A DNA stretch of 64,000 nucleotides from an uncultured Alphaproteobacteria bacterium (GTDB taxonomy: Bacteria > Pseudomonadota > Alphaproteobacteria > HIMB59). The notes beneath the pieces are model-generated. The model had not been told where the DNA came from and made no database searches. It saw nothing but the letters and a program-made list of their open reading frames with translations. Location of the stretch: assembly GCA_902613845.1 (NCBI GenBank), contig CACMIW010000002.1, forward strand, positions 124,001 to 188,000, read 5' to 3'. A program made the translations under genes and the position numbers. Below are positions 1-64,000 of this stretch, piece by piece. The stretch's first letter is position 1. Every line of letters begins with the position of its first letter.

Positions 1-240
1 AAGATTGAGTTTTAAAATGTTACGCCGTAGCCTTTACTTTTATTAAAAAAATTGTGCGAGCGATTGGTTTATTGTAATTATATATGTAATTTTTAAACCC
101 CCTACTCGTCTAATGCCTGTTATTAATGTGCCCCCTCACTTCGACCATAAATGAAGATGAGGGGGAAATATTGACATACTATGCCTTAGGATGTCAGATA
201 ACATTTATATGACACTTATTAACTGTAAAAAAGATAAATC
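1..240. other. Non-coding stretch at window start
   Basis: I see no open reading frame of convincing length or recognisable RNA gene here on either strand. It lies beyond the 3' end of the minus-strand restriction-like cassette. Its only notable structure is the inverted repeat at 131-165. I found no copy of the tRNA-Arg 3' end that would mark an integration site. Confidence 0.6.
131..165. repeat. Imperfect inverted repeat, 12-bp arms with one bulge
   Basis: The arm CCCCCTCACTTC (131-142) pairs with GAAGATGAGGGGG (153-165), leaving one bulged A and a 10-base loop. Five G:C pairs at the base make it strikingly stable for this AT-rich DNA. Neither side has the T-run of an intrinsic terminator. 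It could end or protect the 3' end of the cassette transcript, or be a protein-binding or recombination site; the function is unknown. Confidence 0.6.
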
Positions 241-2721
241 TTAGATTTGAGCGTAAAACTCTTTTCTAGTTATAGTTGTATCAAATAAACCAACATCCTC
301 TTTATCATGTGTGATAATACCAGAGTAAGTTAAACTAGCGTCTTCGATCCTCTTAAACTTAGCTATAGCATCATTCATTCTTGAGTTATTAAAAACATTT
401 AGGTTTTTTAAAAGTCTAAAATCATCAACAGATAAGCCAGTTACTTTTTTAAATAAACCTGGTTCAATTTTTGAAATTACATCCTCTAGTTTCTTCTCAC
501 GGTAATCTGTCAAATACATAAAAATAGGTATTCTTGTTGCAAATTTTATTAACTTTTCTTGGATAATTTTTCTTTTAGATTTTACCTCTTTCTCAGTTTC
601 AGAGAGTTGTTTTTTTTCATTATTATTTAAATCTTCATCATTCGCTTTTGATTTTAGTTTATTAATAGAGTCTGTTTTGTTAATTATTGTTTCAATATCA
701 TTTCTCAAAGAACGAAAACCTTCAATATTCATTAAAGCCTCCATAGCCTTGTCATCAGAAAGTAAACGTTCAAGAGTCATATTATCAACGTTAACAAGCA
801 AAACACTTTCCCACCTTCTAGCCAATAAAGTTGATGTTGTTCCACTGAAAGCTATTTCTAATATTCCTTCAGCGTCAATTTCCTCCATTTTCATTCCATC
901 ATAAGAAAGAACTGGAAGAAAGTTTATGAAATCTCTAACTTTTTTTTCTGGACTAATGTCATCTGTAACAAGTCTACAACTATAATCTGAAATTTGTCTT
1001 AAAGCTCTATCTGGAGCAAAATCAAAAATATAACATTCTTCTTTTAAAATTTCTGACTTTTTAGATTGATCTTCGTTTTTAATCTCCCAAGGTGTCTGAA
1101 CTCTAAATGCGGCTTGAAAATAAGTTTCAGGAGTCGATGAATTTCGTAACATAAATATACCCGTCCAAGGTTTTACAGAAACGCCAGTTATTAATTTCAT
1201 ACAAGATAATGTTATAGTTTTTGATTTAAGTGGGTCATCCATTGCTTCATACACAGGTTTAAGTGCATCAACACCCATACCAGCTTGATTACCAGCAGCT
1301 ACAATTACTTTATACTGCTGATAAAAGTTATTTTGTTTTTCGCCTATTAAGTTTTTCATTGCAAAACACGAGGCAACACTTGGTAAAAACCAAAATGTGT
1401 GTGAAAGAGATTTTAAAAGCCTAGTATCATAAAATGGCAATGGTGGTTTTTTTGAGCCTAATCTTAAATTATCAACTGTAGTTTCTAAGTATGAACCTCT
1501 AATTAAATCCAACCATTTTTGCACCTCATTCTTATGTATGAAAGTAGCTTGTGAGTCATTACCTTTAGCTGAAAAAAATTCATTTAAATTAAATTCGTTA
1601 AACTCACCAGAAACAGCAATATCTTTGATTGAATTAGGGAGTTGATATGTAAGTAGGACCATCCTAGGTAAAGCTAAATAAGGATTATTTTTTCCTTTCC
1701 ATTCAAGTTTAGATTTTTGTTCATCCGAATAAGTCCAATTAAATATTTGTTCTTCAATAAACTCTCCAGACTCCAAAGCTCTAAAAGGAGTTCCTGATAA
1801 ATAAAGATAATGATTAGTTGTTATTGGAAGTATTTTTTCATCAAAATATTCAATTCCCTCTCCTTCAACAAACTTAATTTCTTCTTTTTCTTCTGAGTCG
1901 AATAGTTCCTTAGCACTATCTCTCCAGGCACCATAATGATATTCATCAAATATTACACAATCCCAATTTGTTAAATGAACCCACTCATTTTTTGGTTTAA
2001 TACCGCCAGCTTTATTTTTACCTAAGTAATCTTGGAACGAACCGAAGCATACAAAAGGTTTGTTTTTATCAATATCTTCAAACTTCCTACCTTTTCTAGA
2101 AACAAATTGCCAATCATTGAAATCGATATGTGATAATAAATCCTCTTCCCAGGCACTTTGAACAGCAGGTTTAAAAGTCATTACTAATATTTTTTTCCAT
2201 TTCATCTTTAATGCCAACTGATATGAGGCAAATGTTTTTCCAAATCTCATTTTTGCATTCCATAAAAAATGAGGTGTTGTCTGAGTTTTTTTTAGTGATT
2301 TGAAATAGGAAGATGTAACGTTAACTGCATTTAATTGTTCTGGTCTCATTTTAAAATCTGCTGATCTAATATTTTCAAAAGTTTTATTATGTCTTATTTC
2401 CAAAATAGCATTCTTAACATCACTGACATTACATTCAAACCACTCTCTGGCTTTTTGCTTAAAACCTTTTTTAATTAATAATTTATGAATATCATGATCG
2501 GTAAAAGAGCTGCCATCTACTCTTATAGCTGACTCTATTAAAACAATTGAATATGGTTTTCTTCCAGGTCGTTGCGTCGGATATTGCTCTTTAACTCTTT
2601 CTTTGGCTGAACGAGTTGTAAAACCAATCTTTAGATATCCATTATATTGTGGATTTGTATCTGAGTAAGCATAGATTGTTGGGTTTAAATCTTTTCTAAC
2701 TGGAAAAAATTCTTGTTTCAT
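241..2721 (-). CDS. GIY-YIG (T5orf172-like) nuclease fused to SF2 helicase, putative restriction subunit
   Basis: About 826 residues. Numbered from the upstream ATG at 2751, the N-terminus (about 24-118) resembles the T5orf172/GIY-YIG fold: IYAYS, GYLKIGFTTR, an Arg in ERVKEQ, a conserved HKLL and an acidic EWFE. An SF2 helicase core follows, with motif I NAKMRFGKT (about 165-173), motif II DEYHYG, motif III SGTP and a motif VI-like FRVQTPW. The C-terminal third is charged and partly coiled coil. I chose the ATG at 2721 because it overlaps the upstream methyltransferase stop as TAATG; the ATG at 2751 is the alternative. Being last in an overlapping operon with two methyltransferase-fold genes suggests the ATP-driven, DNA-cutting subunit of a restriction-modification system. 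Motifs are visible; the role is inferred. Confidence 0.75.
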   Translation of the reverse strand: MKQEFFPVRKDLNPTIYAYSDTNPQYNGYLKIGFTTRSAKERVKEQYPTQRPGRKPYSIVLIESAIRVDGSSFTDHDIHKLLIKKGFKQKAREWFECNVSDVKNAILEIRHNKTFENIRSADFKMRPEQLNAVNVTSSYFKSLKKTQTTPHFLWNAKMRFGKTFASYQLALKMKWKKILVMTFKPAVQSAWEEDLLSHIDFNDWQFVSRKGRKFEDIDKNKPFVCFGSFQDYLGKNKAGGIKPKNEWVHLTNWDCVIFDEYHYGAWRDSAKELFDSEEKEEIKFVEGEGIEYFDEKILPITTNHYLYLSGTPFRALESGEFIEEQIFNWTYSDEQKSKLEWKGKNNPYLALPRMVLLTYQLPNSIKDIAVSGEFNEFNLNEFFSAKGNDSQATFIHKNEVQKWLDLIRGSYLETTVDNLRLGSKKPPLPFYDTRLLKSLSHTFWFLPSVASCFAMKNLIGEKQNNFYQQYKVIVAAGNQAGMGVDALKPVYEAMDDPLKSKTITLSCMKLITGVSVKPWTGIFMLRNSSTPETYFQAAFRVQTPWEIKNEDQSKKSEILKEECYIFDFAPDRALRQISDYSCRLVTDDISPEKKVRDFINFLPVLSYDGMKMEEIDAEGILEIAFSGTTSTLLARRWESVLLVNVDNMTLERLLSDDKAMEALMNIEGFRSLRNDIETIINKTDSINKLKSKANDEDLNNNEKKQLSETEKEVKSKRKIIQEKLIKFATRIPIFMYLTDYREKKLEDVISKIEPGLFKKVTGLSVDDFRLLKNLNVFNNSRMNDAIAKFKRIEDASLTYSGIITHDKEDVGLFDTTITRKEFYAQI

Positions 2722-4229
2722 TAAACTATTTTTGAGTCGATATATTCCCATTCAGTTTTGGAAATTTTCCACTCTTTAACTAAAATCTCATCACTAAAAA
2801 CTTTATTATAATTTGAAAGGTTTGGAGCAAAACAAAAGTTTTTTTTTGTAATATCTTGAGAGACAACAGCCTGTAAAATTAAAAATCTTATTATTTTAGT
2901 AAAAATGTAACTTTTAAAATTTAGTAATTCTTTTTGAGTGTGAAATGCTCCAGCTACTATCCAGGATTCAGTGCAACACTCCCCAGGTTTAGCAATCCTT
3001 ACATTGTTTTCGTAATACATTTTTATAGGTTTCGAAAAATCAGTTTGACCAGCTATTGGTGATTTTGGAATAAGAAGTTTCCATTTACCTAATAAAAAAT
3101 TAAAGTCCGTTATATCTCTTTTATCTGCATATTTCATTCCTATCTTTTGAATAAACCAACATGGGATTCCTGATTTTTTTGGGACATAATTCGTAGGTAA
3201 AGAAAAAGGCTTTCTAGATGAAACTAAATCACTTAATGTAGAACCATTATTAATTTGTAATTTTTTAATTTTTTTTACAACTTTTAGAGCATCATTGTCT
3301 CTAATAAAAATTTCAAATTCATTAAGTTTTCTCTCAACTATTACTTCATTATCTTTTGTAATAGTTTTAACTTGGCATTTTCCAGGATTATCTCTATCCC
3401 AAAGGAAGTAACAAATACCTCCAGCTATATCTACACCAGGAAATACATCTGAGCTATTTTTATAATCTGCAATAAATCTAATTCTCTTATCATTTAACAT
3501 TTTATTTCTAAAATCATCTAATCCTTTTCCACCGATAAACCATCTAGATGGTATAATCATGCAAAGATATCTTGGGTTTAACTGTTTAGCTTTTTCAATA
3601 AATAATTGGTAAATAGGAGATGCACTTCTACTATGTCCTCCATCAGATAATTGATAAGGGGGATTACCAACTATTACATCAAATTTCATATTAAATATCT
3701 TACTTGGATCTTCATAATGAATAAACTGATAACCGTAATTTTCAAGTTCAACAGATCTACTATATTCTTTCTGAGAAGCACCACAATAAATGCATTTGTT
3801 AAGTTTAAAAATATGCATTTTAGGTTCATATAAAATGTTACCTTGCTCATTTTTAAAAACATCAGTGATTGAATACTTGCCATTTGCTTTTTTAGAGCAA
3901 TATAGAGACCTTCTCGACATTAGTGAAGTTAGTTCTGTAATGCCAATTCCATAGACCTGGTTGGTTAATATATGATTTACCCTTTTTTGTAAATTTGGGA
4001 TTTCCTTTTCTAATCCCTTAATTAATCTTTTTGTAATTTCTCTCATAAAGACACCAGATTTACAGCTAGGATCTAAAAACTTTAAATTTTTATTTGACCA
4101 AACTTCTTTTGGAAGTTGATCTAAGAGCTCATTGGCAATTTTTGGAGGTGTAAAAACTTCATCACTACTTAAGTTAGCAAGACAGGTTAGAATATCTGGG
4201 TTGAAAGATATATTAAGATTACTGCTCAT
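2721..4229 (-). CDS. N6-adenine DNA methyltransferase, Eco57I-like
   Basis: 502 residues. The SAM-binding motif I is LDPSCKSGVFM (about 52-62), a variant with KSG where CGxG is usual. Motif IV is FDVIVGNPPY, with catalytic NPPY at about 189-192, followed by MIIPSRWF typical of Eco57I/type II-IIG methyltransferases. The C-terminal half would be the target-recognition region. A CxxC pair at about 146-149 and Cys 111 could bind metal. The start overlaps the upstream small methyltransferase-like gene by 11 bases and the stop overlaps the helicase start by one base, so the three are probably translated together. Expected role: protective adenine methylation in the same system. The recognition sequence cannot be read from the gene. 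Confidence 0.8.
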   Translation of the reverse strand: MSSNLNISFNPDILTCLANLSSDEVFTPPKIANELLDQLPKEVWSNKNLKFLDPSCKSGVFMREITKRLIKGLEKEIPNLQKRVNHILTNQVYGIGITELTSLMSRRSLYCSKKANGKYSITDVFKNEQGNILYEPKMHIFKLNKCIYCGASQKEYSRSVELENYGYQFIHYEDPSKIFNMKFDVIVGNPPYQLSDGGHSRSASPIYQLFIEKAKQLNPRYLCMIIPSRWFIGGKGLDDFRNKMLNDKRIRFIADYKNSSDVFPGVDIAGGICYFLWDRDNPGKCQVKTITKDNEVIVERKLNEFEIFIRDNDALKVVKKIKKLQINNGSTLSDLVSSRKPFSLPTNYVPKKSGIPCWFIQKIGMKYADKRDITDFNFLLGKWKLLIPKSPIAGQTDFSKPIKMYYENNVRIAKPGECCTESWIVAGAFHTQKELLNFKSYIFTKIIRFLILQAVVSQDITKKNFCFAPNLSNYNKVFSDEILVKEWKISKTEWEYIDSKIV

Positions 4230-4845
4230 AAATTTTTAGATAGTGACTCACAGGATATTGATTAATTGGCTTAGGTATAATAACTTCATTGCCTAAATCA
4301 GAAAATAAAGATGGCTCATCAAATGGTCGATAGTCAATAAGATCGGTGTACTTGTACTCTGTTCTTTTGACAAAGTTTTCATTTGTAAAACTCCAATCAG
4401 AAAAAACAATTGGATTTTTGCTTGGTAATTCAATTAGATTCAGAGCATCACCCCAAACTAAATTTTTATTTAAAACATACTTTATTGACTTGAAAAAATC
4501 TTTTTCTAATTCTTTTTTGAATTCAGATTTATAGCTATCATTTATTAGATTAAATAAAATTTCACGACAATTTTCAATATTATCCTCTAAGATTTCAATT
4601 CCGTATAGGGAAGTTACTACTAAAAAAAGATTTCTCTTATATGAATCTTCATCTTTTCCGTATTTACTCTTTAAAAGATCAATTTTTTTAATTAAAATAT
4701 TTTTAAGAAAAACTCCATCACCACAAGCTGGTTCCAAAAATTTTGAATCAATTCTATGTAATTCGTCAGATACTAAACCTAACATAGAATTAACTTCCTT
4801 TTCAGGAGTAAAAACCTCACCAAAGTTAATTATTCTTTGTGACAT
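4219..4845 (-). CDS. Short methyltransferase-fold protein lacking NPPY
   Basis: 208 residues. It opens with FGEVFTPEKEV, the same start pattern as the next gene (SDEVFTPPKI), then motif I FLEPACGDGVFL (about 37-48), YGIEI (about 81-85) and WGDAL (about 131-135). Where NPPY is expected there is NPIVFSDWSF (about 144-153), and the protein ends about 55 residues later with no target-recognition domain. It looks like a SAM-binding half without a catalytic loop, perhaps a partner or regulator of the full methyltransferase. A decayed remnant is possible, but the tight coupling argues against that. First gene of the cassette. Confidence 0.65.
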   Translation of the reverse strand: MSQRIINFGEVFTPEKEVNSMLGLVSDELHRIDSKFLEPACGDGVFLKNILIKKIDLLKSKYGKDEDSYKRNLFLVVTSLYGIEILEDNIENCREILFNLINDSYKSEFKKELEKDFFKSIKYVLNKNLVWGDALNLIELPSKNPIVFSDWSFTNENFVKRTEYKYTDLIDYRPFDEPSLFSDLGNEVIIPKPINQYPVSHYLKIYEQ

Positions 4846-4858
4846 AAAACTCTATGTT

Positions 4859-4888
4859 AATATAAATGCTTCCTATGTGCTACCTCAA
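4859..4888 (-). promoter_or_regulatory. Candidate promoter of the restriction-like cassette
   Basis: On the minus strand, TTGAGG (4883-4888) and TATATT (4859-4864) are separated by 18 bases, a fair match to sigma-70 -35 and -10 boxes. The predicted start of transcription is about 7 bases before the ATG at 4845, giving an almost leaderless message. It lies in the only gap between the tRNA-Arg gene and the cassette. Confidence 0.4.
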
Positions 4889-4908
4889 TGAAAAAAGATT
4901 TGAAATTA

Positions 4909-4985
4909 TGGCGCGCTCTGCAGGATTCGAACCTGCGACCCTCTGCTTAGAAGGCAGATGCTCTATCCAGCTGAGCTAAGAGCGC
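4909..4985 (-). tRNA. tRNA-Arg (anticodon TCT)
   Basis: 77 bases including an encoded 3' CCA. The acceptor stem GCGCTCT pairs with AGAGCGC, with discriminator G. The T arm contains GGTTCGAATCC. The anticodon stem CTGC/GCAG encloses the loop CTTCTAA, giving anticodon TCT, which reads AGA/AGG. The restriction-like cassette begins about 60 bases past its 3' end, a common place for islands to insert, although the gene itself is intact. Confidence 0.97.
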
Positions 4986-5048
4986 ATTTGTTAGAATATT
5001 TACCACTTCAACTTTATATTTTCTACTTTAATATGCATTAATTTTTAA

Positions 5049-5825
5049 ATGAACAATATTTTAATAAAAGTTGAAAATTTAGTAAAAACATTTGGTGGTT
5101 TAGTTGCACTAAATGATTGCTCCTTAGAAATTAAGGATAAAGCTATAACAGGAATTATTGGACCCAATGGTTCTGGTAAAACTACGTTATTTAATGTAAT
5201 TACTGGTAATCTGAAGCCAGATAAAGGTAAAGTTTTCTATAATGGTGTTGAAATAACTAATGAAGAGTCGCACGACTTATTTCATTTAGGAGTATTAAGA
5301 ACATTTCAAATAGCACACGAATTTTCAAATATGACAGTTATTGAAAATTTAATGGTAGTGCCGGGTAATCAAAAAGGTGAAAAGCTTCTATATTCTTTGA
5401 TGAATAGTCAAAAAATTAAAAAAGAGGATGAATTAATTAAAGATAAAGCTATGGAAGTTTTAAAATTTTTAAAAATTGAACACCTTAAAAATGAGAGAGC
5501 TGGAAATTTATCTGGAGGTCAAAAAAAACTTTTAGAATTGGCAAGAACAATGATGGTAGATGCTAAAATAGTTTTTTTAGATGAAGTTGGTGCAGGAGTT
5601 AATAAAACACTCCTTAGAGACATCAGTGACTCAATTTTAAAACTTAATCAAGATAAAGGTTACACTTTTTGTATGATTGAACATGATTTTAACTTTATAA
5701 GTGAGTTGTGTGACCCCGTAATAGTTTTAGCTGAGGGATCAGTTCTTTTTAAAGGTTCTGCTGAGGATGTTAAGTCAAATGAACAGGTTATTGAGTCTTA
5801 TTTAGGTAAGGGATTAAAAAAATAA
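5049..5825 (+). CDS. livG: ABC transporter ATPase, branched-chain amino-acid/amide type (LivG-like)
   Basis: 258 residues. Cytoplasmic ATPase of a HAAT-family importer: Walker A GPNGSGKTT (about 38-46), signature LSGGQKK and Walker B VFLDEVGAG, where EVGAG replaces the usual EPAAG; then the H-loop IEHDF. It is the first gene of a four-gene plus-strand operon and overlaps the next ATPase gene by one base. The binding protein lies convergently downstream. The family handles branched-chain amino acids, amides or urea, so the substrate here is not settled. Confidence 0.9.
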   Translation: MNNILIKVENLVKTFGGLVALNDCSLEIKDKAITGIIGPNGSGKTTLFNVITGNLKPDKGKVFYNGVEITNEESHDLFHLGVLRTFQIAHEFSNMTVIENLMVVPGNQKGEKLLYSLMNSQKIKKEDELIKDKAMEVLKFLKIEHLKNERAGNLSGGQKKLLELARTMMVDAKIVFLDEVGAGVNKTLLRDISDSILKLNQDKGYTFCMIEHDFNFISELCDPVIVLAEGSVLFKGSAEDVKSNEQVIESYLGKGLKK

Positions 5826-6526
5826 TGTTTTTTTCTGCTTCAAATTTAACAGGTGGTTATGGAGGTGTAAACATTATCGAAGAGTGTTCTTTTAGTGTTA
5901 ATAGAGGTGAAATTGTGTCGATACTGGGTCCTAATGGTGCTGGTAAATCGACAGCAATGAAAGCAATGCTTGGTATACTTGACTTAAAAAATGGAAATGT
6001 CGTACTTGACGGTAAAGATATCACAAAACTTAAAACACAAGATAGAATAAAGCTTGGTATCTCATTTGTGCCTCAAATTAAGAATATATTTACAGAATTA
6101 ACAGTAAAAGAGAACTTAGAGATGGGTGCTTTTTTAAATGATAGTAATTTATTGACGAGATTAGAGGAGATGTACGATTTATTTCCTATAATTAAAGAGA
6201 AAAAGGATCAATTTGCAGGTGAATTATCAGGTGGTCAACGACAACAGGTTGCAATCGCCAGAGCTTTGATGACTGAACCAGATGTTTTAATGCTAGACGA
6301 ACCAACAGCAGGGGTTTCACCTGTAATTATGACAGAATTATTTGAGCACATACTAAATATAAAAAAACAAAACATAGCTATACTAATGGTTGAGCAAAAT
6401 GCTCGCCAAGCTTTAGAAATATCTGACCGAGGTTATATTTTAGTGACAGGAAAAAATGCTTACGAAGGCAAAGGTGATTATCTTCTAAATGATAAAGAGA
6501 TAAGGAAGGCTTTTTTAGGTGGGTAA
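5825..6526 (+). CDS. livF: ABC transporter ATPase (LivF-like)
   Basis: 233 residues, the usual LivF length. Walker A GPNGAGKST (about 35-43), signature LSGGQRQQ, Walker B VLMLDEPTAG and H-loop MVEQNA, the last typical of LivF. It partners the preceding ATPase to drive the two permeases encoded next. Its start overlaps the previous stop by one base, and the permease ATG follows its stop directly. Confidence 0.92.
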   Translation: MFFSASNLTGGYGGVNIIEECSFSVNRGEIVSILGPNGAGKSTAMKAMLGILDLKNGNVVLDGKDITKLKTQDRIKLGISFVPQIKNIFTELTVKENLEMGAFLNDSNLLTRLEEMYDLFPIIKEKKDQFAGELSGGQRQQVAIARALMTEPDVLMLDEPTAGVSPVIMTELFEHILNIKKQNIAILMVEQNARQALEISDRGYILVTGKNAYEGKGDYLLNDKEIRKAFLGG

Positions 6527-7537
6527 ATGGATTTCTTAAACTCAATCATACTTCTTACAAACTTTATAATTGTGCCTGGAATAACTTATGGATCTCAGCT
6601 GGCTTTGGGTGCAATTGGAGTAACTCTTATTTATGGTGTTTTAAGATTTGCTAACTTTGCCTATGGAGACTTGATGGCTTTTGGAACAATGATTGTAATC
6701 CTTGTTACTTGGTTTTTACAGTCAAAAGGAATTACGTTTGGCTTACTTCCAACTGCTTTACTAGCTTTACCAGTTGGTATCCTATTAACAATTGTAGTGA
6801 GTTTATTTTTTGACAAAACGGTATTTGAATATTACAGAAATAAAAAAAGTGACCCTGTAACTTTTATAGTTGTTAGTCTTGGTATTATGTTTGTTTTAAA
6901 CGCAGTGGTTAGAATTATCATTGGACCAAACGATATTAACTTTATGGATGGTCATAAGTTTATCATGAAAGCCAGGGAATTTAAAAAAATGACAGGGTTA
7001 AATGAGGGACTAGCATTAAAATCAACTCAAGTTATCACGTTAATTACTACAATAATTACTTGCTCCATACTTTTTTATTTTTTAAATAAAACAAAAACAG
7101 GCAAATCTATGAGAGCCTATTCAAACAATGAGGATTTAGCTTTGTTATCAGGTATTGATCCAAAAAAAATTGTTTTACTGACCTGGATAATCGTATCAAT
7201 TTTAGCGACTGTCGCTGGAACTTTGTATGGATTGGATAAAAGTTTTAAGCCATTTACTTATTTTAATAACCTTCTTCCTATTTTCGCAGCAACAATTGTT
7301 GGTGGTATTGGAAATCCTTTAGGTGCATTTTATGGCGGCTTTCTAATTGCTTTCTCCGAAATAGGCCTTACCTATGCTTATAAAAAATTTTTTAAGTACA
7401 TTATGCCTGAAGGTTTAGAACCAAGCACACTAATACAATTCATCTCTACTGATTATAAATTTGCAATCTCATTTGCGATATTGATAGTAGTTCTTATTTT
7501 TAGGCCAAATGGTATCTTTAAAGGAAAAGTCATATGA
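6527..7537 (+). CDS. livH: ABC transporter permease (LivH-like)
   Basis: 336 residues with about eight hydrophobic segments. It carries the family patterns GAIGVTLIYGVLRFANFA near the N-terminus and AATIVGGIGNPLGAFYGG near the C-terminus. One half of the inner-membrane channel of the importer, paired with the next gene. Its stop overlaps the next start by four bases. Confidence 0.92.
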   Translation: MDFLNSIILLTNFIIVPGITYGSQLALGAIGVTLIYGVLRFANFAYGDLMAFGTMIVILVTWFLQSKGITFGLLPTALLALPVGILLTIVVSLFFDKTVFEYYRNKKSDPVTFIVVSLGIMFVLNAVVRIIIGPNDINFMDGHKFIMKAREFKKMTGLNEGLALKSTQVITLITTIITCSILFYFLNKTKTGKSMRAYSNNEDLALLSGIDPKKIVLLTWIIVSILATVAGTLYGLDKSFKPFTYFNNLLPIFAATIVGGIGNPLGAFYGGFLIAFSEIGLTYAYKKFFKYIMPEGLEPSTLIQFISTDYKFAISFAILIVVLIFRPNGIFKGKVI

Positions 7538-8904
7538 TCAATAATTCTGACTTTAAAATTTGTTTCTCAGTAATGACAGTTTTAACCATTTTAGTAGGTT
7601 TATTTCAATCATGGGGTATTGCATTATCAATGTTAAATCTCTGTCTAATCTCTGCTGTTATGGCGATGGGAGTAAATATTCAATGGGGTCTTGCAGGATT
7701 AATTAATTTTGGTGTAATGGGCTTTTTGGCCATAGGTGGTCTAGCTACTATTTTAGTTTCAGTTCCACCTGTTCCTGAAGCTTGGAGTGCTGGCGGGTTA
7801 GGAATTTTAATTTCTGGTTTATTTTTAGTTGCAATTGTTTTTAGTGTATTAATTATTAATAAAAAAATTCCAAATCACAAATATAAAAATTATTTTATAT
7901 TCTTTATCATAATTTTATCTATACCCTTACTTAAATTTATAGCTGGTCCCTCAATTAGTAAGATTGAGTCAATAAATGCCGCCACATCAGGTTTCTTAGG
8001 TGGAGCAAATTTACCAATTATATTTTCATGGTTTGTTGGTGCAATTTTGTGTGCACTCGTAGCATTTGTCGTAGGAAAAGTTTGTTTAGGATTAAGGTCT
8101 GACTATTTAGCAATATCAACTTTATTAGTCTCTGGGATAATAATAACAATTGTAAAACATGAGGAGTGGCTATCAAGGGGGGTAAAGAATGTTATTGGTT
8201 TAAAGAGACCAGTTCCATATGAAGTGGATTTACAAAACTCTGAGTGGTTTATTAAGCTTGTTGAGTTTTTTAACTCTTCCAGACTATCAAACATATTAGA
8301 TCCTGACGAAAAGATTTCTCTACTTAATCAATTAGTTATCACCTCATCTGGTGTTTTTGTAAAGCTTTGCTTTAGTCTTATATTTTTAGTAGTCGTAATT
8401 ACAATACTTTACTTTTCAGAAAAAGCCTTGAATTCTCCTTGGGGTAGAATGATGAGGGCAATAAGAGACAACGAAGAGGCAGCTAAAGCTATGGGCAAAA
8501 ATGTTGTCAAGCAACATCTATTTATTTTTATGTTAGGTTCAGCTATTATTGGATTTGCGGGTGCCATGCTTGTAACATATGACGGTCTATTTACACCATC
8601 CAGCTATCAACCATTAAGATATACCTTTCTCATATGGGTAATGGTCCTACTAGGAGGAACAGGTAATAATTATGGTGCAATACTAGGTGGGTTTGTTGTT
8701 TGGTTTATTTGGATACAATCTGCTCCATTTGCATTATTAGTAATCAATATTTTTACAAACCATTTAGATGAAACAAACTATATAAAAGAGCATCTATTGA
8801 ATAGTGTTCCATATTTTCGATATTTGATGATGGGTCTTGGACTTTTATTAGTTATGAGGTATCGCCCTAAGGGCCTACTTCCAGAAAAAATTATTAAGAA
8901 TTAA
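7534..8904 (+). CDS. livM: ABC transporter permease (LivM-like)
   Basis: 456 residues with about ten membrane segments. Family features include GLAGLINFGVMGFLAIGG, LRSDYLAISTL, the coupling-helix region WGRMMRAIRDNEEAAKAMG and LGGTGNNYGAILGG. It is somewhat longer than most LivM proteins because of loops in the middle and near the C-terminus. Last gene of the plus-strand operon, facing the binding-protein gene across a short hairpin-containing gap. Confidence 0.92.
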   Translation: MINNSDFKICFSVMTVLTILVGLFQSWGIALSMLNLCLISAVMAMGVNIQWGLAGLINFGVMGFLAIGGLATILVSVPPVPEAWSAGGLGILISGLFLVAIVFSVLIINKKIPNHKYKNYFIFFIIILSIPLLKFIAGPSISKIESINAATSGFLGGANLPIIFSWFVGAILCALVAFVVGKVCLGLRSDYLAISTLLVSGIIITIVKHEEWLSRGVKNVIGLKRPVPYEVDLQNSEWFIKLVEFFNSSRLSNILDPDEKISLLNQLVITSSGVFVKLCFSLIFLVVVITILYFSEKALNSPWGRMMRAIRDNEEAAKAMGKNVVKQHLFIFMLGSAIIGFAGAMLVTYDGLFTPSSYQPLRYTFLIWVMVLLGGTGNNYGAILGGFVVWFIWIQSAPFALLVINIFTNHLDETNYIKEHLLNSVPYFRYLMMGLGLLLVMRYRPKGLLPEKIIKN

Positions 8905-8912
8905 TTTCACTA

Positions 8913-8937
8913 TAGCCCCACCAAAATGATGGGGCTA
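8913..8937. other. Perfect 8-bp stem-loop between convergent livM and livK
   Basis: TAGCCCCA (8913-8920) and TGGGGCTA (8930-8937) form a perfect stem with a 9-base loop in a 44-base convergent gap. The stem is followed by an A-run on plus and is not followed by a U-run in either direction, so it is not a canonical intrinsic terminator. It may still stop transcription or stabilise the 3' ends of one or both transcripts. Confidence 0.5.
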
Positions 8938-8948
8938 AAAAATAGTAA

Positions 8949-10124
8949 TTATCTTTGTGCTACGTCAGTAAATTGACCGCCTTCAATTCCCTTTTCAAGG
9001 AATGCTCCAAATGCTTCTCCTACTTCAGTAAAATTAACATCTGTGGCTCCGTCATAGTCAACTGCGAAACCTGCACAAGCAAGCTCTAGACCTTTACCAA
9101 GTTCACCAGCATAAATCTTAGTACCAGGGCCATTAGCTACACTCATAATATTTGCAGCTACTGTTGCACTATCATCGGATCCGCCTTTACACATTGCTAG
9201 CATGATTAATGCAGCAGCGTCATATGACTCTCCAACATAAACTGATGGATCAACTCCGTTAGCTTCAGCGTATGCTTTAAACTTCATTGCACCAGCGCCT
9301 AATGAACCAGGCATTGAACCAAATGAGCCATCAAGATCTGAACCGAATGTGTCTGTTAATGAGTCACCAATCATACCATCAGATAAAACAAATGTATCAA
9401 AAGCACCAGTATCTAAGGAGCCTTGAATAATTTGGTTTCCACCTTGATCTAGGTAACCTATAACAACTAAAGCATCACCACCAGCAGATGAAAGAACACC
9501 AACTTCAGCACTGTAGTCAGCCTTGTCACCCTCGTGAGCAGTTTTAGCTGTAACATCAATACCTCTTGCAATTGCTGCAGCTTCATATACGTCAGCTAAA
9601 CCAACACCATAGTCAGTATTAACGTAAGTAATTGCAACACTTGAAATGCCTCTGTCACTTGTAATGTCTGCTAATACCTCACCACCTCTAGCATCAGAAG
9701 GAGCCGTTCTAAAAAACAAACCGTTATCCTCTGCAGTAGTTAAAGCAGGTGAAGTTGCAGATGGTGAAATCATCGGAACACCATTTGGTACAGCTACATT
9801 TGAAAGGACTGCACCTGTAACACCAGAACAGTCTGCTCCCATAATTGCTGTAACACCCTGTGAAATTAAAAATTCAGCTGCAGATGCCGCTGCTGCTGAG
9901 TCAATACATGTTGAGTCAGCTCTAATAGAGCTAACAGTTGAACCACCTAATAATGCGCCTGAATTTGAAGCCTCATTAAAAGCTAACTCAGCGCCTGCAG
10001 CCATACCCGGCGTTAATGATTCAATAGGTCCTGTAAAACCTAAAATAATGCCAACTTTAACTTCTTTAGCGTATGACGTGCTAAATATAAATAAAGCAAG
10101 CAGAGTAGTAATGAACTTAATCAT
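8949..10124 (-). CDS. livK: Periplasmic substrate-binding protein of the Liv-type importer
   Basis: 391 residues. A signal peptide of about 19 residues ends at TSYA and is followed by KEVKVGIILGFTGP, the usual start of a type I periplasmic-binding fold. Features include GADCSGVTG, VPMISPSATSP and NTDYGVG in the ligand lobes, and YVGESYDAAALI later. It belongs with the four transport genes on the opposite strand. It has its own strong ribosome site and is markedly richer in Gly/Ala and in GC than its neighbours, consistent with high expression. The ligand is an amino acid or amide, not determinable here. Confidence 0.9.
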   Translation of the reverse strand: MIKFITTLLALFIFSTSYAKEVKVGIILGFTGPIESLTPGMAAGAELAFNEASNSGALLGGSTVSSIRADSTCIDSAAAASAAEFLISQGVTAIMGADCSGVTGAVLSNVAVPNGVPMISPSATSPALTTAEDNGLFFRTAPSDARGGEVLADITSDRGISSVAITYVNTDYGVGLADVYEAAAIARGIDVTAKTAHEGDKADYSAEVGVLSSAGGDALVVIGYLDQGGNQIIQGSLDTGAFDTFVLSDGMIGDSLTDTFGSDLDGSFGSMPGSLGAGAMKFKAYAEANGVDPSVYVGESYDAAALIMLAMCKGGSDDSATVAANIMSVANGPGTKIYAGELGKGLELACAGFAVDYDGATDVNFTEVGEAFGAFLEKGIEGGQFTDVAQR

Positions 10125-10130
10125 TTCTTT

Positions 10131-10173
10131 CCCCCTTATTAATTAATAATTATGCAGAGATAATAGTATTATA
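10131..10173 (-). promoter_or_regulatory. livK ribosome-binding site and -10 box
   Basis: AAGGGGG (minus strand, 10131-10137) lies 6 bases before the livK ATG and is one of the strongest Shine-Dalgarno sites in the window. A perfect TATAAT lies at 10168-10173. I see no good -35 box. The transcript leader would be about 35-40 bases. The separate signals fit independent, high-level expression of the binding protein. Confidence 0.5.
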
Positions 10174-10197
10174 TTTAAAAAAATGAATATTTAATTA

Positions 10198-10506
10198 CTA
10201 ATGTGTCCAGGAAGTTTTTCTATTATTTGAGAAATTACTGGCATAACTCTTTGGTTTTACTGGTTTATAGGTTTGATCAACAACCCTGTATTGATATGAG
10301 TTCTTTTGACACCATAAGATAGCATCATCTAAGTTATCAAAGTTTAGTTTTAATTGTTTAGTTGTGTTTTTTGAGCTATTCCAGCCCATTAATACATCCT
10401 TTTGAAGACTAGGATCAAAATCAAACTCGATAATCCACATTTTCGTTTTCTTTAAGCCTGATTGCATATTAGTTTTTGAAGGACGCTTAATTGTTACTTT
10501 TTTCAT
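10198..10506 (-). CDS. NADH dehydrogenase (complex I) NDUFS4-type accessory subunit
   Basis: 102 residues. It matches the alphaproteobacterial/mitochondrial ETC complex I NDUFS4 family: KTNMQSGLKKTKMWIIEFD near the start, LMGWNSS in the middle, NSYQYRV, and the C-terminal SYASNFSNNRKTSWTH, ending in the family's WTH. It would sit on the matrix-like (cytoplasmic) arm of complex I. The frame stays open upstream through the tRNA-Pro gene, but the ATG at 10506, 8 bases after that tRNA, fits the family length. No core nuo genes are in the window. Confidence 0.88.
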   Translation of the reverse strand: MKKVTIKRPSKTNMQSGLKKTKMWIIEFDFDPSLQKDVLMGWNSSKNTTKQLKLNFDNLDDAILWCQKNSYQYRVVDQTYKPVKPKSYASNFSNNRKTSWTH

Positions 10507-10512
10507 TTTTTT

Positions 10513-10590
<78 letters not shown>

Positions 10591-10642
10591 AGTATTGAAT
10601 ATATATACTTTTGTCTTATAAATAGTCAAACAGTTAAATCTC

Positions 10643-11218
10643 ATGCAAAAAGTAACTAAAATAAAAAAATTACTTATATCAAACAGCTTCTTCAAGTTTT
10701 GGAAATATCAATTTTTAGTTCATAGCTTTAACAAGAAAATAAAACCTTATAAGATTTTTAGAGAAATATTAAATGTTGGAGATGTCGTTTTTGCTCTTTG
10801 TTTTAGTCCTGAAGAAAAAAAGTTTTATCTGATCAAACAATTCAGGCCATTTTACTTTGTCAGAAATAAAACATTAAAATATGAAATTGTAGGAGGATTA
10901 GTAGATAAAGGTGAGTCGCTTATTACTGCCTTAAAAAGAGAAATAAAAGAAGAAATAGGAGTAAAAACAAAAAAAGTTGTGAAATTAACTACATACTGCC
11001 CAGTACCAGGCTACTCCGATGAAATAGTTCATGTCTATTATGCGGAGGTTGAAAAAATTAAGCTAAAAACTCTTTATAATAGAAATGAGAATGAGGAAAT
11101 TAAAATTTTTAAATTAAGTCTTACTGAATTAAAAAAAATAAATGAAAGTAAATCTATACAAAACGTTCTAACAAAAATTTCTATTTATGAGTATTTTAAA
11201 AAATTTAAAAAGAGTTAA
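10643..11218 (+). CDS. Nudix hydrolase, ADP-ribose pyrophosphatase-like
   Basis: 191 residues. The Nudix box is complete: GLVDKGE, seven residues, then REIKEEIGV (about 91-113), fitting Gx5Ex7REUxEExGU. The upstream FYLIKQFRPFY and downstream CPVPGYSDE follow the ADP-sugar pyrophosphatase (NudF/YffH) pattern. It would hydrolyse ADP-ribose or a nucleotide sugar in the cytoplasm. The 3' end overlaps the convergent serA by 14 bases. The exact substrate is inferred only at family level. Confidence 0.8.
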   Translation: MQKVTKIKKLLISNSFFKFWKYQFLVHSFNKKIKPYKIFREILNVGDVVFALCFSPEEKKFYLIKQFRPFYFVRNKTLKYEIVGGLVDKGESLITALKREIKEEIGVKTKKVVKLTTYCPVPGYSDEIVHVYYAEVEKIKLKTLYNRNENEEIKIFKLSLTELKKINESKSIQNVLTKISIYEYFKKFKKS

Positions 11219-12146
11219 CGTTATTAACAATCTTATTTTCTTTTAAAAAATCAGCAACTTGATTTGCTACGTCAATTGCCACATTAGATTGAGCCTCTTT
11301 TGAGGAAGCTCCTAAGTGAGGTGTTAGAAGTAAATTTTTAGTACCAAACATTATATTATCTGTTGCAGGCTCATTTTCATAAACATCAATTGCAGCACCT
11401 GCAATAATTTCATTATTGAGTGCATCTTTTAAATCAGACTCATTAATAAGACCGCCCCTAGCACAATTTATAATCACTGATGTGGGTTTCATTGTTGATA
11501 TTGTTTCTTTGTTAATCATATACTTTGTTTCATCATTCAATTTTGTATGAAGAGAAATAATATCAGCTTCCTTAATTAAATCTTCTATCGAGACCTTTTT
11601 AACATCAAATTTCGATAAATCATCATCGCTTGCTGATTTAGAATTAGTAATAATTTTCATTCCAATTGTTGAGCATATTTCAGCAACTCTTTGACCTATG
11701 TTACCATAGCCCACTATTCCAAGCACTTTTCCTTTTAGCTCAGTACCAAGAAATTTAGGCTTTTCCCATTTTCCTTGATGAGTTGAGTCATTAGCTAGAT
11801 GAATGTTTCTCATAATTGAAAACATTAAACCGACGCTTAACTCAGCTGTTGCCTCTAAATTTCCTAGAGGTGTATTCATCACTAGAATTCGATTTTTTGT
11901 TGCTTGATCTAAGTCAACATTATCGACACCAACTCCTGCTCTACCAATAACTTTAAGGTTCTTACAGTCAGCGAGTATATCTGAGGTTAATTTAGTTGCA
12001 GATCTGATTAAAATGCCATCATATTGATCAATCACATCTTTTAGCTCCTCAGGAGACATCCCAGTTTTGATATCATAATCAATCTGTTTTGACTTTAAGA
12101 CGTCCTCTACCTTATCGCTCATTTTATCAGAAATTAAAATCTTCAT
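11205..12146 (-). CDS. serA: D-3-phosphoglycerate dehydrogenase, short form
   Basis: 313 residues. First step of serine synthesis: NAD-dependent oxidation of 3-phosphoglycerate. NAD fold GIVGYGNIGQ (about 142-151), catalytic Arg in NCARGGLI, Glu in DVYENEP and His in TPHLGASS. The protein stops at NNVNSF, the end of the catalytic core, so it lacks the intervening and ACT domains of the roughly 525-residue forms common in alphaproteobacteria. It overlaps the stop-start region of serC by one base and is co-transcribed with it. Without ACT domains, serine feedback through that route is not expected. Confidence 0.88.
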   Translation of the reverse strand: MKILISDKMSDKVEDVLKSKQIDYDIKTGMSPEELKDVIDQYDGILIRSATKLTSDILADCKNLKVIGRAGVGVDNVDLDQATKNRILVMNTPLGNLEATAELSVGLMFSIMRNIHLANDSTHQGKWEKPKFLGTELKGKVLGIVGYGNIGQRVAEICSTIGMKIITNSKSASDDDLSKFDVKKVSIEDLIKEADIISLHTKLNDETKYMINKETISTMKPTSVIINCARGGLINESDLKDALNNEIIAGAAIDVYENEPATDNIMFGTKNLLLTPHLGASSKEAQSNVAIDVANQVADFLKENKIVNNVNSF

Positions 12147-13306
12147 TATTTATACCTTCCCATTGTTTCAAAAAAAGACCATTCAATCCATGGTAAAACT
12201 TTTTCTATGTCAGAGGCTTCAACAGTAGCACCTCCCCAAATTCTAATGCCTGCTGGTGCATCTTTATATGCATTAATATCGTACCCAGCGTCCTCTTTTT
12301 CTAATGTAGAGCATATTTCTTTAACAAGTTTTTTTTGATTATCACTATCTAAGACTACAAAGTCAGGATGCGTAAACTTAAAACATATACTTGTTGAAGA
12401 ATATGTATTTGGGTCAACAGCTAAAAACTCTACCCAATCTCTCTGATCAATCCAGTCTTTGATGACTTGAAGATTTTTTTTTGATCTAGATATTAATTCT
12501 TTTTGCCCACCTATTTCAATACACCAATTCAATGCATCCAATGCATCTTCTGCAGCGAGCAAGGAGGGGGTATTTATAGTAGCTCCTTCAAAAATTTCTT
12601 TGGAAAACTTCTTGTTTTTAGCTAATTGAAAAATTTTAGGCATTGGCCAAGATGGCTCGTAAGTTTCAAGTCTTTCAACTGCTCTTGGTGATAGAGCGAT
12701 CATACCGTGTGCAGCCTCTCCTCCCAAAACTTTTTGCCATGACCAAGTCACAACATCTAATTTTTTAAAGTCCATATCCATAGCAAAAACTGCTGAAGTG
12801 GCATCACAAATAGATAAACCTAATCTATTTTCTGGTATCCAATCTGCATTGGGAATGCATACACCTGAAGTAGTGCCATTCCATGTAAAAACAACATCAT
12901 TATCAAAATTTACTTTTGACAAATCAGGGAGTTCTCCATAATTATCAGTTTTATGAACTGTTACATTCTCTAATTTTAATTGCTTTGTAATATCCTTTAC
13001 CCATGTTAATCCAAAAGTTTCCCAACCACATACTTCTACATCTTTTAAACCTAGAAGGCTCCACATAGCCATTTCAATCGCACCAGTATCTGAGGCAGGG
13101 ACGATACCTACTAAATAATCATCTGGTAACTCTAAAACTTGCTTCGATTTAACAATTACTTCATTGAGTTTTGCCTTACCACTTTTTGCTCTATGCGATC
13201 TACCTAAAACGGCATCATTCAAAGCCTCTAATTTCCATCCAGGTCTTTTAGAACATGGTCCTGATGAAAAGAATGGATGATTTGGTTTAATGGTAGGTTT
13301 TTGCAT
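12146..13306 (-). CDS. serC: Phosphoserine aminotransferase
   Basis: 386 residues, the longer alphaproteobacterial form. PLP-dependent conversion of 3-phosphohydroxypyruvate and glutamate to phosphoserine. It starts with [15 protein letters not shown], has [21 protein letters not shown] and the PLP-lysine region [15 protein letters not shown]. It lies directly upstream of serA. The 29-base gap to the upstream DUF1015 gene leaves no room for a serC leader RNA. Confidence 0.93.
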
Positions 13307-13335
13307 AATTAATATTTCTCCTTAACGTTTGTGAA

Positions 13336-14478
13336 CTATTCAATAATTTTGTAAAAAAATAAACCATCTAGTGGTTTGGGTTCAAACCAAGTAGCTTTGG
13401 GTGGCATAAATTTCAAATTTTTAGAGTATTCTATCACTAAATCCATGCTAACTGGTCTCATTAATGTTGATAAATCTGTTATACCCGTATCAACTTGATT
13501 AATCAAATAATCAGTGCCTAAAGAGGGTGGGACGAATTCGACCCTTTGATCATTAGTTTCGTCCTTGATATTCAATATTTCCTTCAAGACAAACTCACCA
13601 AAATCAATACAGTCAGCGCCATTTGTGGAGAATTCGTCTTTCAAATCTATTTTAAAATATTTACCCTGATAGTAGATTACAAAAAAGCGATCTATCTTCT
13701 CATGATATTTTAGCTCTTCAACATGGAAATATGTTTTTAAGTCAGATATGAACGAATCTTTATTGTAAGTATCTGGAAATTTAACACTTCTATTATATGC
13801 AAGGTTTAAGCATTTAGATTTTGGAAAAACAATTGATAAAAATTTAGTATCTTTATTAACATCTAATTGAGCAAAGCCTTCTATTCTGTGATGGCCATCT
13901 GCCACAAAAAGTTCCTTAAAATTAATACCAGTGAAATCAGTGTTAGTTTTATATATTGAATGAGTGTACTTGCCAGATTTAAACTTTATAAGTGGTTTTT
14001 TGTCATGATGAATATCAAGGTTTAAATCTATATTTTCATCATCATAAAAAAGATAAATAGGAGACAATTGAAATTTTACTTTAGATAATTGATCAGCTCT
14101 TTCTTTGCCTTTACTCACTAAAATTTTTTCATGGGGCTTTATATTTCTATTAATGTAGTCTTGTATATTTAGCAGAGAAATTAAACCTGTTTGCGAATGA
14201 CTGTCAGAGTCTATTCTATATAAAAAATATTCATTATCAGATTTATAAATAATTTTATCATCGATAAGTCTTTGGTAATATTTCTTTGATAAATCAAAAA
14301 ATTCATTATCAGAGAGTTTCTTATTAAAATAAATATCTGGCCTTAGAATTTGTAAAAGATTGAGCTTGTGGATCTGATCAGAACTAAAATTATAGTCAAT
14401 GATATCTGTGCTAGGTGAGATAATTGATTGTAGATATTTATTGTTAAGTACATAAGTATTTGGTAATAATGGCTTCAT
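13336..14478 (-). CDS. DUF1015 family protein
   Basis: 380 residues with the family hallmark VADGHHRIEG near the middle and LMRPVSMD towards the C-terminus. Function is not established. The family is widespread and in many genomes sits beside serA/serC, as here, so a link to serine metabolism is plausible. Probably the first gene of the DUF1015-serC-serA operon. Its ATG lies just left of a tiny divergent ORF. Confidence 0.8.
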   Translation of the reverse strand: MKPLLPNTYVLNNKYLQSIISPSTDIIDYNFSSDQIHKLNLLQILRPDIYFNKKLSDNEFFDLSKKYYQRLIDDKIIYKSDNEYFLYRIDSDSHSQTGLISLLNIQDYINRNIKPHEKILVSKGKERADQLSKVKFQLSPIYLFYDDENIDLNLDIHHDKKPLIKFKSGKYTHSIYKTNTDFTGINFKELFVADGHHRIEGFAQLDVNKDTKFLSIVFPKSKCLNLAYNRSVKFPDTYNKDSFISDLKTYFHVEELKYHEKIDRFFVIYYQGKYFKIDLKDEFSTNGADCIDFGEFVLKEILNIKDETNDQRVEFVPPSLGTDYLINQVDTGITDLSTLMRPVSMDLVIEYSKNLKFMPPKATWFEPKPLDGLFFYKIIE

Positions 14479-14480
14479 TT

Positions 14481-14570
14481 ATGAACAGAAAAAAAATACC
14501 GTATTATTTTGCTCTAGTAGTAGCTTTGATCTTCTTTTTTTATGGAATATTTTCAGTTTTAATTCACTAA
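14481..14570 (+). CDS. Possible 29-residue single-span membrane peptide
   Basis: ATG at 14481 and TAA at 14568-14570. The peptide begins MNRKKIPYYFALVVALIFFF and ends in a few polar residues: a basic N-terminus followed by one membrane-spanning helix. It fills the gap between divergent DUF1015 and the convergent gene at 14567, overlapping the latter's stop by four bases. There is no clear Shine-Dalgarno sequence. T-rich DNA yields hydrophobic ORFs by chance, so this remains tentative. Confidence 0.35.
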   Translation: MNRKKIPYYFALVVALIFFFYGIFSVLIH

Positions 14571-14869
14571 TCTTCTTTGTTTGTTGAATTTGGAAGGCTC
14601 TTTTCCTCATACCAAATAGATTTATCTGGAATATTGCCATCCCATAAGTAGCTCTCATAATCAAATTTTGGCATACCTTTATCTGATCTTTCATAATAAA
14701 GTCCGAACTCTCTGCAATATTCTGATAATTGATCTGCCTCAATCTCTAATATATTTAATTTTTCCCATTTTTTTGATGAAGCAACCCATTTGAAACCTTT
14801 AGATTTTAACCAATCCTTGTGATAATAAGTTTCAGAACCTGATACTGCGAATGTAATATTTTCACTCAT
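14567..14869 (-). CDS. Small uncharacterised protein
   Basis: 100 residues starting MSENITFAVSG. I chose this ATG because AAGAGG lies about 8 bases upstream and because the longer frame would intrude far into the previous gene. The segment YHKDWLKSKGFKWVASSKKW resembles small domains with a Lys-Leu-Gly-x-x-Trp...Lys-x-Trp pattern found in some DNA-associated proteins; this is a weak resemblance only. It overlaps the upstream oxidoreductase-like gene by 8 bases, so they are likely co-translated. Function unknown. Confidence 0.6.
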   Translation of the reverse strand: MSENITFAVSGSETYYHKDWLKSKGFKWVASSKKWEKLNILEIEADQLSEYCREFGLYYERSDKGMPKFDYESYLWDGNIPDKSIWYEEKSLPNSTNKED

Positions 14870-15689
14870 AAAGAACCTCTTGAAATAATTTGTACGGATA
14901 ATATGTAAAAATAGATAAATTTTCAAAAGAATTTTTTGAATTTACAAAAGAATTTAGATCTTTGAGGTTATATATCAGCATATTGGGCATAAATTCCTTT
15001 TGTTTATCTAAATTGCTTAAATTATTATCTGAATTACTTGTTAGAATAACATTAATTTTTAAATTACCATTAATCTCAATACTGCACTTAAAGTTAGTTA
15101 ATTTGTTAGTAATCTTATCAAGAATTTTATCATTTTTTAGAATTGATATTTTTTTTTCACGATATTGATAAATTAAGTAAAAAAGCTCTGGGCATAATTC
15201 AAACAAAACATCTTTACTATATAAACTATTCTCAAATTTATTAAGATCCTTAAAAGATTTTGTGTAATTAATAATATTTTGTTTTAATGAGTCCTCGTAT
15301 AGTTTTTTTATATTTGTTTCGTCAATTAAAAAAAGGTTGTCAATTAATTTTGAGTTGATCAATTTGTTATAATATTTTAAGTCATTTGAATTATTTACAA
15401 TTGGATAATCAGTTATAACTTTAATATTATTTTTTAGACAAAGATAAATATATTCAAACTTTATGCCAGAAGGTAAAAAATTTAAAACGAAATCTACGCC
15501 TTTATCTCTAATAAGATCTTCATAAGCACCGTAATATTTTTTAAAATTATGGGTCTCAGCAAATATCTGTGCAACCTCAATATTCCTTGAACTATTAGCA
15601 TATAGATTAAGTGTGCTTGATAGTTTATTTTTTTTTATAAAGTCAATTGATTTTTGGTCTGAACTCAATATAGCTAAATTGCTTTTCAT
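14862..15689 (-). CDS. Degenerate Gfo/Idh/MocA-like oxidoreductase
   Basis: 275 residues from the ATG at 15689. The beta-alpha pattern with YYGAYEDLIRDKGVDFVLNF and CLKNNIKVITDYPI matches the nucleotide-binding half of Gfo/Idh/MocA oxidoreductases, where the last stretch is normally ...KHVLCEKP. The N-terminal GxGxxG is absent (AILSSDQKS instead) and the EKP lysine is lost (DYP). It may bind a ligand without being a dehydrogenase, or it may be decaying. It shares a tiny intergenic region with the divergent purine phosphoribosyltransferase. Low certainty on function. Confidence 0.55.
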   Translation of the reverse strand: MKSNLAILSSDQKSIDFIKKNKLSSTLNLYANSSRNIEVAQIFAETHNFKKYYGAYEDLIRDKGVDFVLNFLPSGIKFEYIYLCLKNNIKVITDYPIVNNSNDLKYYNKLINSKLIDNLFLIDETNIKKLYEDSLKQNIINYTKSFKDLNKFENSLYSKDVLFELCPELFYLIYQYREKKISILKNDKILDKITNKLTNFKCSIEINGNLKINVILTSNSDNNLSNLDKQKEFMPNMLIYNLKDLNSFVNSKNSFENLSIFTYYPYKLFQEVLYE

Positions 15690-15698
15690 TTTAATTTT

Positions 15699-15706
15699 AT
15701 TATAAT
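15699..15706. promoter_or_regulatory. Self-complementary -10 element ATTATAAT between divergent genes
   Basis: ATTATAAT equals its own reverse complement, so it presents TATAAT on plus (15701-15706) and TATAAT on minus (15699-15704). On plus, TTGCTT lies 16 bases upstream, and the expected transcription start falls at the ATG at 15713. On minus, the start would fall a few bases before the ATG at 15689. Both genes would be leaderless or nearly so. Confidence 0.45.
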
Positions 15707-15712
15707 CCTTGA

Positions 15713-16138
15713 ATGAAACAGGTTTTTTTAAGCTATCACGATATACATACTGATTGTATAAAATTAGCAAAATTAATAAAAAAAAAATATAAACCTAAAA
15801 AACTAATTCTCATATCTAGGGGTGGTCTCATACCAGGATCTATTATTGCTAATTATTTAGGAATTCAGGATATTGATGTTATTGCTCTTAAAACTTACTC
15901 AGACAGGAGAAAAAATACTGATATAAAGATTTTTAAAAGAATTAAGTCTGAGAAAAAACTGGTTGTAATTGATGATTTAGTTGACAGCGGTGACACGGCA
16001 AAAATAGTTAAAGATATGATGCCAAATTCAAAGTTTGTTGTTTTGTATGCTAAGACATCAGGGAAAAAACAAGCCGATCTTCATCTATATGATTTTAAAG
16101 ATAAAGACTGGCTTGTTTTTCCTTGGGAACAGGATTAA
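15713..16138 (+). CDS. gpt: Purine phosphoribosyltransferase (xanthine/guanine type)
   Basis: 141 residues. The PRPP-binding motif VVIDDLVDSGDT is clear. LILISRGGLIPGSIIANYLG and the C-terminal WLVFPWEQD match the Gpt family, which converts xanthine, guanine or hypoxanthine plus PRPP to the nucleotide. It faces the nucleoside-importer genes across a 15-base gap, so salvage and uptake of purines are linked in position. Which base it prefers is not visible. Confidence 0.85.
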   Translation: MKQVFLSYHDIHTDCIKLAKLIKKKYKPKKLILISRGGLIPGSIIANYLGIQDIDVIALKTYSDRRKNTDIKIFKRIKSEKKLVVIDDLVDSGDTAKIVKDMMPNSKFVVLYAKTSGKKQADLHLYDFKDKDWLVFPWEQD

Positions 16139-16153
16139 ATATTTATTTTTATT

Positions 16154-17224
16154 CTATTGAGGCACCTCTCCATCTATACCTTGAACATAGAACATCATAG
16201 AGGCTAACATGCCATCATCAGCAACTTCACCCTCTTTGACAACTAGCTCACCAGCTTGATTATAAATAGGACCTTCGAATGAATGAAGAGTTCCATTTTC
16301 TATTGCTGTTTCCATATTTTTTGCTTCCAAAATTAAGTCTAATGGTAAGAGTTTTGTGTTATAAGGTGACATTTCTACCATACCGTCCTTAAACCCCTGC
16401 CATGTATCTTCGGAAGACCATGTGCCATCAACAACCGCTTGTGCTTTTGCAGCATAGTAAGGTCCCCAGATATCCTCAATCGAAGTCATATGAGAATTTG
16501 GGCAGAATGCCTCTTGATTTGAGGCTTGGCCAAAAGCAAGTACCCCAGCTTTTTCGGCAGCTTGGCAGGGTGCATATGAGTCAGTATGTTGAACTATTAT
16601 ATCTGCGCCTTGGTTTATCAAAGTGTTAGCTGCATCAGCCTCTTTTCCAGGATCATACCAAGAATAATTCCAAATAATTTTAATTTTTACATCAGGATTG
16701 ACTTTAGAGGCTGCTAAATAAAATGCATTAATACCTCTTATAACCTCAGGTATCGGAAAAGATACTATATATCCAATAGTATTAGTCTTAGTCATTTTAC
16801 CAGCAATGTGTCCAATAATAGTTCTACCCTCGTAAAATCTTGCAGAATATGTTGAAACATTGTCCATTCTCTTAAAACCAGTAGCGTGCTCAAATTTGAC
16901 ATCTGGAAACTCTTTAGCTACTTCAAGAGTTTGATCCATGTAATTGAAAGACGTTGTGAAAATTAGATCATGCCCTGATGCAGCTAGTTTTCTTATAGCT
17001 CGAACTGCATCTGCATTCTCAGGAACATTTTCTATATAAGTTGTTGAAATTGAGTCTCCTAGAGCATTTTCCATGTAAATTCTGCCTTGATCATGCATGT
17101 ATGTCCATCCGTGATCACCTGGAGGTCCAATATATATAAAGCCTATTTTCTTTTGATCAGCGTGAGCTGCAGATACAGAAAATACAGCTAAAAATGAGAG
17201 AATAGTAAGTATTTTTCTTAGCAT
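16154..17224 (-). CDS. BMP-family nucleoside-binding protein
   Basis: 356 residues. The signal peptide ends about SAAHA (residue 22) with no lipobox, so a soluble periplasmic protein. FIYIGPPGDHGWTYMHDQG, IFTTSFNYMD, FPIPEVIRGINAF and GADIIVQHTDSYAP are typical of the basic membrane protein (BMP/PnrA) family, which binds purine or other nucleosides. It is the last gene of the importer operon but is preceded by 150 bases with its own -10 box, allowing higher expression than the membrane parts. Confidence 0.88.
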   Translation of the reverse strand: MLRKILTILSFLAVFSVSAAHADQKKIGFIYIGPPGDHGWTYMHDQGRIYMENALGDSISTTYIENVPENADAVRAIRKLAASGHDLIFTTSFNYMDQTLEVAKEFPDVKFEHATGFKRMDNVSTYSARFYEGRTIIGHIAGKMTKTNTIGYIVSFPIPEVIRGINAFYLAASKVNPDVKIKIIWNYSWYDPGKEADAANTLINQGADIIVQHTDSYAPCQAAEKAGVLAFGQASNQEAFCPNSHMTSIEDIWGPYYAAKAQAVVDGTWSSEDTWQGFKDGMVEMSPYNTKLLPLDLILEAKNMETAIENGTLHSFEGPIYNQAGELVVKEGEVADDGMLASMMFYVQGIDGEVPQ

Positions 17225-17259
17225 ATTTAAATCCTATCTTTTAAAAATTAATAAAATTT

Positions 17260-17265
17260 ATTATA
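17260..17265 (-). promoter_or_regulatory. -10 box upstream of the nucleoside-binding protein gene
   Basis: A perfect TATAAT on minus, about 36 bases before the ATG at 17224, in the 150-base gap after the permease gene. The -35 region is poor. AGGA about 10 bases before the ATG is a modest ribosome site. The gap otherwise shows only AT-rich sequence. Confidence 0.35.
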
Positions 17266-17374
17266 GAGCTAATTTCATTAATAAATAATGAATCTAGTTA
17301 ATAATAAATATGTGATTAATTTATAACAAAAAAGAAATGGATGCCCTTTATATGAAAAAAAATAAGTGGATAAC

Positions 17375-18244
17375 CTATTGATTTTTTTCAAAAGGTATAT
17401 TTAAAGATGATGGCGCACTAAGTTTAAGTCTAAGTTTGTTGGATGAAATAAAAACTAATACGATAATCGTTGCCAAATATGGCATCATGTTAAAAAATTG
17501 ACCAGGTAACTTAACACCTATGGCTTGCAAGTTCATTTGCATAATTGCAACGCCTCCAAAGATATAAGCCCCAACTAATAGTCTCCAAGGCCTCCAAGTA
17601 GCAAAAACAACTAAAGCAAGAGCTATCCAACCCCTGCCAGCAGTCATACCCTCTTGCCACATTGGGGCATAACATATTGAAATATAATAACCCGCTAAAG
17701 AACTCATAACACCGCCGAAAATAATAGTTAAATATCTTGTTTTTATAACATTATATCCCAAGGCGTATGCTGAGTTATGATTTTCACCAACAGCTCTGAC
17801 TATGAGGCCAGTTTTTGTTTTTGATAAAAAATAAGCAATAAAAAAAACTAACAAAAAAGATATCACTATGAAATAGTAAGGATTTAATCCATCTATGGGT
17901 GTTCCACCAAATTTTTTACCGAGCATTGCACTTAATCCAATACCAAAAATAGTTAATGCTAATCCAGTCGCTATTTGATTAGTCATAAGGTTTAAAACTA
18001 GAAAAGCAAATATTCCTGATAAAATTACTCCAGATATTATTGATAATAATAAGGAATAAAAATAATTACCAGTTATAACTAAAGTGATAAATCCGGTTAC
18101 CGCTCCTACTAACATTAAACCCTCTAATCCGAGATTGAGGACACCACTTTTTTCAGTAACCAACTCACCAATTCCAGCAAAAACAAGAGGTGTTGTCGAT
18201 ATTAAAACTATATTTAAAATGCCTATGATTAGATCGATACTCAT
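17375..18244 (-). CDS. Nucleoside ABC transporter permease (NupQ-like)
   Basis: 289 residues, largely hydrophobic. ELVTEKSGVLNLGLEGLMLVGA near the N-terminus and VRAVGENHNSAYALGYNV in the coupling region are characteristic of the second permease of BMP-dependent importers (RbsC/NupQ/YufQ group). The start overlaps the upstream permease stop by four bases. Together they form the inner-membrane channel. Confidence 0.88.
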   Translation of the reverse strand: MSIDLIIGILNIVLISTTPLVFAGIGELVTEKSGVLNLGLEGLMLVGAVTGFITLVITGNYFYSLLLSIISGVILSGIFAFLVLNLMTNQIATGLALTIFGIGLSAMLGKKFGGTPIDGLNPYYFIVISFLLVFFIAYFLSKTKTGLIVRAVGENHNSAYALGYNVIKTRYLTIIFGGVMSSLAGYYISICYAPMWQEGMTAGRGWIALALVVFATWRPWRLLVGAYIFGGVAIMQMNLQAIGVKLPGQFFNMMPYLATIIVLVFISSNKLRLKLSAPSSLNIPFEKNQ

Positions 18245-19302
18245 TTAATAAATACCTTATATTTATTTAAAAAATCTGTGCCTAACAAAAAGAATAGAAC
18301 TAAACCCTGGAAAACAAAACCTACTGCAGATGGTATTTTAAGAAATAGTTGTGCATCCTCAGCTCCTAAATACGTTAATGCAATTAGTAAAGAGGATAAG
18401 ATTATACCAAAAGGGTTCAATCTTCCCAAAAATGCAACAATAATTGCAGTAAAGCCATAATTAGGAGAAATATCTCTGTACAATAAACCTATGGGCCCAG
18501 AAACCTCAAATAGACCTGCTAATCCTGCGCATGCTCCACTAATTATAAACGTATAAAAAATTAAATTTTTATATTTAAAACCAGCATATTGAGATGCTTT
18601 TGAACTTAAGCCAGTAACTTTAAGTTTAAATCCGAATAATGTTCTGTTGTAGATAATATAAGTTATCAAAGAAATTATTAATGCAAAATAGACACCAATG
18701 TGAACACGAAGGCCATCAATTAATACAGGGAGTCTTCCAGCATCAGGAAATGGCATCGATTTAGGCAAACCATATCCTGCAGGGTCTTTCCACGGACCAA
18801 CAACAAAATAATCCAGAATAAAAAGAGCCACATAGGTTAACATCAAACTAGTTAAAATTTCATTAGTATTAAATTTTGTTTTAAGAATAGCAGGTATAGT
18901 TGCCCAAAAAGCTCCTCCTAAAGCGCCAAATAGAATCATTGATGGAAGTAAAAAAACACTTGTCGAGTCATTAAATAATAGTCCGATACCACCACCAAAT
19001 ATTGCTCCCATTGTTAATTGCCCCTCAGCTCCTATATTGTAAATATTGTTTTTGAAACAATAAGATAATCCTAAAGCTATAATTGCAAGCGGTGTAGCTT
19101 TTACGAATAATTCCGAAATACCGTAAGAATTTGAGATAGGACTGATAAAAAAAATTTTAAAAGACTCAATCGGACTTAAATCCAAAATTAAAAAAATAAA
19201 GGAGCCAAAAAATAAAGTTAAAGCAACTGCAACTAATGGCGACAAATAAAATATTAAATTTGAGTAATCCTCTCTTAATTGTACTTTAATCAAAAAGACC
19301 AC
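18241..19302 (-). CDS. Nucleoside ABC transporter permease (NupP-like)
   Basis: 353 residues. Segments include LGLSYCFKNNIYNIGAEGQL (the NIGAEGQ signature of this permease), FNTNEILTSLMLTYVA and the coupling region VTGLSSKASQYAGF. The listed start is a GTG at 19300-19302 overlapping the ATPase gene by 17 bases; TTG at 19293 is an alternative. First of the two permeases. Confidence 0.88.
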   Translation of the reverse strand: MVFLIKVQLREDYSNLIFYLSPLVAVALTLFFGSFIFLILDLSPIESFKIFFISPISNSYGISELFVKATPLAIIALGLSYCFKNNIYNIGAEGQLTMGAIFGGGIGLLFNDSTSVFLLPSMILFGALGGAFWATIPAILKTKFNTNEILTSLMLTYVALFILDYFVVGPWKDPAGYGLPKSMPFPDAGRLPVLIDGLRVHIGVYFALIISLITYIIYNRTLFGFKLKVTGLSSKASQYAGFKYKNLIFYTFIISGACAGLAGLFEVSGPIGLLYRDISPNYGFTAIIVAFLGRLNPFGIILSSLLIALTYLGAEDAQLFLKIPSAVGFVFQGLVLFFLLGTDFLNKYKVFIK

Positions 19303-20788
19303 CCATATACTTGCCTAATTTGCTGATATTTATATCCTTTACATTTAAGGGATTTGATAGAGACCCCTCATATAAAACCGATATTTGGTGACATACTTCA
19401 AGTAATTCATCTAAATCGTGTGAGATAATAATAATAGATACTCCCTTTTGTGATAATTCTACTATTGTTTTCTTAATAAATGCTTCAGAGCCTGCATCTA
19501 TACCCCATGTAGGTTGAGATAAAATTAATAGCTCAGGATTTGACATAATTTCTCTTCCAATAATAAATTTTTGAAGATTTCCTCCAGAGAGTTTACCAGC
19601 TTTGACATTATAAGAGGGAGTATCAACATTAAAATTTTTTATTACATCACTTGCATAAGAATTAATCTTTTCAAAGTTTATAAAATCACCTTTCTTAAAT
19701 TCACTTTTATGGTTCATACTTAAAAATATATTCTCAGATAAAGACATCTCAGGTACTGCACTGTGGCCTAATCTTTCTTCTGTAACATATGAAATAGATA
19801 GAGATTTTCTTTGAAATGTAGATAGATTATTAATGTTTAAATCTTTAAAAATAATGTCTCCACTAAATTCATAATCGTTTTCATTAAGTAAAATTTCCAT
19901 TAATTCTTTCTGGCCATTTCCTGCAACTCCAGCTATGCCAAAAATTTGTCCCTTTTTTAAATTTAAATCAATTTTATTTAAATTAATTGTAAATGGATCT
20001 TTAGATTGAGTTGATAAATTTTTAATATTAAAAATATCTTTAGAAAAATTAATGTTGCTTATCTGTTTTGCTTTAGACACTTTGTAACCTAACATTTTAT
20101 ATCCTAAGGTTTCAGGATCTTCATTTTGTGTCGAAATTGTACTTACTACTTTTCCATTCCTCATAATTGTTACATAATCAGACAGATTTATGATTTCTTC
20201 TAATTTATGAGATATAAAAATTACTGTTAATCCGTCTTTAACTAGTTTTTTTATAATTTTAAATAATTTACTAATTTCATCTGGTGTAAGAACAGAAGTT
20301 GGTTCGTCCATAATAAGAATTTTTGGATTATTCAATAATGATCTAACTATTTCTACAGATTGTCTCTGACCAACAGAAAGAGAACTAATAGGAGAATTTA
20401 AATTTAAGTTAAAACCGTACTTATCACAAATTGTCTTAGAATTATCTTTTAATTTAGTTAAAGATATATTTTCATTCATACCCAGAATTAAATTTTCAGC
20501 AACAGTAAGTGACTCAAATAAACTGAAATGTTGAAAAACCATATTTATACCTAAGTTTTTAGCAGTAGATGGAGAATTAATTATTGCTAAATCAGAGTCT
20601 ATTAAAATTTCACCACTGTCAGGTTTTACATGACCATATAAAATTTTTACTAATGTTGACTTTCCAGCGCCATTTTCACCTAAGATAGCATGAATAGATT
20701 GCTCTTTGATATTAAAGGATACATCATCATTTGCTATAACTCCGGGATAAGATTTAAAAATATTTTTAAATTCAACAATGGATTGCAT
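19286..20788 (-). CDS. Nucleoside ABC transporter tandem ATPase (NupO-like)
   Basis: 500 residues with two nucleotide-binding domains. The first has Walker A GENGAGKST (about 37-45), signature LSVGQRQ and Walker B ILIMDEPTS. The second has a degenerate Walker A (GVAGNGQKE), signature LSGGNLQK and LLILSQPTWGID, the asymmetry usual in sugar/nucleoside importers of this class. First gene of the importer operon, with 58 bases separating it from the DNA glycosylase gene upstream. Confidence 0.9.
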   Translation of the reverse strand: MQSIVEFKNIFKSYPGVIANDDVSFNIKEQSIHAILGENGAGKSTLVKILYGHVKPDSGEILIDSDLAIINSPSTAKNLGINMVFQHFSLFESLTVAENLILGMNENISLTKLKDNSKTICDKYGFNLNLNSPISSLSVGQRQSVEIVRSLLNNPKILIMDEPTSVLTPDEISKLFKIIKKLVKDGLTVIFISHKLEEIINLSDYVTIMRNGKVVSTISTQNEDPETLGYKMLGYKVSKAKQISNINFSKDIFNIKNLSTQSKDPFTINLNKIDLNLKKGQIFGIAGVAGNGQKELMEILLNENDYEFSGDIIFKDLNINNLSTFQRKSLSISYVTEERLGHSAVPEMSLSENIFLSMNHKSEFKKGDFINFEKINSYASDVIKNFNVDTPSYNVKAGKLSGGNLQKFIIGREIMSNPELLILSQPTWGIDAGSEAFIKKTIVELSQKGVSIIIISHDLDELLEVCHQISVLYEGSLSNPLNVKDINISKLGKYMGGLFD

Positions 20789-20846
20789 AAATATTTATAG
20801 ATTCCTTTTTTAAAGATTAAATTGTTTTTTTTAATTTAGGATAAAA

Positions 20847-21434
20847 TTATAAATATAAGGGTTCAGAGTCGTAAGATGACCAAAGATACCATGTTACAAT
20901 AGTTGAATAATTTCGCCATTTGTTAGAATGAAAAGATAATTTAGTTAAATTTTGATCTCTATAATATTTCTTATAGGCATTAATAAAACCAAGGTCTCCT
21001 AATGGCATTATGTTAGGCAAACCTAAATAAAATATTGAAAACATTTCAGCAGTCCATTTACCAATACCAAAAATTTGAGTTAAGTTATTGTTAACTTTTT
21101 CAAAATTACTATTGCTTAACTTTATATCAGTTACTAAGTTATAATTATTTAGAAGTGAATTTAAACACTTTTTCTTATTCTTACTTAAAGGTAATTTTTT
21201 TATTTTACTTTTATTTATTTTAAAATTTTTAAAATTTATAGGACCAATTATAATCTTAGAATTTTTATAAATAGACATAGCAGCGGAAACAGATATTTGC
21301 TGTGAACAGATAGATTTAAATAAAACGTCAAATTTATTTTTATTTGTTTTTAATTGATGATTTGGATTATAGTAATGTTTAAAAACAGGGTCATTCTTTA
21401 ATAAATAAGTACAACCTTTTTTCCAATAATTCAT
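20847..21434 (-). CDS. DNA-3-methyladenine glycosylase II-like (HhH-GPD)
   Basis: 195 residues. FDVLFKSICSQQISVSAA is the usual N-terminal helix of AlkA-type enzymes. The helix-hairpin-helix is LTQIFGIGKWTAEMFSIF (about 122-139) and the catalytic Asp lies in PLGDLGF. It would remove alkylated bases in base-excision repair. It lacks the extra N-terminal domain of E. coli AlkA. Last gene of the minus-strand ntrY operon; its start overlaps the previous stop by four bases. Confidence 0.8.
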   Translation of the reverse strand: MNYWKKGCTYLLKNDPVFKHYYNPNHQLKTNKNKFDVLFKSICSQQISVSAAMSIYKNSKIIIGPINFKNFKINKSKIKKLPLSKNKKKCLNSLLNNYNLVTDIKLSNSNFEKVNNNLTQIFGIGKWTAEMFSIFYLGLPNIMPLGDLGFINAYKKYYRDQNLTKLSFHSNKWRNYSTIVTWYLWSSYDSEPLYL

Positions 21435-22300
21435 CGATCATTAAATGACTTAACTAAACTCGAAGTATCATATTTTTTATAAATTGTATTTTGTAAACTT
21501 TTATACTTTTTAAAGACACTTTTTGTAAGATTTAAATTTAAATTAGATTTTTTAGCTTGTTGTAAAACATATTTTAAATCTTTGGTCATTAATTCTGTAG
21601 AAAAACCAAAATTAAATTTATTTTTGGTAAGTGTTGGATACCTGTTGGTAAATTGCCAAGAATTAGCTGCACCGTTTTTTATAGCATTAAAAATTTTTTT
21701 TTGATCAAGATTATTTTTTTTACTAAAAAGATAAGCCTCTGATATAGAGTATAAAATACCACAAATTAAAATTTGATTAGTAAATTTAGTCAATTGGCCT
21801 GAGCCTAATTTACCCATATGCGTTATACTTTTGGAGTATGAGGAAATTATTCTTTTTGATTTATTAAAGTTTGGTTCAGTTCCACCAACCATTACTGATA
21901 AAGAACCTTTTTTAGCACCCTCTTCCCCACCTGTAATAGGAGCATCTAAAAATTTTACTTTTCTTTGTTTAAATAACCTAGAAAGTAAATCTATTTGCCT
22001 TAATGATATAGTTGAGTGATCAATAATAATTGAATTTTTTTGAAAATTTGAGGTTTTTACAAAGTTATTAAAAAAAGAATTAACTGCATGGTCATCTTTT
22101 AAGCAAGAAATAATAAAGTCAAATTTAATATCATTTTTAAAATTATAACTTTCTGCAATAAATTTTTTTTTCCATATATGTTCAACTGATTTAGTTCTAT
22201 TATACACAAAAAGTTTAAAATTTTTATTTTTAGACAAATATCCAGCCATATGGAATCCCATTTTCCCAAGACCAACAAATAGAATCTTATAAGTTGGCAT
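21431..22300 (-). CDS. 3-hydroxyisobutyrate dehydrogenase-family oxidoreductase
   Basis: 289 residues. Rossmann motif FVGLGKMGFHMAGYL at the N-terminus, the substrate-binding signature DAPITGGEEGAKKGSLSVM, and a catalytic Lys region LGSGQLTKFTNQ. The family oxidises beta-hydroxyacids such as 3-hydroxyisobutyrate or tartronate semialdehyde with NAD(P). The substrate cannot be chosen from sequence alone. It overlaps the monophosphatase gene by 14 bases. Confidence 0.8.
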   Translation of the reverse strand: MPTYKILFVGLGKMGFHMAGYLSKNKNFKLFVYNRTKSVEHIWKKKFIAESYNFKNDIKFDFIISCLKDDHAVNSFFNNFVKTSNFQKNSIIIDHSTISLRQIDLLSRLFKQRKVKFLDAPITGGEEGAKKGSLSVMVGGTEPNFNKSKRIISSYSKSITHMGKLGSGQLTKFTNQILICGILYSISEAYLFSKKNNLDQKKIFNAIKNGAANSWQFTNRYPTLTKNKFNFGFSTELMTKDLKYVLQQAKKSNLNLNLTKSVFKKYKSLQNTIYKKYDTSSLVKSFNDR

Positions 22301-23003
22301 AAAAAATTATTTTTTTTTCTAATTTTGAATAATCAAATTCCATATTTGGAAGATTTGTTTCAAAATTTAATAGCTTTAAAAAACTCATAGCTGGAAATAA
22401 ATCCCAAATTTTTGATCCGTAGACAGTTAAAAAAGATCTTTCACCCTCTATAGCTTCAATTACATCATAGCCAATTGATCTAGATCTTATTTTTTCTGTG
22501 TAAGAAGTAATAATATCTTTAAAATAAATTTTGGCATGTTCACCTAAAAATCCAATTTGATTGCTATAATTTTGCGGCTTTATTTCTTTATGATTTTTAA
22601 ATATTGAATTGTTATGAGTATGATAAAAAATATCACCAATAGGATCATATATTATAGCAAATTCACATTTAGTAGATTTTATAAATGATAACATTATTGC
22701 AACTTTATTAATACCATTGATAAAATTTCTTGTTCCATCAATTGGATCTACAGTCAAATATTCATTTTTTTTTATTAATTCAGAATTACCCTCTTCAGAT
22801 ATAATATTAGAAAATCCAATATTTTTAAAATATTCAATTAGTTCATTCTCTATAATTACATCATAACTTGTAACTTTAGAATTATCCTCTTTAGTTGAAA
22901 CTTCATTATCACTTAGTTTTCCAATATTTGGGATAATAATGTCTGTAGCAATTTTCTTTAAGAAGACATGAGTGTCTAAAAAAAAATTATTATCAATCAT
23001 CAT
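22287..23003 (-). CDS. Inositol monophosphatase-family phosphatase
   Basis: 238 residues. Metal-binding motifs IISEEG, DPIDGTRNFINGI and KIWDLFPAMSFL are in the standard order of this Mg-dependent, Li-sensitive family. Members act on inositol phosphate, 3'-phosphoadenosine nucleotides (CysQ) or histidinol phosphate. The position next to trkA and an oxidoreductase does not decide between them. The start overlaps the trkA stop by 11 bases. Confidence 0.8.
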   Translation of the reverse strand: MMIDNNFFLDTHVFLKKIATDIIIPNIGKLSDNEVSTKEDNSKVTSYDVIIENELIEYFKNIGFSNIISEEGNSELIKKNEYLTVDPIDGTRNFINGINKVAIMLSFIKSTKCEFAIIYDPIGDIFYHTHNNSIFKNHKEIKPQNYSNQIGFLGEHAKIYFKDIITSYTEKIRSRSIGYDVIEAIEGERSFLTVYGSKIWDLFPAMSFLKLLNFETNLPNMEFDYSKLEKKIIFYANL

Positions 23004-24321
23004 TTATTATTTTTTCTAAAATATTAGAGTCTTTTCGAGATACACATAAGATTAATATATCGTTATTCAAAGGAATATGATCTTCATTTTTTAACTCTAA
23101 TGTTTCATTTGTTAGGGTGCATATGTGATTTATTACTTCAGTTTTTTTTATATTTTCATATATCTCATTTTTATATTTTATTTCATAAATTATGTACTCG
23201 TCTTTAAAAATAGAATGATAAGATAAAAGAGAGCCTTTAGAAATTTTTTCAATTATTCTAGATGTTGTTAACTCTCTTGGATTAATTATAACATCTATTC
23301 CTAAATCATTTGCAAAAGATGAGTACGACTCATTATTAATAACTGATATAACTGATTTAGATCCTCTTTTTTTTGCAATTATTGACAATATTGTATTAAT
23401 TTGATCGTTATCAGTAACGGTAATTACTAAATCAGAATTATTCAGTTTAATTTCTTCGTACAAAGTTTGATCGAGAGCATCGCCATGAAAAATTGTTGTA
23501 TTTTTAAGTAAACCAGCTAAAAAATTACACCTTTCTTTATCTAGTTCTAAAATTTTCAAGTTAATTTCTTGATCATCTTGTTCGATTAAAGTTGATAAAT
23601 TTTGACCAATATTCCCCCCACCAACAATAAGAACATCTAATACATAGTCTTTAAAACCAAAGAACTTTATAAGTTTATTTAAATATTTTTTCTTTATTAA
23701 TAAATAAAGTTGATCTGAAATTGATATATTTTTAAAATCAAAATTTATTTTATCTTCTTTACTATGACCTAAATAACAAAGGTTATTAGTTTTGAAGAAA
23801 TTTTTAATTTCTTCGAAAGTATGATTTTTAAATAAATTAGATGATTGCATTCCAATTAATAAATAATCTTGGGTTATTAAAGACTCGCTAAAAAAAGCAC
23901 CAGGCAAATGGATTTTTTCAAATATATTATTTGATACCTCCCATTCGGGAGAAATAATATGATCAAGAAAGCTGTTTGACTCAATCAATAATGATTTATT
24001 TTCATCTAGAATTAAGTTTTGATTTCTGACCCTTGCTATTGATTTATCAACTTTTAAAAATTCTTTTGCAAATTTACTTGTTATAATATTTTTTTCATCA
24101 CTTCGTGTGACAGCTATAAAACAATCAATTTTGGAGTCAAAATTTTTATAAAATGAAGGATTTAGAGGATCATCATAGATTGTTTTTATATCAAATCTTT
24201 CAGAGAGATTTTTTAATTCATTGGCATCATCATCTAAGAGAAAAACATTTTTTCCTTGTTCAGATAATTTTTTTGCAAGATTTGCGCCAACTATTCCTGA
24301 ACCAAGTATAAGAATATTCAT
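22993..24321 (-). CDS. trkA: Trk potassium-uptake regulatory NAD-binding protein
   Basis: 442 residues: two RCK units in tandem, the first starting ILGSGIVGANLAKKL and the second VLIVGGGNIGQNLSTL, each followed by a C-terminal RCK-C half. It gates the TrkH/TrkG potassium channel in response to NAD(H) or nucleotides. No trkH lies in the window. Its position directly after ntrX is typical of alphaproteobacteria. Start and ntrX stop share one base. Confidence 0.9.
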   Translation of the reverse strand: MNILILGSGIVGANLAKKLSEQGKNVFLLDDDANELKNLSERFDIKTIYDDPLNPSFYKNFDSKIDCFIAVTRSDEKNIITSKFAKEFLKVDKSIARVRNQNLILDENKSLLIESNSFLDHIISPEWEVSNNIFEKIHLPGAFFSESLITQDYLLIGMQSSNLFKNHTFEEIKNFFKTNNLCYLGHSKEDKINFDFKNISISDQLYLLIKKKYLNKLIKFFGFKDYVLDVLIVGGGNIGQNLSTLIEQDDQEINLKILELDKERCNFLAGLLKNTTIFHGDALDQTLYEEIKLNNSDLVITVTDNDQINTILSIIAKKRGSKSVISVINNESYSSFANDLGIDVIINPRELTTSRIIEKISKGSLLSYHSIFKDEYIIYEIKYKNEIYENIKKTEVINHICTLTNETLELKNEDHIPLNNDILILCVSRKDSNILEKIINDD

Positions 24322-25568
24322 TAATCTATTTTAATTTTTAGTGATTTGACTTTGCGATACAATGATACTCTATCTAGTTTAAGCATTTTAGCAGTCAAGG
24401 TCATATTAAAATTATTTATTTTTAATTTTTGAAGTAAATAATCTTTTTCAAATTTATCCTTTGCCTCTCTAAAATTTAAATCATAAAGATCAGTACTTTC
24501 TATAGAGTTATTCATCAAATTCTCAATTAAATTTTTTGATACAAATAAACTATTTTCTGTTAATAAACCTGTTACATTTTCAGAAAGATTCATTATTTCA
24601 AATATGTTTCCAGGCCAAGTATGATTTAATAATAATTTCTGCACATCATCATCAATTTTAATTCTATTATCAAATTTCTTTTGTGCAAAAATATTTAAAT
24701 AATGTTCAAAAAGAGGGAAAATTTCATCTTTTCTTGCAGTCAATGGATTTAATATAATTTTGTGATCTATATTGTTAACAAATGGATCTTTCATATCTAT
24801 TTTTTTACTATCAAATACGATAGATGCATTTATTTTTTTACTTTTTACTAAATTTAAATAATTTAATAGTTCAATTTGATTAAAATTTTCATAATCATTT
24901 AAATAAATAGTAAAATAATTATGTAATGAACTTAATTTTAATAGGTCAGACTCATTCATTAAATTTTCATTTAAGTTAATAAAGGTATCAGGATTATTTG
25001 ATGATAAATTCATATGAATAGTATTTGCAAGAAAGTTTTTTCCTATCCCATTAGGCCCAATTATTAAAATAGATGAATTATTTTTTATCTTAGAAAGTGT
25101 TTTAAAAACATTATTAATATAGTTACCATAACCAATAGTGTCTATTTTAGAATGAAATGAAATTTTATTTCTGTAATTATTAATTGTAACACGATGTTTT
25201 AATTCGAGTAGATTTTTTTGTATTATATGAATAAGTTTTTTAGTTTCAAATGGCTTTTCAATAAAGTCGTTTGCGCCAGCTTTAACAGACTCGATTGCAT
25301 TATCTATATTTGCATGTCCACTAAAAGAAACAATAACTAAATTTTCATATTTATTTTTTAAATATTCAATTATATCTATCCCTTGTTTTGTGCTATTTTT
25401 TAACCATAAATCAACTAATACTACGTCATAATCAAAGTTTCTTTGTTCAAGATCAGCAAATTCTTTATATGAATTAGCATAAGTAACTTCATAACCTTGT
25501 TTAGAGAGTATAAGTGAAATTTGTTTGCAAATTTCTAGTTCATCATCAATTACTAATATTTTAGTCAT
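24321..25568 (-). CDS. ntrX: NtrX-type response regulator without GAFTGA loop
   Basis: 415 residues. Receiver domain with phosphate-accepting Asp 53 (VLVDLW), SFSGHA and Lys 105 (IEKPF). The AAA+ domain keeps Walker A GPNGIGKN (171-178) but the ELFGHEKGAFTGA stretch is absent and the LDEI Walker B is replaced by IYLNDYENF. A Fis-type helix-turn-helix (NMTLTAKMLKLDRVSLYRKV) ends the protein. It should bind DNA under NtrY control but is not expected to remodel sigma-54 polymerase. Co-transcribed with ntrY, overlapping it by 8 bases. Confidence 0.88.
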   Translation of the reverse strand: MTKILVIDDELEICKQISLILSKQGYEVTYANSYKEFADLEQRNFDYDVVLVDLWLKNSTKQGIDIIEYLKNKYENLVIVSFSGHANIDNAIESVKAGANDFIEKPFETKKLIHIIQKNLLELKHRVTINNYRNKISFHSKIDTIGYGNYINNVFKTLSKIKNNSSILIIGPNGIGKNFLANTIHMNLSSNNPDTFINLNENLMNESDLLKLSSLHNYFTIYLNDYENFNQIELLNYLNLVKSKKINASIVFDSKKIDMKDPFVNNIDHKIILNPLTARKDEIFPLFEHYLNIFAQKKFDNRIKIDDDVQKLLLNHTWPGNIFEIMNLSENVTGLLTENSLFVSKNLIENLMNNSIESTDLYDLNFREAKDKFEKDYLLQKLKINNFNMTLTAKMLKLDRVSLYRKVKSLKIKID

Positions 25569-27585
25569 AAAAAATTATTTCAATTTTAAAACCTGAATAA
25601 CTGTTGGTTGTTATATTCATCTTATGTGAGTTGTCAGTAATTATTTTATTTATTAAAGATAATCCTAATCCAGATGAATTTTTTGTTGAAAAATATGGTT
25701 TAATAAGATCGTCAATATCACCGTCGTATCCAGGACCATTATCAAAAAAAGTTAAAATTAACATTTTGTCTGTTTTTTTTAAAGTTATATCAATTGCGGG
25801 ATTGTTAGTTGTTTCTAAAGCTTCAATTGAATTTTTAAAAAGATTGTTAAAAATTATATCCAAATATGAATGATCAAAATTAACAAATAAGTTATCTTCA
25901 ATATTATAATTTATATCAATTTTATCATAATTTCTTTTATACTCCTCTATATAAACTAAACATATTTCTGATAAATTAAGTTTAGTAATATTTGCTTTTG
26001 GTAATCTTGCATAAGTAGAAAATTCATTTACAAGATTTTGGATTAAAAAAATTTGTCTCTTAATAGATTTAATTGAATTTATTAATTCTTCATCTTTAAG
26101 TTGGCTTTCAATAAATTCTGTTGATAGTAACATAGGTGTAAGTGGGTTCTTTATCTCATGTGAAATTTTTCTAGCAAGATCTGCGATAGCATTATTTTTT
26201 TCAGCAAATATTAGATCAGTGTAATCATTAAAAATTATTATTTGATCAAATAAAGAATTATTATCAATAAAAATAGATTTAACAAAAAAATACTTTTGAA
26301 TATTTTTCAATTTAACCTCTAAATTTATTTCGTATGATTTTTTATAAAAATTTTGAGTGTGATTAAAATGGTTTGAAAGTAATTCAGTAAAGTTTTCAAA
26401 TGATGTATTTTTTTCACTACTAAATATATTTGATGCAGAATTTTCAAAAATCATTGATTTATTATTTAAAACGAAAATACCATACGGTGAATTTTCTATA
26501 ATATTGTTTATAAAACTTAATTGATCATTAATAGTTGCATTAACATCCTGTAGATTATTTTTTTGATTAATTATAGTTTTACTCATTTCATGAAAAGAGT
26601 TTGTTAATACAGAAATATCGTCTTTATCATTTAATTTTTCAAATTCTTTTTGCTTATATTTTCCTTTCCTTAGATCTATAATTGAGTTATTTAAATCTCT
26701 TATTGGTTTAGCCAATCTAAAACTAAAATTTGTTCCTATTATGATGAATATAAAAATTAAACTCGTAGAAAGAATTATATAGATAGTAAAAAAAGTTATT
26801 TGAATATTTCTTTTATTATTATCAATTGAATTAATAGCTTCATACGATTGTATAATATTCTGATAATAATTCAATGTTTCTAAATCAATATTCTTTAGTA
26901 AAAGTAAATAATTTGAGTTATTTAAATTTACTTTGGAAAAAAGCTGATCATTTGAAAAAAAAATAGTGATATCATTTTCACTTTTAGAACTTGCATCCTT
27001 TAAATTTTGGTCTGATAAAAATATTTTTTCGTCTGAAATATGTTCTATAAATTGATTACCGTTATTATAATTGTAAACGGTTGTAATATTAAATCTTTGT
27101 ATAATATCTCTATCTATTAACCTTTCAGCGAGAACATAATTTCTTATAAACTTTGAGTCTGTTATAAGATCTCTTTCAGTTTGATTAATGTATTTCTGTG
27201 CCAATTGATAAGAGTTATTTACTGTAGATTTAAATGCAGGACCTAACCAAGTGCTTACTTCAATATTAAAAAAAATAGCAGATGCTAGCAGTATTATCCC
27301 ACTTGGAATAATTGAAAAAAGACCAAAAAAAAGAAAAAATTTATTGAAAAGTCTTAGACCTACTACCTCTCGATTTTTATATTTTAAGTAATTAATGAGA
27401 AAAATTGATAAGTATAAAAGAAGTATCAATAGAAATACAAAATCAGCAATTAAAATATATTGAATAAGCTCAGCATTACGAACAATCTCATTTGATGAAA
27501 TAAGTGAATATACAGTTAAAGAAAAAAGGGTTATAAAAATAGAAATCAATATAAATGCAGAAAATTTATTGAAATAGTTTGACAT
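25561..27585 (-). CDS. ntrY: NtrY-type sensor histidine kinase
   Basis: 674 residues. Membrane segments lie at about 10-30, 42-66, 82-107 and 262-285, with an extracytoplasmic region between the last two. Then a HAMP region (about 285-340), a PAS domain (INNIIENSPYGIFVL), the HisKA box DLARKISHEIKNPLTP with His 476, and the ATPase domain (NLFKNSIEAL, DNGPGYDGD, SGLGLSL). NtrY senses redox or nitrogen-related signals in alphaproteobacteria. First gene of the ntrYX-trkA operon; its start codon lies inside the first codons of the divergent ispDF. Confidence 0.92.
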   Translation of the reverse strand: MSNYFNKFSAFILISIFITLFSLTVYSLISSNEIVRNAELIQYILIADFVFLLILLLYLSIFLINYLKYKNREVVGLRLFNKFFLFFGLFSIIPSGIILLASAIFFNIEVSTWLGPAFKSTVNNSYQLAQKYINQTERDLITDSKFIRNYVLAERLIDRDIIQRFNITTVYNYNNGNQFIEHISDEKIFLSDQNLKDASSKSENDITIFFSNDQLFSKVNLNNSNYLLLLKNIDLETLNYYQNIIQSYEAINSIDNNKRNIQITFFTIYIILSTSLIFIFIIIGTNFSFRLAKPIRDLNNSIIDLRKGKYKQKEFEKLNDKDDISVLTNSFHEMSKTIINQKNNLQDVNATINDQLSFINNIIENSPYGIFVLNNKSMIFENSASNIFSSEKNTSFENFTELLSNHFNHTQNFYKKSYEINLEVKLKNIQKYFFVKSIFIDNNSLFDQIIIFNDYTDLIFAEKNNAIADLARKISHEIKNPLTPMLLSTEFIESQLKDEELINSIKSIKRQIFLIQNLVNEFSTYARLPKANITKLNLSEICLVYIEEYKRNYDKIDINYNIEDNLFVNFDHSYLDIIFNNLFKNSIEALETTNNPAIDITLKKTDKMLILTFFDNGPGYDGDIDDLIKPYFSTKNSSGLGLSLINKIITDNSHKMNITTNSYSGFKIEIIFYD

Positions 27586-28718
27586 TAAATAACTCTAAAA
27601 TTCATTTTATACTTCTGGCAGGTGGTAATAGTTTACGATTTTCATCTAATACAAATAAGCTTTTAGCAAAATTTAAAAATAAAAATTTAATAAATCATAA
27701 TATTGAATTTATTAAAGAACTTAAATTTAAAAAGATAACTCTCATAATTAATAATCTAAAAAACACTAATATTAACATTTTTGATGATTTAGAAGTAATT
27801 AAAGGAGGAAAAACAAGATCAGAAAGTGTTAAGAATGCTTTAAACAAATCCAAATTTAAATCAAAATATGTAATCATACATGATGCAGCTAGACCGTTAA
27901 ATTCTCAGAAATTAATCAAAAACATAATAAAGAACTTGTTAGAAAGAAATTATGATTGTGTAGTTCCTTATACCAAGTGTTCTGATACTGCTATTATTGG
28001 TCATGATAATATTGACAGAGAAAAACTTAAACTAATTAAGACACCACAAGGATTTATTAAAAATAAAATTACTCTTTTACATAATAAAAATAAAATAAAG
28101 TTATTAACTGACGACAGTCAACTTTTCAGAAATGAAAAAAATAAATTTAAAATTAAATATTTATTACAAAATGAAATAAATTTAAAAATTACATACAAAG
28201 ATGAATTAGCTTCATTAAATAAATTAGTTGAAAAGAATATCTTAGTAGGAATTGGATATGACATTCACAGAACTATAAAAACTAATAAAAATAATTTAAT
28301 TAAACTTGGTGGTGCAAAAATAAAATCAAAAGTAAAAGTTATTTCTCACTCAGATGGAGATGTAATACTACATGCTATCACAGATTCTATTTTAGGAGCG
28401 TTATCTCATAGAGATATAGGTACCTATTTTCCAAATAACAAAAGAAATTTAAATAGAAATTCAATAGACTTTTTAAATTATGCTTTGAACAAAATGAATT
28501 TAAAGAAAAAGATGATTAATAATATTGATCTAATGATTGTTTCAGAAGAACCTAAAATAAATCCCCATTTTAAAAAGATTTTAGAGAGTATTTCAAAAAA
28601 CCTTAATATCAATAAAGATAGTATTTCTATCAAAGCAACTACAAATGAAAAATCTGGATTAATAGGTAAAGGAGATTTTATAGCTTGTTGGTCAAATGTT
28701 TCTCTGAGAGAAAACTAA
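27579..28718 (+). CDS. ispDF: Bifunctional IspD/IspF isoprenoid enzyme
   Basis: 379 residues. The N-terminal IspD part (about 1-218) has [26 protein letters not shown] and [11 protein letters not shown]. The C-terminal IspF part has [28 protein letters not shown] and [16 protein letters not shown]. It performs the cytidylyl transfer and cyclisation steps of the non-mevalonate pathway, for which Dxr is also encoded here. The only suitable start is TTG at 27579, which makes it overlap the divergent ntrY start by 7 bases. The 3' end overlaps lipA by 4 bases. Confidence 0.92.
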
Positions 28719-29623
28719 ACTACTTTTTTTAGTTTTTCAAAGTCTTCATCTGCATGATAACTTGATCTTGTCATCGGTGAGGAGGAAATCATTTTAAATC
28801 CCAATTTTAAGCAAACATTATAAAGACTTTTAAACTCGTCGGGAGAGTAAAACTTATGAACTTTTTCATGATGTATAGATGGCTGAAGGTATTGTCCTAT
28901 AGTAACAAAATCAATATTAGAATCTTTCATATCTTTTAGCACTTCTATTATTTCTGAATAATCCTCACCTAACCCAACCATAATACCAGACTTTGTAAAT
29001 ATTGATGGATCGAATTCCTTAACTTCTCTTAAAAGCTTTAAACTCTCAATATAATTAGAACCAGGTCTAATTTGTTTATAGATTCTTGGAACTGTCTCTA
29101 AGTTGTGATTAAAAACATCGGGCTTCACTTTTGCAATATCAATGTAGTTTCTATTTTTTCTTAAGAAATCGGGTGTTAAAATTTCTATTGTTGTATTATT
29201 AGATAATTCTCTTATGTACTTAATAGTATCAATAAAGTGCTGAGCACCGCCGTCAGGTAAGTCATCTCTGTCTACACTTGTTACTACAACATGTCTAAGT
29301 CCTAATTTTAAAACTGATTTAGCAACGTTAAGAGGTTCCATAGGATCAGGTGGTTCTGAGGGTTTACCTGTTTTTACATTACAGAATGCACATGCTCTAG
29401 TACAGGTATCTCCTAATATCATAAAAGTTGCATGTTTTTTTTCCCAACATTCTCCAATATTTGGACATGCAGCTTCTTGACACACAGTAACTAAATTATG
29501 AGATTTAACTATGTCTAGTGTCTCGAAATATTTTTTTGATGTTGGTGCTTTTACTTTAAGCCAATTAGGTTTTTTGATTGTCGTAGGATTAAATTTTTTA
29601 ATTTTTTCTGGATGTCTGATCAT
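28715..29623 (-). CDS. lipA: Lipoyl synthase
   Basis: 302 residues. Radical-SAM enzyme inserting two sulfurs into octanoyl groups on carrier proteins. Auxiliary cluster cysteines 48, 53 and 59 ([12 protein letters not shown]) and the radical-SAM cysteines 74, 78 and 81 (CTRACAFC) are present, with a C-terminal MTRSSYHAD containing the conserved Arg-Ser-Ser. It ends the pdh operon two bases after lpd, supplying lipoate for the E2 and E1-beta lipoyl domains encoded just upstream. Confidence 0.96.
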
Positions 29624-29625
29624 GT

Positions 29626-30999
29626 TTAAAAATGTAAAGGTTTTTCAAAAGCTGATAAGACGCTTTCATGAATAGACTCTGATAAAGTAGGATGTGCAAA
29701 AACAGTATTTATAAATTCATCCTCTGTTGACTCAGATGAGATAGCAAGGCCAAATGTGGCTATCATTTCTGTAACATCAGGTCCAATAAGATGTGCACCC
29801 AATACCTCACCAGTCTCAGAATTAAAGAGCGTTTTAACAAAACCATATGAGTTAGACATAGTTTGTGATTTACCATTTGCTAAAAATGGAAAATTTCCCG
29901 TCTTGTAGGGTGTGTTATTGTCTTTAAGTTGTTGTTCAGTGAAACCAACAGTAGCTATTTGTGGTAAGCTATAAATACAACCAGGGATATGATTTTCTTT
30001 TGGTTTATGAGTATCATTACCTGTTGAAATATGAGTCACACAATTTATGGCGTCGTGCATGGCTTTATGAGCTAACCATGGGGCACCAATAATATCGCCA
30101 ATGGCATATAAACTCTTAATATTTGTCTCATAATTATGATTTGTATTTATATAACCAGTATCAGATAGATTTAGGTTAAGGGAACTTATAAAATCTTTAT
30201 CTAAATTAGGTATCACACCCACAGATAGTATTAATGCATCACATACTACATTTTGGTCAATGTTTTTAAAACTTACATTCTTTTTGTCTTCAACAATTTT
30301 CTCAATTTTTGCATTTAACTCAAATTTAATACCCTTTTTTTCAAATATTTTTTTTGCTTCATTTGAAATATCATTATCAAACTGAGGTAATATCTTATTT
30401 TGAGACTCAAAAACTGTAACATCCGAACCTAAGGCATTATAAATACTTGCAAACTCTATTCCTATAGCTCCTGATCCGATAATACATAATTTTTTTGGAA
30501 GAAATTTAGGTATCATTGCTTCTTTGGAGCTCCAAATTAAATTAGAAAATTTAATTTCACCAATTGTTCTAGGTTTGCATCCTGTAGCAATAATCATATT
30601 CTTAGAGCAAATTTCATCTGAAGTTGTATTTACAAAAAATTCATTATCTATTTTTTTTGGATATGCTCTATGTTTATAAATATCTATTTTATTTTTTTTC
30701 ATGAGTGAGTTTACACCTTTTGATAAATTATCAGATGCTGTTCTTGACATTTCAACAACTTTATCTAGAGCAATTTTAGTAAGATCTTTCTTATCAAGCC
30801 CAAAATGATTAGCTTCTTCTATGAATTCTGCTGAATGTAGTAAAGATTTAGTTGGAATACATCCCCAATTAAGACATACACCTCCTAGTTTATCCTCTTC
30901 AAATAAAGCAACCTTCATACCAAGTTGTGCAGCTTTTATAGCAGCAACATAACCACCAGGACCACCGCCAATAATTGATAAATCATATTTAATTGTCAT
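29626..30999 (-). CDS. lpd: Dihydrolipoyl dehydrogenase (E3)
   Basis: 457 residues. FAD site [12 protein letters not shown], redox disulfide [12 protein letters not shown] (Cys 42 and 47), NAD site [15 protein letters not shown], and the catalytic His-Glu pair FAHPTLSE (His 436, Glu 441). It reoxidises the lipoyl arms of pyruvate dehydrogenase. It overlaps pdhC by 11 bases and is followed by lipA. Confidence 0.96.
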
Positions 31000-32272
31000 C
31001 TGAAATATTTTCTAAATTATGTACTATACTAGAAAAAAATTGTGAAGCTAAAACTCCATCAACGGCTCTATGATCACATGATAAAGTCAAATTTATAAAA
31101 CTCCCTATTTCAATCTTACCTTTGTCCACATAAACATCCTCAAAAATCTGGCCTACTGCTAATATGTATGTTTGTCCTGGTAAAATAATAGCATCAAAAC
31201 TGCGGATATTAAATGAACCCAAATTAGATATACTTATGACACCATCTGACAGATCAGAGGGAGAAAGTTTATTCTCTCTTGTTAAATTTATCTTTTCATT
31301 AAGATTGGAGTTGATTTCATTTAAATTAAAATTATTTATCTTTTTGATTACAGGCATTTTTAAGCCAAACTTAGAGTCAACGGCAATACCGATATTATGA
31401 TCTTTATTAAGAATAAATTCACCATTATCCTTATATGTACAATTTGAGTCTGGAAATGCTTTGAATGCATTTGATATAGATTGCATTAATATTGCGTTTA
31501 AAGAGTATTTATTACCTTTTAATTTTTGATCTTTTCTAAATTTTAATAGAGTAGCCATATTCACTCTAGTATTTAAATAAAAATGTGGAATGTTATTTTT
31601 TGAATGTGTTGTTGCTTTTGCAATAGCCTGTCTTAATCTGTTAATATTTGAGCTTTCAGACAAATAATTTGAGTCTGATACATCTCTTAAAATAATTCTA
31701 TTATCTGGACCAGTACCTTTTAATTTTGACAAATCTATAGATTTTTCATTTGATATTTTTTTGGCAAGTGGAGATATAAATACTCTTATAGCCCCATTAT
31801 CAAAAGTTTCATTTATATCAAGATCATCAGTATGTATTCTTCTTGAAATCGACTTTATTTTTGAAATATCTATATTTTTTTTTTGAGCTATTTTTTTAGC
31901 TAAGGGTGTAATTAATATTTTATCTGAAACCAAATCTTTATCATTTTCAGAAGGATTTATTTCGAAGGTTTGTATTTTATTATCTGAATTATTATTTTTT
32001 AGAAAATTATTTATATCCTCTTGTGTAAAAGTCAAATCATCTGAAATTATTGCAACTAATTGATTAACAATTGCTGTTTCACCTTCCTTGGATATTATTT
32101 TAGCAATATATCCATCTTCTGGTGACTCGTACTCCATTGTGGCTTTATCTGTTTCAACTTCGAATAAAACCTCACCACTTAATATTGGATCTTTTTCTTT
32201 TTTTATCCACTTAACAATTTTACCCTCCTCCATTGTGGGAGATAAAGAAGGTAAATTAACTTCATATAACAT
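30989..32272 (-). CDS. pdhC: Pyruvate dehydrogenase E2 (dihydrolipoamide acetyltransferase)
   Basis: 427 residues. One N-terminal lipoyl domain with ETDKAT (Lys 43). Then come two similar stretches: ITPLAKKIAQKKNIDISKIK (about 121-140) and ISPLAKKISNEKSIDLSKLK (about 167-186). The second continues with GTGPDNRIILRDV as in a standard E1/E3-binding domain, while the first lacks that ending. The catalytic domain carries SCDHRAVDG with active His about 401. It transfers acetyl groups to CoA. Start and pdhB stop share one base. Confidence 0.95.
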   Translation of the reverse strand: MLYEVNLPSLSPTMEEGKIVKWIKKEKDPILSGEVLFEVETDKATMEYESPEDGYIAKIISKEGETAIVNQLVAIISDDLTFTQEDINNFLKNNNSDNKIQTFEINPSENDKDLVSDKILITPLAKKIAQKKNIDISKIKSISRRIHTDDLDINETFDNGAIRVFISPLAKKISNEKSIDLSKLKGTGPDNRIILRDVSDSNYLSESSNINRLRQAIAKATTHSKNNIPHFYLNTRVNMATLLKFRKDQKLKGNKYSLNAILMQSISNAFKAFPDSNCTYKDNGEFILNKDHNIGIAVDSKFGLKMPVIKKINNFNLNEINSNLNEKINLTRENKLSPSDLSDGVISISNLGSFNIRSFDAIILPGQTYILAVGQIFEDVYVDKGKIEIGSFINLTLSCDHRAVDGVLASQFFSSIVHNLENISDDN

Positions 32273-33642
32273 TAATTTATATATGACACTTTTTTAACTG
32301 CAGATATAATTTCATCAGTGTTGGGTAATGCCAATTTTTCTAAATTTTCTGCATATGGCATTGGGACATCTTTTCCACTAACTTTAATTATTTCTGAGTC
32401 AAGGAAATCAAAGCAATTTGATTGGATTAAATAAGATAAGTGTGATCCAAAACTTGTACTACCAAAGCCATCCTCAACAATTACAACTCTATTGGTTTTC
32501 TTAACAGATTTATATATCAATTCTTCATCTAGAGGTTTAATTGATCTTAGATCTATAATATCAGGACTAATCCCTAGTTTTTCAATTGATGGAAGAGCAT
32601 TTAATATTCTTTGAACAGTCATTGAAAAACCAATAATAGTTACATCTTTACCATCTTTAATAAGATTGCCTTTACCAATAGGAATTAAAAAATCGTTCTC
32701 TTCTGGAACGTTAGTTTTTTCTTTATAGAGTAATTCATGTTCTAAAAAAATAACAGGATTGGGATTTCGAATAGATGATTTTAATAAACCTTTTGCATCT
32801 CTTGCATTTGAAGGAGCAATTACTATCAAGCCTGGAATATGAGAGAACCAAGATATAAAACATTGGCTATGTTGTGCTCCAACTCTAGCCGCAGCACCAT
32901 TTGGGCCACGAAAAACTATAGGAACATTTATTTCTCCACCTGACATGTATAAAGATTTAGCAGCAGAATTAACTATTTGATCAATTGCTTGCATAGAAAA
33001 ATTAAAAGTCATAAATTCACATATAGGCTTAAGCCCTGCCATGGCTGCTCCAATAGCTAAACCTGTAAAACCATGCTCAGAAATAGGAGTATCTAAAACC
33101 CTTTTTGATCCAAATTTATCAAGAAGCCCTTGGGTTACTTTATATGCACCATCGTATTCAGCTACCTCTTCTCCTAAGAGAAAAACATCTTTGTCTAATT
33201 TCATTTCTTCTTCAATAGCTTGATTCAAAGCCTCTCTCATAGATATTTCCTTTTCAGACCAATTCTTTTCACCTGAATTTTCTTTTGTTTGATTTAAAAG
33301 AGAATTCATTGAAATATTTACTTCTGTTGTAAGAGGATCAGATCCGTTGGAGGAGACTTGTAGAGATTTTTCGATAGGTTTTTCTGGTATCTCCTCAATT
33401 TCCTCACCATCAACTTTAAGAAGAGCAATCTCAGTATTAACACTAATATTTTCAGTGCCCTCTTTAACTAGTATTTTCTCAACTTTACCATCATCGGGTG
33501 ACTCTAGTTCCATAGTAGCTTTATCAGTCTCAATTTCTGCTAAAATATCTCCTGAAACTACAATATCTCCCTCTTTCACTAACCATTTTACTAAGTTACC
33601 TGTTTCCATTGTTGGAGATAAAGCTGGTAGAAGTATTTTCAT
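32272..33642 (-). CDS. pdhB: Pyruvate dehydrogenase E1 beta with N-terminal lipoyl domain
   Basis: 456 residues. An N-terminal lipoyl domain (about 1-78, EIETDKAT with Lys 43) is joined by a linker to a transketolase-like E1-beta domain (REALNQAIEEEMKLD, FLLGEEVAEYDGAYKVTQG, DTPISEHGFTGLAIGAA). This fusion is known in alphaproteobacteria. The start overlaps pdhA by 4 bases. Confidence 0.95.
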   Translation of the reverse strand: MKILLPALSPTMETGNLVKWLVKEGDIVVSGDILAEIETDKATMELESPDDGKVEKILVKEGTENISVNTEIALLKVDGEEIEEIPEKPIEKSLQVSSNGSDPLTTEVNISMNSLLNQTKENSGEKNWSEKEISMREALNQAIEEEMKLDKDVFLLGEEVAEYDGAYKVTQGLLDKFGSKRVLDTPISEHGFTGLAIGAAMAGLKPICEFMTFNFSMQAIDQIVNSAAKSLYMSGGEINVPIVFRGPNGAAARVGAQHSQCFISWFSHIPGLIVIAPSNARDAKGLLKSSIRNPNPVIFLEHELLYKEKTNVPEENDFLIPIGKGNLIKDGKDVTIIGFSMTVQRILNALPSIEKLGISPDIIDLRSIKPLDEELIYKSVKKTNRVVIVEDGFGSTSFGSHLSYLIQSNCFDFLDSEIIKVSGKDVPMPYAENLEKLALPNTDEIISAVKKVSYIN

Positions 33643-34616
33643 AAATATACCTCAGTGTATAATTCTTTTAAATCTGGAAGTGGCGACTCAAGTGAAAATT
33701 TTTCTACATCTTTAATTTGTTTCTTAATATCACTTTCAATATCTTTAATCGTGTCCTCTTGAATTTTATAATCATTTAATAAAGTTTCTTTCATCATTAA
33801 CACAGGGTCTATCTCTTTCATTTTATTCACTTCATCTTTAGTCCTATATAGACCAGGATCAGACATTGAATGACCTCTAAATCTATATGTATCCATTTCG
33901 ATGATGTAGGGCTTAGAATTTTTTTCGATATATTCTCTTGCCCTTATAGCTGACTCACTTACATTAAAAAAATTCATTCCATCAACTTTTTCACCTTTAA
34001 TACCGAATACAGTTGCTCGTTCGAACAACTCACCTCCTGCTGCAGACCTTCCAATAGATGTACCCATTCCATATTTATTGTTTTCGATAATAAATAATAC
34101 TGGTAACTCCCAAAGAGATGCTAAATTAAATGCCTCAAAAACTTGGCCATTACTCATAGCTCCATCCCCTAAATAGACTCTTGAAATCTTTTTTTCATTT
34201 CTGTATTTATGTGCAAAACCTATACCAACACCTAAAGGTACCTGTGCTCCAACGATACCGTGTCCACCATAGAATCTATTAGCTTTAGAGAACATGTGCA
34301 TTGACCCGCCCTTACCTTTTGAAATTCCATCTTTCCTTCCAGTTAATTCAGACATTACTAGTTTAGGATCTACTCCACGAGCTAATATATGTCCATGATC
34401 TCTATAAGCAGTGATAACGGTATCCTCTGAGTTAATAGAAGAGAGAATACCTATTACAACAGCCTCTTGGCCAATGTATAAATGACAGAAACCTCCTATT
34501 TTTCCAGCTCCATATAATTGAGCAGCTTTTTCTTCAAATTTTCTGATTAAAAACATTTTTTCGTAAAACTTCAGTAACTGGTCATTTGTAAAATTATTTT
34601 TGTTTTTTTTATTCAT
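33639..34616 (-). CDS. pdhA: Pyruvate dehydrogenase E1 alpha
   Basis: 325 residues. The thiamine-diphosphate motif begins GDGAMSNGQVFEAFN and ends IENN. GGSMHMFSKANRFYGGHGIVG and the loop TYRFRGHSMSDPG are family-typical. It decarboxylates pyruvate together with E1 beta. It lies one base after the ftsB-like gene stop, as in many alphaproteobacteria. Confidence 0.96.
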   Translation of the reverse strand: MNKKNKNNFTNDQLLKFYEKMFLIRKFEEKAAQLYGAGKIGGFCHLYIGQEAVVIGILSSINSEDTVITAYRDHGHILARGVDPKLVMSELTGRKDGISKGKGGSMHMFSKANRFYGGHGIVGAQVPLGVGIGFAHKYRNEKKISRVYLGDGAMSNGQVFEAFNLASLWELPVLFIIENNKYGMGTSIGRSAAGGELFERATVFGIKGEKVDGMNFFNVSESAIRAREYIEKNSKPYIIEMDTYRFRGHSMSDPGLYRTKDEVNKMKEIDPVLMMKETLLNDYKIQEDTIKDIESDIKKQIKDVEKFSLESPLPDLKELYTEVYL

Positions 34617-34617
34617 C

Positions 34618-34905
34618 TTAATCTAGTTTTAAAATGGTCTCTCCATCTTGAATATTAGGGTTATTCTGCTTTGTAATTTCATCAATATAATCCTCTTTAT
34701 TAGAATAGAAAGAGTGTAAATCAATATTAATATCTAACATTTTTTGATCGAGATTGGATTGCAATTTTTTATACATTTTTTCCTCAAATTGATAAATTAA
34801 GTAATTTCCAATATTGAACTTTCCATAAACTGTGTGATATATCAGGTAAATCAATACAAATATAAAAAAGAAATTTATTAAACTACTAGCTTTTAAAAAC
34901 TTCAC
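34618..34905 (-). CDS. FtsB/DivIC-like septum formation initiator
   Basis: 95 residues. One membrane helix (about 9-27, INFFFIFVLIYLIYHTVYG) is followed by a short region with coiled-coil character. Size, topology and the position between eno and pdhA match the alphaproteobacterial FtsB/DivIC gene, a bitopic cell-division protein of the FtsQLB complex. The sequence itself is too diverged for more than a family call. It overlaps eno by 20 bases. Confidence 0.7.
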   Translation of the reverse strand: MKFLKASSLINFFFIFVLIYLIYHTVYGKFNIGNYLIYQFEEKMYKKLQSNLDQKMLDINIDLHSFYSNKEDYIDEITKQNNPNIQDGETILKLD

Positions 34906-36157
34906 TTAATTCACCAGCATACCCTTTAATCTTATCATTTTCTGATATTCTAAGTAACTGATTATATTTTGCAACTCTATCAGATCTAGCTAATGAACCA
35001 GTTTTAATCAAAGGACAGCGTGAAGCAACAGCTAAATCTGAGATAAAAGAATCTTCAGTTTCTCCTGACCTATGAGACATAATAGATGCAAAACTATTTT
35101 CTGTCGCTAGTTTGATAGCTTCTAAAGTTTCTGTAACTGTGCCTATTTGATTCAATTTAATTAAAATGCTGTTAGCTTGTTTTTCATCTATACCAGTTTG
35201 CAACTTTTGTATATTTGTAACAAAAAGATCATCACCAACTAATCGTATCTTTGAACCAAGTTTATTTGTAATTTTTACCCAACCCTCATAATCCTCTTCA
35301 TTAAGTGCATCTTCAATTGAAAAAATAGGATATTTTTTACAAATATTTTCGTAAACACTTATCATTTCTTCTGTTGAATATGAATTACCTTCGAAATTAT
35401 ATTTTCCATCGGAGTAAAACTCACTAGAAGCTGCATCTAATGAAATTTTAAAATGATCATTTAATTTAAAACCTGCTTTTGAAATTGAATTACATATTAA
35501 ATCAAGAACATCTAAATGAGATTTTAGATTAGGAGCAAAGCCTCCTTCATCACCAAGATTAGTATTTAAAGATCTAGATTTTAATTCTTTTTTTATATTA
35601 GTTATTACGGAATGTGTCGATGATAAAGCATCAGTTAAAGATTTAAATCCTATTGGTAAAATCATAAACTCCTGAAAATCAACATCATTATCAGCATGTT
35701 GTCCGCCATTTATTACGTTCAGCATTGGAACTGGAATAATTAAATTATCTACTCCCTGAGAAAGAAATATTGCTCCAAAGTTTACATAAGACCAAGCCTT
35801 ATAGTAAGCAAGACTAAGAGATAAAATAGCATTTGCTCCATACTTTGATTTATTATCTGTACCATCTAAATCGATTAGGAATTGATCAAATTCTCTAAAA
35901 TCAGTAAAAATTTTATTTAAAATTTTTGATTTAATTAGTTCGTTAACATTAGATACTGCTTTAAGAACACCTTTTCCACTCATTCTATTTTGGTCTAAAT
36001 CTCTTAATTCTAGTGCTTCAAATTTACCTGTAGACGCTCCTGATGGAACCATTCCTCGAAAGGGATATGGGATATTTTCAAAGATCATTTCACATTCTAC
36101 AGTTGGGTTACCCCTACTATCAAAAATTTCTCTTGCTGTTATATTTTTAATTTTCAT
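34886..36157 (-). CDS. eno: Enolase
   Basis: 423 residues. Converts 2-phosphoglycerate to phosphoenolpyruvate. ITAREIFDSRGNPTVE at the start, VPSGASTGKFEALELRD, NVINGGQHADN, LGDEGGFAP, SIEDALNEEDYEGW, LVGDDLFVTN, LIKLNQIGTVTET and SHRSGETEDSFI are all present, including the metal-binding acids and catalytic Lys. One base from the kdsA stop. Confidence 0.97.
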   Translation of the reverse strand: MKIKNITAREIFDSRGNPTVECEMIFENIPYPFRGMVPSGASTGKFEALELRDLDQNRMSGKGVLKAVSNVNELIKSKILNKIFTDFREFDQFLIDLDGTDNKSKYGANAILSLSLAYYKAWSYVNFGAIFLSQGVDNLIIPVPMLNVINGGQHADNDVDFQEFMILPIGFKSLTDALSSTHSVITNIKKELKSRSLNTNLGDEGGFAPNLKSHLDVLDLICNSISKAGFKLNDHFKISLDAASSEFYSDGKYNFEGNSYSTEEMISVYENICKKYPIFSIEDALNEEDYEGWVKITNKLGSKIRLVGDDLFVTNIQKLQTGIDEKQANSILIKLNQIGTVTETLEAIKLATENSFASIMSHRSGETEDSFISDLAVASRCPLIKTGSLARSDRVAKYNQLLRISENDKIKGYAGELSEVFKS

Positions 36158-36982
36158 TTATTTTGCCGCCTTATTTATTTTGTTTATAGCATTTAAGAGT
36201 TCTGGCATTTTATGTAAATATACCATATTAGGACCGTCACTTAATGCCGTTTCTGGGTTAGGGTGAGTTTCTATAAAAAAACCTGCTATCCTTAAAGATG
36301 AAGCAGCTTTCGATAATGGTGTCACATACTCTCTAGCACCTCCACTTTTTTTACCCAATCCACCAGGTAGTTGCACACTGTGTGTTGAGTCAAAAATAAT
36401 TGGGTATCCAAATGTTTTCATTAAATGAATACCTTTAAAGTCATTTATTAAATAATTATATCCAAATGAATTTCCCCTTTCAGTTATTAATATTTTTTTG
36501 TTATTTTCATTTTCTATTTTATTTATGATATTTGTAACTTCTTTATGTGATAAAAACTGTCCTTTTTTAACATTTACAATCTTTTTTGTTTGTGCAGCAG
36601 CTTTTATTAAATCTGTTTGTCTACATAAAAAAGCTGGGATTTGTATTACATCAAGAAATTCAGCAAATTTATCAACTTGAAAAGTTTCATGAACGTCAGA
36701 AGTGATAGATATTTTTAAATCTTTTTTGAGACTTTTTAAAATATCTATGGATTTATCAAGGGAAATTTTATGACGTATTGTTTTATGAGAGCTTCTATTA
36801 GCTTTATCAAAACTACATTTGAATACTAAATTAAATTTTTCTTTTTTTGCATATTTAATAAGAGATTGTGCAATTTTTCTGACTAGTTTTTCATTTTCTA
36901 ACAAGCATGGGCCAGATATTAAAGTCAGTCTATCAGTATCATTTTTAATAAGATTTTTAGATAATTGGACAGATCTAGGCAT
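36158..36982 (-). CDS. kdsA: 3-deoxy-D-manno-octulosonate 8-phosphate synthase
   Basis: 274 residues. Condenses phosphoenolpyruvate and arabinose 5-phosphate for the Kdo of lipid A. LISGPCLLEN, FKCSFDKANRSS, ITSDVHE, IQIPAFLCRQTDL, ITERGNSFGYN and FDSTHSVQLPGG are family landmarks. It sits between pyrG and eno, whose product supplies its PEP. It overlaps pyrG by 8 bases. Confidence 0.96.
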   Translation of the reverse strand: MPRSVQLSKNLIKNDTDRLTLISGPCLLENEKLVRKIAQSLIKYAKKEKFNLVFKCSFDKANRSSHKTIRHKISLDKSIDILKSLKKDLKISITSDVHETFQVDKFAEFLDVIQIPAFLCRQTDLIKAAAQTKKIVNVKKGQFLSHKEVTNIINKIENENNKKILITERGNSFGYNYLINDFKGIHLMKTFGYPIIFDSTHSVQLPGGLGKKSGGAREYVTPLSKAASSLRIAGFFIETHPNPETALSDGPNMVYLHKMPELLNAINKINKAAK

Positions 36983-38594
36983 TTTTATTCATTAAACTAT
37001 TTTTTATAAATGAGAAAAATATAGGGTGAGGCTTAAACGGTTTAGATTTCAACTCAGGATGAAATTGAACACCTAGGAACCATTTGTGATATTTATTTTC
37101 AATGATTTCTAATAATTTTTTATCTTTTGAAAATCCAGAAAAGACAAGACCTTTTTTTTCTATTGAAGATCTATATTTAGGATTCACTTCATACCTATGT
37201 CTATGTCTTTCATGAATTAATTTTTTTTTATAAATTTTTGAGGCTAAAGATTTATGTTTTATATAACAAGGATAAGAGCCCAATCTCATAGTTGCACCTA
37301 AGTCATTTTCTTTTGTTCTTGTAACCTTTTGATTTTTTTTACTCCATTCGGTCATTAACGATATGACATTATTAGTATGCTTGCCAAATTCAGAGCTACC
37401 TGAGTTTTTCATTTTCAAAACATTTTTAGTAAATTCAATAATTGATAATTGCATGCCCAAACATATTCCTAAGAATGGAATTTGATTTTCTCTAGCATAC
37501 CTAATAGCTTCTATTTTTCCACTTATACCTCTATTACCAAAACCACCAGGTATAAGAATACCTGCGGCCTTAATTAATAACTCATCAACATTTTTTTTGT
37601 TTATTGTCTCAGAGTCAATCCATTTGATTTTAACATTTACTTTATTGTGAACACCTGCATGATAAATAGCTTCATAGAGAGATTTATAACTATCTTTTAA
37701 ATGAACATATTTTCCAATTATAAATATATTTAGTTCCTCTTTTGCTCTTGACTCTAATACTTCAAAGTTTGTCCATTTTGAAAGATCTTTTTTCTTTGTA
37801 GATTTTATATTTAAATTTTTTATAACTAAGTCATCTAATTTGGATTTTGATAATAAAGAAGGTACTTGGTAAATGCTCCCTACATCATAGGATGGAATAA
37901 CAGCATTAGTTGGTACGTTACAAAACAAACTAATTTTTTGAATTTCTTCATACTTTATTTTTTTATTACTTCTACAAACAATTATATCAGGCTGAATTCC
38001 AGCATTTAAAAGCTCTTTAACAGAGTGCTGAGTGGGCTTTGTTTTAATTTCACCAGATGTTTCTATATATGGAAGTAAAGTTAAATGTATGAGGAGTGTG
38101 TCTAGCTGTCTTTCATTTTTAAATTGTCTTATTGCTTCCAAGAAAGGAAGACTTTCAATATCACCAACAGTGCCCCCTATCTCACAAATAATAACATCAT
38201 CCTTATTAGTTGATTTTTTTATCGAATTTTTAATTTCTTCAGTAACGTGAGGTATTACTTGTACTGTAGATCCTAAATATTCACCTTTTCTTTCCTTTGA
38301 TAGTATAGTCGAGTAAATTTTACCCGATGAAATAGAGTCATTTTTAGAACATTTTATATCTGTAAACCTCTCATAATGGCCTAAGTCTAAATCAGTCTCA
38401 TAGCCGTCATCAGTGACATAAACTTCACCGTGTTGGTATGGACTCATTGTTCCAGGATCAACGTTTAAATACGGATCTAGTTTTCTAATTTTTAGTTTAA
38501 TGCCTCTAGATCTAAGAAGAGAGGCTAATGATGCAGTGACTATTCCCTTACCTAGCGATGAAACAACACCTCCGGTAACGAAAATTAATTTCAC
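36975..38594 (-). CDS. pyrG: CTP synthase
   Basis: 539 residues. The synthetase domain starts MKLIFVTGGVVSSLGKGIV and has KLDPYLNVDPGTMSPYQHGE. The C-terminal glutaminase has LIPGGFGNRG, FLGICLGMQ with the nucleophilic Cys, and VQFHPELKS with His/Glu. Makes CTP from UTP, also needed by IspD, CdsA and Kdo activation. Start overlaps the secG stop by 4 bases. Confidence 0.97.
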   Translation of the reverse strand: MKLIFVTGGVVSSLGKGIVTASLASLLRSRGIKLKIRKLDPYLNVDPGTMSPYQHGEVYVTDDGYETDLDLGHYERFTDIKCSKNDSISSGKIYSTILSKERKGEYLGSTVQVIPHVTEEIKNSIKKSTNKDDVIICEIGGTVGDIESLPFLEAIRQFKNERQLDTLLIHLTLLPYIETSGEIKTKPTQHSVKELLNAGIQPDIIVCRSNKKIKYEEIQKISLFCNVPTNAVIPSYDVGSIYQVPSLLSKSKLDDLVIKNLNIKSTKKKDLSKWTNFEVLESRAKEELNIFIIGKYVHLKDSYKSLYEAIYHAGVHNKVNVKIKWIDSETINKKNVDELLIKAAGILIPGGFGNRGISGKIEAIRYARENQIPFLGICLGMQLSIIEFTKNVLKMKNSGSSEFGKHTNNVISLMTEWSKKNQKVTRTKENDLGATMRLGSYPCYIKHKSLASKIYKKKLIHERHRHRYEVNPKYRSSIEKKGLVFSGFSKDKKLLEIIENKYHKWFLGVQFHPELKSKPFKPHPIFFSFIKNSLMNKNA

Positions 38595-38914
38595 TGATTA
38601 GGCACTTCTGGAATCATTTCCTCTATTGAATCATCTAAAATAATTTCTTCTTGAATAGTTTCTAAATCTGTTGAAGATGAATATTGTTTTGTAATAATTG
38701 CGCCCATAAACAAACACCAAAATAAAAAACCAAAACCTAAAACATAAGTAATTTTAGTCATTCCTGAAAAAGAGGATTTATTTGCTGTTATTCCACCTGT
38801 AAGAGATGTTTGAGTACCTAGACCAAGACTTCCACCTTCGGTTTTTTGAAAAAGTATAATTAAAATGAGAACCACTCCAATAATTGCACTAATAATTAAA
38901 AAAAGGTTTATCAT
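38591..38914 (-). CDS. secG: Preprotein translocase subunit SecG
   Basis: 107 residues with two membrane helices (about 3-22 and 51-72). The cytoplasmic loop ILFQKTEGGSLGLG is the SecG signature. An acidic tail follows. Accessory part of the SecYEG channel. It lies between tpiA and pyrG, its common alphaproteobacterial position. Confidence 0.92.
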   Translation of the reverse strand: MINLFLIISAIIGVVLILIILFQKTEGGSLGLGTQTSLTGGITANKSSFSGMTKITYVLGFGFLFWCLFMGAIITKQYSSSTDLETIQEEIILDDSIEEMIPEVPNQ

Positions 38915-38918
38915 AATG

Positions 38919-39629
38919 TTATTTAAAGTATTTAATAAATGAGGATTTTGTTGAAGCAGAGCCTACCAAAACCCCATCTAATTTTTGTAAACTTAAAATT
39001 TCTTTTATATTTGATAAATTTACGGAACCACCATATAAAATTTTTATTTTTTTAAAAGAATAATTTTTTAATATTTTAGTTAAAAAATGCGAAATTTCAT
39101 TAATTTCTGACATTTTTGGTGTTAATCCTGTGCCAATTGACCATAAAGGCTCATAAGCTAATATAACTTCATTATAAATATTCGATTTTTTGAAAATTTT
39201 ATTTATTTGTTTTTTTAAAAAATTTTTAGTTTTTTTTGATTTATAAATATCTACAGGCTCTCCAATACAAACAATTGGTGTAATTTTGTTATGCAGACAG
39301 AGATCAGTTTTTTTTTGAATAATCAAATCTGTTTCACCAAAATTAGACCTAACTTCTGAGTGACCAAGAATACAAAATTTAATCTTATTACTAACTAAAT
39401 CTTGAATATCTATAGACCCTGTAGATGCACCTTTTCCATGTAAATCTATATTTTGTGCTGCATAGATATTTTTTGGATATCTAGATTTGAGAGTGAGGTT
39501 ATAAAAGTTATTAGGACTGGAAATAAGTTTGTATTTCTTTGTGCTTGGTAGTTTAGACACTACCTTTGATAAGTTCATACTTTCAGATATATTTAAATAT
39601 GATTTCCAATTAAATATTATATATTTCAT
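38919..39629 (-). CDS. tpiA: Triosephosphate isomerase
   Basis: 236 residues from the ATG at 39629; the frame continues upstream but MKYIIFNWKSYL is the family start. The Asn/Lys of NWK, catalytic His in CILGHSEVRSNF, catalytic Glu in ILAYEPLWSIGTG and the phosphate loop ILYGGSVN/VLVGSAS are present. Slightly shorter than the usual 250. Heads the tpiA-to-lipA run and diverges from ppiD across only 31 bases. Confidence 0.93.
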   Translation of the reverse strand: MKYIIFNWKSYLNISESMNLSKVVSKLPSTKKYKLISSPNNFYNLTLKSRYPKNIYAAQNIDLHGKGASTGSIDIQDLVSNKIKFCILGHSEVRSNFGETDLIIQKKTDLCLHNKITPIVCIGEPVDIYKSKKTKNFLKKQINKIFKKSNIYNEVILAYEPLWSIGTGLTPKMSEINEISHFLTKILKNYSFKKIKILYGGSVNLSNIKEILSLQKLDGVLVGSASTKSSFIKYFK

Positions 39630-39660
39630 TAGATTAACTGATATCAAAATACTTACAAAA

Positions 39661-41202
39661 ATGAAAACTAAAAAACTAATTGTTATAATATTTAGTGCTG
39701 CACTAGGCATAAGTTTCTTATTTATTGGATTTGGATCCTATGTGGGTAAAAATTATGTTTTAAAAGTAGGAAACCAAAAAATATCAACATCTGAGTTTTC
39801 TAGAGCATATGAAAACTATAAATCAGAAAATAATCTTTCTAATTTATCAGAACAAGAGGAGTTATTTTCAAAAATTCAATTTACAAATGAATATGTAAAT
39901 GAACTAGTTTTTCTTAATTATTTAGATGAAAAAATTAGTATAAGTGAAAACTCCAAAAAAGTAGTTTTAAAAAAATCTCTTAATAATGATGAAATGTTTA
40001 GAAATCTCGATGAAGCATCACTTCAAAATTACTTAAAAGAAATTGAGGGAAATATTTATATTGATTTATTCAATGATAGCCTTGATGCGCAGGCATTAGT
40101 TAGTCACGAAATTAATCAAGATCTTCTGATTGAGAAGGAATTAAATATATATGAGATTAAGAATGACGATAATCTTCTCAATTATCAATTAGAGGAAGAT
40201 TTTTACTCCAATTACGAATTATATGAAATTTCAATAAATGAAATAAGTCTCAAAAATTATATTCAAGAAGAACTACTAACTGATGACATTATAAATGAAT
40301 ATTATGAGGCAAATATAAATAAATTTATTGAACCCAAAAATTATAGCTATGAACAAATTATTTTAGATAATATTTCAAATAAAAATTTTTATGAGCTGAA
40401 ACAGAGTGATGACTCTCAATTCAAATTATTCGAAAACGTTGATGAAAAATTAATATTACCACAAATACTTGAAGCATTAGAAAAACTTAGCATAGGAGAT
40501 GAAGGTAATAATATTAAAATTGGAGAAAAATACTTTTTTGTAAAACTTTTATCTTTTAAAGAAGAATATCAAAAGAAGTTAGAGAATGTTTATGAGGATG
40601 TAGTAGCGACTTTAACTAACTTAGAAATAGAAAATTTTACAATATCAAATGATAATAAAAATTTAGAAAGCTATATTACAAATCAAATTTTCTTTAGTAA
40701 TTCATTTAATTTTTTAGAAAATATTCCTGATCAATACAGTTTCATTAACTTTAATCAATCATCTGGAGAAATAAAAAAAGATAATTTCCTATTTCAATTT
40801 AATGTTAAAAAAATATTTAAGGAAGATCTACCATTGGATTTCATAGAAAAATTTCTAATTTCTTTTAGTAATTATAAAAAAAATATAGATATTTCGCATA
40901 ATGATGAATTGTTAAAAAAAGCAGGAACAGTAAAAGTCAATTATTTTACTGACTCTCTAACTATTAAAAATAATTTTATTGAGCCAGAGATTTTAGAAAA
41001 AATAATTATTATTAAAAAAGATCAAAAATTAAAAGTAGTGTTGCCAAATGAAGTTATTTATTTAGATCTAAATTCACTTGGATCTATTGACTCTTTAAAT
41101 ATAAAACAAAATATATTGAATTTAATATACTCAAAAATTATTAAAGAAATAAAAGATACTCTAGATATAGAAGTTGATAACGAACAACTTTTACAACTTT
41201 AA
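39661..41202 (+). CDS. PpiD/SurA-like periplasmic chaperone
   Basis: 513 residues from the ATG at 39661. One N-terminal membrane anchor (about 5-24) is followed by VLKVGNQKISTSEFSRAYENY, the SurA_N/PpiD start. The parvulin region (about 245-310) lacks clear active-site motifs, so a holdase rather than a prolyl isomerase is more likely. It stands first in the plus-strand run, upstream of trpE, as in many alphaproteobacteria. Very AT-rich and fast evolving. Confidence 0.75.
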   Translation: MKTKKLIVIIFSAALGISFLFIGFGSYVGKNYVLKVGNQKISTSEFSRAYENYKSENNLSNLSEQEELFSKIQFTNEYVNELVFLNYLDEKISISENSKKVVLKKSLNNDEMFRNLDEASLQNYLKEIEGNIYIDLFNDSLDAQALVSHEINQDLLIEKELNIYEIKNDDNLLNYQLEEDFYSNYELYEISINEISLKNYIQEELLTDDIINEYYEANINKFIEPKNYSYEQIILDNISNKNFYELKQSDDSQFKLFENVDEKLILPQILEALEKLSIGDEGNNIKIGEKYFFVKLLSFKEEYQKKLENVYEDVVATLTNLEIENFTISNDNKNLESYITNQIFFSNSFNFLENIPDQYSFINFNQSSGEIKKDNFLFQFNVKKIFKEDLPLDFIEKFLISFSNYKKNIDISHNDELLKKAGTVKVNYFTDSLTIKNNFIEPEILEKIIIIKKDQKLKVVLPNEVIYLDLNSLGSIDSLNIKQNILNLIYSKIIKEIKDTLDIEVDNEQLLQL

Positions 41203-41203
41203 T

Positions 41204-42592
41204 ATGTATGTTCACGGTAAAAAAGTTTTTCTAGATACTGAAAATACTATTACAATTTATAATAAACTTGCAAATAAATTTAAAGATGTCTCCATTTTAG
41301 AGTCAGTCATTGGCGGTGATAATAAAGGAAGATACTCTATTATTCTTTTTAATATATTACAAAATGTTGAAATTTTTCATAATTATGTGCTTATAAATAA
41401 TCAAAAGAAAAAAATTAAATCACCGGACTCTTTTATAAGGGACATTTATAAAAATTTTAAAATTAAAACTATATATGATGAGAATATACCTCTACCCATA
41501 TTTATTGGTAATGTATCATTTGATTTATGTAAGTTTACCCTTCCAAAATTAAGTTATAAGCCTGATAAGAATGAAATTGGAATACCACTAGCACATTTTG
41601 TAAAACCAAGAAATCTAATAATCATAGATAATGTTCTTAATGAGACACATTTAATTGAAGTTTCAAATATCAAGAAAAATCCAGTAAAATCAATTAAAAA
41701 ATTAGAAAAAATACTTAAGGAACCTTTTTCAAAAAATAAAAAATTAAATTTCAGTAAACTTAAAAAATTTAAAAACCATATCAAGAAAAAGGAATTTATT
41801 AAAAGAGTTAAGGAAATAAAAAAAGATATTAAAGTTGGTGAAATATTTCAAGCTGTTCTTTCTCAAAGATTTTCAAATGACTATTTAATTGATCCATTTA
41901 ATTTTTATAGAGCATTAAGATCAATTAATCCCTCACCATATCTTGTATTTTTAAACCTAAAAAATTATCAAATTATCTGCTCTAGTCCTGAGACTATGAT
42001 TAAAGTAAAAAATAAAGAAATCACACTTCGACCTATTGCCGGAACTAGAAGAAGGGGTAAAAATGAGATTGAAGATAATAATTTAAAAAATGAATTACTT
42101 AAGGATAAAAAAGAACTAGCTGAACATTTAATGCTAGTTGATTTAGGTAGAAATGATGTTGGTCAAATTTCAAAAAACAATACTGTAAAAGTAACTGAAC
42201 AAAATATAATAGAGTATTATTCCCATGTAATGCATATAGTCAGTAATGTTACGGGAGAATTAAAAAATAATTTAACACCTATAGATGTTCTCTTTGCAGG
42301 CTTGCCAGCAGGGACTGTTTCTGGAGCACCTAAAATTAGAGCACTAGAAATATTAGAAAAACATGAAGAAATTAATAGGGAATTTTATTCAGGTTCAGTT
42401 TTTTATTTAGATGCAAATGGAGATATGGATAGTTGTATTAATCTTAGAACTGCAATGATTAAAAATAAAAAAATATATGCACAAAGTGGAGCGGGTATTG
42501 TTTTTGACAGCATACCTGAAAATGAACATAGTGAGTGTATCAATAAAGCTAGTGCTTTATTTGAAGCTTACAATTTAGCTCATAAAATATAA
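41204..42592 (+). CDS. trpE: Anthranilate synthase component I
   Basis: 462 residues from the ATG at 41204, two bases after the ppiD stop; an upstream ATG would overlap it. VGEIFQAVLSQRF, PSPYLVFLN, LRPIAGTRRRGKNEIED, VDLGRNDVG, GLPAGTVSGAPKIRA and QSGAGIVFDS are the chorismate-binding landmarks. First step of tryptophan synthesis with TrpG. The stop shares a base with the trpG start. Confidence 0.95.
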   Translation: MYVHGKKVFLDTENTITIYNKLANKFKDVSILESVIGGDNKGRYSIILFNILQNVEIFHNYVLINNQKKKIKSPDSFIRDIYKNFKIKTIYDENIPLPIFIGNVSFDLCKFTLPKLSYKPDKNEIGIPLAHFVKPRNLIIIDNVLNETHLIEVSNIKKNPVKSIKKLEKILKEPFSKNKKLNFSKLKKFKNHIKKKEFIKRVKEIKKDIKVGEIFQAVLSQRFSNDYLIDPFNFYRALRSINPSPYLVFLNLKNYQIICSSPETMIKVKNKEITLRPIAGTRRRGKNEIEDNNLKNELLKDKKELAEHLMLVDLGRNDVGQISKNNTVKVTEQNIIEYYSHVMHIVSNVTGELKNNLTPIDVLFAGLPAGTVSGAPKIRALEILEKHEEINREFYSGSVFYLDANGDMDSCINLRTAMIKNKKIYAQSGAGIVFDSIPENEHSECINKASALFEAYNLAHKI

Positions 42593-43161
42593 TGATTACA
42601 CTCATAGATAATTACGATAGCTTCACATATAATTTGTATCATTGTTTAAGTAAAAGAGATCAAGTTTTGGTTATTAAAAATGACTTGATTTTAAAAAATA
42701 TTGATAAAATTATTAATAGCAAAGGTGTTGTAATATCACCTGGACCAAGTAATCCTTTTAATGCAGGAGAATGTCTTGAATTAGTCCATAAAATATACTC
42801 ATTTATTCCAATATTAGGTGTTTGTTTAGGTCATCAAATTTTAGGAGTCTATTTTGGAGCTAAAATAGAAACATTAAATACACCAATGCATGGGAAAGTA
42901 TCGAATTTAAAAAAAATAAATGAATGTAAAATATATAAAAATATTGATAAAAAATTCCGTGCAACTAGGTATCACTCTTTGTACCTAAATAAAAATAATT
43001 TTCCTAAAAATTTAAAAATAACAAGCATTTCAGAAGATGATAAAATTATAATGAGTTTTAAACATGAATTATTTTCTATTTATGGAGTGCAATATCATCC
43101 TGAAAGTATCGAAACACTTGTGGGTTCAAAGATTTTAGAAAATTTTATGGATTGTATATGA
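42592..43161 (+). CDS. trpG: Anthranilate synthase component II (glutamine amidotransferase)
   Basis: 189 residues. Class I amidotransferase: LIDNYDSFTYNLY, ISPGPSNP, ILGVCLGHQ with the catalytic Cys, and VQYHPESIET with His/Glu. Provides ammonia to TrpE. It is separate from trpE and trpD here. Its TGA overlaps the trpD ATG. Confidence 0.95.
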   Translation: MITLIDNYDSFTYNLYHCLSKRDQVLVIKNDLILKNIDKIINSKGVVISPGPSNPFNAGECLELVHKIYSFIPILGVCLGHQILGVYFGAKIETLNTPMHGKVSNLKKINECKIYKNIDKKFRATRYHSLYLNKNNFPKNLKITSISEDDKIIMSFKHELFSIYGVQYHPESIETLVGSKILENFMDCI

Positions 43162-44141
43162 AATTTAAAATAGATGATTTAATAACTAAAAGGAATATTG
43201 AATATGCAATTAAGTATTTATTTGACTCAGATAATATTTCTCATCAAGCAATTATTATTCATCAACTAAATAAATTAATAAATAATAGCGATATACTTTT
43301 ATCTCTAAGAAAATTTATTTTTAAAAATTCTAATAAAATAAAACAATATCCTAATTCTTTGGACACATGCGGGACTGGAGGTGATGGGTTAAAGACATTA
43401 AATATATCAACAACAGTTGCTATATTGCTATCATCTGTTGAAATTCCAATTGCAAAACATGGTAATCGTGCTGCTAGCTCATTAAGTGGTTCTTCAGATA
43501 TTATTTCTGAATTGAACATATCTAGTGAAAAAGATTCAAAGAAAATAATTAATAAAATAACAAATGATAAATTTGTCTATTTAAATGCACCTTTTTTTTA
43601 TCCAAATCTAAGTAAAGTTGGAGAAGTAAGAAAAAAATTAGGTATAAAAACGATATTTAATTATATGGGCCCTACATTAAATCCATTAGGCGCAAAATAT
43701 CAAATATTAGGTACAGTGAATAAAAACTCAGCAGAAATTATGTTAAAAATACTATCTAAAATTAATAATAAAAATTCTACAATTTTTTTCTCAAATGATG
43801 GATTAGACGAAATAAGTATATTTGCTCCAACAAATTTTTATTTTAAAAGAGGAAAAAATATCACAAAAAAGAAGATATCTCATACAAAATATAAAAAGTA
43901 CCTTTCATCTAGATTAAATTTTAAGGATATTAAAGGAAATACTCCCTCTTATAACGCAAACAGGTTGATTGAATTATTTCAAGGAAAAAAAGATAGTTAC
44001 AGAGATATAACTATTATTAATTCTATTTATGCGATGCAAACAATAAAACCTACTTATAAATTTGATGAATGCTTTGATATATTAAGTAATTCTCTTGATA
44101 CGTCTAAGGCTCTAAATCATTTGAACAATATTAAAAAGTAA
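43158..44141 (+). CDS. trpD: Anthranilate phosphoribosyltransferase
   Basis: 327 residues. DTCGTGGDGLKTLNIST, AKHGNRAASSLSGSSD, APFFYPNLSKVGEVRKKLG, FNYMGPTLNPLG and NDGLDEISI are the diagnostic stretches. I chose the ATG at 43158 (ATGA overlap with trpG) over TTG at 43152. The stop overlaps trpC by one base. Confidence 0.94.
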   Translation: MKFKIDDLITKRNIEYAIKYLFDSDNISHQAIIIHQLNKLINNSDILLSLRKFIFKNSNKIKQYPNSLDTCGTGGDGLKTLNISTTVAILLSSVEIPIAKHGNRAASSLSGSSDIISELNISSEKDSKKIINKITNDKFVYLNAPFFYPNLSKVGEVRKKLGIKTIFNYMGPTLNPLGAKYQILGTVNKNSAEIMLKILSKINNKNSTIFFSNDGLDEISIFAPTNFYFKRGKNITKKKISHTKYKKYLSSRLNFKDIKGNTPSYNANRLIELFQGKKDSYRDITIINSIYAMQTIKPTYKFDECFDILSNSLDTSKALNHLNNIKK

Positions 44142-44911
44142 TGAATATTTTAGATAAAATAGTTCTAGAAAAAATTAACCATACAGAATATTTAAGTCAA
44201 AAAATAAATAAAAAAAAGAATTTTAAATATAGAAAGTCAAAATACTTTCTTAGTGCAATAGAAAGCAATATTAATATTAATAAAAATGCTCTTATAGCTG
44301 AATTTAAAAGATATAGCCCTTCAGTAAAAAATTTTAATAAAATAAAGTATATTCAGGATATTCTCGAACAATATCATAAATCAAAATGTTGTTGTATATC
44401 CATCTTAACCGACAAAAATTTTGGTGGAAGTTTAAATGATATAACGATAGCAAGAAAAATTACTGATAAACCTATTATCAGAAAAGATTTTATAATAAAT
44501 GAAACACAAGTATTTGAAACTAAAGAATTTGGTGCAGATGCTGTATTATTAATTGCAAAAATTTTATCTAAATCAAATATAAAAAAATTATATGATTTGG
44601 CAATTGATATTGGTTTAGATGTATTAATAGAGATTGAAAATATTTCTGAAGCAACGAAAATTGAGGGTATAGATGCAAAATTGATTGGAATCAATAATAG
44701 AAATCTAAAAGAACAAAAGATTGATATAAATAAATCCATAAAGCTATCTAAAATATTAAAAAATAAAATTATAATTAGCGAAAGTGGAGTTACAGTTTCA
44801 AATATAAAAAAAATTAAAAGAGAAAGTGGAATATCTTCTTTTTTAATAGGCGGTAGTATTTTAAAAAATGATAATAAAATTAAATATATTAATAGATTAT
44901 ACGAGGCTTAA
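44141..44911 (+). CDS. trpC: Indole-3-glycerol phosphate synthase
   Basis: 256 residues. ALIAEFKRYSPS, CISILTDKNFGGSLND, PIIRKDFIINETQV, GADAVLLIAKIL, IGINNRNLKEQ, ISESGV and FLIGGSIL follow the TIM-barrel strands of TrpC. It is unfused to TrpF. Catalyses ring closure to indole-glycerol phosphate. trpF, trpB and trpA are not in the window. Confidence 0.95.
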   Translation: MNILDKIVLEKINHTEYLSQKINKKKNFKYRKSKYFLSAIESNININKNALIAEFKRYSPSVKNFNKIKYIQDILEQYHKSKCCCISILTDKNFGGSLNDITIARKITDKPIIRKDFIINETQVFETKEFGADAVLLIAKILSKSNIKKLYDLAIDIGLDVLIEIENISEATKIEGIDAKLIGINNRNLKEQKIDINKSIKLSKILKNKIIISESGVTVSNIKKIKRESGISSFLIGGSILKNDNKIKYINRLYEA

Positions 44912-45375
44912 TGAGTTTATCACACTTCAATAAAAAAAATAAAAATATTGAAATGGTTGATATATCAAAAAAAAATAAAACAAAAAGATATGCAGAGGCA
45001 AGATCTTTAATAGAAATTGACAAAAAACTTTATTCAATAATTAAAGGTGATAAAGAATTAAAAAATAATTTATTTAACACTGCCAAAATTGCAGGTATTT
45101 ATGCTGCAAAGAATACTTCACATCAGATACCATTAACACACAATATTCCAATAGATTATGTTTCTTTGTCCCTTAATTTAAGAGACGAGGAATATATAGA
45201 AATTAAAAGTGTTGTGAAATCACACTACTCAACAGGATTAGAGATAGAAGCTTTAAATTCTGTTTCGTGTGCCTCTATTACAACTTTTGATATGCTTAAA
45301 TCTTATAAAAAAAAGATAACTATTAAGAAAATCGAAATAATAAAAAAAAGAGGAGGTAAAAATAATATTGGATGA
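44911..45375 (+). CDS. moaC: Cyclic pyranopterin monophosphate synthase
   Basis: 154 residues. Molybdopterin synthesis step after MoaA. It has the family frame AKIAGIYAAKNTSHQIPLTH, where the usual PLCHPL reads PLTHNI, then GLEIEALNSVSCASITTFDM with the catalytic Asp, and the closing KRGGK. It follows trpC with a one-base overlap, the usual alphaproteobacterial arrangement. Confidence 0.9.
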   Translation: MSLSHFNKKNKNIEMVDISKKNKTKRYAEARSLIEIDKKLYSIIKGDKELKNNLFNTAKIAGIYAAKNTSHQIPLTHNIPIDYVSLSLNLRDEEYIEIKSVVKSHYSTGLEIEALNSVSCASITTFDMLKSYKKKITIKKIEIIKKRGGKNNIG

Positions 45376-46486
45376 TATTTTTAAGACAATTAAATTAATT
45401 TCAAGTTATCTTCCAAAAAATAGATATTCATCAATTTTAAGTCAAAACTTAAATAATAATCATTTAATCAAATCTAATATAGTTATTAAAAAGAATATAC
45501 CTCCTCAAAATCAATCATCAATGGACGGTATAGCAATTACAAATGTAGGAAAAAAATTTAAAATAGTTGGAAAATCAAAATTAAACATTTTTAATAAAAT
45601 TAAGGTAAATTTTAATGAGTGTTTAATTGTAAAAACTGGGTCACTAATTCCTAATAATATAAAATATATAGTTCCCCAAGAGCAAATTTTTATAAATAAA
45701 GGAAATGCTTATGTAATTAATTTTAATAAAAATAATAAATTTATTAGAAAAAAGGGACATATCTTCAAAAAAGGTAATAAAATAAACTTTCAAAATAAAT
45801 ATCTATCTTTTTATGAATTAAGCAGTATAAAAAGCCTCAAAGATATAAAAGTCAAAATACTACAACCATTAAAATTTAAAATTATTTCGACAGGTAGCGA
45901 ATTTACCAAAGATCATTTTATTCTCCCTACAAATGGTTATTATTTAAATAATTTTATAAAAAAGAATAATCATATTGTTGATAAGAATATACATATAAAA
46001 GACGATCAAAAATTGTTACTAAAAGAAATAAACAATTCTAAATCAGATATTACAGTTATTATTGGAGGCACAGGTAAAAGTAAAGATGATATTAATTTTG
46101 AAAATTTTAATTTAATTATTGATGGTCTTGATTTAAAACCAGGTAGACCTTTTAAATTATTTATAAAGAAAAATAAAATTTATATGTTTTTTCCTGGAAA
46201 TCCCTGCTCTTCCTTTGTATTGACTAATATAATTATTAAATCATTAATCGAGATTTATAATAATAGAAAATTGCAGATTAAATATGATTTAATGGATATC
46301 AATAAAGTCAAATTTAATTTTAAAAGTTTGAAAAGAAAATCTTTTTTATTTGGTTTAAGAGATCAAAAAAGTATTAAAGTATTTAATAATCAAGAAAGTT
46401 CTAATTTGAAAAATATATTGTATGCAAATTGTCTAATTTATTATGATAGAACTAATAAACTAAGGTTATATCAAATAAATGACTAA
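45368..46486 (+). CDS. moeA: Molybdopterin molybdenumtransferase, divergent
   Basis: 372 residues, shorter than the usual 400. PQNQSSMDGIAI, VKTGSLIPNNIKYIVPQEQ, IISTGSEFT, VIIGGTGKSKDDI, LKPGRPFKLF and FFPGNPCSS follow the MoeA motifs in order. The start is a TTG at 45368 overlapping moaC by 8 bases; no ATG fits. Inserts molybdate into molybdopterin-AMP. No molybdoenzyme genes lie in the window. Confidence 0.88.
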   Translation: MDDIFKTIKLISSYLPKNRYSSILSQNLNNNHLIKSNIVIKKNIPPQNQSSMDGIAITNVGKKFKIVGKSKLNIFNKIKVNFNECLIVKTGSLIPNNIKYIVPQEQIFINKGNAYVINFNKNNKFIRKKGHIFKKGNKINFQNKYLSFYELSSIKSLKDIKVKILQPLKFKIISTGSEFTKDHFILPTNGYYLNNFIKKNNHIVDKNIHIKDDQKLLLKEINNSKSDITVIIGGTGKSKDDINFENFNLIIDGLDLKPGRPFKLFIKKNKIYMFFPGNPCSSFVLTNIIIKSLIEIYNNRKLQIKYDLMDINKVKFNFKSLKRKSFLFGLRDQKSIKVFNNQESSNLKNILYANCLIYYDRTNKLRLYQIND

Positions 46487-47057
46487 AAATGCCAAAAAGC
46501 TTTTAGATTTTTTGAGAAAATATATGGAGAAAAACAAAATATCTCCTAATTATGAGGAAATGAAAGAACACATGGGTTTAAAGTCTAAATCTTCCATATT
46601 CCAGTATTTAGAATATTTAGAAGAACAAGGTCACATTAAAAAAAATAAATTAAAATCTAGATCTATTGAATTAAATAATTTAATTCCATTTTATAATGCG
46701 ATATCTGCAGGCAAACCTTTGGATAATCTAAATCAACAAATAGAATATATTGATGTAAATAGTTTTATAAAATCAAATAAAAGAAACTGTGTCGCTTGTA
46801 AAGTAAGTGGTAATTCAATGGAGTCATATGGTATTTTTGAAGATGATATTATTATATTAGAAAAAGTTACAAATTATAATTCAAATGATATTCATGCTAT
46901 TCAGATAGATGATAGTGAGATAACTCTAAAAAAAATTAAATTAATCAAAGATGAAATTGAAATATTTGGCGATCACAAGAATTTTTCATCAATCAAGTAT
47001 AAAAAAGATAGGATTAAAATATTGGGAAAGATGATTAATTTAGTCAGAAAATATTAA
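46479..47057 (+). CDS. lexA: SOS-response repressor LexA
   Basis: 192 residues. Winged helix with SKSSIFQYLEYLEEQGHIKK, self-cleavage site Ala77-Gly78 (ISAGKPL), Ser 113 (SGNSMESYG) and Lys 151 (ITLKKI). Represses DNA-repair genes until RecA promotes its cleavage. It sits inside the operon with overlaps on both sides (8 bases with moeA, 1 base with gltX), and I see no adjacent promoter of its own. Confidence 0.93.
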   Translation: MTKNAKKLLDFLRKYMEKNKISPNYEEMKEHMGLKSKSSIFQYLEYLEEQGHIKKNKLKSRSIELNNLIPFYNAISAGKPLDNLNQQIEYIDVNSFIKSNKRNCVACKVSGNSMESYGIFEDDIIILEKVTNYNSNDIHAIQIDDSEITLKKIKLIKDEIEIFGDHKNFSSIKYKKDRIKILGKMINLVRKY

Positions 47058-48292
47058 TGATAATCACTAGATTCGCACCCTCTCCTACTGGAAATTTTCA
47101 TTTGGGTAGTTTAAGGACTGCAATTTACAATTTTTTATTTGCAAGAAAAAATAAAGGAAAATTTCTTTTAAGAATAGAAGACACTGATAGGGAAAGATCA
47201 AAAAAAATATATGAAGATGAAATATTAGAAATATTTAATACATTTAAACTTCAATATGACAATCTTAGTTACCAATCTAAAAATTTAAGTATTCATCAAG
47301 AATATTTAGAAAAACTGATGTCAAATGATATGGCGTATCATTCAAAGGATGGGCCTTATAAGTTCAGAGTGAACAGAGATAATGAATTTTTTGAGTATGA
47401 TGATTTAATTTTAGGAAAAATTAAAGTACCATCTAATACTATTGAAGATTTTTCAATTGCAAGATCTGACAAAAGCCCTACTTTTATATTATCAAATTTA
47501 GTTGACGATAATTTAGAGAATGTCACTAATGTCATTCGTGGAAACGATCATACTACTAATTCAATTAAACAAATTATGATATCCGATGCTTTAAATTTTA
47601 AAGATATAAAATATGCACATATACCCTTAATACATGACATAAATGGCAAAAAATTATCAAAAAGAAATAATATAACTAATGTAAATGATTATTTGAGTGA
47701 AGGTTACCTATCTGAGTCAATATTTAATTTTATCATTAAATTAGGTAATAATTTCAATGATATTGAATATTTAGACATTGAAGATGCAATAGAAAATTTT
47801 AATTTATCTAAAACAGTTTTATCACCAGCTAAATTTGATATTGAAAAGTTAGATTTTATTAATCGTCATTATTTAAATAAATTATCCTTTATAGAATTTA
47901 AAAATTTTTTAGAGAAGGACATAGAAAAAAAAGCATCTAATTTTAAGTTGGAAATTGTTTACATAGATATATTAGAAAGATGTAATAAATATACTGATAT
48001 CAATATTGAAGTATCAAAACTATTGAATTTTTTTGAAAAAAACATTGCCCTTGAAATTGATGAAAATGAAAAAGATTTAATTAAAAGAATTTATTCAATT
48101 ATTAATAGTTTGCATGATAATGATAATGCTTTATTAATGCTTGAAAAAAATGACTTACCTCTTAAGAAAATAGGAAAGATTATTAGAAAAATTACAGTAA
48201 ATTTTGAGTCCAAAATACCAATTGAAAAAATTTTTTTATTCTTTGGTATTGAAAAAGTGAAAGAAAGGTTATTATTATACTTATATGATTGA
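47057..48292 (+). CDS. gltX: Glutamyl-tRNA synthetase, short form
   Basis: 411 residues. Class I signatures [15 protein letters not shown] (HLGS for HIGH), [25 protein letters not shown] and GKKLSKRNN (KLSKR for KMSKS). Shorter than the usual 470, with a reduced anticodon-binding half. Alphaproteobacteria often carry two GltX paralogues, and the one upstream of gltA is conserved. comEC, often found between lexA and this gene, is missing. Confidence 0.92.
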
Positions 48293-49640
48293 TGAAAAAC
48301 GATTTAAATTAGTCGATACCAAAACTGGTAAAGAATATGAATTCGATGGGATCAAAGGATCTATTGGTCCAGATGTAATTAACATATCATCACTTTATAA
48401 GAAGACAGGTCTATTTACTTATGACCCTGGTTTTACATCAACTGCAGCTTGTAATTCTAAAATAACATACATCGATGGCGAAAAAGGTATTCTTCAATAT
48501 AGAGGTTATCCTATTGAGGAACTTGCAAATAATAGCTCTCATCTAGAAGTTTGTTACTTACTTATGCATGGCGAGTTGCCATCAGAGAGTGATAAAAATG
48601 AATTTGAAGAAATCATTAAAAACCACACATTACTAAATGAACAAATAATTCAATTTTATAGGGGTTTTAGAAGAGATGCACATCCCATGGCCATGATGAT
48701 TGGAATTGTTGGAGCTTTGTCGTCATTTTATCATGACTCTTTAAATATTGAAGATCCTGAGCATAGAATGATTGCGTCACATAGAATATTAGCAAAGATG
48801 CCAACCATTGCTGCAATGGCATATAAATATTCTGTTGGTCAGCCTTTTGTTTATCCTGTTAATAAACTTAATTACGCAGATAATTTTTTACATATGTGCT
48901 TTGCAACACCAACAAAGGAATATGAAATAAATCCACTCTTTTCAAAAATAATGGATCAAATCTTTATTCTTCATGCAGATCATGAACAAAATGCTTCAAC
49001 ATCAACTGTAAGAACTGCTGGCTCATCTTTAGCAAATCCATATGCATGTTTATCAGCTGGCATCTCATCGCTTTGGGGAAAATCTCACGGTGGTGCAAAT
49101 GAAGCAGTGATAGATATGATTGATGAAATAGTTTTAAATGATTTAAAACCTAAAGACTTTATAGAAGAGGTTAAAAATAAAAAAAATAAAATAAGACTGA
49201 TGGGTTTTGGACATAGAGTGTATAAAAGCTATGACCCTAGAGCTAAAGTTTTAAAGAAAAGCACAGAGGATTTATTTATGGATTTAAAAATTAAATCAAA
49301 AGAACTAGAAATAGCTAAAGAAATTGAAGAATTAGCATTAAATGACTCTTATTTTAAAGAAAAAAATCTATACCCAAATGTTGATTTTTACTCTGGAATT
49401 CTTTTAAAAGCACTAAATATACCTACTACAATGTTTACGCCGATTTTTGCAGTTGGAAGAACAGTGGGCTGGCTATCACAATGGAAAGAAATGATAGAAG
49501 ATAAAGAATTTAAAATAACTAGACCAAGACAATTATTTACTGGAGATAAAGATAAGTCCTATAAAAAAGTGCCTGATAGAGAGAAAAAATCAATATTTAA
49601 TTTATTGTGGCTTAAGAAAACTTTTCTAAATAATCAGTAA
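48285..49640 (+). CDS. gltA: Citrate synthase
   Basis: 451 residues, the type II hexameric form. [80 protein letters not shown] and [12 protein letters not shown] contain the catalytic His/His/Asp set. Condenses acetyl-CoA made by the pdh operon with oxaloacetate. The last 29 bases overlap the convergent lpxB. Confidence 0.97.
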
Positions 49641-50697
49641 TTATACTTGAGCGAAAGTTTTCAAAATTACTACTTTTAATTCCTTGAAACATATATTTTC
49701 TATAATCGTAATGTTTATCTTTATTTAATTTTAAAATTGTAAAAAAATTAGACAAGTTAGTAGCTGTAAAATCATTTTGAATAAACTCTTTTACAATTTC
49801 TTTTTTATTTAAAATATTAACTAATGATAAATAATTAGATCTTACGAACAATTTAAAAATAAAATAATTTATAATATTCGCTTTATAAAATATTATGTGT
49901 GGTATATTTGAAAAACATAGTTCTAAATGAACAGTCCCTGAACAAGCAAAAGCAAAATCTAGTTTAGATAATTTTTTATAGTAAGAATTATCATTCAAAT
50001 GTATTTGTATATTAGAATTATCTTTGAAGTAGTTTTTTATAAATTCATGATATTCATTTGTAACAAAAAAATTAAAAACAAGTTCTTTATATTTTTTAAG
50101 ATTTAAAAGTAATTTCTTAATTATAATAATATTTTTATATATTTCTTGTTTTCTACTGCCTAAAAAAATACCAATATTGTTAATTTCATTATAATCATGT
50201 GAATAATAAGTTTTGTTCTTTAAGGGATGGCCAATATAATCATAGATATCTGAGTTATAATAACTTTTTTCAATACTATATATTGAAAAAATCTTATCAA
50301 AATTTTTATTAATAAATTTTGCTTTACTTGATTTCCAAATAAAAACTGATGGGCCTACTATTTGACAATATTTTATTTTATTTGATTTAAATTTTTGAAT
50401 GTAAAATTTTGAAAAATCAAATGAATCAACAAAAAAAATATGAGTAAATAAATGTTTATCAACAATTTCTTTAATTTTTAGTCTAAGATTATAAAGATAT
50501 TTTAAATTAAGAAAAATATCTACAAATCCCATAATTGGGTTAATTTTTATATTAGTTAAATCATTAAATTCTAAGTAGCTATCATCCATACCAAAAGTGA
50601 ATATTTGATTTTTATTAGTTTTAAAAAAATTATCATCAAGTATTGATTTAACAATTTGTCTTCCAGATTCTTCAAGAGTAATGAATAATATTTTCAT
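49612..50697 (-). CDS. lpxB: Lipid-A-disaccharide synthase
   Basis: 361 residues, diverged. It starts [14 protein letters not shown], then [68 protein letters not shown]: the order of LpxB. Forms the disaccharide of lipid A at the inner membrane. Last gene of the rpsB-lpxB run and tail-to-tail with gltA. Confidence 0.88.
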
Positions 50698-50698
50698 C

Positions 50699-51523
50699 TT
50701 ATAATATAATTAGAGAAATATTATTAGCTCGTATTTTTTTTAAAAATTTATCTTTTTCTGAAATTAAAATACTATTATTAAATAAACAAATTACTCGAAA
50801 TTTATATTTTATGAGTAACTCAAGTGTTTCCATACCTATTAATGGAAAATCAATTTCATCAATTTGATGAGATTTTTTTGATTTTACAAAAATTAAATTA
50901 TTAAATTTAGGCTTAATTTTACCAATTTTATTAATCATTTCGTTTGTACCAAATATATCTTCCATAGCTATAACTCTATCACCATTTAAAATAAATGACT
51001 GTGCTATGTTCATTGAAAATATTTTTTTCATAAAGCTTTTTTTAATTTTTAATTTACTGATTATTTTTTTATTTTCATTGTGAAGGTGTTCATCACGATA
51101 AGAAACTAGCATTTTATTTAATATTTTTTTTTGAGAGAGAAGTGTTAATTTATTATTAGATAAATATCTTTTTAAAATTTTAGATTGATCATTGATATTA
51201 TTAAGGAATAAGTCCTTTGATATTAAAAGCTTTGATTTTATTGATAAGTTGATCTTATCGATAGAAGGAAATTTAACATAGCCAATAATCATAATTTTAT
51301 TCAAATTTTTAGACTTAATAAATGTTGTAATTTTTTCTATATCTTTAATTTTGAAAGACTTGCACTTATTTTTAAAATTTTTTTTTATAAGATTGTTTTC
51401 ATTAATTAAAATAACTTGATTTAATATATTTTTATTATTTAAAAAATTTGCAACTTCATAAACAAATAGACCTGATCCAGCTATAAGGCAGATTTCATTT
51501 TTGAATGTGGCCGAGTTTTTCAT
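50699..51523 (-). CDS. lpxI: UDP-2,3-diacylglucosamine pyrophosphatase LpxI
   Basis: 274 residues. ICLIAGSGLFVYEVANFL at the start, MIIGYVKFPSID, DRVIAMEDIFGTNEMI and FPLIGMETLELLIKY agree with LpxI, the alphaproteobacterial replacement for LpxH. It cleaves UDP-diacylglucosamine to lipid X, the LpxB substrate. It overlaps lpxA by 29 bases. Confidence 0.9.
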   Translation of the reverse strand: MKNSATFKNEICLIAGSGLFVYEVANFLNNKNILNQVILINENNLIKKNFKNKCKSFKIKDIEKITTFIKSKNLNKIMIIGYVKFPSIDKINLSIKSKLLISKDLFLNNINDQSKILKRYLSNNKLTLLSQKKILNKMLVSYRDEHLHNENKKIISKLKIKKSFMKKIFSMNIAQSFILNGDRVIAMEDIFGTNEMINKIGKIKPKFNNLIFVKSKKSHQIDEIDFPLIGMETLELLIKYKFRVICLFNNSILISEKDKFLKKIRANNISLIIL

Positions 51524-52253
51524 TTAAAATTGATTTATATTCTTGAAATATAACCTCTACTTTATCATTAGTTGAAAAGTTCATTTCTTTATTGATAAAA
51601 CTTTCATGAATTGAGTTAATTTTATTTATCTCATCTTTATTGAAATTATTTCTTCTTATTCCAACTAAATTTAAACCTCTTAATTTTGCCCTATTACCAA
51701 TAGCTAAACTAAATGGTAACACGTTTTTATCTATTCCACTCATTCCACCAATCATTGAATAAGAGCCTATTGTTACAAATTGTATAACTGCAGACAATCC
51801 ACCTATAACAACATTGTCTTGAATATTTACATGTCCACCAAGTGTGACTTGATTTACAAATATGTTATTATTGTTAATTTTACAGTCATGTGCAATATGC
51901 ACACCTGTCATAAAAAGATTATTATCTTTTATGCTAGTTGTCATCCCTCCATCTTTAGTTCCTTTACTAATCGTAACATTTTCTCTAAAAGTATTAGAGT
52001 TTCCGATTTTTAAAAAACTTTCTTCTCCAGAGTATTTTAAATCTTGTGGATCACACCCTATATTTGAAAATGGGTAAAAAATATTATTTTTTCCTATATT
52101 TGTGTTTCCAGTTATAGATACATGAGATTTTAATTCTGTGCCATCACCGATAGAAATATTTCCCTCTATATTACAATATGGACCAACTTTAACATTTTCA
52201 CCTATTAGAACTGAATCACTGATTGTGCTACTTGGATGTATTAGGGACGTCAT
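51495..52253 (-). CDS. lpxA: UDP-N-acetylglucosamine acyltransferase
   Basis: 252 residues. Left-handed beta-helix of hexapeptide repeats (for example VLIGENVKVGPYCNIEGNIS), catalytic His in MTGVHIAHDCKI, and the C-terminal LRGLNLVGIRRNNF typical of LpxA. First acyl transfer of lipid A synthesis. It overlaps fabZ by 26 bases. Confidence 0.95.
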   Translation of the reverse strand: MTSLIHPSSTISDSVLIGENVKVGPYCNIEGNISIGDGTELKSHVSITGNTNIGKNNIFYPFSNIGCDPQDLKYSGEESFLKIGNSNTFRENVTISKGTKDGGMTTSIKDNNLFMTGVHIAHDCKINNNNIFVNQVTLGGHVNIQDNVVIGGLSAVIQFVTIGSYSMIGGMSGIDKNVLPFSLAIGNRAKLRGLNLVGIRRNNFNKDEINKINSIHESFINKEMNFSTNDKVEVIFQEYKSILNEKLGHIQK

Positions 52254-52674
52254 GTATCATCGCTGAAAATATACATTGTGCATGTATAACATCATTTACA
52301 AGGCATTTGCCTTCAAATTTGTAAACATTTTTAACTTTATTTAAGCGATTTACTTTAAGATTCAATACATCACCTGGTATAACTGGTTTTCTGAACTTAC
52401 ACTTATCAATTGTCATAAACGAGACACCAGGATTTTTCATATTATCTTTCTGCTTCATCGCTACGGTAAAACAAGCAGCTTGAACAATTGCTTCTATTAC
52501 TAGTACTCCTGGCATTAGCGGCCTTCCTGGAAAATGTCCTTGAAAAAAAGGTTCGTTTATTGAGACACATTTAATTGCATGAGCAGATACATCAGGCTCA
52601 AAATCAACTATCTTGTCAATTAGGAGAAAAGGATATCGATGGGGAAGAATTTTCTGTATTTCGTTAATATCCAT
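52228..52674 (-). CDS. fabZ: 3-hydroxyacyl-ACP dehydratase
   Basis: 148 residues. Hot-dog fold: [15 protein letters not shown] and the active site [20 protein letters not shown] with its His and Glu. Dehydrates hydroxyacyl-ACP in fatty-acid elongation, competing with LpxA/LpxD for the same acyl-ACP. It overlaps both neighbours. Confidence 0.96.
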
Positions 52675-53641
52675 TTTTTCTTTGTCTAATAAGATTTTTT
52701 TTCCATTCTTTTATATCAACGGCTGGGAAACCAGCAACAACAGAATTTTCTTTTATATCTTTTGTAACTCCACTTCTAGCAGCAATTACTGTGTTATTAC
52801 CAATTTTAATGTGGCCAGCGAAACCTGCCTGCCCTCCAATTGTAACGTTTTTTCCTATTTTAACACTTCCAGAAATGCCAGTTTGAGCCGCTATACAACA
52901 ATTTTCACCAACAGTAACATTATGAGCAATATGAACCATATTATCAATCATTGAATTTTTACATATTAAGGTAGAATCTATTTTACCTCTATCGACGGCA
53001 CAAGATGCACCAATGTGTACATTATCCTCAATAATAACAACTCCTATTTGAGGATTTAGATGTAAGGAACCTCTCAAATTAAAATCAAATCCAAAACCAG
53101 TCGTTCCAATAGATGAGTTATCACAAATAATGACGTTTTTTCCTAACAAAGAATTTTTAATAACAACGTTATTTTTAATAATTGTATTTTCATCTATTTC
53201 AACACCACGTGAAATTAAACAATTCTTTCCTATTTCTACATTATTATTAATTTTACAAAATTTTGAAATATAAGATCCATTTACATATTCATATTCATCT
53301 GGAAAACCAGATTGATCTTCATGGTAAAATAGAGCATTTAAAATACAATTATAAGCTTTATTAATATTTTTAACTATAGAGATACTATCATAATATTTAA
53401 TATTTTCTTGTTTATCAGTAACTACATGAATATCTTTAGAAGAGATATTTATATTATTTAATTCACTCTCTAAAAAAATAATTGAACAGTCTCTTAAGGT
53501 AGATAATGATGAAATATCATTTACAAAAAAGTTTTTTTTTAACTTAAAAATATTTGTTTCTGGTTCAATCAACTTATTTAAATCTTCAATCATATATTTT
53601 TTTTTTAAAGGAAAAAAATTCTCTCTTTTAAAATTCTTCAT
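52664..53641 (-). CDS. lpxD: UDP-3-O-acylglucosamine N-acyltransferase
   Basis: 325 residues. A poorly conserved N-terminal uridine-binding part is followed by hexapeptide repeats (about 110-300) including [20 protein letters not shown], catalytic His in [11 protein letters not shown], and [14 protein letters not shown]. Third step of lipid A synthesis. One base after bamA. Confidence 0.94.
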
Positions 53642-53642
53642 A

Positions 53643-55877
53643 TTAAAATGAAGTTCCTATAGAAAAATTAAAGTTTCTTGTCTTATCAGAATTACTTTTT
53701 TCTATAGGTACGGCATAAGAAAATGATATAGGACCAACAGGTGTTATTAAATCAAATGAGGTGCCCACTGAAGATCTAAGATCAATATCAGATGATGATA
53801 TATAATCACTATTCCAAATGGATCCAGTAGTTAAGAAAAATTTTACATTAATATTATCTTTATCATCAAAAATAAATGAGCTACCATAACCGATAGATGA
53901 TGTGAAGTATTCATTACCACCTAAATATATATTACTATCATAAGGCCCTATACCCTTATAATCAAACCCTTTAAAATTTAATCCACCCAAACCAAATGCA
54001 TTTATAGTTTTTAATTTACCATTTAGAGATTCTGAGTAACCATAATTGTTGTTCCAAAATATATAATTAGACGACTTATCAAATTGTTTATAATTTTTAT
54101 TTGTTAGTGAAATTTTATAAAATGAATTATCTGATATACTCTCAGGTGATAAATTAAAATCTATCATATTTATCATTCCATTAGTTGGGTACAGAAAATC
54201 ATTAGAACTGTCGTATTTAATTGAAAATTTTAAATTATAGTTTTCAAAATTACCTATGTTATCATTAATTGCTACTGAGGTTTTGTTTACTGCTGAATGG
54301 CCTTTAAAATACTCATAATTTAAACCTACACCATAACTAAGTTCATCATTTTGTTTAAAATTAACAAAATATCCTACCCCTCTTCTTGAAGCTTTATAAC
54401 CAAAAGAAGATGTATAATCATTATCTTGATTAAAAATAGTATAAGTATTAGTTAAGTTTGGATTTAATATTGGGTATTGAACATAATTAATATCAAATTT
54501 TAAATCCTCAGTATTTAAATTGATATTTGAACTAATACTATTACCTGATCCAAATATATTTTTATCCTCAATACCTGCCGTTAAACCAGGACCTGTGTCT
54601 GAGTTAAAGGTACCAGCAATTAATATATTGCCTGTTTTTTTTTCTTCATCTATATTTAGAGATATCTCAGCTAATTGATTATTGATAATAGTTTCTGATT
54701 TAACATCATTGATATAAGGATATCTTTTTAAATTATTAATTGATTTATCGAAAATATATTTATTTAAATACTGACCAGGCTCAATAGAAATTTTCGATCT
54801 AATAGTTTTATTTTTTGTAATTGAATTTCCATTAATATCTATTTTACTTATAATTACAGGCTCTTTATCTTTTTCTAAAAGTACTAAATCCATGACATCT
54901 TCGTTTTCAATAATGTCAAAATCTATAAATTTATTATGTATATTATTTGAAACTAATATCTCGTTAAATAACTCGACATATTCATTAATTAAAATTTTAT
55001 CATAATAAAAGTCATTTTTTTTAAAATGTTCTTTAAATTCTTTGACAGATATATTTAATATTTCTGATAGGTTTTTGTCATTTAAGACAACATTGATATT
55101 GTCAATTTTTGTCCTATCACCTTCATTTATATAAAAATTTAATATGTTATTATTAAAAGATGATTTTTGGAGATCATAAGATACTTTTACATTAAAAAAA
55201 CCATTATCTTTATAAGATGATATAATTTGATTCTTATCAAATTCAAACGTACCGTAATTTAAATTACTTCCAGATTTAAATATATTATAAAATTTCAAAC
55301 TTTGTGAATTAATTACAGAGCTCAAATAATTATCTGAAAAAAAGTTATTACCAGTAAATTTGATAATATTAATTTTTTGTTGATTTTTTTCGTCTATTTC
55401 ATAAATAAGATTTATTCTGTCTTGAGAAAACTTCTCGATTTTAGCGATAACAGAAACATTTTGAAAACCTCTAGATTTATAAACATTTCTGATTACCTTG
55501 ATATCTTTTTGTAAATTAATTTTGGTCATAAAAAAATTCTCTTTTGAGATTAGACTTTGAATTATAAGTTCATCTTTAATCCAAACATTATTATTTATAA
55601 AAATATTTTCGATTAAATCACTTTCATCAATTTTTATTAAAAAATAATCATCATATTCATCAAAATTTACCTCATAAATTAAATCAGAAAATGATAACTC
55701 TTTGATTAAAATATTTACATCTTTCAAACTTAAATTATCATCGAATATGTTTAGTGATGTTATAGATTGAATATCATTATCATTAAGCTTATTTAAACCT
55801 TCAAAACTGATAGGTTTCGCTATTGTCTCTAATGATAAAAAAAATAAATATAAAAAAAAAATATAGCTTTTAAACAT
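53643..55877 (-). CDS. bamA: Outer-membrane assembly factor BamA
   Basis: 744 residues. Signal peptide to about residue 20 (LSLETIAKP), several POTRA repeats (about 22-400), then a 16-strand barrel region. [15 protein letters not shown] matches the G-L-x-x-R/K-G-F/Y loop of BamA, and the end [11 protein letters not shown] terminates in Phe as required for barrel insertion. It overlaps dxr by 8 bases, where rseP would usually intervene. Confidence 0.93.
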
Positions 55878-56961
55878 TGGTTTTATATTGATTATTCAAA
55901 TCAGAAATATATTTCAAAATACTATCAAAAGAATTTAATTTTTTATTATAATTTTCATAAGATATTTCATTCATGATATAATTTACTATTCTATTGTATT
56001 TCAATTTTTTAGATAGATAAAGTTTATGAGCAGAATTATTGATTATCATCAATTTTATCTGTTCAGAATGTGATAATCTCATTAGTTTTTTTTTATATTT
56101 AAAAATAGTAAATCTTTTATCGTTTGGTTTTTCAACTTTTAAGTTTTTTAAATTTAAATAGTTTTGGTTAATTTTCATCTCATTTATTTTGTAATACACA
56201 GATAAAGGTTTAATAAGTGTTAATAACATATCATTATGGAAACAATTTAGAGACAAAGTATTATCAACGAAATGAACTATACTGTGGATGTAGGCCTCCT
56301 TAGATACAAGGAAATCAATTTTATTTAATGGAACATTATATATGTGGGATAATTCATATATTTCTAAAATTTTATTAATAAAATTAGATGAGTCTATTAA
56401 ATTATTTTTTCCCATTTTCCATTTTGGATGGGAAAGTACCTTTGTTGTTGAAACAGATGATAATTTAATATTTTTATTAAAATAAAAAGGTCCACCTGAA
56501 GCTGTGATGTATATTTTTTTTATATTATTACTATTTTGAATTGAATTAATTAATGAAAAATGTTCTGAGTCTAAAGGAATGAAATTATTTTTAGAATTTT
56601 TAATTTTATTATGAAGTAATGAGCCACCAGCGATTAACATTTCTTTATTGGCTATAGCTATTGTAGAGTTATTATTAAAATTTAAAAAATAACTTAAATA
56701 TTTTAAAGATGAACTTCCGTAATCTAAGAAATAAATTATGTGTATTTTTTTTTCTAAAATTTTAAAAAATCTCTGTCGGTCAGTTTTATTACTTAATACA
56801 AAAGAATTTTTAATTAATGATTCTTTTTTTTGATTAATTAATTTATTTGAATTTTTAAAGCATGTAATTCCGTATATAGGTATATGGTTTTTTTTTGTAA
56901 ATTTTAATAATTTTGTACCTAATTTTCCAGTAGAACCAACTATTAAAATTTTATATTTCAT
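55870..56961 (-). CDS. dxr: 1-deoxy-D-xylulose 5-phosphate reductoisomerase, divergent
   Basis: 363 residues. NADPH site VGSTGKLGTKLL, IANKEMLIAGG, PLDSEHFSLIN (metal-binding Asp/Glu), ITASGGPF and HPKWKMGKNNLIDSSNFINK align with the Dxr motifs in order, though several canonical residues differ. Commits DXP to the non-mevalonate pathway. Overlaps cdsA by 4 bases. Confidence 0.92.
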   Translation of the reverse strand: MKYKILIVGSTGKLGTKLLKFTKKNHIPIYGITCFKNSNKLINQKKESLIKNSFVLSNKTDRQRFFKILEKKIHIIYFLDYGSSSLKYLSYFLNFNNNSTIAIANKEMLIAGGSLLHNKIKNSKNNFIPLDSEHFSLINSIQNSNNIKKIYITASGGPFYFNKNIKLSSVSTTKVLSHPKWKMGKNNLIDSSNFINKILEIYELSHIYNVPLNKIDFLVSKEAYIHSIVHFVDNTLSLNCFHNDMLLTLIKPLSVYYKINEMKINQNYLNLKNLKVEKPNDKRFTIFKYKKKLMRLSHSEQIKLMIINNSAHKLYLSKKLKYNRIVNYIMNEISYENYNKKLNSFDSILKYISDLNNQYKTNV

Positions 56962-57671
56962 TTTAAAACTATAAAAATTTGAAATATTAATACTACAAAA
57001 AACATACTATCTAACCTGTCAAGAATTCCACCATGATCTTTAAGAATTGATGAAAAATCTTTTATAGCTAGGAATCTTTTAATATAAGAAAAAAAAATAT
57101 CACCTAAGAATAAAAAAAGTGAGACAACAGCAGCAAAAAAAATATTAAAATTGAGGTATACTAAAAAGATAGTAGATAAAATAAAGGATATGAGTGTTCC
57201 AGACCAAGTTTTCTTTGGACTTACTCTCGGAATTATTAAGGGGCCTCCAATACCTTTACCAAATATATAAGCCACAGTGTCATTAAAGAAAGATATTAAG
57301 AAAATTATGTAGAATAAGTTTCTTTCAAAATTACATATATAAAATAAAATAAGTAAAGATATATAAACTGAGATAATAAAAAAGAAATTTTTATATTCAT
57401 CATTTAAAAATATTAGAAAAATTAAAATTAATTCAATTAAAAAAAGATATTTAAAATTATTAAATGGTACAACTATACATAAAATTAAAATTATAGATAA
57501 AAAAAACAATAATATTGTGTTAGGAATTAACTTTAACTTATAAAATTCGTAGGAAATAAATAATATAATAACAAATAATAAAAGGTTTTCTAAATTTAAT
57601 GCATACGAAATAAGTATATTTAATACAAGAATTATACCAATTAATAATCTATTTAAACTATTAAAGACCAA
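56958..57671 (-). CDS. cdsA: Phosphatidate cytidylyltransferase
   Basis: 237 residues, almost entirely membrane helices. The C-terminal signature is FFNDTVAYIFGKGIGGP followed by SPKKTWSG and, near the end, KDHGGILDRLDSMFF. Makes CDP-diacylglycerol for phospholipids. Overlaps uppS by 11 bases. Confidence 0.94.
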   Translation of the reverse strand: MVFNSLNRLLIGIILVLNILISYALNLENLLLFVIILFISYEFYKLKLIPNTILLFFLSIILILCIVVPFNNFKYLFLIELILIFLIFLNDEYKNFFFIISVYISLLILFYICNFERNLFYIIFLISFFNDTVAYIFGKGIGGPLIIPRVSPKKTWSGTLISFILSTIFLVYLNFNIFFAAVVSLFLFLGDIFFSYIKRFLAIKDFSSILKDHGGILDRLDSMFFVVLIFQIFIVLK

Positions 57672-58329
57672 ACTTTCTCTCTGTATTTAGATATTTGATA
57701 AATATTTTTGACAAATCATTTTTTTTTAAATCTGGCCACAACTTTTTAGTAAAATATAATTCTGTAAAAGATGATTGATAAATCATAAAATCACTTAATC
57801 TTTTAAAACCGCCTGTTCTGACCAAAATATCAGGATCTGGGATATTTTTGGTTGAGAGAAAATTTTCAAATTTTGATTTTTTATTTATTTGATTATATCT
57901 ATAAGATGCCTGCTTAATATCATCTTTGCCACTATAATTTATAAAAATTATTAAATGTTTATTGTTATATTTTTTTAAGCTTTCAAGTTTTGTAATTTTT
58001 TGTTTAATTTTTGTATTTAAAAAATTTTTTTCTCCAATAAATTTTACATTAAAATTTATATCTTCATTATTATTAATCATATTATCAAGAAACTCTGATA
58101 ATAATTTTTTTAATAAACTAATTAGATTTTGGGATCTATTAAGATTATATTTAGATAATGCAAAAGCAGATACATATTTTGACTCAAAGTTATCAAATAT
58201 AAAATTAGTCAATTTGATTAAATTATATGCTCCTTTTTTATATGAAAAGTATAAACTTTTGCTATTCTTTACTGACCATCTATTATTTCCATCCATAATA
58301 AATGCAACATGATTAATCTTATTTTTCAA
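57661..58329 (-). CDS. uppS: Undecaprenyl diphosphate synthase, divergent
   Basis: 222 residues. HVAFIMDGNNRWS keeps the catalytic Asp 13, but the usual MDGNGRW has Asn for Gly and the GHxxG helix reads SYKKGA. The C-terminal RTGGFKRLSDFM and TELYFTKKLWPDL keep most of the diphosphate and Mg site, although RTGGE has become RTGGF. Lengthens FPP with IPP for the cell-wall lipid carrier. Context makes the assignment firm despite these changes. Confidence 0.88.
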   Translation of the reverse strand: MKNKINHVAFIMDGNNRWSVKNSKSLYFSYKKGAYNLIKLTNFIFDNFESKYVSAFALSKYNLNRSQNLISLLKKLLSEFLDNMINNNEDINFNVKFIGEKNFLNTKIKQKITKLESLKKYNNKHLIIFINYSGKDDIKQASYRYNQINKKSKFENFLSTKNIPDPDILVRTGGFKRLSDFMIYQSSFTELYFTKKLWPDLKKNDLSKIFIKYLNTERKFGL

Positions 58330-58331
58330 AT

Positions 58332-58883
58332 TTAAACTTTGAGTATTTCAGACTCTTTTGATAGAGCTAAATTTTCTATTTCATTTATTGAATTGTCTGT
58401 CAACTTTTGAATTATTTCTTGAAATTTTTTAGCCTCATCAAGAGAAATTATTTTTTCTTTTTCAATTTTTTTTACTTCATCGAGATATTTTCTTCTTATG
58501 CCTCTAATTGAAATTTTAAATTTTTCAGATACTTCAGATATCATTTTAACTAATTCTTTTCTTCTTTCAGCGGTTAACTCAGGAAATTTTAATAAAATTG
58601 ATGTTCCATCACTTTGAGGTGTAACACCTAAATTTGATTCTAGTATTGTTTTTTCAATTATCTTTACTAAAGAAGCATCCCATACATTCACGCTCAAAGT
58701 CATGTTATCTATATTATTTACATTTGACAGCTGCGTTAGAGGAGTTTTTGAGCCATAGCTATCAATAAATAATGTATTTAATATGTCTGGTGATACTCTT
58801 CCAGTTCTAATATTCTTTAATTCATTTGAAAAAGCCTTAATAGAAACTTGCATTTCTGAAAAACATTTATCTTTATTAAACAT
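58332..58883 (-). CDS. frr: Ribosome recycling factor
   Basis: 183 residues. ELKNIRTGRVSPDIL, NVWDASLVKIIEKTI, LKFPELTAERRKELVKM and the closing coiled-coil helices are standard RRF. Splits post-termination ribosomes with EF-G. Three bases after pyrH. Confidence 0.97.
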   Translation of the reverse strand: MFNKDKCFSEMQVSIKAFSNELKNIRTGRVSPDILNTLFIDSYGSKTPLTQLSNVNNIDNMTLSVNVWDASLVKIIEKTILESNLGVTPQSDGTSILLKFPELTAERRKELVKMISEVSEKFKISIRGIRRKYLDEVKKIEKEKIISLDEAKKFQEIIQKLTDNSINEIENLALSKESEILKV

Positions 58884-58886
58884 TAA

Positions 58887-59594
58887 TTATTTTTCATTAA
58901 TAATTGAGTAGGATCCATTTCCATCAACTATATCTAAAATATTAGAACTTTTTAATATAGAAAAGATTATAATAGGTAAGGATCTATCTTTAGCTAAACT
59001 AATAGCAGTAGCATCCATTACTTTAATATCTTTGTTTAAATAATCAGTATAAGAAATAGAAGATATTTTTTGTGCATCTAAGTTACTAATTGGGTCCTTA
59101 TCGTAAATACCATCTACCTTGGTTCCTTTTAAAATAACATCTGACTTCATTTCAGATGCTCTTAAAACAGCTGCGGTATCTGTTGAAAAAAATGGATTGC
59201 CAGTGCCGGAAGCAAAGATAACAACCCGATTTTTATCTAAATGATTAGATGCTTTATTTTTTATGTAAGGTTCTGCAACTCTATTGATACTGATTGCGGT
59301 CATAACCCTAGAGTCAACGCCTAATTTTTTTAAATTAGATTGTAATGCAAGAGAGTTTATAACAGTTCCTAACATGCCCATATAATCAGAGGTGACCCTA
59401 TCGACAACTCCATTTGAAAAAGATGAACCTCTTATAAAATTACCGCCACCAAGAACGATAGAAATTTTTAAATTTTTTTTAGTAAGTTTATGGATGCTAT
59501 TTGAGAGTTCATTTAATACGTCAAAATCAAAACCTTGTTCATTCGATCCTGCTAAAGACTCTCCAGAAATCTTTAACATGATATTTTTATACAT
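58887..59594 (-). CDS. pyrH: UMP kinase
   Basis: 235 residues. LKISGESLAG, IVLGGGNFIRG, DYMGMLGTVINSLALQ, VIFASGTGNPFFSTDTAAVLRA and KGTKVDGIYDKDP cover the bacterial hexameric UMP kinase. Supplies UDP towards UTP, then CTP via PyrG. Four bases after tsf. Confidence 0.97.
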   Translation of the reverse strand: MYKNIMLKISGESLAGSNEQGFDFDVLNELSNSIHKLTKKNLKISIVLGGGNFIRGSSFSNGVVDRVTSDYMGMLGTVINSLALQSNLKKLGVDSRVMTAISINRVAEPYIKNKASNHLDKNRVVIFASGTGNPFFSTDTAAVLRASEMKSDVILKGTKVDGIYDKDPISNLDAQKISSISYTDYLNKDIKVMDATAISLAKDRSLPIIIFSILKSSNILDIVDGNGSYSIINEK

Positions 59595-59598
59595 AATA

Positions 59599-60471
59599 TT
59601 AGATATTATATAAATCCATAGATGTAATGCTAAGGTTTATATTGTTGATTTTAGAAAATTCACTCAAAAAAGAACTAACACTTTTTTTTGGATCAGTTAT
59701 GAGTGCTTGACCTAAAAGTGTATTTTCTTTTAAAAATTTATTAAGCTTTCCTTGGATAATTTGGTCTCTTTTATCATCTGGAACATTATTCATTTGTTTT
59801 AAAATTATGTCTTTTTCGTCGTCTATAATCTTTGGACTTATCGAATTTTCGTCAATGCCCATTGGCTTCATTGCAGAAACTTGCATAGCAATAACTTTTA
59901 ATTCATCTACTAATTTTAATGCTGAGTCAATATTTTCTGTAGAAAATTCAACAACAGAGCCAATTTTACAACAATTTGAATTATATTTATTATGAAGATA
60001 AAAAATAAAAAATGATTTTTCTGAAAAATATTTTTTATAATAAACTATCTGGATATTTTCACCTATTTTAGTAATCAAGTCTGTTAAACTATCACTTAAT
60101 GATTTACCATCTATTTTTAAGTTGGTTAAATCCTTATCAGACCCCTCACTGTTTAAACTATCATTAGTATGAATAGATTTTGCTAAATTTTCAGCAAAAC
60201 TTAAAAAATCTTTATTTTTTGCTACAAAATCAGTTTCACATTTGATTTTGCACACAGTTAAATTTTTATTTGAATTATTATTATAAAAAGAGACAACACC
60301 CTCATTTGTTTCTCTATCTTGTTTTTTTTGTGCTTTAAGAATTCCTTTCTCTCTTAACCATTTTATTGAAGATTCGATATCATTATTATTTTCAGATAAT
60401 GCTTTTTTACAGTCAACTATTCCACTTCCTGTAGTTTCTCTTAGTTTTTTTATTAATTCCATACTACTCAT
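59599..60471 (-). CDS. tsf: Elongation factor Ts
   Basis: 290 residues. LIKKLRETTGSGIVDCKKAL, IKWLREKGILKAQKK and CKIKCETDFVAKNKDF, where the conserved TDFVA contacts EF-Tu. The dimerisation and C-terminal modules follow. Nucleotide exchange factor for EF-Tu. Overlaps rpsB by 8 bases, as expected for the rpsB-tsf operon. Confidence 0.96.
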   Translation of the reverse strand: MSSMELIKKLRETTGSGIVDCKKALSENNNDIESSIKWLREKGILKAQKKQDRETNEGVVSFYNNNSNKNLTVCKIKCETDFVAKNKDFLSFAENLAKSIHTNDSLNSEGSDKDLTNLKIDGKSLSDSLTDLITKIGENIQIVYYKKYFSEKSFFIFYLHNKYNSNCCKIGSVVEFSTENIDSALKLVDELKVIAMQVSAMKPMGIDENSISPKIIDDEKDIILKQMNNVPDDKRDQIIQGKLNKFLKENTLLGQALITDPKKSVSSFLSEFSKINNINLSITSMDLYNI

Positions 60472-61177
60472 TTTTGCTAGATACCTCGTTTAAAGATTTT
60501 TCTTCTTTTGTATTTAAAACTTTTTTAAAGTTATCAAGAATAAATTGAACTGATTTAACTCCATCATCATTTGCTGGAATTGGATAATCAATGATATCTG
60601 GATCACAATTAGTATCAACAATACCAATAATAGGAATACCTAATTTTTTTGCCTCAAGCACAGCAATGTGCTCTCGATTTGTATCAATTATGAATATTAT
60701 ATCTGGTATAGTTTTCATTTCAATAATACCTCCAAGAGTTTTATCTAATCTAATTTTCTTCTTCTCTATGTCTGATAATTCTTTTTTTGTAAAAACTGTA
60801 TCTTCGGAATTTAAAATATTTTCATAATTGTTTAGTGTATTTATTGAATTTTTGACAGTATTCCAATTTGTTATCATCCCACCAAGCCATCTAAAGTTTA
60901 CGTAATAGTTGTTTGTCTCTTTAGCTATATTTTCAATAATTTCACTATGTTGTTTTTTTGTTGAAACGAATAAAAATTTCTTTTTATTTCTTGAGGACTC
61001 ATAAGCAAATTTTAAAGCATTCTCTATAAGAGGGAGTGACTTTCTTAAATCTAAAATATGAGTGCCATTTTTTTCGCCGTAGATGAATTTGTCCATTTTT
61101 GGATTCCATCTTTTTTTATTATGTCCAAAGTGAGAACCATTTTTTAATAGATCCTCAAGAGATATTTCAATATTCAT
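60464..61177 (-). CDS. rpsB: 30S ribosomal protein S2
   Basis: 237 residues. LLKNGSHFGHNKKRWNPKM, FIYGEKNGTHILDL, RWLGGMITNW and GIPIIGIVDTNCDP are S2 hallmarks. Heads the operon with tsf. A strong GGAGG lies 6 bases before the ATG and is part of the structured leader described separately. Confidence 0.97.
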   Translation of the reverse strand: MNIEISLEDLLKNGSHFGHNKKRWNPKMDKFIYGEKNGTHILDLRKSLPLIENALKFAYESSRNKKKFLFVSTKKQHSEIIENIAKETNNYYVNFRWLGGMITNWNTVKNSINTLNNYENILNSEDTVFTKKELSDIEKKKIRLDKTLGGIIEMKTIPDIIFIIDTNREHIAVLEAKKLGIPIIGIVDTNCDPDIIDYPIPANDDGVKSVQFILDNFKKVLNTKEEKSLNEVSSKNE

Positions 61178-61183
61178 ATTGCC

Positions 61184-61240
61184 TCCGGTTGAGCTCTAGT
61201 TAATAGAATGGAAACCCTAAGGCACCGGATGTCTATTAAC
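61184..61240 (-). ncRNA. Candidate rpsB leader with Shine-Dalgarno pseudoknot
   Basis: On the minus strand, GTTAATAGA (61232-61240) and TCTATTAAC (61199-61207) form a perfect 9-bp stem. Within its loop TCCGGT (61224-61229) can pair with ACCGGA (61184-61189), which overlaps the ribosome-binding ACCGGAGG just before rpsB. That would be an H-type pseudoknot hiding the ribosome site. Autoregulatory leaders before rpsB are known in alphaproteobacteria; whether this belongs to a described family I cannot check. Confidence 0.65.
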
Positions 61241-61285
61241 CTGTTTTTTGTGATGTTTTAAAGGATAAAAATTTATAATCAAGAG

Positions 61286-64000
61286 TTAATTCAATGAAAT
61301 ATTAAGTATTTTGTTATCGTATTGAACTCTTATATTCTTAAAATCAATATCAATATCTAAATCTAGTAGTTCTTTATAGGAGATATGATTTATTTTGTTA
61401 ATCAAATCATCATCCTTAATTATGAGTAGATTTTCAATATTAACATTATAAAAGTCATTTTTTAAAGCTGACTTAATTTTGGCTTTTATGTATTTTGCAT
61501 GAAGTGAGACAGCATCGAAATTGTCATCAAAAAGTCTCAAATCAAAAAAACCGCTTTCATTTATAACATTTAAAAGAATATATCTTTTACCATTTCTAGT
61601 AGTTTTATATTGTGACTTTACAACATAAAAATAAAATTCCTCCATAAATTCGATCTTAGAGTCAACTTTTTCTTTAAAAGATGATTTATTAAGATTTATA
61701 AGTATTTTTGTCTGTTTTTTTTGTGAGTATAGAAATCCATAACTTTCAAATTCAGCTTTTATAATATCTAAAGTGTTATAATTTTTTTTTAAAAAAAATT
61801 GGCTATCAGATGAGTCATTAAATAATGTTGCTCCAGATTTTTTTTGTATAATATTTTCTACATTTGCAAATAATTTTGAAATATTTGTATCTAGTGAATT
61901 TAAAGAATTTGACAATATAAGTTTCTCTATTTGTCTTTTGTTTAAAACCGATCTAGATAACCTATCATTAAAATCTGAAAGTGATTTAAATTTACCATTG
62001 TTATTTCTTTCTGTTACTAATTCTTTCATAGACTCTTCACCTACTCCTTTTAGTGCGGCTAATCCATAAACAATCTTATCTTCGTGTATTATGAATTTAT
62101 AGTCTGAATAATTTATATCAGGTGGTAATATTTTTAAATTCTGCACATATATTTCATTTAATATAACAAAAATTTTGTCTGTATTATTCAATGAATTATT
62201 GAGCAATTCACAATAAAATTCTAATGGAAAATGTGCTTTGAGATATGCTGTATAATAAGTGATAAAAGCATATGCAGCCGCATGACTTTTATTAAATCCA
62301 TATTCAGCAAATTTTTCAATCAACGAAAATAGTTTTTCAGCATCCTTAGACCTAACTTTTTTATTCACAGCACCTTTAATAAAATTATCTTTTTGACTCA
62401 TTAATTCTGATTTGATCTTTTTTCCAATAGCTCTTCTTAATAAATCTGCCTGACCCAAAGTATATCCTGATATTACTTGTGCTATTTTCATAATTTGTTC
62501 TTGATAGACAATAATTCCATAAGTTTCTTTCAAAATTGGTTCAAGTAAAGGATGATCATACTTTATTTCTTCCTCGCCTTTTTTTCTTTTAATAAAACTA
62601 TCAATAAATTGCATTGGACCAGGTCTATTCAAGGCTAAAACTGCTATTACCTCCTCTAAACTTGTTGGTTTAAGTTTGATCAAAGTGTCAACCATCGCAG
62701 CGCTTTCAACTTGAAACACTCCACATGTATAGCCATCACTTAATAATTTAAAAGTTTTTTCATCGTTGAAAGGTATCTCGGCAAGGTCTATAGATATTTG
62801 ACTCTGAGATTTTATTAATTTAAGAGTTTCATCAATGATTGTAAGGTTAGCTAATCCAAGAAAATCAAATTTTAATAAACCTGCCTTTTCACAATCTTTC
62901 ATGTTATATTGCGTAGCCATAATTTCTGAGTCATCGTCTTTAAATAAAGGGATGTTTCCATAAAGTTTATCAGAGGAAATAATTATTCCAGCCGCATGTG
63001 TAGATACATTTCGTAGTGCACCCTCCATTGACTCTGCTTTGTCCATCATTGGAGAGTCAGCTAAATCTCCTAATTGATCGTTATGATTTGTTTTTAACTC
63101 ACTAATACTTAATGGATGAACTGGGTTATAGGGTATTTTATTTACCATTCTCTCTACTTCAGAATATGGAACGCCCTCTACTCTACCTATATCTTTTAAT
63201 ATTCCTCTCGAAATCATCGATCCAAAAGTTATTATTTGTGCAACATTTTGGTAACCATATTTTTTTTGCACGTACTCGATTACTTCATCTCTCCTAGTTT
63301 TACAAAAGTCTATATCAAAGTCTGGCATTGAAACTCTATCTGGATTTAAAAATCTTTCAAAAAGTAATCCGTATTGAATTGGATCAACATCTGTAATTAA
63401 TAATGACCATGCAACAATAGAACCAGCACCCGATCCTCTTCCAGGACCAACCGGTATTAAGTTTGATTTAGCCCATCTTATAAAATCACTTACTATTAAA
63501 AAATATCCAGAGAATTTCATAGATATTATGACATTTAATTCATATTCTAAACGATCTCTGTAAATTTTTGATTGACTATTAAATTCCTCAATTGTTTTAT
63601 TTGAAATAATTTTTTTTAATCTTAGATCTAGTCCACTTCTAGATTGTTTAATGATTTCTTTATCTTCATCGGAGTCAAAATCTGATTTAAAATTAGGTAA
63701 TGTTATAGGTTTCTCCTCAATTAAAAAATTGATTTTATTTGCTATTAAATTCGAATTTTGGATTAGTGATTTAAAATTATTATTTTGTTTATAATTCTTT
63801 GCTAAAAAATAATTATTGTTTAAATTAAACGAGCTATTTTGTATATATTCACCATTTTTTAAACAATGAAGTATTTTAATAGCATCAAAATCTTTTTCTT
63901 GCTTGTAAAAACTAAAGGAAGATAGAAATAAATTAATATTAGTTTTTTGAGATATTTCATTTAAAACTTTATTGTCTAAATTTTCATCAAATTCAAAGAA
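61286..64000 (-). CDS. dnaE: DNA polymerase III alpha subunit, 5' part cut by window edge
   Basis: The frame is open from the window edge to the stop at 61286, giving 904 visible codons. The N-terminal PHP domain is almost wholly outside. Seen: RLEYELNVIISMKFSGYFLI, GPGRGSGAGS, the catalytic pair in PDFDIDF, the third Asp in LKFDFLGLANLTIID, the fingers GQADLLRRAIGKK, HhH region GLAALKGVGEESM, and a C-terminal OB-fold. Replicative polymerase. An internal Met at 63520 is not a real start, since conserved sequence continues upstream. Confidence 0.95.
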   Translation of the reverse strand, partial: FFEFDENLDNKVLNEISQKTNINLFLSSFSFYKQEKDFDAIKILHCLKNGEYIQNSSFNLNNNYFLAKNYKQNNNFKSLIQNSNLIANKINFLIEEKPITLPNFKSDFDSDEDKEIIKQSRSGLDLRLKKIISNKTIEEFNSQSKIYRDRLEYELNVIISMKFSGYFLIVSDFIRWAKSNLIPVGPGRGSGAGSIVAWSLLITDVDPIQYGLLFERFLNPDRVSMPDFDIDFCKTRRDEVIEYVQKKYGYQNVAQIITFGSMISRGILKDIGRVEGVPYSEVERMVNKIPYNPVHPLSISELKTNHNDQLGDLADSPMMDKAESMEGALRNVSTHAAGIIISSDKLYGNIPLFKDDDSEIMATQYNMKDCEKAGLLKFDFLGLANLTIIDETLKLIKSQSQISIDLAEIPFNDEKTFKLLSDGYTCGVFQVESAAMVDTLIKLKPTSLEEVIAVLALNRPGPMQFIDSFIKRKKGEEEIKYDHPLLEPILKETYGIIVYQEQIMKIAQVISGYTLGQADLLRRAIGKKIKSELMSQKDNFIKGAVNKKVRSKDAEKLFSLIEKFAEYGFNKSHAAAYAFITYYTAYLKAHFPLEFYCELLNNSLNNTDKIFVILNEIYVQNLKILPPDINYSDYKFIIHEDKIVYGLAALKGVGEESMKELVTERNNNGKFKSLSDFNDRLSRSVLNKRQIEKLILSNSLNSLDTNISKLFANVENIIQKKSGATLFNDSSDSQFFLKKNYNTLDIIKAEFESYGFLYSQKKQTKILINLNKSSFKEKVDSKIEFMEEFYFYVVKSQYKTTRNGKRYILLNVINESGFFDLRLFDDNFDAVSLHAKYIKAKIKSALKNDFYNVNIENLLIIKDDDLINKINHISYKELLDLDIDIDFKNIRVQYDNKILNISLN

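Follow-up and report, generated by a model that had tools for sequence, protein, structure and literature searches.

A predicted DrdVI-type restriction–modification cassette on a mobile island, with a methyltransferase active site that may be shared by two proteins

Introduction

Three overlapping genes near one end of a 64,000-nucleotide stretch of DNA from an uncultured alphaproteobacterium of the HIMB59 lineage (hereafter the window) encode two methyltransferase-like proteins, M1 and M2, and a nuclease–helicase protein, R. Which known system, if any, do they belong to, and how is the work divided between two methyltransferase-like proteins, neither of which carries a complete set of motifs? 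We examined the genes, their relatives and their genomic surroundings.

Organisation and domains of the three genes

All three ORFs lie on the minus strand within positions 241–4845; M1 and M2 overlap by 11 bases, and M2 and R by 31 bases, which confirms the overlapping trio described in an earlier sequence-only reading. The first gene of the operon is M1 (4219–4845, minus strand; 208 aa), which corresponds to a SAM-binding half with motifs X, I, II and III and, as that reading had stated, lacks NPPY. M2 (2721–4229, minus strand; 502 aa) is an Eco57I-type methyltransferase with NPPY and a C-terminal target-recognition region, and R (241–2751, minus strand; 836 aa) is a GIY-YIG nuclease fused to an SF2 translocase.

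In Pfam, the Eco57I domain was matched in residues 90–263 of M2 (7e-38); nothing was found above the cut-off for M1, for which the best related domain was MmeI_Mtase (0.02). R contains a T5orf172/GIY-YIG nuclease domain in residues 27–119 (2395–2673, minus strand; 7e-13) and a ResIII helicase domain with Walker A and DEYH in residues 133–286 (1894–2355, minus strand; 3e-6). We take T5orf172 to be a member of the GIY-YIG superfamily; the NCBI name for the homologues of R is ‘GIY-YIG nuclease family protein’, and R itself has no NCBIfam match. The catalytic-type residues of the nuclease domain (Y27, K41, G43, R52, D85 and E103) do not vary in the 131 rows (of 133) that could be read; the Walker A lysine is kept in 132 of 132 rows, and the D, E and H of DEYH, together with SGTPF, in 133 of 133. 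These counts are among the matches listed, and the window contributes a row to every motif count in this study. At the level of sequence, the GIY-YIG/helicase fusion of the earlier reading is thus borne out, and its N-terminal domain, for which a different fold would have spoken against that reading, carries both the T5orf172 match and the conserved residues.

The PADLOC type IIG model PDLC03626 covers R with one part and M2 with the next, as if R and M2 were the two halves of a known fused enzyme. Searches against solved structures gave a single chance-level match for R (0.055) and none for its profile at 0.01; there was none for M2 at 1 or for its profile at 0.01. The M1 profile gave five weak matches, the best of them a type I M subunit (0.002) in the motif I region.

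Relationship to named systems

A tblastn search with R returned 79 plasmid and 5 phage records, among them pDrdVI, the plasmid of Deinococcus wulumuqiensis 479 (NZ_CP031164) that carries the DrdVI system. The DrdVI genes M1, M2 and R are found in the same order as in the cassette, with identities of 54% for R, 46% for M2 and 37% for M1, and the motif I of DrdVI M2 has the same lysine as that of the window. Unlike the window R, DrdVI's own R has no Pfam T5orf172 match at 0.01; the alignment nevertheless spans the region. In the published work the M1–M2 pair of DrdVI was cloned together, m6A was assigned at GCAGCC by methylome analysis (E. coli ER2796), and the system is labelled type IIG. The C-terminal half of DrdVI M2 belongs to a different clade from that of the window M2, which groups with L018, L059, L101, L012, L062 and L022 (100/100); the DrdVI site is therefore not transferable, and GCAGCC was rejected as the target of the window system. 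A second named relative is MaeIV of the archaeon Methanococcus aeolicus, with m6A at GCACY and with M1 and M2 cloned together; here the likeness is to the published description, not to the sequence. The proposal that the cassette is an unnamed restriction or anti-phage system was rejected, since the trio matches DrdVI by sequence and MaeIV by description; the restriction role proposed along with it is supported, as a putative one, by the DrdVI match.

Fused type IIG enzymes also resemble the cassette (PDLC03626, L014 on an Enterococcus plasmid, and the viral L137–L140, L142, L143 and L145). They contain a helicase and an Eco57I methyltransferase with the lysine motif I and NPPY, as well as a separate M1-like gene where the record shows one, but R and M2 form one polypeptide of ~1,300–1,470 aa, whereas they are separate genes in the window. 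The L014 enzyme retains GIY-YIG-type residues; Pfam T5orf172 was not found at 0.01 in L014 or L137. The OspHL35III type and DnmA–YeeB–YeeC of B. subtilis likewise comprise a methyltransferase, a translocase/helicase and a GIY-YIG/T5orf172 protein, but they have one MmeI-like methyltransferase, and the translocase and the nuclease are separate proteins.

The Type ISP enzyme LlaGI and the Type III enzyme EcoP15I are ATP-dependent and place m6A on one strand of an asymmetric site, as we propose for the cassette; to our knowledge, they have other nuclease folds and no split methyltransferase. Type III systems possess one Mod gene and a Res protein with a C-terminal nuclease, whereas the cassette has two M genes and an N-terminal nuclease domain of the T5orf172 type. 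No HsdS-like gene of a type I system was found: apart from the trio and an integrase, the island described below has no listed ORF longer than 163 aa. Strict type IIG enzymes carry endonuclease and methyltransferase in one polypeptide, and here there are three ORFs. The best scores for BREX-1 PglX (22.5, M2) and MADS MAD2 (15.2, M1) are far below the respective cut-offs of 500 and 720. What was found is adjacent M1, M2 and R homologues in the DrdVI order, with an R that by its sequence fuses a GIY-YIG nuclease to a translocase, and we regard the cassette as almost certainly a DrdVI-type restriction–modification system.

Conserved motifs of M1 and M2

The canonical motif I of M1 is EPACGDG (residues 38–44; 4714–4734, minus strand). 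Among the matches listed, the pattern EPxxGxG, with both glycines, is present in 108 of 108 readable rows (n=109), motif II has D or E in 109/109, and motif III has D or N in 108/109; the pattern [NDS]PP[YFWH] was found in none of the 109 rows. M2 presents the reverse picture. Its catalytic motif IV, NPPY (residues 189–192; 3654–3665, minus strand), is kept in 115/115 rows, while the first glycine of its motif I is replaced by Lys57 (codon at 4059–4061, minus strand), a lysine found in all 113 readable rows of 115. The M2 motif I consensus is DPxxK[STA]G (115 aligned rows, window included), and the position of the motif II acid is occupied by A, G, S or P in 113/113 rows and by an acid in none, again among the matches listed. 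A motif III could be assigned in M2 only tentatively, and the reading of M2 draws on its other motifs. Two M2 rows with truncated ends (L006 and L064), one gapped M1 row, and fragments shorter than 300 aa (M2) or 120 aa (M1) were left out of the counts. Near-copies (e.g. L105, L110 and L111) occur in the locus set; in thinned sets of 66 M2 and 62 M1 rows, Lys57 and the M1 glycines are still invariant.

The N-terminal pseudo-SAM half of M2 (residues 9–178; 3696–4205, minus strand) is homologous to the N-terminal half of M1 (hhalign 97.7%), and the acid of M1 is aligned with a glycine of M2. This half of M2 is not decaying: its mean pairwise identity (0.64) is as high as that of the catalytic half (0.65), compared with 0.36 for the C-terminal target-recognition region (66 rows). 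It also contains H139, C146, C149 and H171. These four residues, invariant in the 66 rows, may form a metal site; in the larger set, C149 and H171 have one deviating row each.

From the motif counts and the homology of the N-terminal halves, we read M1 as a probable SAM half lacking the catalytic motif, and M2 as a probable catalytic half lacking a normal SAM pocket. The sequence-only reading had described a full NPPY methyltransferase paired with a catalytically incomplete one. Its NPPY and its two unequal methyltransferase-like proteins stand, but the SAM half of M2 is altered in both motif I and motif II, and both proteins are incomplete, with complementary defects. In the open-access literature we found no description of the complementary M1/M2 motifs; according to a figure legend of PMC10113651, conserved motifs are flagged in the MaeIV genes, and its authors may have noticed the pattern. 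The DrdVI-type kind is already known, and the division of labour within the M1/M2 pair would be what is new in our proposal.

Co-occurrence and gene order

The genome scan for relatives of R kept the best 80 of at least 589 loci, which weights the sample to close relatives, and the viral scan contributed 54 loci. Excluding the window, 132 loci, plasmid and phage loci included, are close (R at least 900 bits), and for 97 of these the upstream sequence of R is 3,000 bases or longer. Among the 97 close loci listed, M2 is present in 94, M1 in 93 and both in 93, which agrees with the expectation of the earlier reading that homologues of the three proteins occur together. Concerning the exceptions, neither M1 nor M2 reached the cut-offs in L093 and L021, of which L021 does carry a fragment of M1, and no M1 was found in L129. 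L004 carries M1 and M2 on the same plasmid as R but parted from it by a transposon; on this plasmid (pCRULAC2 of Corynebacterium crudilactis, L004/L310), a Tn3-family transposon with streptomycin-resistance genes lies between M2 and R.

The order M1–M2–R is found in 108 of the 109 listed loci with one match of each gene, a set that takes in the fused L014 and L138, of which L138 is the exception. The gap from M1 to M2 is at most 100 bases in 101/109 of these loci and that from M2 to R in only 79/109, among the matches listed; M2 and R are therefore often not tightly coupled. On the Pseudosulfitobacter plasmid of L006, genes for a TIR-domain protein and a reverse transcriptase lie near R (L006:4255-6130), possibly a defence unit of the retron type.

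Judged by their record titles, the loci kept (the best 80 of at least 589) span many bacterial phyla, and one short contig is binned as archaeal. Of 398 genomes sampled evenly from the phylum, two have R (E <= 1e-100): the genome of the window and G085. The matches to M1 and M2 (query L233, E <= 1e-20) come from these two genomes as well.

Single-chain viral forms

The ORFs of 149 and 123 sequences, many of them from the same contigs, were compared with the M1 and M2 profiles, and two ORFs on viral contigs match both profiles side by side. The gene of L233 (L233:317-1879) is intact and encodes 520 aa, matching M1 profile positions 3–197 and M2 positions 176–500; that of L225 (L225:3953-5524), with a TTG start, is also intact and encodes 523 aa, matching M1 positions 5–183 and M2 positions 177–501. 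In both proteins M1 passes straight into the ‘MQFDVIIGNPPYQ’ of M2, and the lysine-bearing N-terminal half of M2 is missing. These two chains are the strongest evidence that the SAM half of M1 and the catalytic half of M2 may form one working unit. A third fused case is known from Bibersteinia, whose DrdVI-like genes are fragmented and inactive.

The M1 end points in L225 and L233 are several residues apart. Both proteins fall inside the trio family in the trees of the C-terminal half and of M1, and they form one group in 0/200 bootstrap trees for either region. In the M1 tree, whose bootstrap had not converged, the well-supported branches alone allow a single origin of L225 and L233, and the C-half tree could be misled by recombination of target-recognition regions. 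R was looked for on the two contigs, which may be fragments, and was not found.

No further single-chain form was seen in the 398 phylum genomes, where both matching genomes have separate M1 and M2. The viral scan with L233 returned only its own contig and missed L225, a sign of its low sensitivity. Among the matches listed in the plasmid and phage searches, the near-full-length one-piece rows checked (L010, L012 and L309) are M2 or fused R–M2 proteins; that check covered the rows other than H47, H55, H57 and H68. Many short M1-like SAM-half proteins of about 135–270 aa, several of them near-copies, are encoded on the viral contigs L238–L270; for most of them, the 4 kb examined contain no separate match to the M2 profile.

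Distant relatives

Eight fused R–M2 proteins (L014, L137–L140, L142, L143 and L145) retain both the lysine and NPPY, and the M1-like partners of L137, L138, L139, L140, L143, L145 and L146 have, as judged by eye, a motif I of the CGE or AGE type and the motif II acid. In a distant viral group (L136, L144, L147 and L148), M2 has the canonical glycine motif I; the lysine state therefore characterises the DrdVI lineage and its fused relatives but does not extend to every helicase/M2/M1 set. A short M1-like gene is also present in L147 and L148, so M1 can coexist with a complete-looking M2; no such gene was seen in L136, and the L144 record stops within M2.

The island and its integration site

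The cassette is adjacent to a tRNA-Arg(tct) gene (4909–4985, minus strand; ARAGORN), the integration site of an 8.4-kb island (G000:C2:120519-128953, which corresponds to L302:8519-12240 and window positions 1–4953). The right end of the island is a 45-bp attachment repeat (4909–4953), which is the last 45 bases of the tRNA; its exact duplicate lies outside the window at G000:C2:120519-120563, and the copies are 8,390 bp apart. The island encodes a tyrosine integrase (370 aa; PF00589, 3e-32) and, beside the trio, an excisionase-like HTH_17 protein and a replication-initiator-like HTH_36 protein. It contains three small ORFs, of 163 and 90 aa, both without a Pfam or PHROG match, and of 78 aa.

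In 29 loci of the same genus (L273–L301), the tRNA-Arg(tct) gene is retained together with the right flank. Similarity stops within 8 bp of the tRNA 3' end (window position 4909) in 28 of them, while in L284 a weaker similarity continues for about another 50 bp; no match to the island was found in any of the 29 over the up to 1.36 kb compared on that side. A 50-bp stretch of the left flank, about 9.9 kb from the tRNA in the genome of the window, is located 10 to 467 bp from it in 8/29 (10 to 87 bp in L273, L276, L286 and L290), and these eight are near-empty sites. R was absent from all 59 relatives searched, 36 of them of the same genus; many of these genomes are incomplete, and 17 of the 59 reach a completeness of 90% or more with contamination of 5% or less. 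Based on the island, the near-empty sites and this absence, the cassette was probably brought in recently by a small integrative element; the island itself is likely an integrative element or a phage satellite.

Between the island and the flank common to the eight relatives there is a further stretch of ~1.5 kb (L302:7051-8518), which carries a 6-phosphogluconate/3-hydroxyisobutyrate dehydrogenase-like gene (342 aa); the tRNA site may therefore be a repeated insertion spot.

Proposed mechanism and alternatives

We consider it highly probable that the cassette is an ATP-dependent DrdVI-type restriction–modification system on a mobile island, in which M1 and M2 jointly build the methyltransferase active site. 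The pair would act as a single adenine methyltransferase and methylate one strand of an asymmetric site. M1, as the only protein to bind SAM, would bring the SAM-binding half; the catalytic NPPY half would come from M2, as would the target-recognition domain, and the active site would be completed in trans. On meeting an unmethylated site, the complex would recruit R, which would hydrolyse ATP, move along the DNA and cut it with its GIY-YIG domain. The support comes from gene content, gene order, homology, motif complementarity, conservation, the two single-chain fusions and the island. Against it count the group with a glycine M2 and M1, the conserved N-terminal half of M2, to which this reading gives no role, the often loose coupling of M2 and R, the missing T5orf172 match in DrdVI's own R and in the fused L014 and L137, and the fact that there are only two single chains, of putative activity, beside the inactive Bibersteinia case. 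For the shared active site taken by itself, our judgement is that it is likely.

The main alternative concerns M2, which might be a complete methyltransferase with Lys57 tolerated or contacting SAM, M1 being its structural or allosteric partner; METTL14, the partner of METTL3, is a model for such a role. This would fit the retained NPPY, the conservation of the homologous N-terminal half and the distant group with its canonical motif I, two of whose four members have an adjoining short M1-like gene. However, the motif II acid is missing in every M2 row listed (113/113), M1 retains the SAM-half motifs, and the two single chains keep M1's half and dispense with the N-terminal half of M2; we therefore find this alternative unlikely. 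Even less is to be said for two methyltransferases, one per DNA strand, as in ordinary asymmetric type II systems. The presence of two genes and their REBASE-style names M1 and M2 suggest it, but an NPPY-like motif is found in 0/109 listed M1 rows and the published DrdVI site has an adenine on one strand only. We rejected two full enzymes on the missing NPPY of M1, and the arrangement as a whole is extremely improbable.

The cassette could also be a decayed remnant that has lost restriction. The fragmented Bibersteinia genes offer a precedent, as does dnmA–yeeB–yeeC of B. subtilis, for which the authors saw no restriction or antiphage effect; in contrast, the window has three intact overlapping ORFs with the invariant motifs kept, and decay is very unlikely here. 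A more speculative extension of the shared active site is that the catalytic half of M2 can pair with either of two rival SAM halves: with M1 docked, the DNA would be methylated, and with the pseudo-half of M2 docked (Lys57 in the SAM pocket), R would act. Such a swap, which we hold to be doubtful though less so than decay, would explain why the pseudo-half is conserved in the trios and absent from the two single-chain viral enzymes, on whose recovered contigs no R was found.

Implications

The mechanism of DrdVI-type systems is barely described in the open-access literature searched, and the family is widespread, with at least 589 encoding stretches in the genome scan. If its active site is shared by two proteins, the family would offer a naturally split methyltransferase whose output is easy to read, and the question would arise of how a pseudo-cofactor half decides whether DNA is marked or cut; if the SAM halves do swap, the exchange would serve as an inbuilt switch between modification and cleavage. 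The single-chain viral forms would be ready-made test enzymes, and possibly anti-restriction methyltransferases.
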